From the NCBI GenBank assembly GCA_020692355.1, contig JAIMKP010000019.1, positions 20,664-55,589 on the forward strand: a stretch of DNA of 34,926 bases. The letters run 5' to 3'. Made by a program: the position numbers and the translations under genes. Origin of the DNA: Desulfosporosinus sp. Its GTDB lineage: Bacteria > Bacillota > Desulfitobacteriia > Desulfitobacteriales > Desulfitobacteriaceae. Below are positions 1-34,926 of this stretch, one piece after another. The notes under the pieces are model-generated. The model did no database searches. It saw only the letters and a program-made list of their open reading frames with translations, and had not been told where the DNA came from. The stretch's first letter is position 1, and each line of letters opens with the position of its first letter.

Positions 1-113
1 GCCACCATGCCCTGATCCATCGCATCAAAGAGCCAGCCCACCCCCGTCAGCAAAAGCACCTGCCAAAGGGTTCGCGTCACCGGCAGTCGTTCTAAGCGTT
101 CAGATATACTCAC
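1..113 (-). CDS. MFS transporter, N-terminal fragment
   Basis: The first 37 codons of a gene that runs off the left edge. It starts at a GTG (113-111) with an AAGAAGGA ribosome binding site just upstream. The product begins MSISERLERLPVTRTLWQVL and continues into a first membrane segment ending in LFDAMDQGMV. The phrase 'GW-FDAMDxGMV' in the first helix is typical of major facilitator superfamily transporters of the sugar/aromatic-acid/niacin porter type. The substrate cannot be told from this fragment. A good promoter (TTGACT, 17 bases, GATAAT) lies at 218-246 with a palindrome at its start site and a long hairpin in the leader, so it is probably transcribed separately from the iron permease gene upstream. 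Confidence 0.7.
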   Translation of the reverse strand, partial: MSISERLERLPVTRTLWQVLLLTGVGWLFDAMDQGMV

Positions 114-132
114 ATTGCATCCTTCTTTCTCA

Positions 133-170
133 ACGCTAAACCTCTACATGGCAAAGCCAGAGGTTTGCGT
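133..170 (-). promoter_or_regulatory. Leader hairpin before the MFS gene
   Basis: ACGC-T-AAACCTCT (133-145) pairs with AGAGGTTTGCGT (159-170), giving a 12-base-pair stem with one bulged base. A small inner GGC/GCC hairpin lies at its tip. It lies in the 5' leader, about 20 bases before the GTG start. There is no U-run after it, so it is not an ordinary terminator; it may affect mRNA stability or translation. Its class is unknown. Confidence 0.5.
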
Positions 171-205
171 CGAAGATACTCGACTGTTTTAGTAAACTTT
201 GGCAG

Positions 206-246
206 CCATTAATGGTAATTATCCTCAAACTTGTAGCAAAAGTCAA
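206..246 (-). promoter_or_regulatory. Promoter with palindromic start-site operator
   Basis: On the minus strand, TTGACT (246-241) is followed after exactly 17 bases by GATAAT (223-218), a strong sigma-A type promoter reading toward the MFS gene. The perfect 10-base palindrome CCATTAATGG (206-215) falls where transcription should begin, a usual place for a repressor operator. The binding protein is unknown. Confidence 0.6.
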
Positions 247-284
247 GAAAGGAGCACCTACGGACTCGCGTAGGTGCTCCTTTC
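247..284 (-). terminator. Terminator after FTR1 gene
   Basis: A 16-base-pair stem, GAAAGGAGCACCTACG against CGTAGGTGCTCCTTTC, with a 6-base loop lies 35 bases past the FTR1 stop codon. The following T-run on the minus strand is weak (TTGACTTTT) and overlaps the next promoter. Confidence 0.65.
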
Positions 285-318
285 GCCTCAAGTCTCAATC
301 ACGTCCCTAAAGACCAAT

Positions 319-1137
319 CTAAGCCTGCTCGACCCGTCGGGAAACCGGTTTGAAGTAAAGTAGGAAAGCCCCGAGCAAATAGGCTGTATAGCTTATGACT
401 TCAACCAGGTTCGGGCTCTCCCGATATCCGAATATGGCCTTCATCAAGCCGCCCACCAGCGAGGCCTGGCTCAGGATTGCCTGGGTGTTCCAGATATGCT
501 CAATCCCTTCCGGAATGATCCCGATTTCCTGAAATTCATGAATTCCCCCGGATAAGAGCCCTGCGGCCATGATCATGAGTAACACGCTCATCGCATTGAA
601 AAAGGTTTTTAGTTGCAGACGATGCGTGCCCCGATAGAGCACATAACCGATAATGCTCGCCAACCCGAACCCTAACACCACTCCGCCGGCAATACTTAAG
701 GTACTCGCTTTTTCTGTAGCACTCACAATGAAAAGAACCGTTTCGATTCCTTCCCGGATGACCGAAACAAAAGCAAGGATAGCTAGAGCCCACACCGATC
801 CACTGTCTAGAGCTTTCTGAACCCGGACTTGCAGAGAACTTGCCGCCTCTGCACTTTGTCGTTTCATCCAGATGGTCATATAAGTGAGTAAGATGACGGC
901 TAAGATCTTTAAACTGCCCTCTAAAATAACCTGAAAGCCCTGCGCATTGTTCTCTCCGATGAGTGCATTGATCACCACACCACTCAATATACTCAGCAAA
1001 ACCGCAGCTCCGGCCCCAAACCACACTCTTTTGTTCTCTCCTGACTGCTCCAGTTTTCTCAGGTAGGCCATGATCACTGCTAGAATAATCGCTATTTCGG
1101 CCCCTTCGCGTAGACTGATTACGAATGCTGTAAACAT
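319..1137 (-). CDS. FTR1-family high-affinity iron permease
   Basis: A 272-residue membrane protein of the iron/lead (FTR1/EfeU) permease family, which moves Fe across the cytoplasmic membrane. Both family REGxE motifs are present: REGAE at residues 10-14 in the first helix and REGIE at 128-132, in a seven-helix layout. The glutamates of these motifs are the known iron ligands. The ATG at 1137 is preferred because AGGGGAG lies just upstream; the longer reading from TTG at 1155 would put this site inside the coding sequence. No EfeO/EfeB or multicopper oxidase partner is adjacent, so it appears as a stand-alone permease. A Fur-box-like site lies 50 bases upstream, so iron-dependent repression is likely. 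Confidence 0.9.
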   Translation of the reverse strand: MFTAFVISLREGAEIAIILAVIMAYLRKLEQSGENKRVWFGAGAAVLLSILSGVVINALIGENNAQGFQVILEGSLKILAVILLTYMTIWMKRQSAEAASSLQVRVQKALDSGSVWALAILAFVSVIREGIETVLFIVSATEKASTLSIAGGVVLGFGLASIIGYVLYRGTHRLQLKTFFNAMSVLLMIMAAGLLSGGIHEFQEIGIIPEGIEHIWNTQAILSQASLVGGLMKAIFGYRESPNLVEVISYTAYLLGAFLLYFKPVSRRVEQA

Positions 1138-1180
1138 CGAAATCGCTCCCCTCAATTAAATTGGTATGTTTTCGGCGAAA

Positions 1181-1214
1181 ACAATATGATATTGATTATC
1201 ACTATCGATATTGT
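1181..1214 (-). promoter_or_regulatory. Fur-box-like operator for FTR1
   Basis: GATATTGATTATCACTATC (1188-1206) matches the classical 19-base Fur consensus GATAATGATAATCATTATC at 16 positions. It is bracketed by ACAATAT (1181-1187) and ATATTGT (1208-1214), making a 34-base near-palindrome. It lies upstream of an iron permease, which supports an iron-response role. No other gene is close enough to be the target. Confidence 0.8.
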
Positions 1215-1640
1215 ACATGAAAGTACCACCTAAAGTCAACTCTTTTCGTCGGGAATGGAACATAATTTCTGCTTCGAGTTTAACAAGTTCATTTTCAGTC
1301 TTTTCTTTCAAATTTTAATATTTACTTTAAGTATAATACCCCTATAAATGTGTTTGTTGATAAACTACTGTGTATGTCTTTAACCTTTAAGACACTTCGC
1401 CATCTAGACACTTCGCCGCGACTCTAATCCACTCATCTTACCGTTTACCCTTTAATATCGACCGTTCGCATTGCCGGATTGACCATTAACCTTGTGAAAG
1501 CTAGCATATTCTTCCACCAAAGTTCTACTAGGAGAATTATTCTGACATCACTGTTTCGTAAAATATCGGGTGTATAATATAACTGTAATAGACGCAACCA
1601 ACTCTTTAAAATTATAACTATCCTGGGGAGGTTGATCGAT
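1215..1640. other. Non-coding A+T-rich stretch
   Basis: About 425 bases without a supported gene between the FTR1 operator and pduL. GACACTTCGCC occurs twice at 1391 and 1407 (16-base period). TATAAT at 1573-1578 is a possible -10 for pduL but has no good -35 at the right distance. The GGGGAGG ribosome binding site of pduL is at 1625-1631. Nothing else was recognised. Confidence 0.5.
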
Positions 1641-2240
1641 ATGATGAATTACAAAGTGCCTATTGAAATCTCAAACCGCCATGTGCATTTATCCCAGGAC
1701 CACATCGAAGTCTTGTTTGGCCCCGGGCACATTCTCACTCCCATGAAAGCACTGAGCCAGCCTGGTCAATATGCTTGCGAAGAAACCATCACCTTGGTCG
1801 GCCCTAAAGGCACGCTGGAAAAGATTCGCGTACTTGGCCCAGCGCGTGCGCAGTCCCAAGTGGAGCTTGCGCGCACAGATACGTTTAAACTCGGTGTCAA
1901 AGCGCCCGCCCGTGATTCTGGCGACTTAGACGGCACACCTGGGATTGAATTAGTCGGATCCCATGGCAAAGTTCAACTCGCCTCCGGCGTCATCGTCGCC
2001 ACCCGTCATATTCATATGGCGCCCAGCGATGCGGCCCGTTTTGGACTCAGAGACGGTTCTCATGTCCGGGTAGAAATCCCCGGTGCACGTGGCGGTATCT
2101 TCAGCAACGTGCTCATCCGCGTAAGTGCCAATTCACACATGAACATGCACATCGACACCGATGAAGGCAACGCCTTCGACGTCAGCAACTGCGAACTCGT
2201 TAACCTCCTCTTCGACGACGTCTCCCTTGCCGCCCGTTAA
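1641..2240 (+). CDS. pduL: PduL-type phosphate acyltransferase
   Basis: A 199-residue protein of the PduL phosphotransacylase family, which interconverts acyl-CoA (acetyl or propanoyl) and acyl phosphate. The N-terminus IEISNRHVHLS and the second half ATRHIHMAPSDAARFGLRDG are hallmark stretches. The paired HxH motifs (HVH, HIH) and the late NMHIDTDEGNAF segment carry the zinc-binding and catalytic histidines of the family. No microcompartment shell genes are nearby, so this looks like a free housekeeping phosphotransacetylase rather than a propanediol-use enzyme. The ATG at 1641 fits the GGGGAGG site at 1625-1631 (spacing 9); a TTG at 1632 would touch that site. It is monocistronic, ending at a strong terminator. 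Confidence 0.9.
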   Translation: MMNYKVPIEISNRHVHLSQDHIEVLFGPGHILTPMKALSQPGQYACEETITLVGPKGTLEKIRVLGPARAQSQVELARTDTFKLGVKAPARDSGDLDGTPGIELVGSHGKVQLASGVIVATRHIHMAPSDAARFGLRDGSHVRVEIPGARGGIFSNVLIRVSANSHMNMHIDTDEGNAFDVSNCELVNLLFDDVSLAAR

Positions 2241-2249
2241 TTTTTCGCA

Positions 2250-2288
2250 AACAAAGAGCCATGGGGTTTTTCCCCATGGCTCTTTGTT
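2250..2288 (+). terminator. Terminator after pduL
   Basis: A perfect stem, AACAAAGAGCCATGGGG against CCCCATGGCTCTTTGTT, with a TTTTT loop lies 9 bases after the stop. The U-tract afterwards is short (TTGTTATTATA). Confidence 0.8.
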
Positions 2289-2321
2289 ATTATACAAGAA
2301 ACAACAGAAAACCCGTGATTA

Positions 2322-2330
2322 TGGTATAAT
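2322..2330 (+). promoter_or_regulatory. Extended -10 promoter of the ABC-F gene
   Basis: TGGTATAAT is an extended -10 (TGnTATAAT), 41 bases before the ATG at 2372. No clear -35 is seen, as is usual for this promoter class. Confidence 0.55.
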
Positions 2331-2371
2331 TAATTAATATTGAGCTTGGGGCAAGGGGAAAAGAAACAACG

Positions 2372-4279
2372 ATGAATGTTTTAGTGGCTGAGAATCTAAC
2401 GAAAACCTACGGAGATAGAGTACTCTTTTCAGACCTATCTTTTGGGATTGATGATGGCGAGAAAATCGGCATTATCGGAGTTAATGGTACCGGAAAGAGC
2501 ACTTTACTCAAGATTTTGTCAGGCATTGAGTGGCCGGATCAGGGTAAAGTTACGACAGAAAACAGTGTGCGTATTGAATATCTCCCCCAAAATCCGGAAT
2601 TTGAAGACGGGATAACGATCTTGCAGCAGGTGTTTAAAGGGAATTCGCCCGTGATGCAATTGCTTCGGGATTATGAAACAGCTCGGGCAAAGCTTACTAT
2701 AGCTCCAGATAATCGGGACTCGCAGCAAAGGCTGATGAAACTGGAGCAAGCGATGGATGGACTGAATGCCTGGCAGCTGGAAAGTGAAGCAAAGACGATC
2801 CTAACTAAATTGGGCATTTCTAAATTTGATACATTAGTTGGAACCTTATCCGGAGGCCAGAGAAAACGGGTGGCTTTAGCGAGTGCCCTCATTAATCCTG
2901 CGGAAATACTGATCCTGGATGAACCGACGAATCATATTGATAATGATACGGTTGACTGGCTTGAACAGTACTTAAGTAAACTCAAAGGTGCTTTGGTTAT
3001 GGTTACGCACGACCGTTATTTTCTCGACCGGGTGGCTAAACGGATTTTAGAGTTGGATCAGGGAAACCTTTACCATTATCCTGGAAACTACACCCATTTC
3101 TTAGAACTCAAAGCAGCGCGAGAGGAACAGGCTGAGGCTTCCGGGCGTAAAAGGCAAAACCGGTTACGCAATGAACTAGCCTGGATTCGGCGCGGAGCCA
3201 GAGCACGTTCTACTAAGCAAAAAGCAAGAATTGAGCGGTTTGAACAACTCCAGGCCGAAAAGACATCGGAGCCAGTGGGCCGGGTCGAAATAACGGCAGG
3301 AGCATCCCGCTTGGGCAAGAAAGTTGTGGAATGCAGCCATGTGCATAAAGAATTCCCCAACCGGGGAGTTGTGATCGATGACTTCAGTTATTGTATGCTC
3401 AGAAATGACCGGATAGGGATTATCGGTCCTAATGGAAACGGCAAGTCAACCTTGTTAAACCTGATTGCCGAACGCCTGACTCCAGACAGCGGTAACATTG
3501 AACGGGGTTCCACCGTCCGGATTGGGTACTTTGCTCAAGAAAATACGGAGATGAATCCGAACCTCCGGGTCATTGATTATATTAGAGAAGTGGCTGAAGT
3601 AATCCCTATGCCAGATGGCGGCGTGTTAACTGCCTCACAAATGTTGGAGCGGTTTTTATTTTCGCCCTCCCTGCAATGGACGCCGATTGCCAAACTCTCA
3701 GGTGGGGAAAAACGAAGGCTTTATCTCTTACGGGTATTAATGGGTGCGCCAAATGTCTTATTGTTAGACGAGCCTACCAATGATTTGGATATTCAAACGT
3801 TGACGATTTTGGAAGAATATCTTGATGAATTTCCTGGAGCCGTAATGGCTGTTTCGCATGACCGGTATTTTTTAGATCGCATTACCGGTAAAATATTTGC
3901 CTTCGCCGGGGATGGAATCATACGCTCATACGTAGGAAACTACTCGGATTATCATGAACAAGTGCAGTCTTTCGAGCAAGTCTATCAATCCGTCTCAGGT
4001 TCTTTTGCTAGGCCAAAAGAACACTGGAAAAAAGAGCGACCACTGAAAATGACGTTTAAAGAGCAGCGAGACTATGAGCAAATCGAGGATCATATCGCCC
4101 AAACCGAAGAGGAACTTGCCAACATCAATCAAGAAATGAATCGGGCAGGCAGTGATTTTGGCAAGTTGCAGGAACTGGCTGAAGTCCAACAATCTTTACA
4201 ACAGAAGCTTAATGAAATGCTGGAGCGCTGGACCTATCTTAACGAACTGGCTGAGCGAATTGTGCAGAATAAGGGCTAG
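2372..4279 (+). CDS. uup: ABC-F family ATPase, Uup/YfmR type
   Basis: A 635-residue soluble protein with two ABC ATPase domains and no membrane segments, the ABC-F layout. The first domain has Walker A GVNGTGKS, signature LSGGQRKR and Walker B LILDEPTNHID. The second has GPNGNGKST, LSGGEKRR and LLLDEPTNDLD. The linker between them is rich in Arg and Lys (residues about 245-300). After about residue 545 comes a charged coiled-coil tail (EQIEDHIAQTEEELANINQEM and onward). This C-terminal domain is characteristic of Uup and B. subtilis YfmR, which act on stalled ribosomes. It starts at ATG 2372 after AAGGGGA. It converges with the diguanylate cyclase gene, with only two bases between the stop codons. 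Assignment to the Uup/YfmR branch rather than a resistance ABC-F rests on the C-terminal coiled coil. Confidence 0.88.
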   Translation: MNVLVAENLTKTYGDRVLFSDLSFGIDDGEKIGIIGVNGTGKSTLLKILSGIEWPDQGKVTTENSVRIEYLPQNPEFEDGITILQQVFKGNSPVMQLLRDYETARAKLTIAPDNRDSQQRLMKLEQAMDGLNAWQLESEAKTILTKLGISKFDTLVGTLSGGQRKRVALASALINPAEILILDEPTNHIDNDTVDWLEQYLSKLKGALVMVTHDRYFLDRVAKRILELDQGNLYHYPGNYTHFLELKAAREEQAEASGRKRQNRLRNELAWIRRGARARSTKQKARIERFEQLQAEKTSEPVGRVEITAGASRLGKKVVECSHVHKEFPNRGVVIDDFSYCMLRNDRIGIIGPNGNGKSTLLNLIAERLTPDSGNIERGSTVRIGYFAQENTEMNPNLRVIDYIREVAEVIPMPDGGVLTASQMLERFLFSPSLQWTPIAKLSGGEKRRLYLLRVLMGAPNVLLLDEPTNDLDIQTLTILEEYLDEFPGAVMAVSHDRYFLDRITGKIFAFAGDGIIRSYVGNYSDYHEQVQSFEQVYQSVSGSFARPKEHWKKERPLKMTFKEQRDYEQIEDHIAQTEEELANINQEMNRAGSDFGKLQELAEVQQSLQQKLNEMLERWTYLNELAERIVQNKG

Positions 4280-4281
4280 AT

Positions 4282-5775
4282 CTAAGTAAATACCACCTCC
4301 AAACCGCAAATTCTGTGCCGCCCCTGCTGTTTCGCCTGATACAAGGCCTCATCGGCTTTCTGGTAAAGCGAACGGAAATCCGTATTTTCCGGAAAACGGG
4401 CGACCCCGGCGCTCAGGCCAATGTCAATACCAAGGTTCGGCAAGGCAGCTTCTACCTCCGCCAGCCAGTCCCGCACTCGGTCATAATTTACCTGGGATTC
4501 TTCCCAACGGGCGAAAACAACCACGAATTCATCCCCGCCTATCCGCGACACCAGATCGTACACCCTAACATTGTGAGCCAAGGCTGACCCAATCTTGATG
4601 AGAAGCTGATCCCCAGCGGGATGCCCAAAGGTATCATTCACCTGTTTAAAATGATCCAGATCTAAAACAATAAAGAGAAGTTGCTCCTGAGCCCTGGCCG
4701 CGCGGGAACACTCGGCTTCTAAACGTTCTTCCAAACCCGTACGGTTTAAGAGCCCTGTCAAAGGATCATGGGTAGCCAAGCGTTCCAACATAGAGCGGTG
4801 GCGTAACGTTTCCAGTGCAACCGAGATCTGCAGGACAAAAGTATTTAAGGTATCTTTGTCCAGCCCTGCCAATTCATTTTTCTCATGCAGGAGGCGCAGT
4901 TCTCCGATAGCCTCACTATTGCTCAAGAGCGGGTACTGGGTAAACAGCATGTCTTCTGGCATGTTTTCCGGTATGTCTTCCATAGCTTTACGGCATACCA
5001 TGTTGAAATAAGGGCATTCCCGACATTCGCCCTCCAAAGATACCCCTTGCAAATCACAAAATGGGCCTTTCTGCTCGGGAATCCTGACCCGATCCAGGCT
5101 CAATTCGACATCTTTAAAGCGACCAAACCCGCGAAACCAAATCTTGTCATGATCCAAAGCGTCCTCAACGATAAACATCCCTTTATCAACATGGAGAATC
5201 CCCATCGCCATCTCGCCTGCTTCAGTGAAAAGCTGGGCTTCATTGGCCACATTATTAAGGATATTACTTCCTCCCAGAATGAGGCTTAGTGCGACCTGTT
5301 GGCGCAAATAGCGGTTCCGTTCTTGCTCCCGTTCAATATGGAGGGCCAAAAGCCAGGAGAAATGCTCGACCCAGCGTCTCATTTCCTCCTGTTCCGTCAG
5401 ATCTTGGTTCGATGACAATACGACGCAGGCACCGAGCAAGGCTCGGGTTCGGCGCTGGTGCAACGGAAAGGCATGGAGGAACCCTGCTTCATGCGGGAAG
5501 GCGACTAGCTTCCTTTCCTCAGAATCCGCAGCAGGGAGCTGTGTCAACAGGCGTTTAGCCCACCCTTCCAGCTCAGGCTTCCGTTCACCCTGCCAATCTG
5601 CTTCCTGCCAGCCTTCCTCATCCTTAAGCCAAATACCGGCCATGGTAGGAGAATACCGTTCGAATAAGCCTTTGAGGAATTCCCTTAACCCTTCAAGTAG
5701 ATCCGCACTCTCGTTAATGCGACTAACTAGACCCCAGCTCCAATCGGTCTTGTGCACAGTCTTCGCGATTGGCAT
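4282..5775 (-). CDS. GGDEF diguanylate cyclase with Cys-rich sensor
   Basis: A 497-residue cytoplasmic protein without evident membrane segments. The C-terminal third (about 330-490) is a GGDEF domain that makes cyclic di-GMP from two GTP. It has DPLTGLLNR, LDLDHFKQVND and the intact active loop GGDEF at 413-417. RVYD at 404-407, five residues before the loop, is the RxxD inhibitory site, so product inhibition is expected. The N-terminal 320 residues look like one or two GAF-like sensor domains but show no decisive motif. Within the second are four cysteines, C240, C251, C254 and C261 (C-x10-C-x2-C-x6-C), which could bind a metal or Fe-S cluster or act as a thiol switch; this is inference. 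The ATG at 5775 has GGGGGTAAGG upstream. No c-di-GMP phosphodiesterase is in the window. Confidence 0.9.
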   Translation of the reverse strand: MPIAKTVHKTDWSWGLVSRINESADLLEGLREFLKGLFERYSPTMAGIWLKDEEGWQEADWQGERKPELEGWAKRLLTQLPAADSEERKLVAFPHEAGFLHAFPLHQRRTRALLGACVVLSSNQDLTEQEEMRRWVEHFSWLLALHIEREQERNRYLRQQVALSLILGGSNILNNVANEAQLFTEAGEMAMGILHVDKGMFIVEDALDHDKIWFRGFGRFKDVELSLDRVRIPEQKGPFCDLQGVSLEGECRECPYFNMVCRKAMEDIPENMPEDMLFTQYPLLSNSEAIGELRLLHEKNELAGLDKDTLNTFVLQISVALETLRHRSMLERLATHDPLTGLLNRTGLEERLEAECSRAARAQEQLLFIVLDLDHFKQVNDTFGHPAGDQLLIKIGSALAHNVRVYDLVSRIGGDEFVVVFARWEESQVNYDRVRDWLAEVEAALPNLGIDIGLSAGVARFPENTDFRSLYQKADEALYQAKQQGRHRICGLEVVFT

Positions 5776-5871
5776 GACCTTACCCCCGTCCCGAAATCAT
5801 TTACACCAAAATAGACTATTCTCTAACTTTTGATGAATTCCTTTTTTGTCCATTCCTTCCGTGAAAATTAC

Positions 5872-8466
5872 TCAATGCATTGCAGGCCTAATTTGGCTTA
5901 ACACGGCATCCGAAAGCACCCCAGACCCACCGAGAGCTATCGGGGTTATCGCTCCCCAAGACTGCACAAGAGCCTGTTGCAAGCTAGGTACTCCGGCAGG
6001 CGGAACTAGCAGTATGCCACTGGTTTCTACTGCCGCCAGCACACCGCCTGCTAAAGCATCCGGGAAATCTTCTCCAGTCGCGATAAAAACTTGGGATCCA
6101 TGCGGTGGGAAAGCCTTGAGCACCGCAGCCGCCGTCGCATAACGGTCAGCCCCCGCCAGCCTGGTTATTCCTGGTAGATTGGCAAGGATAGCGGAAGAGA
6201 CTACTCCCTCGCCGCCAACTACGGTGAGCTTACTCACCGCCAATTGACGCAAAACCTGATCCGTCTCAGGTGGAAGCGTGCTGACCGAAGTGATGAGGAT
6301 CGGCTCACCCGCAAGCGCGGCCGCAGCGGCGGCTGCTAAAGCATCCGGGAAGTTCTCTCCATTCGCGAGCATCGCTTCCCCGCGCGTGCCCAGTGCTTTG
6401 GCTACCGTTCCCGCCGTCTCGTAACGATTCGCCCCGGCCAGCCGATCCGTGGGAGCAAGGGTACGGGCGCGACTTTCTACCGTTGGCGCAATCGCCCCTG
6501 TTCCTCCGAGTAAAATAATTCTTCCGGGTGACAGTTTTTTGATCTCCTCCCACACCCGGTCGTCCAAACGATCCGGATACGTGAGTAAGATCGGAGCATG
6601 CAGCTTATACGCCAAAGGGACTCCTGCCAAAGCATCCGGGAAATCATCTGCGCGCGCCAAGATCACAGTGTCCGCACCCGTCGGGTACGCGGCCTCAGCA
6701 ATCTGAATAGCCGTACCCAGGCGATCCGTTCCTGCGAGCCTCGGCTGAGCCTCCTGCATCAGATAGCCTACCTGATAGATCCCCGGTTCATAAATCCCCG
6801 CCTGAATCGTTCCGGTTGCCTGACCCCCGCCCACAACAAGCCAGCGGCTCCCCGTCCAGCGGAAAATGTACCCTGACTGCCCTACTTGCGGCGGGGAAGC
6901 CTGCACGGTGAGGGACAGTATTTTGAGGGGGGCCTCGGAAGCCGAACCTACAGCGACAGAACCACCCACAGCCTGCCACTGTACCTGAAACACTGAACCC
7001 GTAGGCGTAATACCGGCTGGCAAATCCCCAGGGCTCCCTGTAGTTTGCAGCGTCACTGTCGTATCGGCTGCAAAAGTCTGGGCGGGAACTTTCAAATTCA
7101 CCCCTGCTTCCCCTTGTACCAAACCACCGCTTAGAGAAACCAGTGCAGGTGAAGCTAAATGAGGCAGTGGAGCGGAAATCAGTAAAGATCGATAAGGATC
7201 GACTAAACCATAACCAAAATCTGCGTCCCGCCCGCCAGCCCCCAAGTCTGTCGCCCCATTTTCTAGGGCTTCCCGCACCTGAGCGGCGCTCCAATCCCGG
7301 TGTTTGCTCCACACGAGCGCTGCGGCCCCGGCAACAAATGGGGAAGCCATCGAAGTTCCGTCGAGCCAGGCATAGGTCGAACCGAGCCGACGCTGCCAAA
7401 AATCACTGAGGATTTTCACACCCGGTGCAGCTAAAGCAATCTCCGGTCCTGAGACAGAAAAATTCGCGAAAATACCCTTCTCATCCACGGCACTTACCGC
7501 GATCACCCCAGGGTCAACCGCAGGATAAGAGACTCCGGGATTGCTCCCTGAATCATAGTTACCCGCAGCCGCTACCACCAAACAGTTCTTACCCAAAGCG
7601 TATTGTACGGCCGATTTGAGCACCGCTTCCTCACCATTGGAGCCCAAACTCAAATTGATGATATTGGCTCCGTGATCGACCGCCCAGCGAATCCCCCGCG
7701 CGATGTCTGTATCCTGCCCCTCTCCATCTCGATCCATCGTCTTAATCGGCATGATCTTAGCGTTATAAGCTACACCCGCGATCCCGTACCCATTCCCTTT
7801 GGCCGCAGCAGCAATCCCAGCCACATGCGTGCCATGTCCATTGCGATCCTGAAGATCATAAGACTGGGTCGAATCCAGAATCGCGTTATAGCCCGGAACC
7901 AATTTGTCCTTTAGATCAGGATGGTTCAGATCAACCCCTGTATCCACAATAGCAATGGTTATCCCGCTACCATCCGCCCCCAAATCCCAAGCCTGTGGCA
8001 CTTGGGCCTCAATCAGCCCCCATTGGTCGCCGAAATACGGATCCCCTTGAACATCCATACCCGCAGCCGCCACTTGATCCACTCCGGTTGAGGCTACAAT
8101 CTTAGCTTCTCCCAAAATCTTCAGCATTCGGCTTTTCTCTGCATTCAAAACACCCGGAAGCGCTTTCAGCTTCGTAATCGCCTGTTCGCGATCGCCGGAC
8201 ACTTTTAAGCTGGCAAAGTTCCCTGGCTCGCGGCGCAGGAGTTCACCGCCTATGGCACGCGCCAGGGCTTCCGGATCCACGCCCGGCTTCAACTCCACGA
8301 CCACACTTTGGGCGACCATAGTCGCCAACGCCGGCGGTGGCGCAATGCTGACAGACAAAAGCAGGAGCGCTATGATCAACAGGCCCGTCACGACCTGATG
8401 GGTCAGCTTTCCCTTTCCGGGGATCCGACACCCTATTATGCGTCTTCTTCGGCTTACAACTTTCAC
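5872..8466 (-). CDS. Secreted subtilisin (S8) with CWB2 repeats
   Basis: An 864-residue exported serine protease. An Arg/Lys-rich N-terminus and a hydrophobic core ending PPPALA form a signal peptide (about residues 1-48). An inhibitor-like propeptide follows (about 50-120). The S8 catalytic domain then shows the triad in order: Asp in AIVDTGVDLNHPD, His in GHGTHVAGIAAA and Ser in GTSMASPFVAGAAAL, with the oxyanion Asn in VVAAAGN. The C-terminal 290 residues hold three cell-wall-binding type 2 repeats (starting RLAGTDRLGTA, RLAGANRYETA and RLAGADRYATA, each with xFPDALA), which attach proteins noncovalently to wall polymers. The GTG start at 8466 overlaps the transporter stop in a GTGA, so translation is probably coupled. 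It is probably a surface protease; its substrate is unknown. Confidence 0.92.
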   Translation of the reverse strand: MKVVSRRRRIIGCRIPGKGKLTHQVVTGLLIIALLLLSVSIAPPPALATMVAQSVVVELKPGVDPEALARAIGGELLRREPGNFASLKVSGDREQAITKLKALPGVLNAEKSRMLKILGEAKIVASTGVDQVAAAGMDVQGDPYFGDQWGLIEAQVPQAWDLGADGSGITIAIVDTGVDLNHPDLKDKLVPGYNAILDSTQSYDLQDRNGHGTHVAGIAAAAKGNGYGIAGVAYNAKIMPIKTMDRDGEGQDTDIARGIRWAVDHGANIINLSLGSNGEEAVLKSAVQYALGKNCLVVAAAGNYDSGSNPGVSYPAVDPGVIAVSAVDEKGIFANFSVSGPEIALAAPGVKILSDFWQRRLGSTYAWLDGTSMASPFVAGAAALVWSKHRDWSAAQVREALENGATDLGAGGRDADFGYGLVDPYRSLLISAPLPHLASPALVSLSGGLVQGEAGVNLKVPAQTFAADTTVTLQTTGSPGDLPAGITPTGSVFQVQWQAVGGSVAVGSASEAPLKILSLTVQASPPQVGQSGYIFRWTGSRWLVVGGGQATGTIQAGIYEPGIYQVGYLMQEAQPRLAGTDRLGTAIQIAEAAYPTGADTVILARADDFPDALAGVPLAYKLHAPILLTYPDRLDDRVWEEIKKLSPGRIILLGGTGAIAPTVESRARTLAPTDRLAGANRYETAGTVAKALGTRGEAMLANGENFPDALAAAAAAALAGEPILITSVSTLPPETDQVLRQLAVSKLTVVGGEGVVSSAILANLPGITRLAGADRYATAAAVLKAFPPHGSQVFIATGEDFPDALAGGVLAAVETSGILLVPPAGVPSLQQALVQSWGAITPIALGGSGVLSDAVLSQIRPAMH

Positions 8467-9443
8467 GTGTCTCTGACCTCGCCTGTTTTGTTCCGCCCTC
8501 CGCCATTCACTTTAGGAGGATCCGGACTGTTTCTGAAGTCTTTGGAAATCGAGAGGAGAATCCCCCCGACCACTAAAGCAAAGCCGAGCCAATGGTACGT
8601 ATACAAGTGCTCCCCAAGTACAAACACCGCCAAAATCATGCTGAACACAGGGGCAAGGTTACCAAAGACGGCCGCCTGACCGCTTCCGATACCATCAATG
8701 GCCGCAAAATTTAAGAACAGAGCAAAGCCAGTCACGATAAATCCCATATAAAAGAAAATAAGCCATCCCTGCCATGTTAGGTGCCAGCCTCGCTGCGTCG
8801 TCTCCCAAACCCCATAAGGCAGGAGGAACAGCGTCCCAAACACAAGGGTATAGACAGTCGTCACAACAGGCGAAAACTTGGCCATAACTCCTTGGCTTAA
8901 ATTCGTAAACAAAGCGATCGCGAGTACATTAATCAGTAGCACCAGATCACTTGCACTTAGATGAAATCCGAGAAGACGCGAGATCGATCCCTGAGAAATG
9001 ACGACTACCAACCCAATAAACGCTGAGAAAATCCCCAGGAGTTGGATGCGCGTCGGCTTCACACCCCAAAGGAGCACCAGTAGGCCGTTCGTAACCGCAG
9101 GATTCGTCGCAAAAATAATGGCCGCGTTACTCGCAGAAGTATACTGCATGCCCCAGAGAAAGCTGCCATACGCCACCGTAATCCCCAAAAAACCTAACAA
9201 CGAAAGCATGAACCAGTCCCTACGGTTCGGCTTCGGACTGGCTTTCATGGTCCGCCAGGCCAAAGGAAGCAAAACCAGTAAACCTAAAATGCCCCGGTAA
9301 GCCGACAACGCGATGGGAGGAACTTGGGGAGCCAGGATCCTAGCACTGATTAAATTGCCGCTATAGAGCATCGACATTAACACCAACGCAAGATAGGCCC
9401 CCATTCGACGTTTTCGGGCTATCTGCGCTTCATTCGTCTGCAT
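8463..9443 (-). CDS. EamA/DMT-family transporter
   Basis: A 326-residue integral membrane protein of the drug/metabolite transporter superfamily. It contains about ten hydrophobic helices arranged as two EamA repeats (roughly residues 15-150 and 165-300). Typical family phrases are ISARILAPQVPPIALSAYR near the start and AAVFGNLAPVFSMILAVFVLGE in the second repeat. Members export amino acids, metabolites or drugs, but the substrate cannot be read from sequence. The ATG at 9443 is preceded by AGAAGGG. It is the first gene of a two-gene unit: its stop codon overlaps the GTG start of the cell-wall protease. The pairing is unusual and no functional link is known. Confidence 0.88.
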   Translation of the reverse strand: MQTNEAQIARKRRMGAYLALVLMSMLYSGNLISARILAPQVPPIALSAYRGILGLLVLLPLAWRTMKASPKPNRRDWFMLSLLGFLGITVAYGSFLWGMQYTSASNAAIIFATNPAVTNGLLVLLWGVKPTRIQLLGIFSAFIGLVVVISQGSISRLLGFHLSASDLVLLINVLAIALFTNLSQGVMAKFSPVVTTVYTLVFGTLFLLPYGVWETTQRGWHLTWQGWLIFFYMGFIVTGFALFLNFAAIDGIGSGQAAVFGNLAPVFSMILAVFVLGEHLYTYHWLGFALVVGGILLSISKDFRNSPDPPKVNGGGRNKTGEVRDT

Positions 9444-9539
9444 TATAAATCCCTTCTGAACCGTGAAAAAGCCAAAACCCTGCTGTCATTTTACTGAAAT
9501 CTATCTCCAACCCGCTTATTAATAGTTGCTTTAATTCAC

Positions 9540-9565
9540 TTCAACTTTAGTTGAACGAGTTCACT
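9540..9565. repeat. Inverted repeat, left copy
   Basis: A 26-base sequence containing the palindrome TTCAACTTTAGTTGAA followed by CGAGTTCACT. Its exact reverse complement lies at 10220-10245, on the other side of the PH-domain gene. No target-site duplication or transposase is visible. Confidence 0.75.
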
Positions 9566-9569
9566 AGTT

Positions 9570-9600
9570 AGATATTCGCTTCAAAATGAGAAATTCCTGT
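9570..9600 (-). repeat. CAGGA...GCGAAT repeat, copy 1
   Basis: On the minus strand this reads CAGGAATTTCTCATT, a short gap, then GCGAATAT. A similar string, CAGGATTTTTCCATT then GCGAACAT, lies at about 10185-10212 in the same orientation, and a looser third copy, CAGGAGAAATTCGG, at about 25620-25645. The rest of the 9444-9727 interval shows no gene. Confidence 0.45.
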
Positions 9601-9727
9601 TTAGAAAAGTGAAACTTCTATTTACAAGCCGTAGCAGGAGGCTTATACGCTACAGGACATCATTATTACTGGATAGGTTTTCCCGGTATCTGGTTGGTCA
9701 TTGGATCGCTTCTCAATCTGGTGGAGG

Positions 9728-10159
9728 TCATGGTAAATCCACAGAAGTTTTTAGTCGATCAATTTTATTCTGAACGTGCCGAGCAAAATCTTCCGAGTCA
9801 TATTTATAAATTCCGCCGATTACGGTTTCTTTCAACTCGGCATCGAGAATCCGCAGATATCCTTTGGTTCCTGACCAAAACGTTTTCTCGACATAACCTT
9901 GGACAAAACGAATACTGCCATAAGCTAGTGAGGCCAAGCGCAAATCCTTGCCATGAATCGTGCTGGCAAGGAGCACCAGCCGCCGGTCGGTTGCAACAAC
10001 CAACACCAAATCATCTTTCAGTGAACCCTCCAGCACTTTCTCCACCGTTTCATCCTCCTGGAGCATGTCCGGCAGGTGCTTAACCAATGAAACAAAATCC
10101 GCGAGCTTCCCCCCATTGACCGCCACGATCTGGTCTTTGATCGCTTCTAATTCTGGCAT
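9728..10159 (-). CDS. Small PH-domain protein (YokE-like)
   Basis: A 143-residue soluble protein with no signal peptide. An alpha-helical N-terminal part (about 1-40) is followed by a bacterial pleckstrin-homology-like fold. The pattern VLEGSLKDDLVLVVATDRRLVLLAS, then IRFVQGYVEKTFWSGTKGYLRI, then a closing helix (DFARHVQNKIDRL), resembles the YokE-like/SHOCT-associated bPH families. The 'ATDRRLVLL' strand pair is the most recognisable part. Its function is unknown; such domains are thought to act in protein or membrane binding. AGGAGGTG upstream of the ATG at 10159 is a very strong ribosome binding site. It is flanked by inverted 26-base repeats, and its long 5' region can fold. It is separated from hfq by a terminator. 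Confidence 0.7.
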   Translation of the reverse strand: MPELEAIKDQIVAVNGGKLADFVSLVKHLPDMLQEDETVEKVLEGSLKDDLVLVVATDRRLVLLASTIHGKDLRLASLAYGSIRFVQGYVEKTFWSGTKGYLRILDAELKETVIGGIYKYDSEDFARHVQNKIDRLKTSVDLP

Positions 10160-10181
10160 GTGCCCACCTCCTGTTTTCTGA

Positions 10182-10245
10182 ATGTTCGCTAATCCAATGG
10201 AAAAATCCTGCTAAACGAAAGTGAACTCGTTCAACTAAAGTTGAA
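10182..10245 (-). repeat. Inverted repeat, right copy, with CAGGA repeat
   Basis: Positions 10220-10245 are the exact reverse complement of 9540-9565 (AGTGAACTCGTT then CAACTAAAGTTGAA). Next to it on the minus strand is CGTTTAGCAGGATTTTTCC and then GCGAACAT, related to 9570-9600. It lies in the probable 5' leader of the PH-domain gene. Confidence 0.7.
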
Positions 10246-10249
10246 CATC

Positions 10250-10360
10250 GAGACTTCGGTGGGGGAGTCTACCTCCTTCGCCGCCAAGTGTTCCTATTGG
10301 GAAAGGCGGCTCAGCGATACTCATCCTCAGCCGTGAGGTCATCCGTTGACAGTTGGCGGC
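10250..10360 (-). ncRNA. Candidate structured leader RNA, class unknown
   Basis: Several hairpins fall between the hfq terminator and the PH-domain gene. In plus-strand coordinates, AGACT 10251-10255 pairs with AGTCT 10266-10270. GCCGCC 10280-10285 pairs with GGCGGC 10305-10310 (inner TTCC/GGAA at 10291/10300). CCTCA 10325-10329 pairs with TGAGG 10334-10338. GCCGCCAA 10280-10287 can instead pair with TTGGCGGC 10353-10360, so two exclusive folds exist. I do not recognise a known riboswitch class. It could also be a dispersed repeat with no RNA function. Confidence 0.4.
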
Positions 10361-10400
10361 TTCGACAATCCACCAGATTCATACTTTCTGACGGGATAAT

Positions 10401-10430
10401 AAAAAAGCCCGGAATGAACCGGGCCTTTTC
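10401..10430 (-). terminator. Terminator after hfq
   Basis: The stem GCCCGG/CCGGGC (10407-10412 with 10419-10424), with flanking A/T pairs, is followed on the minus strand by TTTTTT. It lies about 60 bases past the hfq stop and closes the mutSL-miaA-hfq block. Confidence 0.85.
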
Positions 10431-10487
10431 TCTAAGATGTGAAGCGCACGGGTGCACCTACCAAACCGAAAGCTTCAAATAGTCCGC

Positions 10488-10736
10488 CTACTCCTTCGGA
10501 TCGTCGCTGGCCGTCGCTTGAGCCAGGTTAATCGGACGAATCGGCATCACCGTCGAAATCGCATGTTTGTAAACCATTTGCTGCTTGCCTTCGAACTCCA
10601 GAACCACGGTAAAATTATCAAATCCCCTGACGATACCCTTGAGTTGAAATCCGTTGACGAGGTAAATCGTCACGGGCAAGTTTTCCTTACGGACTTGGTT
10701 GAGAAAACCATCTTGCAGATTGATGGATTTATTCAT
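10488..10736 (-). CDS. hfq: RNA chaperone Hfq
   Basis: An 82-residue Sm-like protein that forms a ring and binds A/U-rich RNA, helping small RNAs pair with mRNAs. The first motif, [20 protein letters not shown], then [20 protein letters not shown], and the second Sm motif, [10 protein letters not shown], match Firmicute Hfq closely. The tail after residue 70 is short and polar, as in Gram-positive Hfq. The gene follows miaA by 35 bases, the common miaA-hfq arrangement, and ends at a strong terminator. Confidence 0.97.
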
Positions 10737-10771
10737 GTATCTCCCTCCATCACCAATGTTTACTACTTATA

Positions 10772-11716
10772 TTATTCTACACGAGAATCCTGTACTCTGC
10801 AAGTCTTAACAAGAGCTTGCAGGACGGCATCCCACTTTATTTCTGCCACATTATACCACTGCAGGCGCGGATCCCGTTTAAACCAGGTTAACTGTCGTTT
10901 GGCAAAATGTCGGGTATCCCGCTGCATGAGTCGGAGCATCTCACCCTTCGTCACTAAACCACGCAGATACCAGATGGCATGCCGATAGCCGATGCTTTTT
11001 AAGGGTTTTAAAGTAGAGGAATACCCCTGCTGCAAGAGCTTCAAAGTTTCTTCGATGAGGCCGTCGCGAACCATCTGTTCGCAGCGGCTGTTAATGTGTT
11101 GATAGAGGACGTCCCGGGGGGCGGTTAAGCCCACATAGACCACAGAATCTGGAAGTGCTGCATATTCGTTGTCTGCAAACTCGCGTTGGCTCGAAAGCGA
11201 TCTTCCGGTCAGATCATAGACTTCCAAAGCCCGAATGATGCGCTGGACATCGTTAGGATGCAGACGGGCTGCGGTTTCCGGATCGCGTGATTGCAAAGCT
11301 TGATGCAACATCCTCTTCCCTTGCTTGCGCAGATATTCCTCCCAGGCCCTGCGAATACGAGGTGAACCGCTTTCCAGAAAGGTGTAAGGATCGAGAAGGG
11401 AACGAATATAGAGTCCCGTCCCACCCACGACGATAGGAACCCGTCCACGATCACGAATCTCGGTGATTAAGCGCAGTGCCTCTTCCTTAAACTGAGCCGC
11501 ACTGTACGGTTCATCAACTTCTAAACGATCGATAAGGTGATGTGGAATTCCCTGCTGTTCTGGCAAACGAGTTTTCGCGGACCCAATATCCAGACCTCGG
11601 TACACTTGCACAGAATCTCCGGAAACAATTTCCCCGTCCAGTGCTTTGGCCAGTTCCACTCCGAGAGTGGACTTACCGACAGCGGTCGGCCCCACAATAA
11701 TTACCAACGGGAGCAA
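10772..11716 (-). CDS. miaA: tRNA dimethylallyltransferase MiaA
   Basis: A 314-residue enzyme that adds a dimethylallyl group to N6 of A37 in tRNAs reading UNN codons. It shows the P-loop GPTAVGKS, the substrate-binding stretch EIVSGDSVQVYRGLDIGSAKT, the VVGGTGLYIRSLL motif and the RDTRHFAKRQLTWFKRD C-terminal motif. The TTG at 11716 is chosen as the start. GAGGTG lies six bases before it and the product then begins MLPLVIIVGPTAVGKS, like other MiaA proteins. The longer reading from ATG 11737 would place this site inside the gene and would begin within a tandem repeat. It supplies the substrate for MiaB, encoded upstream in the same block. Confidence 0.95.
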   Translation of the reverse strand: MLPLVIIVGPTAVGKSTLGVELAKALDGEIVSGDSVQVYRGLDIGSAKTRLPEQQGIPHHLIDRLEVDEPYSAAQFKEEALRLITEIRDRGRVPIVVGGTGLYIRSLLDPYTFLESGSPRIRRAWEEYLRKQGKRMLHQALQSRDPETAARLHPNDVQRIIRALEVYDLTGRSLSSQREFADNEYAALPDSVVYVGLTAPRDVLYQHINSRCEQMVRDGLIEETLKLLQQGYSSTLKPLKSIGYRHAIWYLRGLVTKGEMLRLMQRDTRHFAKRQLTWFKRDPRLQWYNVAEIKWDAVLQALVKTCRVQDSRVE

Positions 11717-11734
11717 AAACCTCACCTCTGTATG

Positions 11735-11770
11735 CATTCCCTATACATTCCCTATACATTCCCTATACAT
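11735..11770. repeat. 11-base tandem repeat before miaA
   Basis: CATTCCCTATA occurs three times without interruption (11735-11745, 11746-11756, 11757-11767), followed by CATT. On the minus strand each copy supplies GGGAATG, with its ATG in a different frame because 11 is not a multiple of three. It lies in the gap between the methyltransferase stop and miaA. Confidence 0.9.
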
Positions 11771-11783
11771 TAAACATTTCCTA

Positions 11784-12599
11784 TTAATCCGACTCGATCA
11801 CCCCATAATCCACTTGGCTGTACCTACCACTTTCGACCACTTCAAAGCCTAAACGGGCGAATTCTCGGCTTCCTTTGCGCTCTTTAAGCACGACGCGCTT
11901 ACGGGCCACACGGCAGGCTGCCGCGATCGTTTCGCGAGTCAACTCCCCATGCTCAGCATAGGCATGGAGCGGACGGATGCTGGCTGACTTCGTGCGCGTC
12001 CTGCGGAACATCGGATCAAAATAGACCACATCGAAAGTCTGATCCCCCAAGTTCTTGAGAAACTCCCCGTGTTCCTCCCAGCAAACCTGAATCCTTGGAG
12101 CAGCCTCAAACAAACCGACCCAGGCTTTTGCTTTAGCGGCAGAAACTCCGACCACATCATGCCTTGCGCCCAAGGTTGCCAAGCCGTCTTTCACGAGGGC
12201 AGCAAGTATCGCCGCCTGTTCAATCCCCACCACGCTCCCCTGGGGCCCAACAGCAAAGGCAGCGACTAAAGCATCCGTGCCCAACCCCAGGGTCGCATCC
12301 AAGAGGGCATCTCCTGGTGTCAGTCCGGTGGCTCCGAGAAAACGATCCGCTTGGCCGCGCTCGAGATTCATAAGCCTCAACAAGGCCATGCTTGGGTGAA
12401 AGCGCAGTCTCTCCTCCCCTGAAAGGAGAATCACTCCTTTGCGGCTAATGTGAAGTTCACTCACAGTTCCTCCTTGCAGGGGCTCGACAGCAGCCAGGAT
12501 GATCCCAGGTTGGTGGAGAAACCACTCTAATTTGGCGTGCAAGCTTTGATCACCAGGATGGGTTAGCTTGAAGCGGATTGGAAAAGGCTGTGCATTCAT
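11784..12599 (-). CDS. Class I SAM methyltransferase, RsmJ-like
   Basis: A 271-residue soluble protein. The SAM-binding motif is DATLGLGTDALVAAFAVG (about residues 100-117), with the acidic second motif at VVGIEQ. The catalytic-type motif is VVYFDPMFRRTRTKSASIRPL (DPMF), very similar to the RsmJ/YhiQ family that methylates 16S rRNA G1516 in gammaproteobacteria, and to uncharacterised Firmicute relatives often found near mutL and miaA. DPMF in place of DPPY suggests guanine-N2 methylation, but the real substrate is unproven. The ATG at 12599 overlaps the mutL stop in an ATGA, so translation is probably coupled to mutL. The N-terminal 90 residues are less conserved. Confidence 0.8.
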   Translation of the reverse strand: MNAQPFPIRFKLTHPGDQSLHAKLEWFLHQPGIILAAVEPLQGGTVSELHISRKGVILLSGEERLRFHPSMALLRLMNLERGQADRFLGATGLTPGDALLDATLGLGTDALVAAFAVGPQGSVVGIEQAAILAALVKDGLATLGARHDVVGVSAAKAKAWVGLFEAAPRIQVCWEEHGEFLKNLGDQTFDVVYFDPMFRRTRTKSASIRPLHAYAEHGELTRETIAAACRVARKRVVLKERKGSREFARLGFEVVESGRYSQVDYGVIESD

Positions 12600-14479
12600 A
12601 TCCGGTAAAATCTTCTTTCCAATTCGTTTTTGGACAGTTGAATCATGGTTGGCCTTCCATGCGGGCAGGTGTACGGATTTTCCGTTTTAGCTAAGCGATT
12701 TAAAAGCTGCTCCATCTCCAGGAGAGATAATGACTCCTGCGCTTTAAGCGAGGCTTTACAAGCCAAGCGATAAATCCATTCCTCCAAGAGCTGATCAAAG
12801 GAAGGGGCTGTTTGAGTGGAGAGGATGGTGTCGATAAACTGACGCAACAGTTCCTCAGCAGACAAGGGAGCCGCCTGCACCGGAACGGCTCGGAGTAGAT
12901 ACGTCTGCGCCCCAAACTGTTCGAGCACGAACCCCAGTTTGTCCAAGGCCCAAAGATATTCCAAAACAATTTGCTCTTCTTGCAGTGTGAGTTCAAAAGG
13001 TATAGGGATAAGCAACGCTTGGCTTTGGGTTTCGCGCTCCTTTGTCTCACGCAGAAACGCTTCATAATTGATGCGTTCATGGGCTGCATGCTGATCGATT
13101 ACAACCAGTACTTTGCCATCGGTCGCCAGAATATAAGTACTAAAGACCTGCGCGAGCGGCCAGAGGCCCAACGTATCCGAAGAAATAAGGGATTGCTTCC
13201 AGGTTGGGACACTATCGTTCGGCGCTTCGACGGGCCCTAGCACCCCATTGGTCGCTCCTTCTCCTTCTCCTTCTCCTTCTCCTTCCCCTGATATCATAGG
13301 ACTATCCAAGTTCTTTAAAGCCTTCATCACCTCTAAGGCTGCACCGGGGTTTTCCCGATAGCCCCGCTCTTTTTCCCAATAGGTCGACGTTTTTTCCGCT
13401 ATGTGTCCGGATTCATCTCCAGTGTTTTCCAGAGGAATGCCCATCCCCATTCTCGGATGCTTTTCCGCTCCCAGAGACGGCAATGGACTTTTGCTTAAAA
13501 GCGCTTCGCGGATTCCCTCGGCGATAAACTGAGCCAGCTCCTGCTCACGAACAAATTTTACATCCATCTTCGTAGGATGGACATTAACATCATACTCCCC
13601 TGGAGGAAGGTGCAGATGCAAAATCGCAATCGGGTATAGTTTTGCCGGAATCAGGGTATGGTAACCATCCAGCAACGCCCGGGTCAGAAGAGGGGAACGG
13701 ATATAGCGCCCATTGACGATGAATGTCAGCGTTTGCCGATTGGAACGGACCAAATCCGGCGGGCTGATATACCCTGCCAATAGCCAGCCTTCTCGGGCAA
13801 AGGAAACCGGGAGCAGGCGACGGGCCAGATTCGCCCCCAACATGGCGGCGATGCTTTCCAAGGGTTTGCCTCGGCCAGGGGTCTGAAAGATGGCTTGGCG
13901 CGGATGTGAGAGGCTAAAGGCCACATCAGGACGAGCCAGGGCCAAGCGCCCAACCGTATCACTGATGAGCCCAAATTCGGTATTGTTCGAGCGCAGAAAT
14001 TTGAGCCTGGCAGGGGTATTGAAAAACAAGTTCTCTACCGTCACCGTGGTACCCACCGGACATCCGGCTTCTTCAAGCTTGAGCGCCGTCCCGCCTTCGA
14101 GCCTGAGAATATGGCCGACGGACTCCTCAGGTGGACGAGAAAGGATTTCCAGCCGCGCCACAGAAGCAATACTCGGTAGTGCCTCACCGCGAAATCCGAG
14201 GGTCGTCAATGTGTTGAGATCCTCGATCTCACGGATTTTACTCGTCGCGTGTCGCAACACGGCCCGTGTCAGGTCATCCGCCTGGATCCCCAGCCCATCA
14301 TCGCGAACCCGCATGAGCGGCACCCCATTACCTTCTACCGCGATGTCAATCCGCCGCGCTCCTGCGTCCAGCGCGTTCTCTACCAACTCTTTGATCACGG
14401 AAACAGGGCGCTCAACCACTTCCCCAGCAGCAATCTGGTTGGCGGCATGGGGATTAAGGACGTGGATCACTGGGGCCAA
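12596..14479 (-). CDS. mutL: DNA mismatch repair protein MutL
   Basis: A 627-residue mismatch repair ATPase and endonuclease. The GHKL ATPase domain has ELVENALDAG (31-40), DDGLGI and GFRGEAL (96-102). The C-terminal domain has the nuclease motif DQHAAHERINYE (462-473), plus ACKASLKAQE and CPHGRP (605-610), so it is the nicking MutL type found in bacteria without MutH. Between them lies a variable linker with an uninterrupted (Gly-Glu) run at 398-408 coded by a six-base tandem repeat. The TTG at 14479, nine bases after AAGGAG, is preferred; GTG at 14470 is possible. It overlaps the deacetylase-like gene by 26 bases and the methyltransferase gene by 4. It acts with MutS, encoded 3 kb upstream in the same direction. 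Confidence 0.96.
   Translation of the reverse strand: MAPVIHVLNPHAANQIAAGEVVERPVSVIKELVENALDAGARRIDIAVEGNGVPLMRVRDDGLGIQADDLTRAVLRHATSKIREIEDLNTLTTLGFRGEALPSIASVARLEILSRPPEESVGHILRLEGGTALKLEEAGCPVGTTVTVENLFFNTPARLKFLRSNNTEFGLISDTVGRLALARPDVAFSLSHPRQAIFQTPGRGKPLESIAAMLGANLARRLLPVSFAREGWLLAGYISPPDLVRSNRQTLTFIVNGRYIRSPLLTRALLDGYHTLIPAKLYPIAILHLHLPPGEYDVNVHPTKMDVKFVREQELAQFIAEGIREALLSKSPLPSLGAEKHPRMGMGIPLENTGDESGHIAEKTSTYWEKERGYRENPGAALEVMKALKNLDSPMISGEGEGEGEGEGATNGVLGPVEAPNDSVPTWKQSLISSDTLGLWPLAQVFSTYILATDGKVLVVIDQHAAHERINYEAFLRETKERETQSQALLIPIPFELTLQEEQIVLEYLWALDKLGFVLEQFGAQTYLLRAVPVQAAPLSAEELLRQFIDTILSTQTAPSFDQLLEEWIYRLACKASLKAQESLSLLEMEQLLNRLAKTENPYTCPHGRPTMIQLSKNELERRFYRI
13255..13284. repeat. 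Six-base tandem repeat inside mutL
   Basis: CTCCTT is repeated five times in a row. On the coding strand this gives alternating GAA GGA codons. Changes in copy number would add or remove Glu-Gly pairs without shifting the frame. Confidence 0.95.
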
Positions 14480-15800
14480 AGACCTTCACTCCTTTACTGA
14501 TGTGCCAAAATTGAACAACATTTCCTGGTTGATCTTGAAACGTCACGCTCTCCATCCGTCCAATCAGATATTCCCATAAATCATATCCTGCCTGCCGACA
14601 CTCGGGACAGGCTGCAAAGGGAACTCTAACCAGGGCATGACGAGTGTGAAATGGAGGCCTGCGGCTCTCAATATAGACTGTGCCACCACAATGAGAACAC
14701 TGGCGTACGCGGTCATAACGCATCTCTTGGAACCCTTCTGTATCATAATATATCGTGCGCGGAATGTAAGCCCAGTACCCGCCCGGAAGAGAAGCCTCCG
14801 CTCTCCAGAGCCAATTCGCCTGAACCTGATCATATTCCCGCTTCAACTCTTGGATGTAGGGTTTGATTTGGCTTAAGGGCACCTCAGGCCGTGTCGGACG
14901 CTTAGCTTCCACCACCCCGGAGTAATCCTCCCCGGCCAAGGCGAGCAGAATCGCCAAGTTGACATAAGGCAAAGCATCTTCAATGGAATACCCACCTTCT
15001 AAGACTGCGAGATCCGGTTTCAAACGCTCTGTGATCCGGCCATAGCCACGAGCACTGACATTCATTGATGCCAGGGGATCGGTAAAATGGTTGTCTTGAC
15101 CAGCCGAGTTAATGACAATGTCCGGCTTGAACGCTTGTAAACGCGGCAAGACCCATTCTTCTAATGCATAAAGAATGCCCTCATCCCCGGTCCCGGGCGG
15201 CAGCGGGATATCCACATTCATACCCCAGGCATTCGGTCCCCCCTTCTCCTCGACAAACCCGGATCCGGGATACAAGGTTCTCCCGTCCTGATGCAAGGAG
15301 ATAAATAAGACATTCGGATCGTGGTAGAAAATATCTTGCGTACCATCCCCATGATGCACATCCGTATCCACAATGGCAATCCTCTGATAACCGTACTCTG
15401 CTCTTAAATGATTTACCAAAATAGCCTCGTTATTTAAAGTGCAAAAACCACGATTGCCAAGTACTGTAGCACCTGCATGATGCCCCGGCGGGCGGACGAG
15501 CGCAAACCCATTTTGAATCTGCCCTTTTGCCAGGGCGTCGCCTAGGATTAGAGTGCTCCCTGCCGCAATGAGGTGAGCATCGAGGTCATGATGCTCAGGT
15601 GAGGGAAATACCGCTTGGGCCAACAAGGCTTTGGTGAGGGGAGCCATTCCTGGGGCAAACTGTTTGATCTGAGGGAGATCGAGGATTCCTTCCTCAAAAA
15701 GCTGTTCTTGCGTATAAAGTAAACGCTCTTCACGTTCCGGATGAGTTTCCCCCAAGGACCAATCGAAAGCCGGGAAAAAAAGTATTCCGGTATTTTTCAT
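14454..15800 (-). CDS. HDAC/AcuC-family deacetylase with zinc ribbon
   Basis: A 448-residue protein. Residues 1-290 are a zinc-dependent histone-deacetylase/acetoin-utilisation type hydrolase. RPPGHHA holds the catalytic His pair (107-108). DTDVHHGDGTQD holds the metal ligands D147 and H149, GQDNHFTDPLA the third ligand D236, and LEGGY the transition-state Tyr271. All core residues are present, so it should be active on an acetylated or acylated amine. Beyond the family core is a 150-residue extension with CSHC (368-371) and CPEC (398-401), a likely zinc ribbon. Its ATG directly abuts the stop of the HyuA-like gene, and its end overlaps mutL by 26 bases. Substrates could be acetyl-lysine, acetylpolyamines or a small acyl compound. 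Confidence 0.88.
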   Translation of the reverse strand: MKNTGILFFPAFDWSLGETHPEREERLLYTQEQLFEEGILDLPQIKQFAPGMAPLTKALLAQAVFPSPEHHDLDAHLIAAGSTLILGDALAKGQIQNGFALVRPPGHHAGATVLGNRGFCTLNNEAILVNHLRAEYGYQRIAIVDTDVHHGDGTQDIFYHDPNVLFISLHQDGRTLYPGSGFVEEKGGPNAWGMNVDIPLPPGTGDEGILYALEEWVLPRLQAFKPDIVINSAGQDNHFTDPLASMNVSARGYGRITERLKPDLAVLEGGYSIEDALPYVNLAILLALAGEDYSGVVEAKRPTRPEVPLSQIKPYIQELKREYDQVQANWLWRAEASLPGGYWAYIPRTIYYDTEGFQEMRYDRVRQCSHCGGTVYIESRRPPFHTRHALVRVPFAACPECRQAGYDLWEYLIGRMESVTFQDQPGNVVQFWHISKGVKVFGPSDPRP

Positions 15801-17441
15801 TTAACTGATCCTCCCTCGCACTCCTGGTGGAACATGAAGCGCACCGCGCACGATCTGTCCCACGGTTTTGAATTCTTGCACGATTGGAAAAAAGTCAAAC
15901 TCCTCTTTCTGAGCATCGCGTAGATCAATCCCCTGGGCGGCAGCGAGGCGCAGAGCGACCTGTTCAAGAAAGGTATCAACTTCTAGGTGCGGTCGTTTCG
16001 AGCCTTCCCAAATCCCCTGCTCTCCGGTTTCTTCAATACGAAAACGGCGCAACACGGTATCAAGATGAAGTGTACAGGAAAACGTCGGTCGCGCTAAGGC
16101 GGCACCGATGGCATTGGAAACCTCAGGGTATCTGCCGATCCGCACTTTTGTGTGCAGGCGTTCTTCGAGATAGGTTTTGAGCCCGCTAGCGCATCCGCCA
16201 CTGGCCCAGACATGAAGCTGTAAAGCCTCATGTGGGTGTAGAACTCCCCAAATCTTGTAGGCTGGCTCCTCCCGCCACTCCTTTTCCAAGCTTTCGATTT
16301 CCTGGGCAATCCGCTCCGCAACCATTTGCAGGATGTGCTGGGCCGTTTGAGCAAGTTCCTGGGGTTGCATTAGGGATGCCAAAGCCGCTCCCGCTTTCTG
16401 GCGGTCGCCGAAGGGAACAAGACCGAGATAGCACATGGCATCCGTCGGGGTCGGTACGGGCCCACCCAGGCAAAAGGCCGGCCCCAGACGATATCTAGCT
16501 AAGCTCAGTTCCTTTCCCTGGCGTATAACCGCAGAATCTCCACCAACTGGAACCGAGCGAACGGCCAAGGAACGGACAAGGGTGGCAAACGGCCCGATTT
16601 GCGCCCCGCGCGAACTCAAGAGTGGGGAATTCGAGAGAACGATCCCTAAGTCCGTTGTCGTCCCGCCAATATCAACGACCACAAAGGATGAAGCATCAGT
16701 TTGGGCCATCGCCCCTAACACACTGGCAGCCGGGCCGGAATAGACGGTTTCTACGGGTCGAATTCGGCTCAAGGGCAGAACCCCGCCGTCTGCTTTAAGT
16801 ACCATGATTGGAGCTCGAATACCGCGCTGGGCCACGGCTTGTTCTAAACCAGAAGCAAATTGCGTAAAAAGCTCAGTACTCGTCAAGTTAAGGTAGGCCG
16901 TTAAGCTACGACGATAAAAATTCGCTTGGCCCCAGTCATGCCCTAGGGCAATATGGGCCTGGGGATCGGCTTGGCGAAACACGGTCGCCAAGCGTTCTTC
17001 ATGGATTTTATTGCGGTGAGAAAACTTGCCGACAATGGTTACGAGGTTTGATTCTCTCTCTTTCTTCCACTGTTGGGCGGCACGGTACCATTCCAAGTCA
17101 TTGGGCTGAACCACTTCCCGGCCACGGTAATCTATCTCCCCGGACAGAACTTCATAAGGGATGGGCCAAGCGAACGACTCCATTTTCATACCCGACCCTG
17201 GGAGGAGATAGACTTTTCCTTCGGGCAAGCGCCTTTGTAGAATTCCGTTCGTCACAAGGGTTGTGCTCACGGTGATATGCTCCAATTCTTTCCCTGCTAC
17301 ATCGAGTTGATCCAGGGCATTGAGTAGGGTCAGCAGCAGGTTTTCCTGGGTCGGCACTTTGGTCTTTTTGGTGATGACGCCCTCTGTGAGCAGAACCGCA
17401 TCGGTAAAAGTCCCCCCCACATCAATCCCAACTTGGCTCAT
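15801..17441 (-). CDS. Hydantoinase/oxoprolinase (HyuA)-family protein
   Basis: A 546-residue soluble protein of the HyuA/oxoprolinase ATPase-like family, related to acetone carboxylase and N-methylhydantoinase subunit A. The N-terminal phosphate-binding stretch GIDVGGTFTDAVLL (residues 4-17) and the second site VVDIGGTTTDLGIVL identify the actin-like ATP fold. HITVSTTLVTNGILQRR is the typical HyuA_N segment. At 546 residues it is shorter than most HyuA proteins (about 650-700), and no HyuB partner is present. It therefore may not be a classical hydantoinase. AAGGGGG precedes the ATG at 17441. It follows mutS by 13 bases and abuts the deacetylase-like gene, which suggests these two work together on one substrate; that is inference. 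Confidence 0.85.
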   Translation of the reverse strand: MSQVGIDVGGTFTDAVLLTEGVITKKTKVPTQENLLLTLLNALDQLDVAGKELEHITVSTTLVTNGILQRRLPEGKVYLLPGSGMKMESFAWPIPYEVLSGEIDYRGREVVQPNDLEWYRAAQQWKKERESNLVTIVGKFSHRNKIHEERLATVFRQADPQAHIALGHDWGQANFYRRSLTAYLNLTSTELFTQFASGLEQAVAQRGIRAPIMVLKADGGVLPLSRIRPVETVYSGPAASVLGAMAQTDASSFVVVDIGGTTTDLGIVLSNSPLLSSRGAQIGPFATLVRSLAVRSVPVGGDSAVIRQGKELSLARYRLGPAFCLGGPVPTPTDAMCYLGLVPFGDRQKAGAALASLMQPQELAQTAQHILQMVAERIAQEIESLEKEWREEPAYKIWGVLHPHEALQLHVWASGGCASGLKTYLEERLHTKVRIGRYPEVSNAIGAALARPTFSCTLHLDTVLRRFRIEETGEQGIWEGSKRPHLEVDTFLEQVALRLAAAQGIDLRDAQKEEFDFFPIVQEFKTVGQIVRGALHVPPGVRGRIS

Positions 17442-17454
17442 TCCCTAACCCCCT

Positions 17455-20007
17455 TCACATCACTTCTAAAACCCTTAATCGTTCCCTCAGCTCAAATAAG
17501 TAATCCAATGCTTGGCGAGGGCTCATGTCTTCCACGTCGAGATCCGCAATCTCGCTTAAGAGCGGATGAAGCTCCGGTTCATCAAAAAGAGCCAGTTGAG
17601 TGGCCGGTTTGGACTGCAACAACTCTTGGGTATGACCAGAGGAACTTTCCAATTCCTGTAGCAAGCCTTTAGCCCGTTGCAGCAAATCCCCTGGAACTCC
17701 TGCTAGGCGAGCGACTTGAATGCCGTAACTTCGATCCGCTTTTCCGGGGAGAATCTTATGCAAAAAAATGATCTCCTCCCCATGTTCACGCACACTCACA
17801 TGTAGGTTAAAAGCCCCTGGAAACGCTTCAAGCTGTGTGAGTTCATGATAGTGAGTGGCAAACAGAGTTTTCGGCTGCAAGGCCGGGTTTTTCAATAAAT
17901 ATTCGGCAACTGCCCAGGCGATACTTAACCCATCAAAGGTGGCTGTTCCCCTCCCGACCTCATCCAGAATCACCAAGCTGTTAGGTGTGGCTTTTTTGAG
18001 AATCTGGGCGACCTCCTGCATTTCTACCATGAAGGTGCTTTGTCCGGAAGCCAAATCATCAGAAGCCCCCACACGGGTGAAGATTCGATCCACCAAAGAA
18101 ATATCCGCTTTCTTGGCTGGGACAAAGGATCCCATGTGCGCCATTAGCGTGATGAGCGCGACTTGACGCATGTAGGTTGATTTACCCGCCATGTTCGGAC
18201 CGGTGATAATCCCTAGATGTTTTTTTCGGGTGAGCACGGTATCATTGGGAACAAAGGTCGCAGACTCCAGCATCTCCTCCACCACCGGATGCCGCCCCTC
18301 GCTGATTTGAAGTTCTCCCCGCTCATTCAGCTCAGGGCGCACATAATCATGACGTACCGCCGTCTCGGCTAATCCTGCTAGAACATCAATTTCAGCAAGT
18401 TCCTGAGCAAGCCTCAGTATTTCTGTGGTTGCCTGGCGCGCTTCCTCCCTCAATTCCAGAAAGATCTGATACTCCAATTCTTTGAGCCGGTTTTCCGCCG
18501 TTAGGATCTTCTCCTCATAGGCCTTGAGTTCAGGCGTGACAAACCGCTCTGCATTGGCTAAGGTTTGTTTACGCAGATAATCGCTGGGCACGAGATGAGC
18601 ATTCGCATGCGTAATCTCGATGTAATAACCAAAGACCCTATTGTATCCCACTTTGAGTGAACGGATCCCTGTCCGCTCCCGTTCGCTGCTTTCTAAAGCA
18701 GCCACCCAACCCCGGCCGCCTGAAGCCACTTCCCTCAGGCTATCAACTTCAGAGGAATATCCGCGTTGAATCAAGTTCCCGTCCTTGATTCCAAGTGGCG
18801 CTTCAGGGTTCAACGCGTTTTCCAAGTTTTCGGCCAAAGCAGGGATAGCAGGCGAATATTTTAGATAGGATTGCAGCGGGACAGCACCGCTTTCCTGTAG
18901 TACCTCCTGCAACAGGGGAACGGATTTTAAGGTTTGGGCAAGAGCCAGCATATCCCTGGCATTCGCATTTCCATAGGCGATCTTTCCCATTAAACGTTTG
19001 GCGTCATATACTTTAGCCAGACGCCCCTGCAAGTCTCCCCTGAGAAACCCATCCTCGACGAGGGCTGTGACCGCATCCAAGCGCCGGTTGATTTTTGTTT
19101 TTGAAAGGAGTGGCTGTTCTACCCAGTGGCGCAGGAGTCGGGTGCCGCCAGCCGTTTTTGTTCGATCCAGAACCGCCAGGAGCGTCCCTTTACGTGTTTT
19201 ACCACGCATCCCCTCTGTCAATTCCAGGTTGCGCCGCGTCCAGGGATCGAGGCCCATCCATTCCCCCTGACGATGCACTTTAATCTCGAGAATATGACTG
19301 GGATTCACACCCGGCATATTTTCCTCAAAGTAGCGCCAGAGCGCGTTAGCCGCTTGACCAGCGGCAGGGTACTCTAAAAAAAGAGCAGCCTGCGCGGGAA
19401 AACGCTCAGCGAGAGCCTCCACTCCGAGAAAATCGGCACGGGCCCGTTCTGTTAAGTAATACCCTTGCCAGGCTTGGGGTCGTGCCCTTAAATCCCTTGG
19501 CAGCAAAAGTTCAGCCGGATGGATGCGAGCGAGTTCAGCTTGTAGCTGCTCCAGAGCGCGGGTTTGAAACATGGCAAACTCGCCGGAAGCCACATCCAAA
19601 AAAGCCAATCCCCATTCCACATCATAGAAAACACTGGCCAGGTAGTTATCCTGTTCCTCAGGGAGGTTTTCGGTCAATGTCCCTGGGGAAACAATGCGAA
19701 TGATTTCCCGCTTGACAATCCCTTTAGCCTGCTTAGGGTCTTCGACTTGCTCACATATGGCTACCTTATACCCGGCTGACACCAATTTCGCCATATAATG
19801 TTCAACCGCATGATAAGGGACACCACACATGGGTACCCTCTGACTACCCCCTGCATCCCGTCCGGTCAAGGCTATCTCGAGAATCGGTGCAGCCAATTCG
19901 GCATCAGCTGCAAACATTTCGTAAAAATCCCCTAAACGGAAGAACAGAATCGCTTCCGGTATCTGCGCCTTAATCTGTTGGTACTGCTGCATCATCGGGG
20001 TACTCAT
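17455..20007 (-). CDS. mutS: DNA mismatch repair protein MutS
   Basis: An 850-residue mismatch-recognition ATPase of normal MutS1 length. The N-terminus has the mismatch-reading Phe-x-Glu in FFRLGDFYEMF (F28, E30). The C-terminal ABC-type ATPase has Walker A GPNMAGKSTYMRQ, the DDLASGQSTFMVEM signature, Walker B LVILDEVGRGTATFDG and the downstream FATHYHELTQL. After about residue 790 there is a short tail with the helix-turn-helix dimer region (DMSPRQALDYLFELRERL). It starts at ATG 20007 with GGAGAA upstream. A terminator after the YlbF-like gene precedes it, so it may have its own promoter or depend on read-through. It acts with MutL. Confidence 0.97.
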   Translation of the reverse strand: MSTPMMQQYQQIKAQIPEAILFFRLGDFYEMFAADAELAAPILEIALTGRDAGGSQRVPMCGVPYHAVEHYMAKLVSAGYKVAICEQVEDPKQAKGIVKREIIRIVSPGTLTENLPEEQDNYLASVFYDVEWGLAFLDVASGEFAMFQTRALEQLQAELARIHPAELLLPRDLRARPQAWQGYYLTERARADFLGVEALAERFPAQAALFLEYPAAGQAANALWRYFEENMPGVNPSHILEIKVHRQGEWMGLDPWTRRNLELTEGMRGKTRKGTLLAVLDRTKTAGGTRLLRHWVEQPLLSKTKINRRLDAVTALVEDGFLRGDLQGRLAKVYDAKRLMGKIAYGNANARDMLALAQTLKSVPLLQEVLQESGAVPLQSYLKYSPAIPALAENLENALNPEAPLGIKDGNLIQRGYSSEVDSLREVASGGRGWVAALESSERERTGIRSLKVGYNRVFGYYIEITHANAHLVPSDYLRKQTLANAERFVTPELKAYEEKILTAENRLKELEYQIFLELREEARQATTEILRLAQELAEIDVLAGLAETAVRHDYVRPELNERGELQISEGRHPVVEEMLESATFVPNDTVLTRKKHLGIITGPNMAGKSTYMRQVALITLMAHMGSFVPAKKADISLVDRIFTRVGASDDLASGQSTFMVEMQEVAQILKKATPNSLVILDEVGRGTATFDGLSIAWAVAEYLLKNPALQPKTLFATHYHELTQLEAFPGAFNLHVSVREHGEEIIFLHKILPGKADRSYGIQVARLAGVPGDLLQRAKGLLQELESSSGHTQELLQSKPATQLALFDEPELHPLLSEIADLDVEDMSPRQALDYLFELRERLRVLEVM

Positions 20008-20043
20008 GCCGTGATTCTCCTTTTTCCTCTCGAAACTTTTAAA

Positions 20044-20072
20044 AAGGGAAGAGCCTGAAAAGCTCTTCCCTT
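20044..20072 (-). terminator. Terminator between YlbF-like gene and mutS
   Basis: The perfect 11-base stem AAGGGAAGAGC/GCTCTTCCCTT is followed on the minus strand by a TTTTT tract. It lies 25 bases beyond the YlbF-like stop and 37 bases before the mutS start. Confidence 0.85.
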
Positions 20073-20096
20073 GACTCTAATGATGATTTATTGAGC

Positions 20097-20501
20097 TTAA
20101 AATTGGGTGTGGCAAGTGCTGCACCCATCGGAGCCACAGGTTGAACAACCGTCCCCGGAAGCTTCCTCGCCATAGGCAATGGCATTGGCTAAGACCGAGT
20201 TCACGGAGTCCAGCATCTCTGTAAATTTGTCTTGGGCTTGTAAATAGGCAAAAATTAAAGGATGACTTTCTACGCTCTCTTCCATCGTAGACACGGCCTT
20301 CTGATCCGCTTCGGAAAGAGTTTGACCTTGTTGCTGTAAGCCACGGATGCGATTTTGAACTTCTTGGAACTCGGCGATGATCTGCTGAGCTTGATCATCG
20401 GCCAGCATGGCCTGCTCGGTTTCCCGCAAAGCAGCCAGTTCTTCACTGGCAGCGATAGCATCTGCGAGGATTTGAGCTTTGTCATAAATCTCTACATTCA
20501 T
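20097..20501 (-). CDS. YlbF/YmcA-family (Ric) regulator, Cys-rich tail
   Basis: A 134-residue helical protein of the YlbF/YmcA family. In B. subtilis, RicA (YmcA), RicF (YlbF) and RicT (YaaT) form an Fe-S-containing complex needed for RNase Y-dependent mRNA maturation and for competence, biofilm and sporulation. The region IYDKAQILADAIAASEELAALRETEQAML to about residue 110 is the family core. The tail has CSTC-GSDG-CSTC (C119, C122, C127, C130). It lies directly downstream of miaB (69 bases), matching the ymcB-ymcA neighbourhood in Bacillus, so a RicA-like role is likely, although the Cys-rich tail recalls YlbF. A terminator follows it. Confidence 0.8.
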   Translation of the reverse strand: MNVEIYDKAQILADAIAASEELAALRETEQAMLADDQAQQIIAEFQEVQNRIRGLQQQGQTLSEADQKAVSTMEESVESHPLIFAYLQAQDKFTEMLDSVNSVLANAIAYGEEASGDGCSTCGSDGCSTCHTQF

Positions 20502-20570
20502 GCGTGCACCTCCTGTTATCCTTGATTCATTTCTACACAGATCTCGGGATTCCTGCTTATCGGGGGCGAA

Positions 20571-21905
20571 TTAAACCAATTCTCCAAAGATGGTCCAGGA
20601 ATGTGCCTCAAGCGCTCGAACCTGGACCAAGGAGCCGACGCAGGACTCCTCGGCCGCGAAGACGATGAGTTCATTCCCTCGGGTTCGCCCTGTCATGCGT
20701 TCCGGATTGGTTTTACTAGGACCTTCAACCAGAACTTCCCATGTCTTGCCTAACATTTTCTGCCGCCAGGCCAAACTTTCCGCATTTTGCACGCCCATCA
20801 ATTGCTGCAGTCGCCGTTTCTTGACATCAAGAGGGATTTGCGTCGGCATGATTGCAGCCGGAGTGCCCGAGCGCTTGGAATACATGAAGGTAAAGGCTTG
20901 GCTGTAATGAACCTGGCGAACCATATCCAAGGTTTGTTCAAAATCTGCTTTTGTTTCTCCAGGAAAGCCTACGATAATATCCGTCGTCAAGCTGCATTCC
21001 GGAAGCACGCGGCGGATAAATTCCACACGGTCTAAATAGTATTCCCGCGTGTATTTGCGGTTCATTCGTTTTAAAACATCATTACTTCCCGCCTGCACCG
21101 GTAGGTGAATGTGTTCGCAAAGATGCTTGCCCGCCGCGATGGTTAACACGAGTTTATCTGACAGATCTTTAGGGTGTGAGGTGATGAAGCGCACCCGGTA
21201 GAGCCCCGGAATCCGATCCACCTCCCCTAAAAGGTCTGCAAAATCATATCCGGAAGCAAACTCGCGCCCATAGGAATTCACATTTTGGCCCAGGAGGGTA
21301 ACTTCCCGGCAGCCATTGGCCACTAAATCCCGGATCTCCTCCATGATTTCCTCCGGTCGCCGACTGCGTTCCCGACCCCTGACATGCGGGACAATACAGT
21401 AAGTACAGTAATTGTCACATCCGAACATGATATTCACATTAGCTTTTATCTTACCTTTTTCAGCCAGAGGAAGCTCCATTCTTGCATCGGGTTCAGCCCA
21501 GATCTCAGCCACTTTTTCCCCTGCCTGCGCTTTCACCAATTGCTCAGCAAAATGATGAATGTTGTGAGTTCCCGTCCAGATGTCAACATGGGGAGCCTTT
21601 TTTTGCAAGTGCTGCAAAACCCCCGGTTGTTGCACCATACAGCCGCTCACGGCAATCTTCAAACGAGGATTTTTTTCTTTGATTTTCTTTAATTCCCCAA
21701 TTTTACCCAGAATCTTATTTTCAGCACTTTCTCGGACACAGCAGGTATTGATAATAATAAGATCCGCATCCTCCAGATTTCCGGATCGCTCATATCCTTG
21801 TTCGGAAGAAATCACGGTTAAGGTTTCCGCATCTCGTTCCGACATTTGGCAGCCGTAAACCAAAGTAACGACTTTTTTAGCATGAACATCCATCGTGTTG
21901 CACAT
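20571..21905 (-). CDS. miaB: tRNA methylthiotransferase MiaB
   Basis: A 444-residue radical-SAM enzyme that adds a methylthio group to C2 of isopentenyl-A37 in tRNA, the step after MiaA. The N-terminal UPF0004 domain supplies three cysteines for the auxiliary cluster (YGCQMSERD, INTCCVRESAE, SGCMVQQ). The radical-SAM motif CDNYCTYCIVPHVRGRERSR carries CxxxCxxC. GHKL-unrelated motifs HLPVQAGSN and TTDIIVGFPGET are typical of the family, and a TRAM RNA-binding domain ends the protein. The ATG at 21905 has GAAGG upstream. Transcription probably starts near 21984 from the promoter at 21991-22019. Confidence 0.97.
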   Translation of the reverse strand: MCNTMDVHAKKVVTLVYGCQMSERDAETLTVISSEQGYERSGNLEDADLIIINTCCVRESAENKILGKIGELKKIKEKNPRLKIAVSGCMVQQPGVLQHLQKKAPHVDIWTGTHNIHHFAEQLVKAQAGEKVAEIWAEPDARMELPLAEKGKIKANVNIMFGCDNYCTYCIVPHVRGRERSRRPEEIMEEIRDLVANGCREVTLLGQNVNSYGREFASGYDFADLLGEVDRIPGLYRVRFITSHPKDLSDKLVLTIAAGKHLCEHIHLPVQAGSNDVLKRMNRKYTREYYLDRVEFIRRVLPECSLTTDIIVGFPGETKADFEQTLDMVRQVHYSQAFTFMYSKRSGTPAAIMPTQIPLDVKKRRLQQLMGVQNAESLAWRQKMLGKTWEVLVEGPSKTNPERMTGRTRGNELIVFAAEESCVGSLVQVRALEAHSWTIFGELV

Positions 21906-21925
21906 GACCGACCTTCAACTCCTTT

Positions 21926-21984
21926 ATCCTCGTGCAAAAGTCAACTTCTATTAAGTGGGCGTTCAGGCAAAACGAGTTCACTTG
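21926..21984 (-). repeat. Dispersed leader repeat, copy A
   Basis: On the minus strand it reads AAGTGAACTCGTT, then TGAACGCCCACTT, then AATAGAAGTTGAC and CACGAGGAT. It aligns along its length with 25552-25611 before degV and shares AGTGAACTCGTT with the repeats at 9540 and 10220. It occupies the expected 5' untranslated region of miaB. Confidence 0.65.
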
Positions 21985-21990
21985 AAAGTT

Positions 21991-22019
21991 ATTATAGCGA
22001 ATTTTTAGCTTTTCGACAA
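21991..22019 (-). promoter_or_regulatory. Promoter of miaB
   Basis: TTGTCG (22019-22014), a 17-base spacer and TATAAT (21996-21991) on the minus strand form a good sigma-A promoter 86 bases before the miaB ATG. Confidence 0.65.
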
Positions 22020-22093
22020 ATGAAAGGCAAAATTAGCCTCGCATAATCCGCGCTCTGTGAGGGAAACTCTAAAATGCGGAGGTGAAGTTCAAC

Positions 22094-22246
22094 ATGAAAA
22101 ATCCACAAGTTCAATGCGACGTAACCACTTGCGTCTATAACGAAGACGCTAAACTGTGTCAGGCGAATGCCATCCAAATTACCCGCCATCATGCCCGTGT
22201 CGAAAACGTTGAGGGGACGGATTGCGGGACATTTGAATCGCGCTAG
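22094..22246 (+). CDS. DUF1540 cysteine-rich mini-protein
   Basis: A 50-residue gene with ATG at 22094 after GGAGGTGAAG. The product begins MKNPQVQCDVTTCVYN and contains four cysteines in the DUF1540 spacing (C8, C13, C22, C43) with LCQANAIQIT in the middle and GTDCGTFESR at the end. DUF1540 proteins are very small, probably metal-binding and common in spore-forming Firmicutes; their function is unknown. It is the only plus-strand gene within a long minus-strand region and is divergent from miaB. A symmetrical hairpin follows it. Confidence 0.85.
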   Translation: MKNPQVQCDVTTCVYNEDAKLCQANAIQITRHHARVENVEGTDCGTFESR

Positions 22247-22259
22247 GGGATCTCAAACA

Positions 22260-22284
22260 GACCAGCCCTTTTACAGGGCTGGTC
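22260..22284. terminator. Hairpin between convergent genes
   Basis: The 10-base stem GACCAGCCCT/AGGGCTGGTC lies between the DUF1540 gene and the end of the YtvI-like gene. T-runs are poor on both sides, so it is a weak, possibly two-way terminator. Confidence 0.6.
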
Positions 22285-22368
22285 TTAGAACCTCTACCAC
22301 CCCATGAACCACCTTCTCGTTGCCAAAGGTAGGGAATTCGATGGATTCATCTCTCAAAAAATGCCGGA

Positions 22369-23418
22369 TCACAGGCTGCGGAAAACCCCTGCTTTTTGCA
22401 AAGAGCGATAAGCAATCAAGATAAATGGGCCGAGAACTAAGCCGACAACACCTGTCGCCGCTAAGCCAATGTACATACTGATGAGCACAAATAATGGATC
22501 CAGACCGACATTATCCCCAAGGATTTTCGGTTCCACAACATGACGCATGACAGTTATGGCCGATGCCAGGAGAATGAGCTGTAGGGCAAACCAAGTGTGT
22601 CCCATCAAGAAAGCGATAGTCGCCCAAGGAATTAGCACAATACCAACTCCCAAGACAGGCAAGATTCCGAAAATCCCCGTAATCGTCCCGAGGATAAGCG
22701 CATATTTCGCCTTGATCAGTATTAGCCCGGTGATCGATAGACCCAAAGTAATCAGAAAGACGATAAATTCGGCCTTAACAAACCCGCCAAAAGCTGTTGC
22801 AAAGTCCCTGCCCAACTCTCTAATACTTTCTTGCCATTCCAAAGGGAAAATCCGGACAATATCAGAAATATAGCGCTGACTGTTTCTGGACATGAAATAG
22901 GTAGCCACCAAACTAATGATGAGAATGATGATCCATTCAGGAATAGCCACAGCCATGGAGAAACCCGTGGTCAGAATCGAAGGTACTGAATGAAGCATGG
23001 AATTTACCGTATTGTTCAGGTAATCAACGTAATAGCTGGGAACTTTGAGATACACCGTTTCAACGGTAGTCATCCAATGCGAAAAAAACCGTTGTAATAC
23101 ATGGCTGTAGAAAGGCCAGTGCAGATAGATGTCATGCACCTCTTGAGTTAAGCGGGTGATCAAGAAACTGACAATTCCGCCTAACCCCCCCACGACGATC
23201 ACCATGGAAGTCAGCACGCCGACCTCAATCGGAAAATGCAGGCGGCGAACCAGGAACTTCTTCAGTGGATTGATCGCTGCAGTGAGTATAAAGGCAATAA
23301 TAAAAGGCAAAAAGAGAATGAGAAATCGTCCCACTAAATAAATCAGAATCCCAATAATCACCCAAAAGAGGACGAATTTAAGGCTGCGTGCCATAAAATT
23401 CTTCGTAATCGCATTCAT
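22369..23418 (-). CDS. ytvI: AI-2E/YtvI-family membrane protein
   Basis: A 349-residue protein with about eight hydrophobic helices, of the AI-2E exporter/UPF0118 family. It has the family's soluble middle segment (about 85-150) and the C-terminal LGDNVGLDPLFVLISMYIGLAATGVVGLVLGP, which is highly typical. In sporulating Firmicutes the closest named members are YtvI (sporulation integral membrane protein); transport of signalling molecules, or Na+/H+ exchange, has been reported for relatives. The ATG at 23418 overlaps the carboxypeptidase stop in an ATGA, so translation is probably coupled. The partnership with a DacF-like enzyme fits a role in envelope work during sporulation, but that is inference. 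Confidence 0.82.
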   Translation of the reverse strand: MNAITKNFMARSLKFVLFWVIIGILIYLVGRFLILFLPFIIAFILTAAINPLKKFLVRRLHFPIEVGVLTSMVIVVGGLGGIVSFLITRLTQEVHDIYLHWPFYSHVLQRFFSHWMTTVETVYLKVPSYYVDYLNNTVNSMLHSVPSILTTGFSMAVAIPEWIIILIISLVATYFMSRNSQRYISDIVRIFPLEWQESIRELGRDFATAFGGFVKAEFIVFLITLGLSITGLILIKAKYALILGTITGIFGILPVLGVGIVLIPWATIAFLMGHTWFALQLILLASAITVMRHVVEPKILGDNVGLDPLFVLISMYIGLAATGVVGLVLGPFILIAYRSLQKAGVFRSL

Positions 23419-24653
23419 GGGCTAGGCTCCCCTCTCTTTCTCTGCCGATTCTGTTTTAATCGAACTGATTTGAGGTAGGCTCGGTAAAATGCAAGGAGGA
23501 TAATGACTGTCAGGAGCGCCGCCAGGAGAAAAGCAGCCATGTAGACGTTTACGCTTCCGGTTTTTTCAGGAGGATCCACGCTATGATCCGCGAGCAGATC
23601 CACCCGATTGAGGAGAAACCCCCCTTCCCAAACTTGCACTTGGCCCAGCTTCTCCCCTTTTTTCACGGAATCCAGACCTTGGCGCAGATTGGAAAGCGTC
23701 ATTTTCAATCTGAGAGCGTCCGAACCCCGCCTTTGTGTTCGATAAATATCTTTTGCCAGCACTAGCCCAACTTCATCTTTTCCGATGGGCAGGCTGGAAA
23801 GCGTACTTCCTGCTTTCTGATACAAAGACGTATCGAAATTCTCAAATCCATAATTCAGAAGAGCCTGCATGTCAGAGAACATTTCCCCACCCGGTGATTT
23901 AAGGATCACCCCGACGACCTGTCTGCCGTTGCGTTCCGCCGAGGCCACGAGACAGTTCTGGGCCTGGGAGGTGTAACCTGTCTTCATCCCATTCACATTA
24001 GAATCCCGCGCTAAGAGCCTGTTTTCATTCACCATTAAGACAGGGGTGTTGGGTGTCGTTCGGGGAATCGGATGCGTCTTAGTTCGAGTATAACTGAGGA
24101 ACGTCGGGTTTTGATAAGCAACCCTCCCTAAAAGAGCTAGATCATGGGCGGTCGTGACATGTCCCTCAGCATTCAGACCGGTCGGATTGAGAAAATGCGT
24201 TCGCGTCATGCCAATTTCGACTGCACGGGCATTCATCATCTCGACAAACTGCGAAAGTGTACCCCCGACATGCTCAGCAACAGCCACAGCGGCATCATTA
24301 GCTGAATTGAGTAAGATGGCATACAGGAGATCCTTAAGTGGCATATGTTCCCCTTGCGCCAGATAGATTTGGGTGCCATAGACTTCTTGTCGATTCAATA
24401 ACGTAGGACCAGCTGTCACCATATCCTGCAGATTGCCCTGTTCCAAAGCCAAAAGAGCCGTCATGATTTTGGTCGTACTGGCTGGCGGGAGTTGTTCATC
24501 CGCATTTTTACTATAAAGCATCTGCCCGGACTGAACATCCAAAAGATAAGCAGCTTCTCCATGAATCACAGGAGCTTCCCCGGAAGCATACGCAGGAAAT
24601 GCCAACATCATTTCTACTACAAATGCCATAAACACAGCTGCAATGGATTTCAA
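23415..24653 (-). CDS. D-Ala-D-Ala carboxypeptidase (S11, DacF-like)
   Basis: A 412-residue exported penicillin-binding protein that trims the terminal D-Ala from peptidoglycan stem peptides. The signal peptide ends near AFPAYAS (residue 24). The active-site motifs are in order: STTK (nucleophile S59, K62), SAN in LLNSANDAA, and KTG in MKTGYTSQAQN. A C-terminal PBP5-type beta domain follows (about 280-370). A single membrane helix (MAAFLLAALLTVIILLAFY) and a basic tail anchor it outside the cell; most S11 enzymes use an amphipathic helix instead. Length and neighbours (YtvI-like) suggest a DacF-type sporulation enzyme. It is followed by ytvI with an ATGA overlap. Confidence 0.9.
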   Translation of the reverse strand: MKSIAAVFMAFVVEMMLAFPAYASGEAPVIHGEAAYLLDVQSGQMLYSKNADEQLPPASTTKIMTALLALEQGNLQDMVTAGPTLLNRQEVYGTQIYLAQGEHMPLKDLLYAILLNSANDAAVAVAEHVGGTLSQFVEMMNARAVEIGMTRTHFLNPTGLNAEGHVTTAHDLALLGRVAYQNPTFLSYTRTKTHPIPRTTPNTPVLMVNENRLLARDSNVNGMKTGYTSQAQNCLVASAERNGRQVVGVILKSPGGEMFSDMQALLNYGFENFDTSLYQKAGSTLSSLPIGKDEVGLVLAKDIYRTQRRGSDALRLKMTLSNLRQGLDSVKKGEKLGQVQVWEGGFLLNRVDLLADHSVDPPEKTGSVNVYMAAFLLAALLTVIILLAFYRAYLKSVRLKQNRQRKRGEPSP

Positions 24654-24680
24654 AAACTGAGTTCCCCCTCACGAAGTTCG

Positions 24681-25526
24681 TTATTTGCGTTGGTAGAATA
24701 AAGCAAGTGTTCCTGGCCCAGTATGGCTGCCAATGATGCAGCCAATATCACTATAGAGAATCTTGCCTACTGGGATGCGCTTTTGAATTTCCTCAGCCAA
24801 AGTCTGCGCATCATCCAGGCAATTCGAGTGCGAGATCGCGATGACCTGGTCTCCAGGCACAATCTCTTCTTCCATAACGTCAACTAACCGACGCATGGCA
24901 CTTCGACGTGAGCGAACCTTGCCAAAGGCTTCAATATTTCCCTCCTGAGTTATTTGAAGGAGCGGTTTGAGATCGAGCAGGTTGCCCACAAGTCCGGCCG
25001 TTTTGCTAACCCTTCCCCCTTTGACCAGGTATTCCAAGGTATCTGGGGTGAATATATAGCGCATGTGATCTCTGAGAGCAAGAATATAGGGTTGAGCTTC
25101 CTGCCATGATGCAAATTGCTTGAGTTTTTCACTGACTTGGAGGGCTAAAAGCCCATTCCCAAACGAGGCCCCACGGCTATCAATGACATGAACTTTATCC
25201 GGTGCGGAGCACCTGTCGCGAACCAACTGGGCCGTTGTGAAGGTCGCACTTAGCTGGGAAGATAGATGAATCGCGATAACCTCGTGCCCGGCGGCCAAGA
25301 TTTTTTCATAATGTTCAAGCAGGGTTTGGGGATTGGGTTGCGAGGTCTTGGGCAAATCGGCAAACGCCTTGAAGTTCGCATAAAACTCTTCCGGAAAAAG
25401 ATCCACACCTTCCAGAAATGTCTTGCCATCAATGGTCACCGGCATTGGCACAACATCAATCCCTGCAGCGAGGGCTAAAGGGCGCGGGATGTCGGCTGAA
25501 CTGTCAACCAATACAACCAGGGACAT
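24681..25526 (-). CDS. DegV-family fatty-acid-binding protein
   Basis: A 281-residue soluble protein. It starts MSLVVLVDSSADIPRPLA, then shows KTSQPNPQTLLEHYE and VIDSRGASFGNGLLALQ, the three DegV signature regions. DegV (FakB-type) proteins bind a long-chain fatty acid and present it to the kinase FakA. The second-domain motif ISHSNCLDDAQTLAEEI and the closing IGSHTGPGTLALFYQRK are also typical. No FakA is in the window. It has a 5' region carrying the dispersed repeat (25552-25611). It lies 28 bases before the carboxypeptidase start, so degV-dacF-ytvI may be one transcript. Confidence 0.9.
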   Translation of the reverse strand: MSLVVLVDSSADIPRPLALAAGIDVVPMPVTIDGKTFLEGVDLFPEEFYANFKAFADLPKTSQPNPQTLLEHYEKILAAGHEVIAIHLSSQLSATFTTAQLVRDRCSAPDKVHVIDSRGASFGNGLLALQVSEKLKQFASWQEAQPYILALRDHMRYIFTPDTLEYLVKGGRVSKTAGLVGNLLDLKPLLQITQEGNIEAFGKVRSRRSAMRRLVDVMEEEIVPGDQVIAISHSNCLDDAQTLAEEIQKRIPVGKILYSDIGCIIGSHTGPGTLALFYQRK

Positions 25527-25551
25527 GTAAGACCCCTCCTAAACTATCTTG

Positions 25552-25611
25552 ATCCTCGTTTAAGACGCCCACTTCTATAAAGCGGGCGTTCACTTGATAA
25601 CTCGTTCACTG
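25552..25611 (-). repeat. Dispersed leader repeat, copy B
   Basis: On the minus strand ACGCCCGCTT-TATAG-AAGTGGGCGT forms a 10-base stem (one G-U pair) and is preceded by CAGTGAACGAGTTATCAAG. It aligns with 21926-21984 and is the best-formed hairpin of the family. It lies in the 5' region of degV. Confidence 0.65.
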
Positions 25612-25663
25612 TTGATTATTCGGGAAGGAGCCGAATTTCTCCTGCTATTATGCCTTGTGTGAA

Positions 25664-25689
25664 ATAAAAAATGCCTGCCTAAAGCAGAC
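25664..25689 (-). terminator. Terminator after small ORF at 25731
   Basis: On the minus strand GTCTGC-TTTAG-GCAGGC is followed by ATTTTTTATT. It lies 42 bases past the stop of the small gene. Confidence 0.75.
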
Positions 25690-25730
25690 ACACATAAATC
25701 ATTTAAACCCGCAGGAACCAACTTAGGCTC

Positions 25731-25889
25731 CTAATGCAGAAGCTGCTGCACCATGACATGCTGTCCCAAAGAAGCCACCAAAGTTTGTACATCCTTTTGA
25801 TTCACTAAACGGTAATTGACTTCTTCCCCTTCAATCCAGGTTACTAAAAACATTGAAGCCACCACCCCGTCAAGTAATTCTGTATACAT
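25731..25889 (-). CDS. Small hypothetical protein
   Basis: A 52-residue reading frame from ATG 25889 (beginning MYTELLDGVVASMFLVTWIE). Starting at TTG 25916 it would have 61 residues (MYLNKEYGI first). I do not recognise a family. It is supported by a terminator directly downstream and by SD-like GGAAGGA copies upstream, 11 bases from the TTG. No ribosome binding site is clear for the ATG. It lies between degV and the M23 peptidase, with a terminator on both sides, so it should be its own unit. Confidence 0.45.
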   Translation of the reverse strand: MYTELLDGVVASMFLVTWIEGEEVNYRLVNQKDVQTLVASLGQHVMVQQLLH

Positions 25890-25925
25890 GATACCATATT
25901 CTTTATTCAGATACAAGGACTACTC

Positions 25926-25969
25926 GTCCTTCCAATGTCCTTCCAATGTCCTTCCAATGTCCTTCCAAT
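25926..25969. repeat. 11-base tandem repeat, four copies
   Basis: GTCCTTCCAAT is repeated exactly four times (25926-25936, -25947, -25958, -25969). On the minus strand each unit is ATTGGAAGGAC, so each copy carries a GGAAGGA resembling a ribosome binding site. It lies between the M23 peptidase terminator and the small gene. Confidence 0.95.
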
Positions 25970-25975
25970 CAACAA

Positions 25976-26000
25976 AAAGAGCGCCATTTAGGCGCTCTTT
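25976..26000 (-). terminator. Terminator after M23 peptidase gene
   Basis: AAAGAGCGCC-TAAAT-GGCGCTCTTT followed by TTTG on the minus strand, directly after the stop codon. It is immediately followed by the 11-base tandem repeat. Confidence 0.85.
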
Positions 26001-26002
26001 CT

Positions 26003-27448
26003 TTATGGCAAATAGCTCAACGGATTTAGCGTGCTACCGTTACTAATCACTTCAAAATGGAGGTGCGGTCCCGTGGTATTTCCCGTGACGCCCACCAAGC
26101 CAATGGTCTGTCCTTTGGCAACACGTTGGCCAACGGAAACCAAAAGCTGACTGGAATGGGCATATCGAGTCATGACCCCATTGCCATGATCGATTAAGAT
26201 CATTTTGCCGTACCCTCCGTCCCAACCAGCTGAGACGACCGTGCCTGCAGCTGCGGCCACATACGGATCCCCTACATCCCCAGCAATATCAACCCCCGAG
26301 TGGAAACTGCCCCAACGGGAACCATAATAAGAGTTGATATGCCCTTGAATGGGCCAGCTGAGTGCCGGGACATTTCCCGAGCCCCGGGAAGCGTAAGCAA
26401 CTGTAATACGGGCGGCAGGACCTTTGGCGACAACTTGGGTCACGGATTCTTTCACTACTTTTTCCGTGACCACTGATTTCGAGAGATCTTTGCCATTCTT
26501 ACGCTCATAAGCGTAAGTGACGACCTTGCTACCATCACTCCCCTGCTGTTTCACAACCGTCTGCCCCGCACCCAAACTCGTATCCGTTTTGCTCACAACA
26601 TCAAACGGTATGGTTTCGGTCGTAGTGTAAGTTCCCTTGCTCACGACAGTCATGAAAGGGTTTACGGTCACGAGCTTAATCACTTGGCCAGGTTTTATCA
26701 TCGTGTCTTCCGTCGTGCCAGGATTTCCTGCCAAGACATCTTTAGTTTTCATATCGTTTTTGCGGGCAATCAACCACCATGAATCATTTTGCTGAACCAC
26801 ATAATCCTTCGTCGTGGTTTTGCCAACCTTCAACATCGTTAAAACCTTTTCTGGGAGCAGAACCTGACCAGGATCGGTCTCCACCGGTTGAATCCCCACA
26901 TTCTCTGCAAGAGAGACCGAGGCTACTTGATTGTCCGAGCTAGGCTGAGCATAATAATCTTCGTAATCCTTGAGAATCTTCTGCGCATCCTCTTGGCGTG
27001 GAAGAACGGCAATGCTCTGTCCATCTACCGTAATTTCCCAGCCATCGACATAAGCACTCAGTTTCCCTTTGAGATCCTTAGGCTTAAGTTCTTGTTCCAG
27101 CCAAGTTATTTTTTTCACACGGGTTATTTGGAATTCAACCTTGTCGTGGGTTTTAGCTGCAATACCTAGGCTTTGTCCACGCTCATTAAGCAAACGATTC
27201 AGTAAGTCATTTCCAGCCTTTTCGCTGGCCACTAGGCCAAGACGCTGGCCATTAAGTACGAGATAGGCTGCCGAGACCGTAGTATTAACATAAATCGCTC
27301 CAGCCCCGATGGCAACAACCAAGGCCAAGGAAATTCCGAGAACAGCAGGGGATTTCCAAGAGACCTTTTGGCGCTGACGCATAGCCCAATTTACAGTTTC
27401 CCTGACTTTTTCCCTTATTTTTTCCTTTACTGCTTTAAAATCTTTCAT
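26003..27448 (-). CDS. LysM-G5-M23 cell-wall endopeptidase
   Basis: A 481-residue membrane-anchored murein hydrolase. A basic N-terminus (about 1-33) and one membrane helix (VLGISLALVVAIGAGAIYV) anchor it. A long extracellular part (55-205) follows. Then come a LysM repeat (YVVQQNDSWWLIARKNDMKTKDVLAGN), a G5 domain (TETIPFDVVSKTDTSLGAGQ) and a C-terminal M23 domain. The zinc site is seen in HSGVDIAGD and HLHFEV, with the framing AGTVVSAGWDGGYGKMILIDHGNG. This LysM/G5/M23 order is common in Clostridia and related to SpoIIQ/SpoIVFA-like and DipM-like wall enzymes. The likely role is cleavage of peptide cross-links at the wall. ATG 27448 has AAGGGGG upstream; a terminator follows the gene. Confidence 0.93.
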   Translation of the reverse strand: MKDFKAVKEKIREKVRETVNWAMRQRQKVSWKSPAVLGISLALVVAIGAGAIYVNTTVSAAYLVLNGQRLGLVASEKAGNDLLNRLLNERGQSLGIAAKTHDKVEFQITRVKKITWLEQELKPKDLKGKLSAYVDGWEITVDGQSIAVLPRQEDAQKILKDYEDYYAQPSSDNQVASVSLAENVGIQPVETDPGQVLLPEKVLTMLKVGKTTTKDYVVQQNDSWWLIARKNDMKTKDVLAGNPGTTEDTMIKPGQVIKLVTVNPFMTVVSKGTYTTTETIPFDVVSKTDTSLGAGQTVVKQQGSDGSKVVTYAYERKNGKDLSKSVVTEKVVKESVTQVVAKGPAARITVAYASRGSGNVPALSWPIQGHINSYYGSRWGSFHSGVDIAGDVGDPYVAAAAGTVVSAGWDGGYGKMILIDHGNGVMTRYAHSSQLLVSVGQRVAKGQTIGLVGVTGNTTGPHLHFEVISNGSTLNPLSYLP

Positions 27449-27488
27449 TCTGGCCCCCTTTCCTCATGCGTGGACAAAGTCTAGCCTA

Positions 27489-27759
27489 TTATAGCACTAA
27501 ATCGAATCGTATGAAAAGAAAAACATAAATTGTCCAATGTAGCACAACGATCGCTCCTGTTTCCACACTCCCGACATGATCAAGGTCGAAATGCTAAAAT
27601 AGCCAATATCCGTCCTTCCTGCCCGGTCAGACCCGTATCCACCAAAAAGGGCTGAGCACTCGTTATAAGATAGGAATGTGCGCCTTTGACACCATCGATT
27701 TGATGACTCAGCGCTATCTGTAATGAGCATAGACCCTCCCCCAAGTCCAATATTTTCAT
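27489..27759 (-). pseudogene. Decayed MBL-fold metallo-hydrolase
   Basis: From ATG 27759 the frame gives MKILDLGEGLCSLQIALS, then KGAHSYLITSAQPFLVDTG and LTGQEGRILAILA, the N-terminal strands of a metallo-beta-lactamase-fold hydrolase. It then hits a stop at 27580. In another frame, starting at 27593, comes HFDLDHVGSVETGAIVV, the metal-site HxxxDH-type motif that should follow. Roughly a dozen codons between the two are missing and the frame is shifted. The similarity ends about 20 codons later, so the rest of the gene is gone. There is no ribosome binding site. It is a remnant, not a working gene. Confidence 0.7.
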
Positions 27760-27802
27760 GGAAATATAAACTAGATTCGACAAAGCCGGAGAAAATTCCT
27801 GC

Positions 27803-27846
27803 CATTGGGAATACTATACTTACCCTAAAAGTGAACATTGGGAATA
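27803..27846. repeat. Direct repeat CATTGGGAATA, two copies
   Basis: The same 11 bases occur at 27803-27813 and 27836-27846, 33 bases apart (three helical turns), around a TATACT (27815-27820) upstream of the small gene at 27868. They may be paired regulator sites. Confidence 0.5.
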
Positions 27847-27867
27847 ACCGTAAGGAGGAGATACGCT

Positions 27868-28080
27868 TTGCCGGAACGCGTGCTGAAATATGGCGGAGTT
27901 AAAATCCGCAACATGGTACCGCCCGTAAAGATCAACCGCTTTGTCGAAAGCTTACCCCCTGACAAATGTGATTCTTTATTTGAAATCGCCACTGAACTTC
28001 AACATGCTGGGCTCATTAAAGTCTTAAATGACCGAACCCACTCTACGATTGACGAAGATACCGTGGATGACCAATTATAA
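27868..28080 (+). CDS. Small conserved-looking protein, unknown
   Basis: A 70-residue protein. The start is TTG 27868 with AAGGAGGAG seven bases before it; an in-frame start 30 bases earlier would sit before that site and is rejected. The product reads MPERVLKYGGVKIRNMVPPV, then a helical part (INRFVESLPPDKCDSLFEIATELQ) and an acidic tail (STIDEDTVDDQL). I do not recognise a family. The strong ribosome binding site and a strong terminator support it as a real gene. It is divergent from the MBL remnant and convergent with the DeoR-type regulator. Confidence 0.65.
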   Translation: MPERVLKYGGVKIRNMVPPVKINRFVESLPPDKCDSLFEIATELQHAGLIKVLNDRTHSTIDEDTVDDQL

Positions 28081-28104
28081 CCCAGACTCTCGACTTGAGT
28101 AAAC

Positions 28105-28141
28105 AAGCCGCCGTTTGCATTCCTGCAAGCGGCGGCTTTTG
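28105..28141 (+). terminator. Terminator after the small gene
   Basis: AAGCCGCCGTTTGCA-TTCC-TGCAAGCGGCGGCTT is a 15-base stem with one G-U pair, followed by TTTT. It lies 24 bases past the stop at 28080. Confidence 0.85.
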
Positions 28142-28176
28142 AGGTGGGGCTGCAATAATTTCGGTGAATACCTGTT

Positions 28177-28929
28177 TTACACTAAAAGAACCTCCACCCC
28201 CAAAGCTTCTAAGGCCTGGCGAGTTTCTTCGGGAAGACCGCTGTCTGTAACCAATTTATGGATATGATCCCACTGAGCGAAGGTATGGTAATAGACCTCA
28301 CCGATCTTCTTGCTGTGGACAACGAGAATCACTTCTCTTGCTGCCTCAATCATGGATTGCTTCACTTCCGATTCCAGCATGTTCGCAGTCGAAAGCCCCC
28401 GCTCCAGATCCACACCCGTCGCTCCCAAAAATAGCTTATTGGCATTAAAGTTGGTAAAACCAGAACGCGTAAGGGGGCCGACTAACGCGTAAGTCGTTCC
28501 CCTGAGTTCCCCGCCCGTGACCAGGACCGTAACCCCTTCACGTTCCCCCAGTATCCCGGCAATCGGTAAAGAATTGGTGATGACAACACACTTCTGCGTA
28601 ATGGCTTGAGCAACCGCCAACGTGGTTGTGCCCGCATCCAGAATCACCGAATCCCCTTCAGCGATCAAAGCAGCGGCCTTGGCCCCAATCGCAGCCTTTT
28701 CCCTTTCTGCCTCTCCAAGGCGTGCCAAAAACAGGGCATCCTGAGGCTGTGGTTCGAGGTAAAGTGCCTTTCCGTGTTCCCGCTGAATCAGACCAAGGGC
28801 TGACAAATGCCTGAGATCCCTGCGAATTGTCATTTCGGAAACCCCAAGGATTGTTGCTAATTCATTCACGGTGAGATGCCCATGCTCCTGGAGTAAGAGG
28901 CGAATCCCCTCTTGCCTCTCGTTCGTCAT
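28177..28929 (-). CDS. DeoR-family transcriptional regulator
   Basis: A 250-residue repressor of the DeoR/GlpR type. The N-terminal helix-turn-helix is the family signature (LTVNELATILGVSEMTIRRDLRHLSALGLIQREHGKA, about residues 18-54). The C-terminal sensor domain has GDSVILDAGTTTLAVAQAI and VFLGATGVD-like stretches that bind phosphorylated sugars. The ATG at 28929 has GAGGTGA upstream. It lies 33 bases after pyk in the same direction, so gap-pyk-deoR may be one transcript. Sensing of a phosphosugar and control of this same cluster is a reasonable inference. Confidence 0.9.
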   Translation of the reverse strand: MTNERQEGIRLLLQEHGHLTVNELATILGVSEMTIRRDLRHLSALGLIQREHGKALYLEPQPQDALFLARLGEAEREKAAIGAKAAALIAEGDSVILDAGTTTLAVAQAITQKCVVITNSLPIAGILGEREGVTVLVTGGELRGTTYALVGPLTRSGFTNFNANKLFLGATGVDLERGLSTANMLESEVKQSMIEAAREVILVVHSKKIGEVYYHTFAQWDHIHKLVTDSGLPEETRQALEALGVEVLLV

Positions 28930-28962
28930 TGTAATTTCACCTCACATACGCCCTCACCCAAG

Positions 28963-30696
28963 CTAGAGAATGCTCACAGCGCCTTCATATACAACGCCTG
29001 CTAAGGCATCAACGGTCAATATTTGTCCAGGCTTAATCAGGTTGAGAATGCCATGCGCTCCCACGATGGCGGGAATTCCAAACTGCAAGGCTGCAATTGC
29101 AGCATGAGATGTCATTCCGCCTTCTTCTACGACCAAGGCCCCAGCTTTGGTTAGCAGGGGTATGAAACTGGCATCGGTCATAGACGTGACGAGCACATCC
29201 CCTTCCTGAAACTCATCCGTCGGCCTAACAACAGGTCGAGCGTGCCCAGAATACGCTTTACGACCGAAACCAATCCCTTTAGCAAGCATGTTTCCGACAA
29301 CTTGAACTTTGATCATGTTCGTCGTTCCGGCTTTGCCTACTGGAACTCCGGCTGTGACAACCACGACGTCCCCACTCTGTACCAATCCTTTGGCGAAGGC
29401 TGTATTCACAGACACAGACAGGAGTTCGTCAGTCCCCGCGCTTTCAGGTACCAGTAAAGAAACTACCCCCCACGCTAAACTGAGCTGCCTTGCCACGGTA
29501 GGGAAGGGTGTAGCCCCAATGATCAAGGCCTTCGGGTGGTATTTAGAAATCATATACGGAGTCATTCCCGACTGGGTCGGGGTAAGAATGGCTGCCGCAT
29601 CCAGATCCTCGGCAATGGTATAGCTGGCATAACTGATCGCCTCGGCGACATTCAGCTGCGGATGCCGACTGGAACGGTTCTCCCAGTGTGCCCTTTCCGT
29701 ACGCAGGGCAATCTTGTCCATCATTTTGACCGCTTCAATCGGAAAACGCCCGGCAGCCGTCTCTCCGGACAGCATAATCGCATCAGCTCCGTCCAGAATG
29801 GCATTGGCGACATCACTCGCCTCCGCACGGGTCGGTCGTGGCTGCCGAATCATCGAATCAAGCATTTGTGTCGCCACAATAACGGGTTTCCCCCACAGGT
29901 TGCATTTACGGATCATCTCTTTTTGGTATACTGGCACCTCTTCGACCGGGATCTCCACCCCCAGATCCCCACGGGCCACCATCAAACCATCAGCTGCTTC
30001 TAATATGGAATCAATATTTTTAATCCCTTCCCGGCTTTCAATTTTAGCAATGATCTTGACATTGGCTCCAGCTTCCTCAACGACGCGGCGAACTGAGATA
30101 ACATCCTCCGCTTTGCGGGTAAAGGATGCCGCGATAAAATCAATTCCTTGGCTGATACCAAATTGTATATCCTCAATATCCCGCTCAGTGACCGCCGGGA
30201 GCCTGATTTCACTTTCTGGGACATTCAGTCCTTTTTGTGACTTCAGAATCCCCCCGTTGCGCACAACCGTGACAATCCGTTCATCTTCCGAGGACACAAC
30301 TTCCAGATCAATCTGTCCGTCATCAATCAAAATGTGGGATTTAAGTCCTACCTCGCGCCAGAGATCCTTATAGGTGACCCCAACCCGCTCAGTATCACCC
30401 AACTGCTTTAGGTCCGTATCCAGGACGAAAGTGGCTCCATTCACGAGTTCGACACCCTGTTCTGACACGATTCCAGTCCGGATCTCCGGCCCTTTCGTGT
30501 CGAGAAGAACAGCAAGGTGTTTTCCCAGTTTGGCGGCTTCTTCTTTTAAAACAGCAATGCGTGCCCCGTGCTCTTCATGGGTGCCGTGCGAGAAATTCAA
30601 ACGAGCTACATCCATGCCAGCCGTCAAGAGTTCTTGCACGCGCTCTCGGCTTTCGCTGGCCGGCCCGATGGTACACACAATTTTCGTCCTTCTCAT
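28963..30696 (-). CDS. pyk: Pyruvate kinase
   Basis: A 577-residue enzyme converting PEP and ADP to pyruvate and ATP. It has MRRTKIVCTIGPASESRE at the start, VARLNFSHGTHEEH, the active-site block MVARGDLGVEIPVEEVP and TRAEASDVANAILDGADAIMLSGETAAG. After the normal length (about 475) there is an extra C-terminal domain, with TSMTDASFIPLLTKAGALVVEEGGMTSHAAIAA, the PEP-utiliser swivelling type found in Bacillus-like pyruvate kinases; TSHAA contains the His position used in PPDK. The ATG at 30696 is chosen because AAGGAG precedes it. The longer reading (from 30816) would overlap the gap gene and lacks support. gap ends 20 bases upstream. Confidence 0.96.
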   Translation of the reverse strand: MRRTKIVCTIGPASESRERVQELLTAGMDVARLNFSHGTHEEHGARIAVLKEEAAKLGKHLAVLLDTKGPEIRTGIVSEQGVELVNGATFVLDTDLKQLGDTERVGVTYKDLWREVGLKSHILIDDGQIDLEVVSSEDERIVTVVRNGGILKSQKGLNVPESEIRLPAVTERDIEDIQFGISQGIDFIAASFTRKAEDVISVRRVVEEAGANVKIIAKIESREGIKNIDSILEAADGLMVARGDLGVEIPVEEVPVYQKEMIRKCNLWGKPVIVATQMLDSMIRQPRPTRAEASDVANAILDGADAIMLSGETAAGRFPIEAVKMMDKIALRTERAHWENRSSRHPQLNVAEAISYASYTIAEDLDAAAILTPTQSGMTPYMISKYHPKALIIGATPFPTVARQLSLAWGVVSLLVPESAGTDELLSVSVNTAFAKGLVQSGDVVVVTAGVPVGKAGTTNMIKVQVVGNMLAKGIGFGRKAYSGHARPVVRPTDEFQEGDVLVTSMTDASFIPLLTKAGALVVEEGGMTSHAAIAALQFGIPAIVGAHGILNLIKPGQILTVDALAGVVYEGAVSIL

Positions 30697-30715
30697 AATT
30701 TGCTCTCCTTCGGGT

Positions 30716-31726
30716 TTAGACTCCTTGGGCAGCAACAAAAGCCGCAAGGTCGACGATGCGATTGGAATAACCCCATTCATTATCGTACCAAGCCAGAACC
30801 TTGAGCATACGCTCACCCAACATCATGGTTGACAACCCATCCACAATAGAACTCGCCGGATTCCCAGTATAATCATGGGAGACAAGCGGCAGATCATTAT
30901 ATTCGAGATAACCTTTGAGTTTACCTGCTGCCGCCTCCTTAAATTTTGCATTCACTTCCTCAGCGGTTGTTGGTTTCTCAAGTAGGGCCACAAAATCCAC
31001 CAAGGAAACATCAGGAGTAGGAACCCGTACTGCCATTCCGTTCAATTTTCCTTTCAATTCGGGAAGAACCAAAGCCACAGCCTTCGCTGCACCCGTAGTG
31101 GTCGGAATCATCGACTGATAAGCAGCCCGTGCCCGCCGCCAGTCTTTATGCTCCAAATCAAGAATGCGCTGATCATTGGTCACAGAGTGGGTCGTTGTCA
31201 TCATGCCGTACTCAATACCGAATTCCTGTAACAACACCTTGGCCACGGGAGCCAGGCAGTTCGTTGTACAGGAGGCATTAGAGAGGATATGGTGCTGCTT
31301 GGGGTCATACTTATCCTCATTAACCCCCATGACAACGGTTAGGTCTTCATGCTTGGCTGGGGCTGAAATGACCACTTTTTTCGCTCCGGCCGCCAAGTGC
31401 TGACTCGCACTCTCTTTGTCCGTAAAGCGGCCTGTCGACTCGATAACAATATCAACCCCCAATTCCTTCCACGGTAGATTTTGAGGATTTTTTTCAGCCA
31501 GGATCTTAATGCGTTGACCATTCAGGATCATGGTATCTCCATCCAGTTCAATGTCATCCTGCCAAATTCCATGAATCGAATCAAAGCGGAACAGATGGGC
31601 CAGCAGTTCCGGGCTGCCCAAGTCGTTAACGGCTACAAATTCCAAGGGCAGATTCTTTTTCAAGGCAGCCCTAAGCGATAGTCTGCCGATGCGGCCAAAC
31701 CCATTGATTGCAACGCGAATACTCAT
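30716..31726 (-). CDS. gap: Glyceraldehyde-3-phosphate dehydrogenase
   Basis: A 336-residue glycolytic enzyme oxidising glyceraldehyde-3-phosphate to 1,3-bisphosphoglycerate. The Rossmann start [20 protein letters not shown], the catalytic Cys in [15 protein letters not shown], and the closing [15 protein letters not shown] are all present. An Asp in VAVNDLGSP points to NAD rather than NADP as coenzyme. ATG 31726 has GGGGGAGG upstream. It is the first gene of a gap-pyk-deoR cluster; pgk, tpi and eno are not adjacent, unlike many Firmicutes. A palindrome (31779-31792) at the promoter suggests repression. Confidence 0.97.
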
Positions 31727-31778
31727 GATGTTACCTCCCCCAATATAATGTTCGTTGTCACAGACTTGTCTTAGGTGT

Positions 31779-31792
31779 TGTTCACATGAACA
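31779..31792 (-). promoter_or_regulatory. Palindromic operator at gap promoter
   Basis: TGTTCA-CA-TGAACA has perfect 6-base arms. On the minus strand it comes directly after a TATAGT (possible -10), so it would cover the transcription start of gap. Additional half-sites, TGAACA at 31809-31814 and TGTTCGTTGTCA at about 31749, lie on either side. The nearby DeoR-type regulator is a plausible binder. Confidence 0.5.
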
Positions 31793-31836
31793 CTATATTC
31801 TGCTCGAATGAACAAACTCCTTCTTTTTATCGAATC

Positions 31837-31930
31837 AATTTGCAAATTTTCCTCTTGACTAGGTTTCCCTGTACGCTAAAAAAACTTGCAAACTTTGCTT
31901 GCAAGTTTTTCTGGTGTTGTCGGCAACACC
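31837..31930. other. Palindrome and paired hairpins, gap-methyltransferase gap
   Basis: AATTTGCAAATT (31837-31848) is a perfect 12-base palindrome. AAAAACTTGCAA (31880-31891) pairs with TTGCAAGTTTTT (31899-31910), with T-runs on both strands like a two-way terminator. GGTGTTG-TCGG-CAACACC (31913-31930) follows at once. A TTGACT at 31855 may be a -35 for the methyltransferase gene. Terminator-like hairpins between two divergent genes are unexpected and could be a leader attenuator. Confidence 0.5.
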
Positions 31931-32007
31931 CATAAGATTACACTGCCATAAACTATTAAAAGTGTTCAGCTGTAAACCATAGCATGCCTACAGAAGGAGT
32001 GAGATAT

Positions 32008-33030
32008 TTGGAACCTGGAATGTTAGCATTGCTGGGAAGAACAATCTCTTTAATGGAAAACTTGGGATTTCTCTGGGTAGTCCAGACTGGCTTTAAACTG
32101 GAATTATGGGGTGAATTAGAAGAACGGAAAAGCTTAGAAGACTTACTGGCATTACATCCAACATGGGACAGAGTATTATTAGACCATTGGCTGGAACAAG
32201 CCTTTTGTCAGGATTTATTGAGCAAAGACTCACTATCATATAAGCTTTCAAAACTTGGCAAAGCAATTCAAACTTATCGTTCTCAGGGACTGGAAGCAAT
32301 GTATCAAGAGTTTGTCGTTCATTGGAGTCCGGGTTTCGCAAGATTGCCGGAACTGATAACCGGTCAAACAGAAAAAACCATTTTCGGTTCAGAAATGGAA
32401 GAAGAATTGATCTCAAAAGCATCCCTGGCTTCAGAGCCATTTGTGTGGCCCTTTTTAAGAAATAATTGCCAAAAAAATAAATGGCAACACATTCTCGATA
32501 TAGGATGTGGAGAGGGGATTTATTTAAATAAGTTAATGGAATCTTTTCCTTCTCTTCAGGGGGTTGGCATCGAAATTAATCCCACTGTTGCCGAAAGGGC
32601 TCAAAATAATACCCATTCTTGGGGCGAACGCCTTAAAATTATATGTGGTGATGCTCTTGATCTTAGCCAGGATCTTGGAACATTTGATGTCTGTTTATTA
32701 AATAATAATATTTATTATTTTTCTCGGGAACAGAGAGAAAGCTTATTGAACAATCTAAAAAAGATATTAAAACCCACAGGACAAATCGGGATCTTAACTG
32801 CTTTGCGGGAAAGTGGAAATCAATCCCAGCGGATATTTCGGACGCATATTCCACAAAACCTGATGAGTTTCTTTATAGCTTGTCATCAGGGATTTCTGGG
32901 TTTACCGGCTGAAGGTGAAATCAGGGAGCTTCTACAACAAACCGGTTATACCGATATCGAAGTTATTCCTTTACCATTCAGGATATCACACTACTTTTTT
33001 GCAAGATATGCTGGGCTAAAAACCTCTTAA
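32008..33030 (+). CDS. SAM-dependent methyltransferase
   Basis: A 340-residue soluble protein. The C-terminal half has a class I methyltransferase fold: motif I HILDIGCGEGIYLNKLME, GVGIEINP at the end of strand two, and FDVCLLNNNIYYFSREQRESLLNNLKKILKPTGQIGILT. The N-terminal part (about 1-140) is helical and resembles the dimerisation domain of O-methyltransferases and of natural-product methyltransferases. The TTG at 32008 follows GAAGGAG by eight bases and is preferred over the ATG at 31984, which lacks a site. The gene is clearly more A+T-rich than gap and pyk, so it may be acquired. The substrate is unknown. Confidence 0.78.
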   Translation: MEPGMLALLGRTISLMENLGFLWVVQTGFKLELWGELEERKSLEDLLALHPTWDRVLLDHWLEQAFCQDLLSKDSLSYKLSKLGKAIQTYRSQGLEAMYQEFVVHWSPGFARLPELITGQTEKTIFGSEMEEELISKASLASEPFVWPFLRNNCQKNKWQHILDIGCGEGIYLNKLMESFPSLQGVGIEINPTVAERAQNNTHSWGERLKIICGDALDLSQDLGTFDVCLLNNNIYYFSREQRESLLNNLKKILKPTGQIGILTALRESGNQSQRIFRTHIPQNLMSFFIACHQGFLGLPAEGEIRELLQQTGYTDIEVIPLPFRISHYFFARYAGLKTS

Positions 33031-33045
33031 ATTGGGCTTAATTCG

Positions 33046-33087
33046 GACACGTCACTGTGTCGGGGTCAGACCCCGAACAGACCCCGA
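33046..33087. repeat. REP-like palindrome
   Basis: TCGGGGTC-A-GACCCCGA (33060-33076) is a perfect palindrome with 8-base arms. A second GACCCCGA (33080-33087) can pair instead, and GACAC/GTGTC (33046-33050 with 33057-33061) frames it. CGGGGTCAGACCCCG is of the kind carried by REP elements linked to tyrosine transposases of the RAYT/IS200 type. It could equally act as a terminator for the methyltransferase gene, though no T-run follows. Confidence 0.5.
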
Positions 33088-33118
33088 CAGACCGTAGACA
33101 AATCAGCTCAAGGGTAGT

Positions 33119-33162
33119 ACAATAAGCATACAATAAGCATACAATAAGCATACAATAAGGAT
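33119..33162. repeat. 11-base tandem repeat before toxin-antitoxin genes
   Basis: ACAATAAGCAT occurs four times (33119-33129, -33140, -33151 and -33162; the last copy has G for C). It lies upstream of the antitoxin; a TATATT at 33162-33167 just after it could be the -10, so the array may include the -35 region. Confidence 0.95.
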
Positions 33163-33191
33163 ATATTATTGCTATCAAGAGAGGTGATTGC

Positions 33192-33479
33192 ATGATGAAC
33201 ATTAAGCCGTCCGCGGCAATCCGCAAAAACTACAATGAAATTTCCGAGCTATGCAAGCGGTCAGGAGAACCGGTTTATCTTACAAAAAACGGCGAGGGCG
33301 ATCTTGTGGTCATGGATATAGAAACCTTTGCAAGAAGGGAAAGCATGCTTCGGTTGAGGGAAGATCTAATTGCTGCGGAGGAAGGTAGGCTGAACGGAAA
33401 GCCCGGTCGTTCTATTGATGAGGTTTCTGCTATGATGAAAGCTGCCGTCCGGGAGGTACTGGATGGGCAGCGAAAATAA
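33192..33479 (+). CDS. Phd/YefM-family antitoxin
   Basis: A 95-residue protein starting MMNIKPSAAIRKNYNEIS, the DNA-binding N-terminus of Phd/YefM antitoxins. The middle EPVYLTKNGEGDLVVMDIETFARR is strongly diagnostic. The C-terminal helix (SIDEVSAMMKAAVREVL) should wrap around the toxin. ATG 33192 has GAGGTGA upstream. It overlaps the toxin gene by 17 bases. Antitoxins of this family also repress their own promoter, so the tandem repeat upstream may be part of control. Confidence 0.9.
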   Translation: MMNIKPSAAIRKNYNEISELCKRSGEPVYLTKNGEGDLVVMDIETFARRESMLRLREDLIAAEEGRLNGKPGRSIDEVSAMMKAAVREVLDGQRK

Positions 33480-33780
33480 ACGGCATACCGTAGTCATTTC
33501 CGATGAGGCCACGCAAATGCTGGTATCCCATGCACGATTTCTAGCACAGGTCAGTGAGCCTGCAGCCATGCGGTTAATTGGAGCCTTTCAGGAAAAGGCC
33601 AAGTCGCTGGAACAGTTTCCTGAAAGGAATCCATGGCTGACTGATCCGCTGATTTCGACAGGAAAATACCGAAAGCTCTTGCTGGAAAAACGGTATCTAC
33701 TGCTTTATCAGATCAAGGAAAGTACCGTGTATGTGGACGCAGTTGTAGATACCCGCCAGGACTATGGCTGGCTATTGTAG
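33463..33780 (+). CDS. RelE/ParE-family toxin
   Basis: A 105-residue protein. MGSENKRHTVVISDEATQML, then FQEKAKSLEQFPERNPWL, then ISTGKYRKLLLEKRYLLLYQI and VYVDAVVDTRQDYGWLL follow the RelE/ParE fold: N-terminal helices, central strand with Arg/Tyr and the terminal D-x-R-x-D(Y) strand. RelE types cleave mRNA on the ribosome, ParE types block gyrase; the sequence alone does not tell which. It overlaps the antitoxin by 17 bases, with GGGAGG before the ATG. Confidence 0.88.
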   Translation: MGSENKRHTVVISDEATQMLVSHARFLAQVSEPAAMRLIGAFQEKAKSLEQFPERNPWLTDPLISTGKYRKLLLEKRYLLLYQIKESTVYVDAVVDTRQDYGWLL

Positions 33781-33904
33781 GCTGGATCACTTGTCGGCCA
33801 TACTCCATTTCCGGAGAACAGGTAAGATCCCCCAAGTTGACTCTCTGATTACCCAAGTGTAGCTCCTCCTTTGGCTTCGCCGGTTGAAGTGTCTCACGAT
33901 TGGA

Positions 33905-34786
33905 TCAATTCCTTAAGTTCAGGATCGCTTCTTGGGACAGTCCTGTGATTTCGGCGATCAGTTCGACCGCTAATCCTTTCTTTAAAGCCGCCTTGGCTGT
34001 CAGCACTCTGCCCTCTTCCCTGCCTTCTGCTCTACCATCCGCTTTTGCGGTATCAAGCAACCCCATCTCATACCCCAAGTATGCCAGGTAATCATCATAA
34101 GCGCGTCGTTCTTTTTCCTCCATCATCAGATATCCCAGCTTTTGGGCCGCCAACAGAATCCCCGGTGATTTGAAGTCATCCCGTATGGCTCCGTGCTTGA
34201 AGAAATAGACCCACTCGTCGATGTCATCCTGAATCATATCTTCAAATTTCTCAACATAGATCAAGTAATACTCCGGGAATATATGTTTGCTGGTTACAAA
34301 CGATTGATCTACATCCACAGCTGCTGCACCATGTAAGGCAAGCGGTTTTTTGGTGTGAAGCCCCACCATCTCTGTGGTGCCGTAGTAAATAAAATCAGTG
34401 TTTTCTTTTTCGTCCATACGCAGGTTATGATACAGGATGCTGATGGAGATGACCTTGACCACTTCGCTATAATGACTGCCAAGCTCTATGCTTTCCACCA
34501 CGGCCATAGAGGTTCCCCACAGTAGTCTTTGCAGGTAGTCCACTTCCCGCTGGTTCTGTATTTCAATGATGATTTGTCGGCCTTGTGAGTCTTTACATTT
34601 TAAGTCAACGCGGTTGAATTTGCGGTTTTCAGCTTCCCGGTTGCTTTCACTTTCCAGAATACTATCGATGGTAATCGTTTCTTTCAACAAATTGGAAATA
34701 AACGCTTCCAGTACATCAAAATTAGCCTTGTTGCGCAGGATGTATTTTAGAGCCCAATCAAAGCGGATCAACTTTTTTAGCGCCAT
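33905..34786 (-). CDS. Rpn-family PD-(D/E)XK nuclease
   Basis: A 293-residue protein of the Rpn/PDDEXK 'transposase' family, found in many copies in Clostridia and Cyanobacteria and linked to recombination or defence. The nuclease core reads VDLKCKDSQGRQIIIEIQNQ (Asp, then Glu-x-Gln at the active site), after FDWALKYILRNK and a helical stretch. The C-terminal part has the characteristic GRAEGREEGRVLTAKAALKKG spacer and a terminal helix domain (LIAEITGLSQEAILNL). ATG 34786 follows AATGGGGAATC and is preferred over the start at 34810. It is often paired with no fixed neighbour; here it is next to a toxin-antitoxin pair. The region 33781-33904 between them shows nothing I recognise. Confidence 0.88.
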   Translation of the reverse strand: MALKKLIRFDWALKYILRNKANFDVLEAFISNLLKETITIDSILESESNREAENRKFNRVDLKCKDSQGRQIIIEIQNQREVDYLQRLLWGTSMAVVESIELGSHYSEVVKVISISILYHNLRMDEKENTDFIYYGTTEMVGLHTKKPLALHGAAAVDVDQSFVTSKHIFPEYYLIYVEKFEDMIQDDIDEWVYFFKHGAIRDDFKSPGILLAAQKLGYLMMEEKERRAYDDYLAYLGYEMGLLDTAKADGRAEGREEGRVLTAKAALKKGLAVELIAEITGLSQEAILNLRN

Positions 34787-34843
34787 GATTCCCCATTCCT
34801 CCCCCCTCATTCTCCCAGTTATATTTTACCACGTATAACGCCG

Positions 34844-34926
34844 TTATTCCACATTTCTTCCGCCATACAGCACACGAAGAACACCTACCGTACAATCGGA
34901 CTCTCTTGTAGTGGGTGAGTACCATC
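34844..34926 (-). CDS. C-terminal fragment, possibly a RelE-like toxin
   Basis: The reading frame coming from the right edge ends VGVLRVLYGGRNVE followed by TAA at 34844-34846. The phrase 'LRVLYGGRN' resembles the closing strand of RelE/YafQ-type toxins, but only 27 residues are in the window, so this is tentative. If correct, it is a second toxin locus in the accessory end. The gene continues outside the window. Confidence 0.4.
   Translation of the reverse strand, partial: WYSPTTRESDCTVGVLRVLYGGRNVE

Follow-up and report, generated by a model that had tools for sequence, protein, structure and literature searches.

An 11-base tandem array in the rsmJ-miaA gap of a Desulfosporosinus genome, most likely an ordinary slippage locus

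Slipped-strand mispairing at bacterial variable-number tandem repeats (VNTRs, or minisatellites), together with its effects on spacing, has been reviewed (PMC3899988). Several short-repeat systems have also been described individually. In Xanthomonas and Nostoc, intergenic heptamers are dominant and their length varies extensively between close relatives at conserved places (PMC4692102). In the Beggiatoaceae, TAACTGA repeats lie just before start codons, and binding by S1, Csp or Csr, with a post-transcriptional action, has been suggested (PMC4679880). In Salmonella, a copy-variable 6-bp repeat in mutL acts as a mutability switch (PMC2955026). The open-licence PMC literature yielded neither a published description of the array reported below nor relevant work on 11-bp repeats.

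Here, we describe an 11-base array in Desulfosporosinus sp. (assembly GCA_020692355.1), found in a 34,926-nucleotide stretch of contig JAIMKP010000019.1 that we call the window. The exact period-11 tract of CATTCCCTATA (minus-strand unit TGTATAGGGAA) runs from 11735 to 11771 and holds 3.4 copies, and Tandem Repeats Finder (TRF) extends it to 11731–11771 with 3.7 copies and a score of 75. Three full copies, beginning at 11735, 11746 and 11757, are exact, just as the sequence-only reading that prompted this work had reported. Such near-perfect head-to-tail repetition is far beyond chance: about 6e-12 tracts of this kind are expected in the window, three third-order Markov sequences of 683 kb contained no array of at least 2.5 copies, and a chance origin is excluded. 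The unit occurs at no second place in 984,671 bases of the same genome, and the doubled unit occupies a single place across the whole assembly, which led us to reject a dispersed or mobile repeat unit. We consider the array very probably to be a nearly neutral slippage minisatellite, specific to the genus as far as it has been sampled.

All genes around the array lie on the minus strand, and they include mutS, mutL (12596–14479), a gene for an rsmJ-like SAM methyltransferase (11784–12599; PF04445), miaA (10772–11716; 314 residues, IPP transferase PF01715) and, downstream of miaA, hfq (10488–10736; PF17209). Both mutL and rsmJ lie upstream of miaA and probably belong to the same operon. The open reading frame list would start miaA at ATG 11737, within the last repeat junction. 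We rejected this start because in all 29 family loci compared (out of 43 relatives with a match) the conserved GPT/GK motif is preceded, at a distance of exactly 24 nt, by a GTG, TTG or ATG codon, and in the present genome the codon at that position is TTG 11716. In front of it, on the minus strand at 11719–11730 and outside the exact array, is a putative ribosome-binding region containing GAGGTGA, a good Shine-Dalgarno sequence complementary to the 3' end of 16S rRNA. TTG 11716 is thus most likely the start of miaA, and the array would therefore lie wholly within the 67-nt rsmJ-miaA gap (11717–11783, minus strand), upstream of the ribosome site, where it takes up most of the space behind the rsmJ stop codon. 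The sequence-only reading had placed it in front of miaA, which holds, and at the 5' end of that gene, which does not. Among the 27 relatives in which the gap could be measured, it is 13–14 nt long in 17, at most 22 nt in 22 and 43–109 nt in 5, and none of the 27 carries an array there.

Our collection contains one other genome of the genus, G001, from a sister species with about 97% identical DNA and an rsmJ protein 99% identical, so that the comparison is one between species; both are drafts, of 101 contigs for the present genome and 270 for G001. The G001 contig that passes through the array reads TTTAATGTATAAGGAATGTATAAGGAATGCATGCAG and then ends, where the present genome reads TTTAATGTATAGGGAATGTATAGGGAATGTATAGGGAATGCATACAG. 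G001 thus has two copies of a variant unit and the present genome has three units, a whole-unit difference in which the G001 count is read at a contig end, 7 nt past the last ATG of the array. The variant differs by a single G-to-A change that is identical in both G001 copies; copies are identical within each genome and one base apart between the two. In the 7.7 kb beside the array the genomes are 97% identical with just two gaps, one of which, of 21 nt, falls at a hexamer array in mutL. MiaA itself was not matched in G001, which is 83% complete.

Other arrays vary in the same comparison. Only 4 of the 46 exact arrays that we list for the present genome have both flanks matched in G001 DNA, and all four differ in length (26 versus 32, 28 versus 17, 26 versus 40 and 31 versus 10 nt, present genome first). 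The 31-nt array is the mutL hexamer; beside the 28-nt array lies a heptamer tract that is much longer in G001. An 11-mer among the four, at L120:3324-3351, has one unit fewer in G001, while the two versions of an array inside a gene at L084 differ by 6 bases, less than its 9-base unit, and so do not fit a clean change of whole units. For the other two strong 11-base arrays of the window no G001 counterpart was found, the neighbouring proteins giving only distant matches and the DNA search none. The neighbourhood of another 11-mer, at L121, was not found in G001 as a single block, and a G001 11-mer at L153 met broken-up matches in a repetitive region of the present genome that gave no clean comparison. 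The mutL array itself (13255–13285) consists of 5.2 in-frame copies of CTCCTT that encode a Gly-Glu repeat in a linker, and it is nearly absent from G001.

The array is variable and homogenised, as slippage predicts: whole units change and the copies within a genome stay alike. We propose that the array began with the duplication of a local sequence in the rsmJ-miaA gap and that whole 11-base units would then have been gained and lost by slipped-strand mispairing or unequal recombination, the same process keeping the copies of one genome identical. Its survival would reflect the tolerance of the gap to changes in length: this region is non-coding, the ribosome-binding site and start of miaA are intact, and rsmJ and miaA are probably on one transcript. 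Any effect on miaA is probably small. The most plausible is a weak change in translational coupling from rsmJ to miaA, since the usual length is 13–14 nt and the gap would have grown from this to 67 nt; we expect at most an alteration of this kind.

A stronger role is conceivable if unit gain and loss switched or tuned miaA and the downstream hfq by way of upstream ATGs, coupling or spacing. Copy number does differ between the sister genomes, and the longer gaps in 5 of the 27 relatives indicate that gap length is free to change. The sequence-only reading was also right that the repeat ATGs fall in different frames: those on the minus strand at 11770, 11759, 11748 and 11737 are in frames 0, 1, 2 and 0 relative to miaA, so that the full copies cycle through all three. 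It went on to propose that a change in copy number would alter upstream starts or spacing, and here the predictions point the other way. Reading from the ATGs of the three full copies ends at a stop codon after 8, 9 or 28 codons, and an SD-like AGGGA abuts each of these ATGs; ATG 11737 is the sole open in-frame extension of miaA among the repeat ATGs, and AGGGA directly abuts it too. The conserved TTG start keeps its own Shine-Dalgarno sequence outside the array, and the predicted probability that this sequence is unpaired stays at 0.33–0.38 for 0 to 7 copies. Folding of the leader and gap RNA was predicted to be no better than that of shuffled sequences (z -0.12), and we set aside RNA structure of the gap as an explanation. 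No promoter or terminator match was found in 11600–12000, and a promoter within or next to the array was likewise rejected. Copy number is thus not predicted to alter promoter spacing, frame or ribosome access, and miaA is a housekeeping tRNA-modification gene, not a gene for a surface structure. Taken together, we regard phase-variable control as unlikely.

Less probable still is a reading of the array as an expanding cluster of CsrA sites just upstream of the miaA Shine-Dalgarno sequence, with the number of units setting CsrA control of miaA and hfq. Each minus-strand unit carries AGGGA (AAGGA in G001), which fits the motif ANGGA, between self-pairing AUGUAU arms, and successive motifs are 11 nt apart. 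The RNA unit GUAUAGGGAAUGU resembles the SELEX consensus RUACARGGAUGU and the ANGGAN loop (PMC7652899). The single base that differs between the two genomes is the N of ANGGA; the motif is therefore present in both unit variants, which pure neutrality does not require. The present genome encodes one csrA (E 1e-20), and miaA of Escherichia coli is reported to respond to CsrA/CsrB (PMC12249760). Against this, the ACA that is fully conserved in the consensus reads AUA in the array unit, the predicted hairpins have little stability (0 to -0.3 kcal/mol between units, -2.1 kcal/mol at the last arm), and the ANGGA overlaps SD-like sequence. Of 31 arrays located 5' of a gene, just 2 have ANGGA in the sense orientation, both of them in the window. 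We also found no csrA in G001 (83% complete), in G002, a genome from a neighbouring genus, or in G003, the latter two being 97–98% complete, yet the gene was found in 35 of 45 family genomes. On this evidence CsrA control through the array is very doubtful, and we return to the near-neutral slippage minisatellite as the preferred reading.

The sequence-only reading had further pointed to three arrays with an 11-base unit in the window, all intergenic and with unrelated units. This is borne out, TRF finding all three as strong arrays, and none of the three recurs elsewhere in the 984,671 bases. The second (GTCCTTCCAAT, 4.0 copies) lies at 25926–25969, upstream of a small predicted minus-strand open reading frame, and the third (TACAATAAGCA, 4.2 copies) at 33118–33163, upstream of a Phd/YefM-ParE toxin-antitoxin pair; TRF lists two weaker 11-base arrays as well, at 16559 and 33067. 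The unit of the third array starts with TACAAT, and its first copy, together with TAGACA at a distance of 17 nt, forms a sigma-70-like promoter before the toxin-antitoxin pair in a scan that expects 0.8 such matches by chance. A -10 element may thus have been the origin of the third array.

Other kinds of repeats are also present. A dispersed element at 10209–10364 of the window, matched in inverted orientation over 26 bases at 9540–9566, looks MITE-like; it has 49 BLAST matches in 32 of the 61 sources of the present genome, and there are many matches in G001 as well. A hairpin-like sequence of about 50 bases at 25546–25598 matches several places in G001, and two more dispersed elements, at L120:5380-5480 and 10490-10750, have many copies there. 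Intergenic heptamer tracts of GAAGTCA, GGAGTCA and their relatives are numerous in this genus and in genus g2, with examples at L089, L095, L110, L120, L195 and L204 of the present genome, L154 of G001 and L161 of G002. For one of these tracts, in L120, the G001 counterpart is several times as long. The L120 heptamer tract abuts a short stretch of N just before 15082, so this draft assembly may interrupt long tracts.

From the three window arrays the sequence-only reading had suggested a common mechanism that produces units of about one helical turn in 5' regions. We examined 984,671 of the 3,361,528 bases of the genome (29%), consisting of the window and 60 stretches chosen non-randomly, by contig number, with genes predicted by a home-made hexamer caller. 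With a minimum of 2.5 copies, the sample yields 46 exact arrays; these are exact runs, some of which neighbour one another within compound tracts (L110 3974-4046, L120 15082-15186 and L123 9051-9107), and they correspond to about 41 separate tracts. Heptamers are the commonest, with 18 arrays, followed by 6-base units with 6 and 11-base units with 5, and the other lengths are rarer. The strong 11-mers of the window, three intergenic arrays within 35 kb, do form a local cluster, being 3 of the 5 in the sample (post hoc P about 4e-4), and the sample contains neither 10-mers nor 13-mers. Outside the window, however, a scan for an excess of 11-base units found none: they make up 2 of 42 exact arrays, as against 18 heptamers, and 4 of 76 arrays by TRF. 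In 480 kb of G002 the unit lengths spread from 5 to 21, and 11-mers account for 1 of 37 arrays. All 23 of the 7- and 11-base arrays are intergenic, though 84% of the sequence is coding, and of the 11 arrays that fall in predicted genes, 10 have a unit length that is a multiple of three; we attribute the intergenic location to selection against frameshifts in genes. On the unit-length spectra of the two genomes we reject a helical-turn mechanism, which is largely refuted within the 29% sampled and highly improbable overall.

The unusual feature of the genome is its overall repeat load, not the 11-base unit. Exact arrays number 47 per Mb in the present genome, 77 in G002 and 79 in G001 (from 7 arrays in 88 kb); the figure is 9 in eight other family genomes (560 kb) and 2.8 in 80 Bacillota loci, all of them around miaA and not a random sample. 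Scored by TRF, the present genome and the Bacillota loci lie closer together (54 versus 27 per Mb).

An error of short-read assembly in the array or its copy number, which the draft status of both genomes, the G001 contig that stops just beyond the array and the N run beside another tract (L120) might suggest, is hardly credible, since a 37-base array would fit within one short read with unique flanks and G001 has the array independently, with a different unit base.

The array in the rsmJ-miaA gap is most likely an ordinary slippage locus, with no sign of a switch. Its value lies in its setting: the genus and the neighbouring genus represented by G002 are several-fold richer in short arrays than the other sampled members of the family, and all the arrays open to comparison between the sister species differ in length. 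The sister pair offers a convenient natural system in which to study how fast and how far repeats grow in Bacillota, and strain typing could use the arrays as markers.

Set beside the published systems, the locus shares several features and differs in others. Like bacterial VNTR loci (PMC3899988), it has head-to-tail units, whole-unit differences between relatives and identical copies within a genome; unlike them, it has a unit of 11 in three copies, lies in an intercistronic gap of a housekeeping cluster and has no known phenotype. The genome resembles those of Xanthomonas and Nostoc in being rich in intergenic arrays of variable length among which heptamers are dominant, but there one G-rich heptamer occurs at many places, whereas the 11-mer of the miaA gap is private to one (PMC4692102). 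The Beggiatoaceae likewise have short repeats ahead of start codons; theirs is one shared heptamer at 169 sets, while the present genome has no shared 11-mer (PMC4679880). The nearest parallel to the mutability switch of Salmonella is the neighbouring array at 13255–13285, which is also a copy-variable hexamer in mutL, but one that is in frame and lies in the linker between Pfam domains (PMC2955026).

Follow-up and report, generated by a model that had tools for sequence, protein, structure and literature searches.

A Conserved Pair of HyuA-Type ATPase and HDAC-Superfamily Genes between mutS and mutL of Desulfosporosinus sp. as a Possible ATP-Dependent Amidohydrolase

Introduction

The closest described relatives of the gene pair studied here are the caprolactamase CapAB of Pseudomonas jessenii and the HyuA/HyuB hydantoinase/5-oxoprolinase family on the one hand, and the HdaH-type deacylases on the other. 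For CapAB, it was proposed that CapA activates the lactam with ATP, CapB being a zinc hydrolase that is reached by a tunnel (PMC8453981). The pair resembles CapAB in that an ATPase gene is combined with a zinc hydrolase gene. Its HyuA-type protein shares the HyuA fold and both phosphate motifs with CapAB and the HyuA/HyuB family, as well as the lysine (K28) and the aspartate (D264) featured by the hydrolytic members. However, the partner is an enzyme of the HDAC fold rather than HyuB/CapB, and the HyuA-type protein, which is approximately 150 amino acids shorter than CapA, has no GxxPGP adenosine motif.

The HDAC-type protein is similar to the HdaH-type deacylases (cluster 1, PMC11532494; PDB entries 1zz0, 5g0x, and 9glb) regarding the fold of the catalytic domain, the HH motif, the DxD/H/D zinc ligands, the catalytic tyrosine, and the RPP motif. 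It differs from cluster 1 by carrying Asp152 at a position occupied by asparagine in that cluster, and from the HdaH-type enzymes by its AGQDNH signature, an additional C-terminal zinc-ribbon-like domain, and its near-obligate pairing with HyuA.

Searches of a literature library revealed no paper joining hydantoinase, histone deacetylase, and mutS/mutL, and those on Methanosarcina, HyuA operons, and Desulfitobacterium returned nothing relevant to the pair. A large study of classical deacylases in bacteria refers to neither hydantoinase nor Clostridia in its main text (PMC11532494). As far as checked, the near-obligate HyuA–HDAC pairing is undescribed, while both components belong to known superfamilies.

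Results

The window, i.e., the whole stretch of 34,926 nucleotides from Desulfosporosinus sp. that was analyzed, carries mutS, the HyuA-type gene, the HDAC-type gene, and mutL in a head-to-tail arrangement (Table 1). The gaps of 13, 0, and −26 bases given in the original prediction agreed to the base with the open reading frames, and its assignment of both inserts to the HyuA and HDAC families was confirmed using Pfam and NCBIfam. The HyuA-type protein matched the Pfam families Hydantoinase_A and Hydant_A_N (1.5e-30 and 1.9e-21, respectively), and no model for the HDAC-type protein was found in NCBIfam. Ribosome-binding-like sites precede hyuA, the HDAC gene, and the TTG start codon of mutL, the last of these being an AAAGGAG site located about nine bases upstream. 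The set is extended by miaB and a YlbF-like gene on its upstream side, and by a gene for a SAM-dependent methyltransferase and miaA on its downstream side; the spacing of the four genes suggests that they may be co-transcribed.

Two tandem repeats were also observed in this region. The linker of mutL contains an in-frame six-base repeat (positions 13255–13289; 5.8 copies of CTCCTT as read on the plus strand). In Salmonella, changes in a six-base mutL repeat toggle repair and, by analogy, length variation of the repeat in the window might matter. An eleven-base repeat (positions 11731–11771; 3.7 copies) lies between the SAM-methyltransferase gene and miaA, just before miaA.

Table 1. Positions of the genes and motifs of the locus in the window, and of the split pair in a Desulfobacterota genome.
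Feature	Position	Strand	Description
mutS	17455..20007	-	850 aa; TIGR01070 (MutS1), 1044 bits; upstream neighbour, outside the module
HyuA-type ATPase gene	15801..17441	-	546 aa; first gene of the pair; Pfam PF01968/PF05378
Phosphate-1 motif DVGGTFTD	17400..17423	-	residues 7–14; aligned with CapA D11–D18 (PMC8453981)
Phosphate-2 motif DIGGTTTD	16650..16673	-	residues 257–264; matches CapA D295–D302
HDAC-superfamily gene	14454..15800	-	448 aa; second gene of the pair; PF00850 (Hist_deacetyl), 2.6e-68
Zinc-site motif DTDVHH	15351..15368	-	residues 145–150; DxDxHH invariant in the alignment, 80/80 further loci
Family signature QDNH	15087..15098	-	residues 235–238; D236 is the third zinc ligand
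C-terminal CxxC...CxxC zinc-ribbon-like core	14598..14699	-	residues 368–401; C368, C371, C398, and C401 invariant
mutL	12596..14479	-	627 aa; TIGR00585, 532 bits; downstream neighbour, outside the module
Split pair of genome G415 (Desulfobacterota)	L211 (G415:C1:2722608-2724395) and L138		

The AF2 model of the HyuA-type protein (pLDDT 93) matched best the PDB structures of acetophenone carboxylase ApcA (Z 28.1), an acetone carboxylase subunit (Z 26.9), and caprolactamase CapA (Z 25.4), and its structural relatives also include the archaeal protein 3c0b. An ASKHA fold with the phosphate-1 (DxGGTxxD) and phosphate-2 (DxGGT) motifs, as is characteristic of the HyuA family, was recognized. Among 42 HyuA homologues, D7, G9, G10, T11, and T13 of the first motif and D257, G259, G260, and D264 of the second one were invariant, D264 corresponding to Asp302 of CapA, and the conserved lysine of the hydrolytic members is kept. 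Profile alignments with caprolactamase and N-methylhydantoinase revealed that the adenosine motif, another family trait, has been lost by a deletion of three residues; hence, nucleotide use may differ from that of CapA.

HyuB/CapB (PF02538), the usual second component of the family, yielded no match in the genome of the window, which was rated 100% complete. Within a set of 11 genomes tested, matches were likewise missing in Syntrophomonas wolfei, one Methanothrix genome, and two relatives, and PF02538 was present in six, e.g., Methanosarcina and Desulfotruncus, in none of which a link to the pair was seen. Since HyuB occurs elsewhere in some pair-bearing genomes, its absence is not general. 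The window's genome contains a second HyuA-like gene (L213:25-2594), which overlaps an S-Me-THD (DUF917) gene. This second HyuA resembles that of the pair as a HyuA-type ATPase without HyuB that is coupled to another partner gene, but represents a different HyuA subgroup, as it reached 200 bits with the pair profile compared to 692 for the gene in the window.

The AF2 model of the HDAC-type protein (pLDDT 90) features the arginase/deacetylase fold of the HDAC superfamily, and its residues 1–327 matched HdaH enzymes at a Z score of approximately 40. According to residue roles mapped from PMC11532494, the zinc ligands (D147, H149, and D236), the tandem histidines (H107 and H108), and the catalytic tyrosine (Y271) are all in place; these residues and D145 were invariant in 39 diverse rows of the alignment, as was the QDNH signature. 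The extended form AGQDNH[YF] was found in all 80 further loci, and the RPP foot-pocket motif is conserved as well. The C-terminal CxxC...CxxC core was present in all of the best 80 named loci and in 70 of the 80 further loci, and is missing in archaeal sister proteins. Internal stops in three homologues, considered as candidates for selenocysteine incorporation or read-through, turned out to be simply the ends of the genes at these points.

HyuA was located directly upstream of the HDAC gene on the same strand in all of the best 80 named loci, the most common spacing being an overlap of four bases and the others mostly amounting to a few bases. A phylum sample of 159 evenly drawn genomes contained the HDAC family in 63 genomes, in each of which a pair-type HyuA directly precedes it on the same contig and strand (63/63); in the only genome of this sample with HyuA alone, the contig ends 338 bases after the gene. 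The pair was also adjacent in 39 out of 40 further loci from bacteria and archaea of three phyla, 21 of the 40 being shared with the phylum sample. In the exception, one of 12 Desulfobacterota loci (G415), the two genes are split by approximately 2.6 Mb, yet both are kept, with a full-length pair-type HyuA of 429 bits. This genome offers a natural test of the functional linkage. HyuA is still found upstream of the archaeal sister HDACs devoid of the C-terminal CxxC–CxxC domain, indicating that the pairing is more constant than this domain. An apparent HyuA–HDAC fusion, an open frame of 819 amino acids in genome G153, was rejected, because the frame merely crosses the upstream hyuA in another reading frame.

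Regarding the context of the pair, 55 of 61 relatives possess the HDAC. Of the best 80 named loci, a selection biased to close relatives, 56 have mutS and/or mutL immediately beside the pair, including those of Desulfosporosinus, Paradesulfitobacterium, Desulfotruncus, Pelotomaculum, Syntrophomonas wolfei, Thermincola, and others. For the phylum sample, 61 of the 63 HDAC loci were fetched: the pair resides between mutS and mutL in 25 of them (the window not counted), is preceded by mutS and followed by the contig end in one, and has neither gene beside it in the remaining 35, although for one of these (L196) the contig is too short for a judgement. The wider set miaB-ylbF-mutS...mutL-methyltransferase-miaA is conserved, too. 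The recurrence of the four-gene order across many genera indicates that it is not due to chance, and its distribution across the sample shows that it is old. The possibility raised along with the original prediction, namely that the order is a peculiarity of one genome, thus did not materialize.

Adjoining mutS/mutL were absent from every sampled locus of Methanosarcina, Methanothrix, and Desulfobacterota, including Desulfobacterales; the constant association expected of accessory genes for repair was thus not observed. Two loci (L077 and L093) show the order miaB-hyuA-HDAC-miaA without mutS and mutL. Moreover, seven genomes from the same order or class, in which neither a pair-type HyuA nor the HDAC was detected, have mutS immediately adjoining mutL; one of them (G052) does possess a HyuA, but only one that belongs to a different length class. 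The label 'mut context' requires six changes on the HDAC tree as opposed to a mean of 21 after shuffling. With midpoint rooting, Bacillota copies enclose the archaeal and Desulfobacterales copies, a nesting that fits transfer of the pair alone.

For 44 loci carrying all four genes, pairwise distances correlated best for HyuA–HDAC (0.907), followed by MutS–MutL (0.893), whereas the weakest correlation of all pairs was that of HDAC–MutL (0.694). The HyuA–HDAC correlation persisted after MutS and MutL were regressed out (partial r = 0.75). As the pair travels without mutS/mutL and the HyuA–HDAC distances correlate best, both the pairing of HyuA with HDAC and its independence from mismatch repair are well supported.

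Neighbours outside the mut context were also inspected. In five Desulfobacterales loci (L080, L099, L103, L105, and L108), the pair follows coaD, mostly with lysR in between, lpxC, ntrYX, and rsmD being located further upstream and a class II tRNA-synthetase-like (EpmA-like) gene directly after the pair; the neighbours lpxC, ntrYX, coaD, and EpmA-like are lineage-local. Two archaeal sister pairs without the zinc-ribbon domain (L132 and L133) directly follow a gene for 8-oxoguanine DNA glycosylase, an adjacency that is probably due to chance, although this is another repair neighbour. A joint scan of 97 proteins encoded beside the pair at non-mut loci gave no hint on the substrate, no family recurring in more than four.

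Discussion

The pair is kept together across diverse anaerobic bacteria and archaea regardless of the presence of repair genes nearby, and it therefore probably represents one undescribed enzyme or pathway and not a part of mismatch repair. Of the two readings offered by the original prediction, that of an independent pathway was supported with respect to independence, because the module travels without mutS/mutL, whereas regulation of repair by the inserts was not supported, since most lineages carry the pair elsewhere and relatives lacking it keep mutS and mutL joined. A modulation of mismatch repair, e.g., by deacylation of MutS or MutL, appears highly improbable: the mutS-hyuA-HDAC-mutL order is indeed old and was retained in many Bacillota genera, but lineages such as Methanosarcina, Methanothrix, and Desulfobacterales carry the pair elsewhere, the two repair genes adjoin each other in the seven pair-less relatives, and HDAC–MutL shows the lowest distance correlation. 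The placement is quite likely explained by operon inertia only, that is, ancestral entry and slow rearrangement in the absence of a functional link, as is indicated by the few changes of mut context on the HDAC tree and by the conservation of the wider miaB...miaA set. Being an explanation of the placement, it does not conflict with the amidohydrolase function proposed below. However, it does not account for the pairing of HyuA with HDAC, and a long stay in one operon could also reflect shared regulation.

Concerning function, we favor, at a probability of roughly 35–40%, a two-component ATP-dependent amidohydrolase in which the HDAC-fold zinc enzyme replaces HyuB. In the way proposed for CapA, the HyuA-type protein would spend ATP on activating a small-molecule amide, lactam, or imide that is difficult to hydrolyse, and it would pass the activated substrate to the zinc site of its HDAC-type partner for cleavage by water; the C-terminal zinc-ribbon-like domain may aid partner docking or substrate binding. 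That the HDAC-type enzyme fills the place of the HyuB/CapB hydrolase is suggested by its being the only hydrolase constantly found beside the HyuA of the pair and by the lack of HyuB in the window's genome. Since the folds of CapB and HDAC are unrelated, the tunnel geometry of CapAB cannot be transferred to the pair. Complex formation, the substrate class, and ATP-driven hydrolysis are what we infer for the pair, and the fact that ordinary HDAC-family enzymes need no ATP counts against the last of these.

Strict pairing and translational coupling would fit equally well with two enzymes acting in sequence in one small-molecule pathway without forming a joint enzyme, for example by a deacylation and a subsequent ATP-dependent ring opening or synthesis. 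Such an arrangement would agree with the retention of both genes in G415 despite their separation, and HyuA-fold relatives with other chemistry, i.e., acetone carboxylase and the archaeal protein 3c0b, are known. It is nevertheless considered unlikely: no recurrent third gene accompanies the pair, as a longer pathway would suggest, and HyuA alone would need a hydrolase, HyuB being missing from the genome of the window. Somewhat more improbable still is a function of the HDAC in the deacylation of protein lysines, by which acyl-CoA-driven acylation in anaerobes would be reversed, with HyuA as a regulating or substrate-recruiting ATPase. The conserved catalytic residues and RPP motif, the dense acyl-lysine marks in syntrophs (PMC9676460), and the deacylation of lysine by bacterial HdaH enzymes (PMC11532494) are in line with this function. 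However, known bacterial HDACs need no HyuA partner, so that the obligate pairing with a metabolic ATPase would be left unexplained, and the family signature AGQDNH stands, next to a zinc ligand, where the aligned HDAC structures have an AGFD/AGYD-type motif. Extending the two-component amidohydrolase to a new class of ATP-driven enzymes, wide in anaerobic bacteria and methanogenic archaea and acting on a common metabolite, is a tentative proposal.

Conclusions

If the proposed function is true, HDAC-fold proteins would gain an ATP-coupled role, and a hydrolase distinct from HyuB would be recognized as a partner of HyuA-type ATPases. The misleading link to mismatch repair suggested by the gene order would fall away, and the pair would point to a metabolite or modification common to syntrophs, sulfate reducers, and methanogens.
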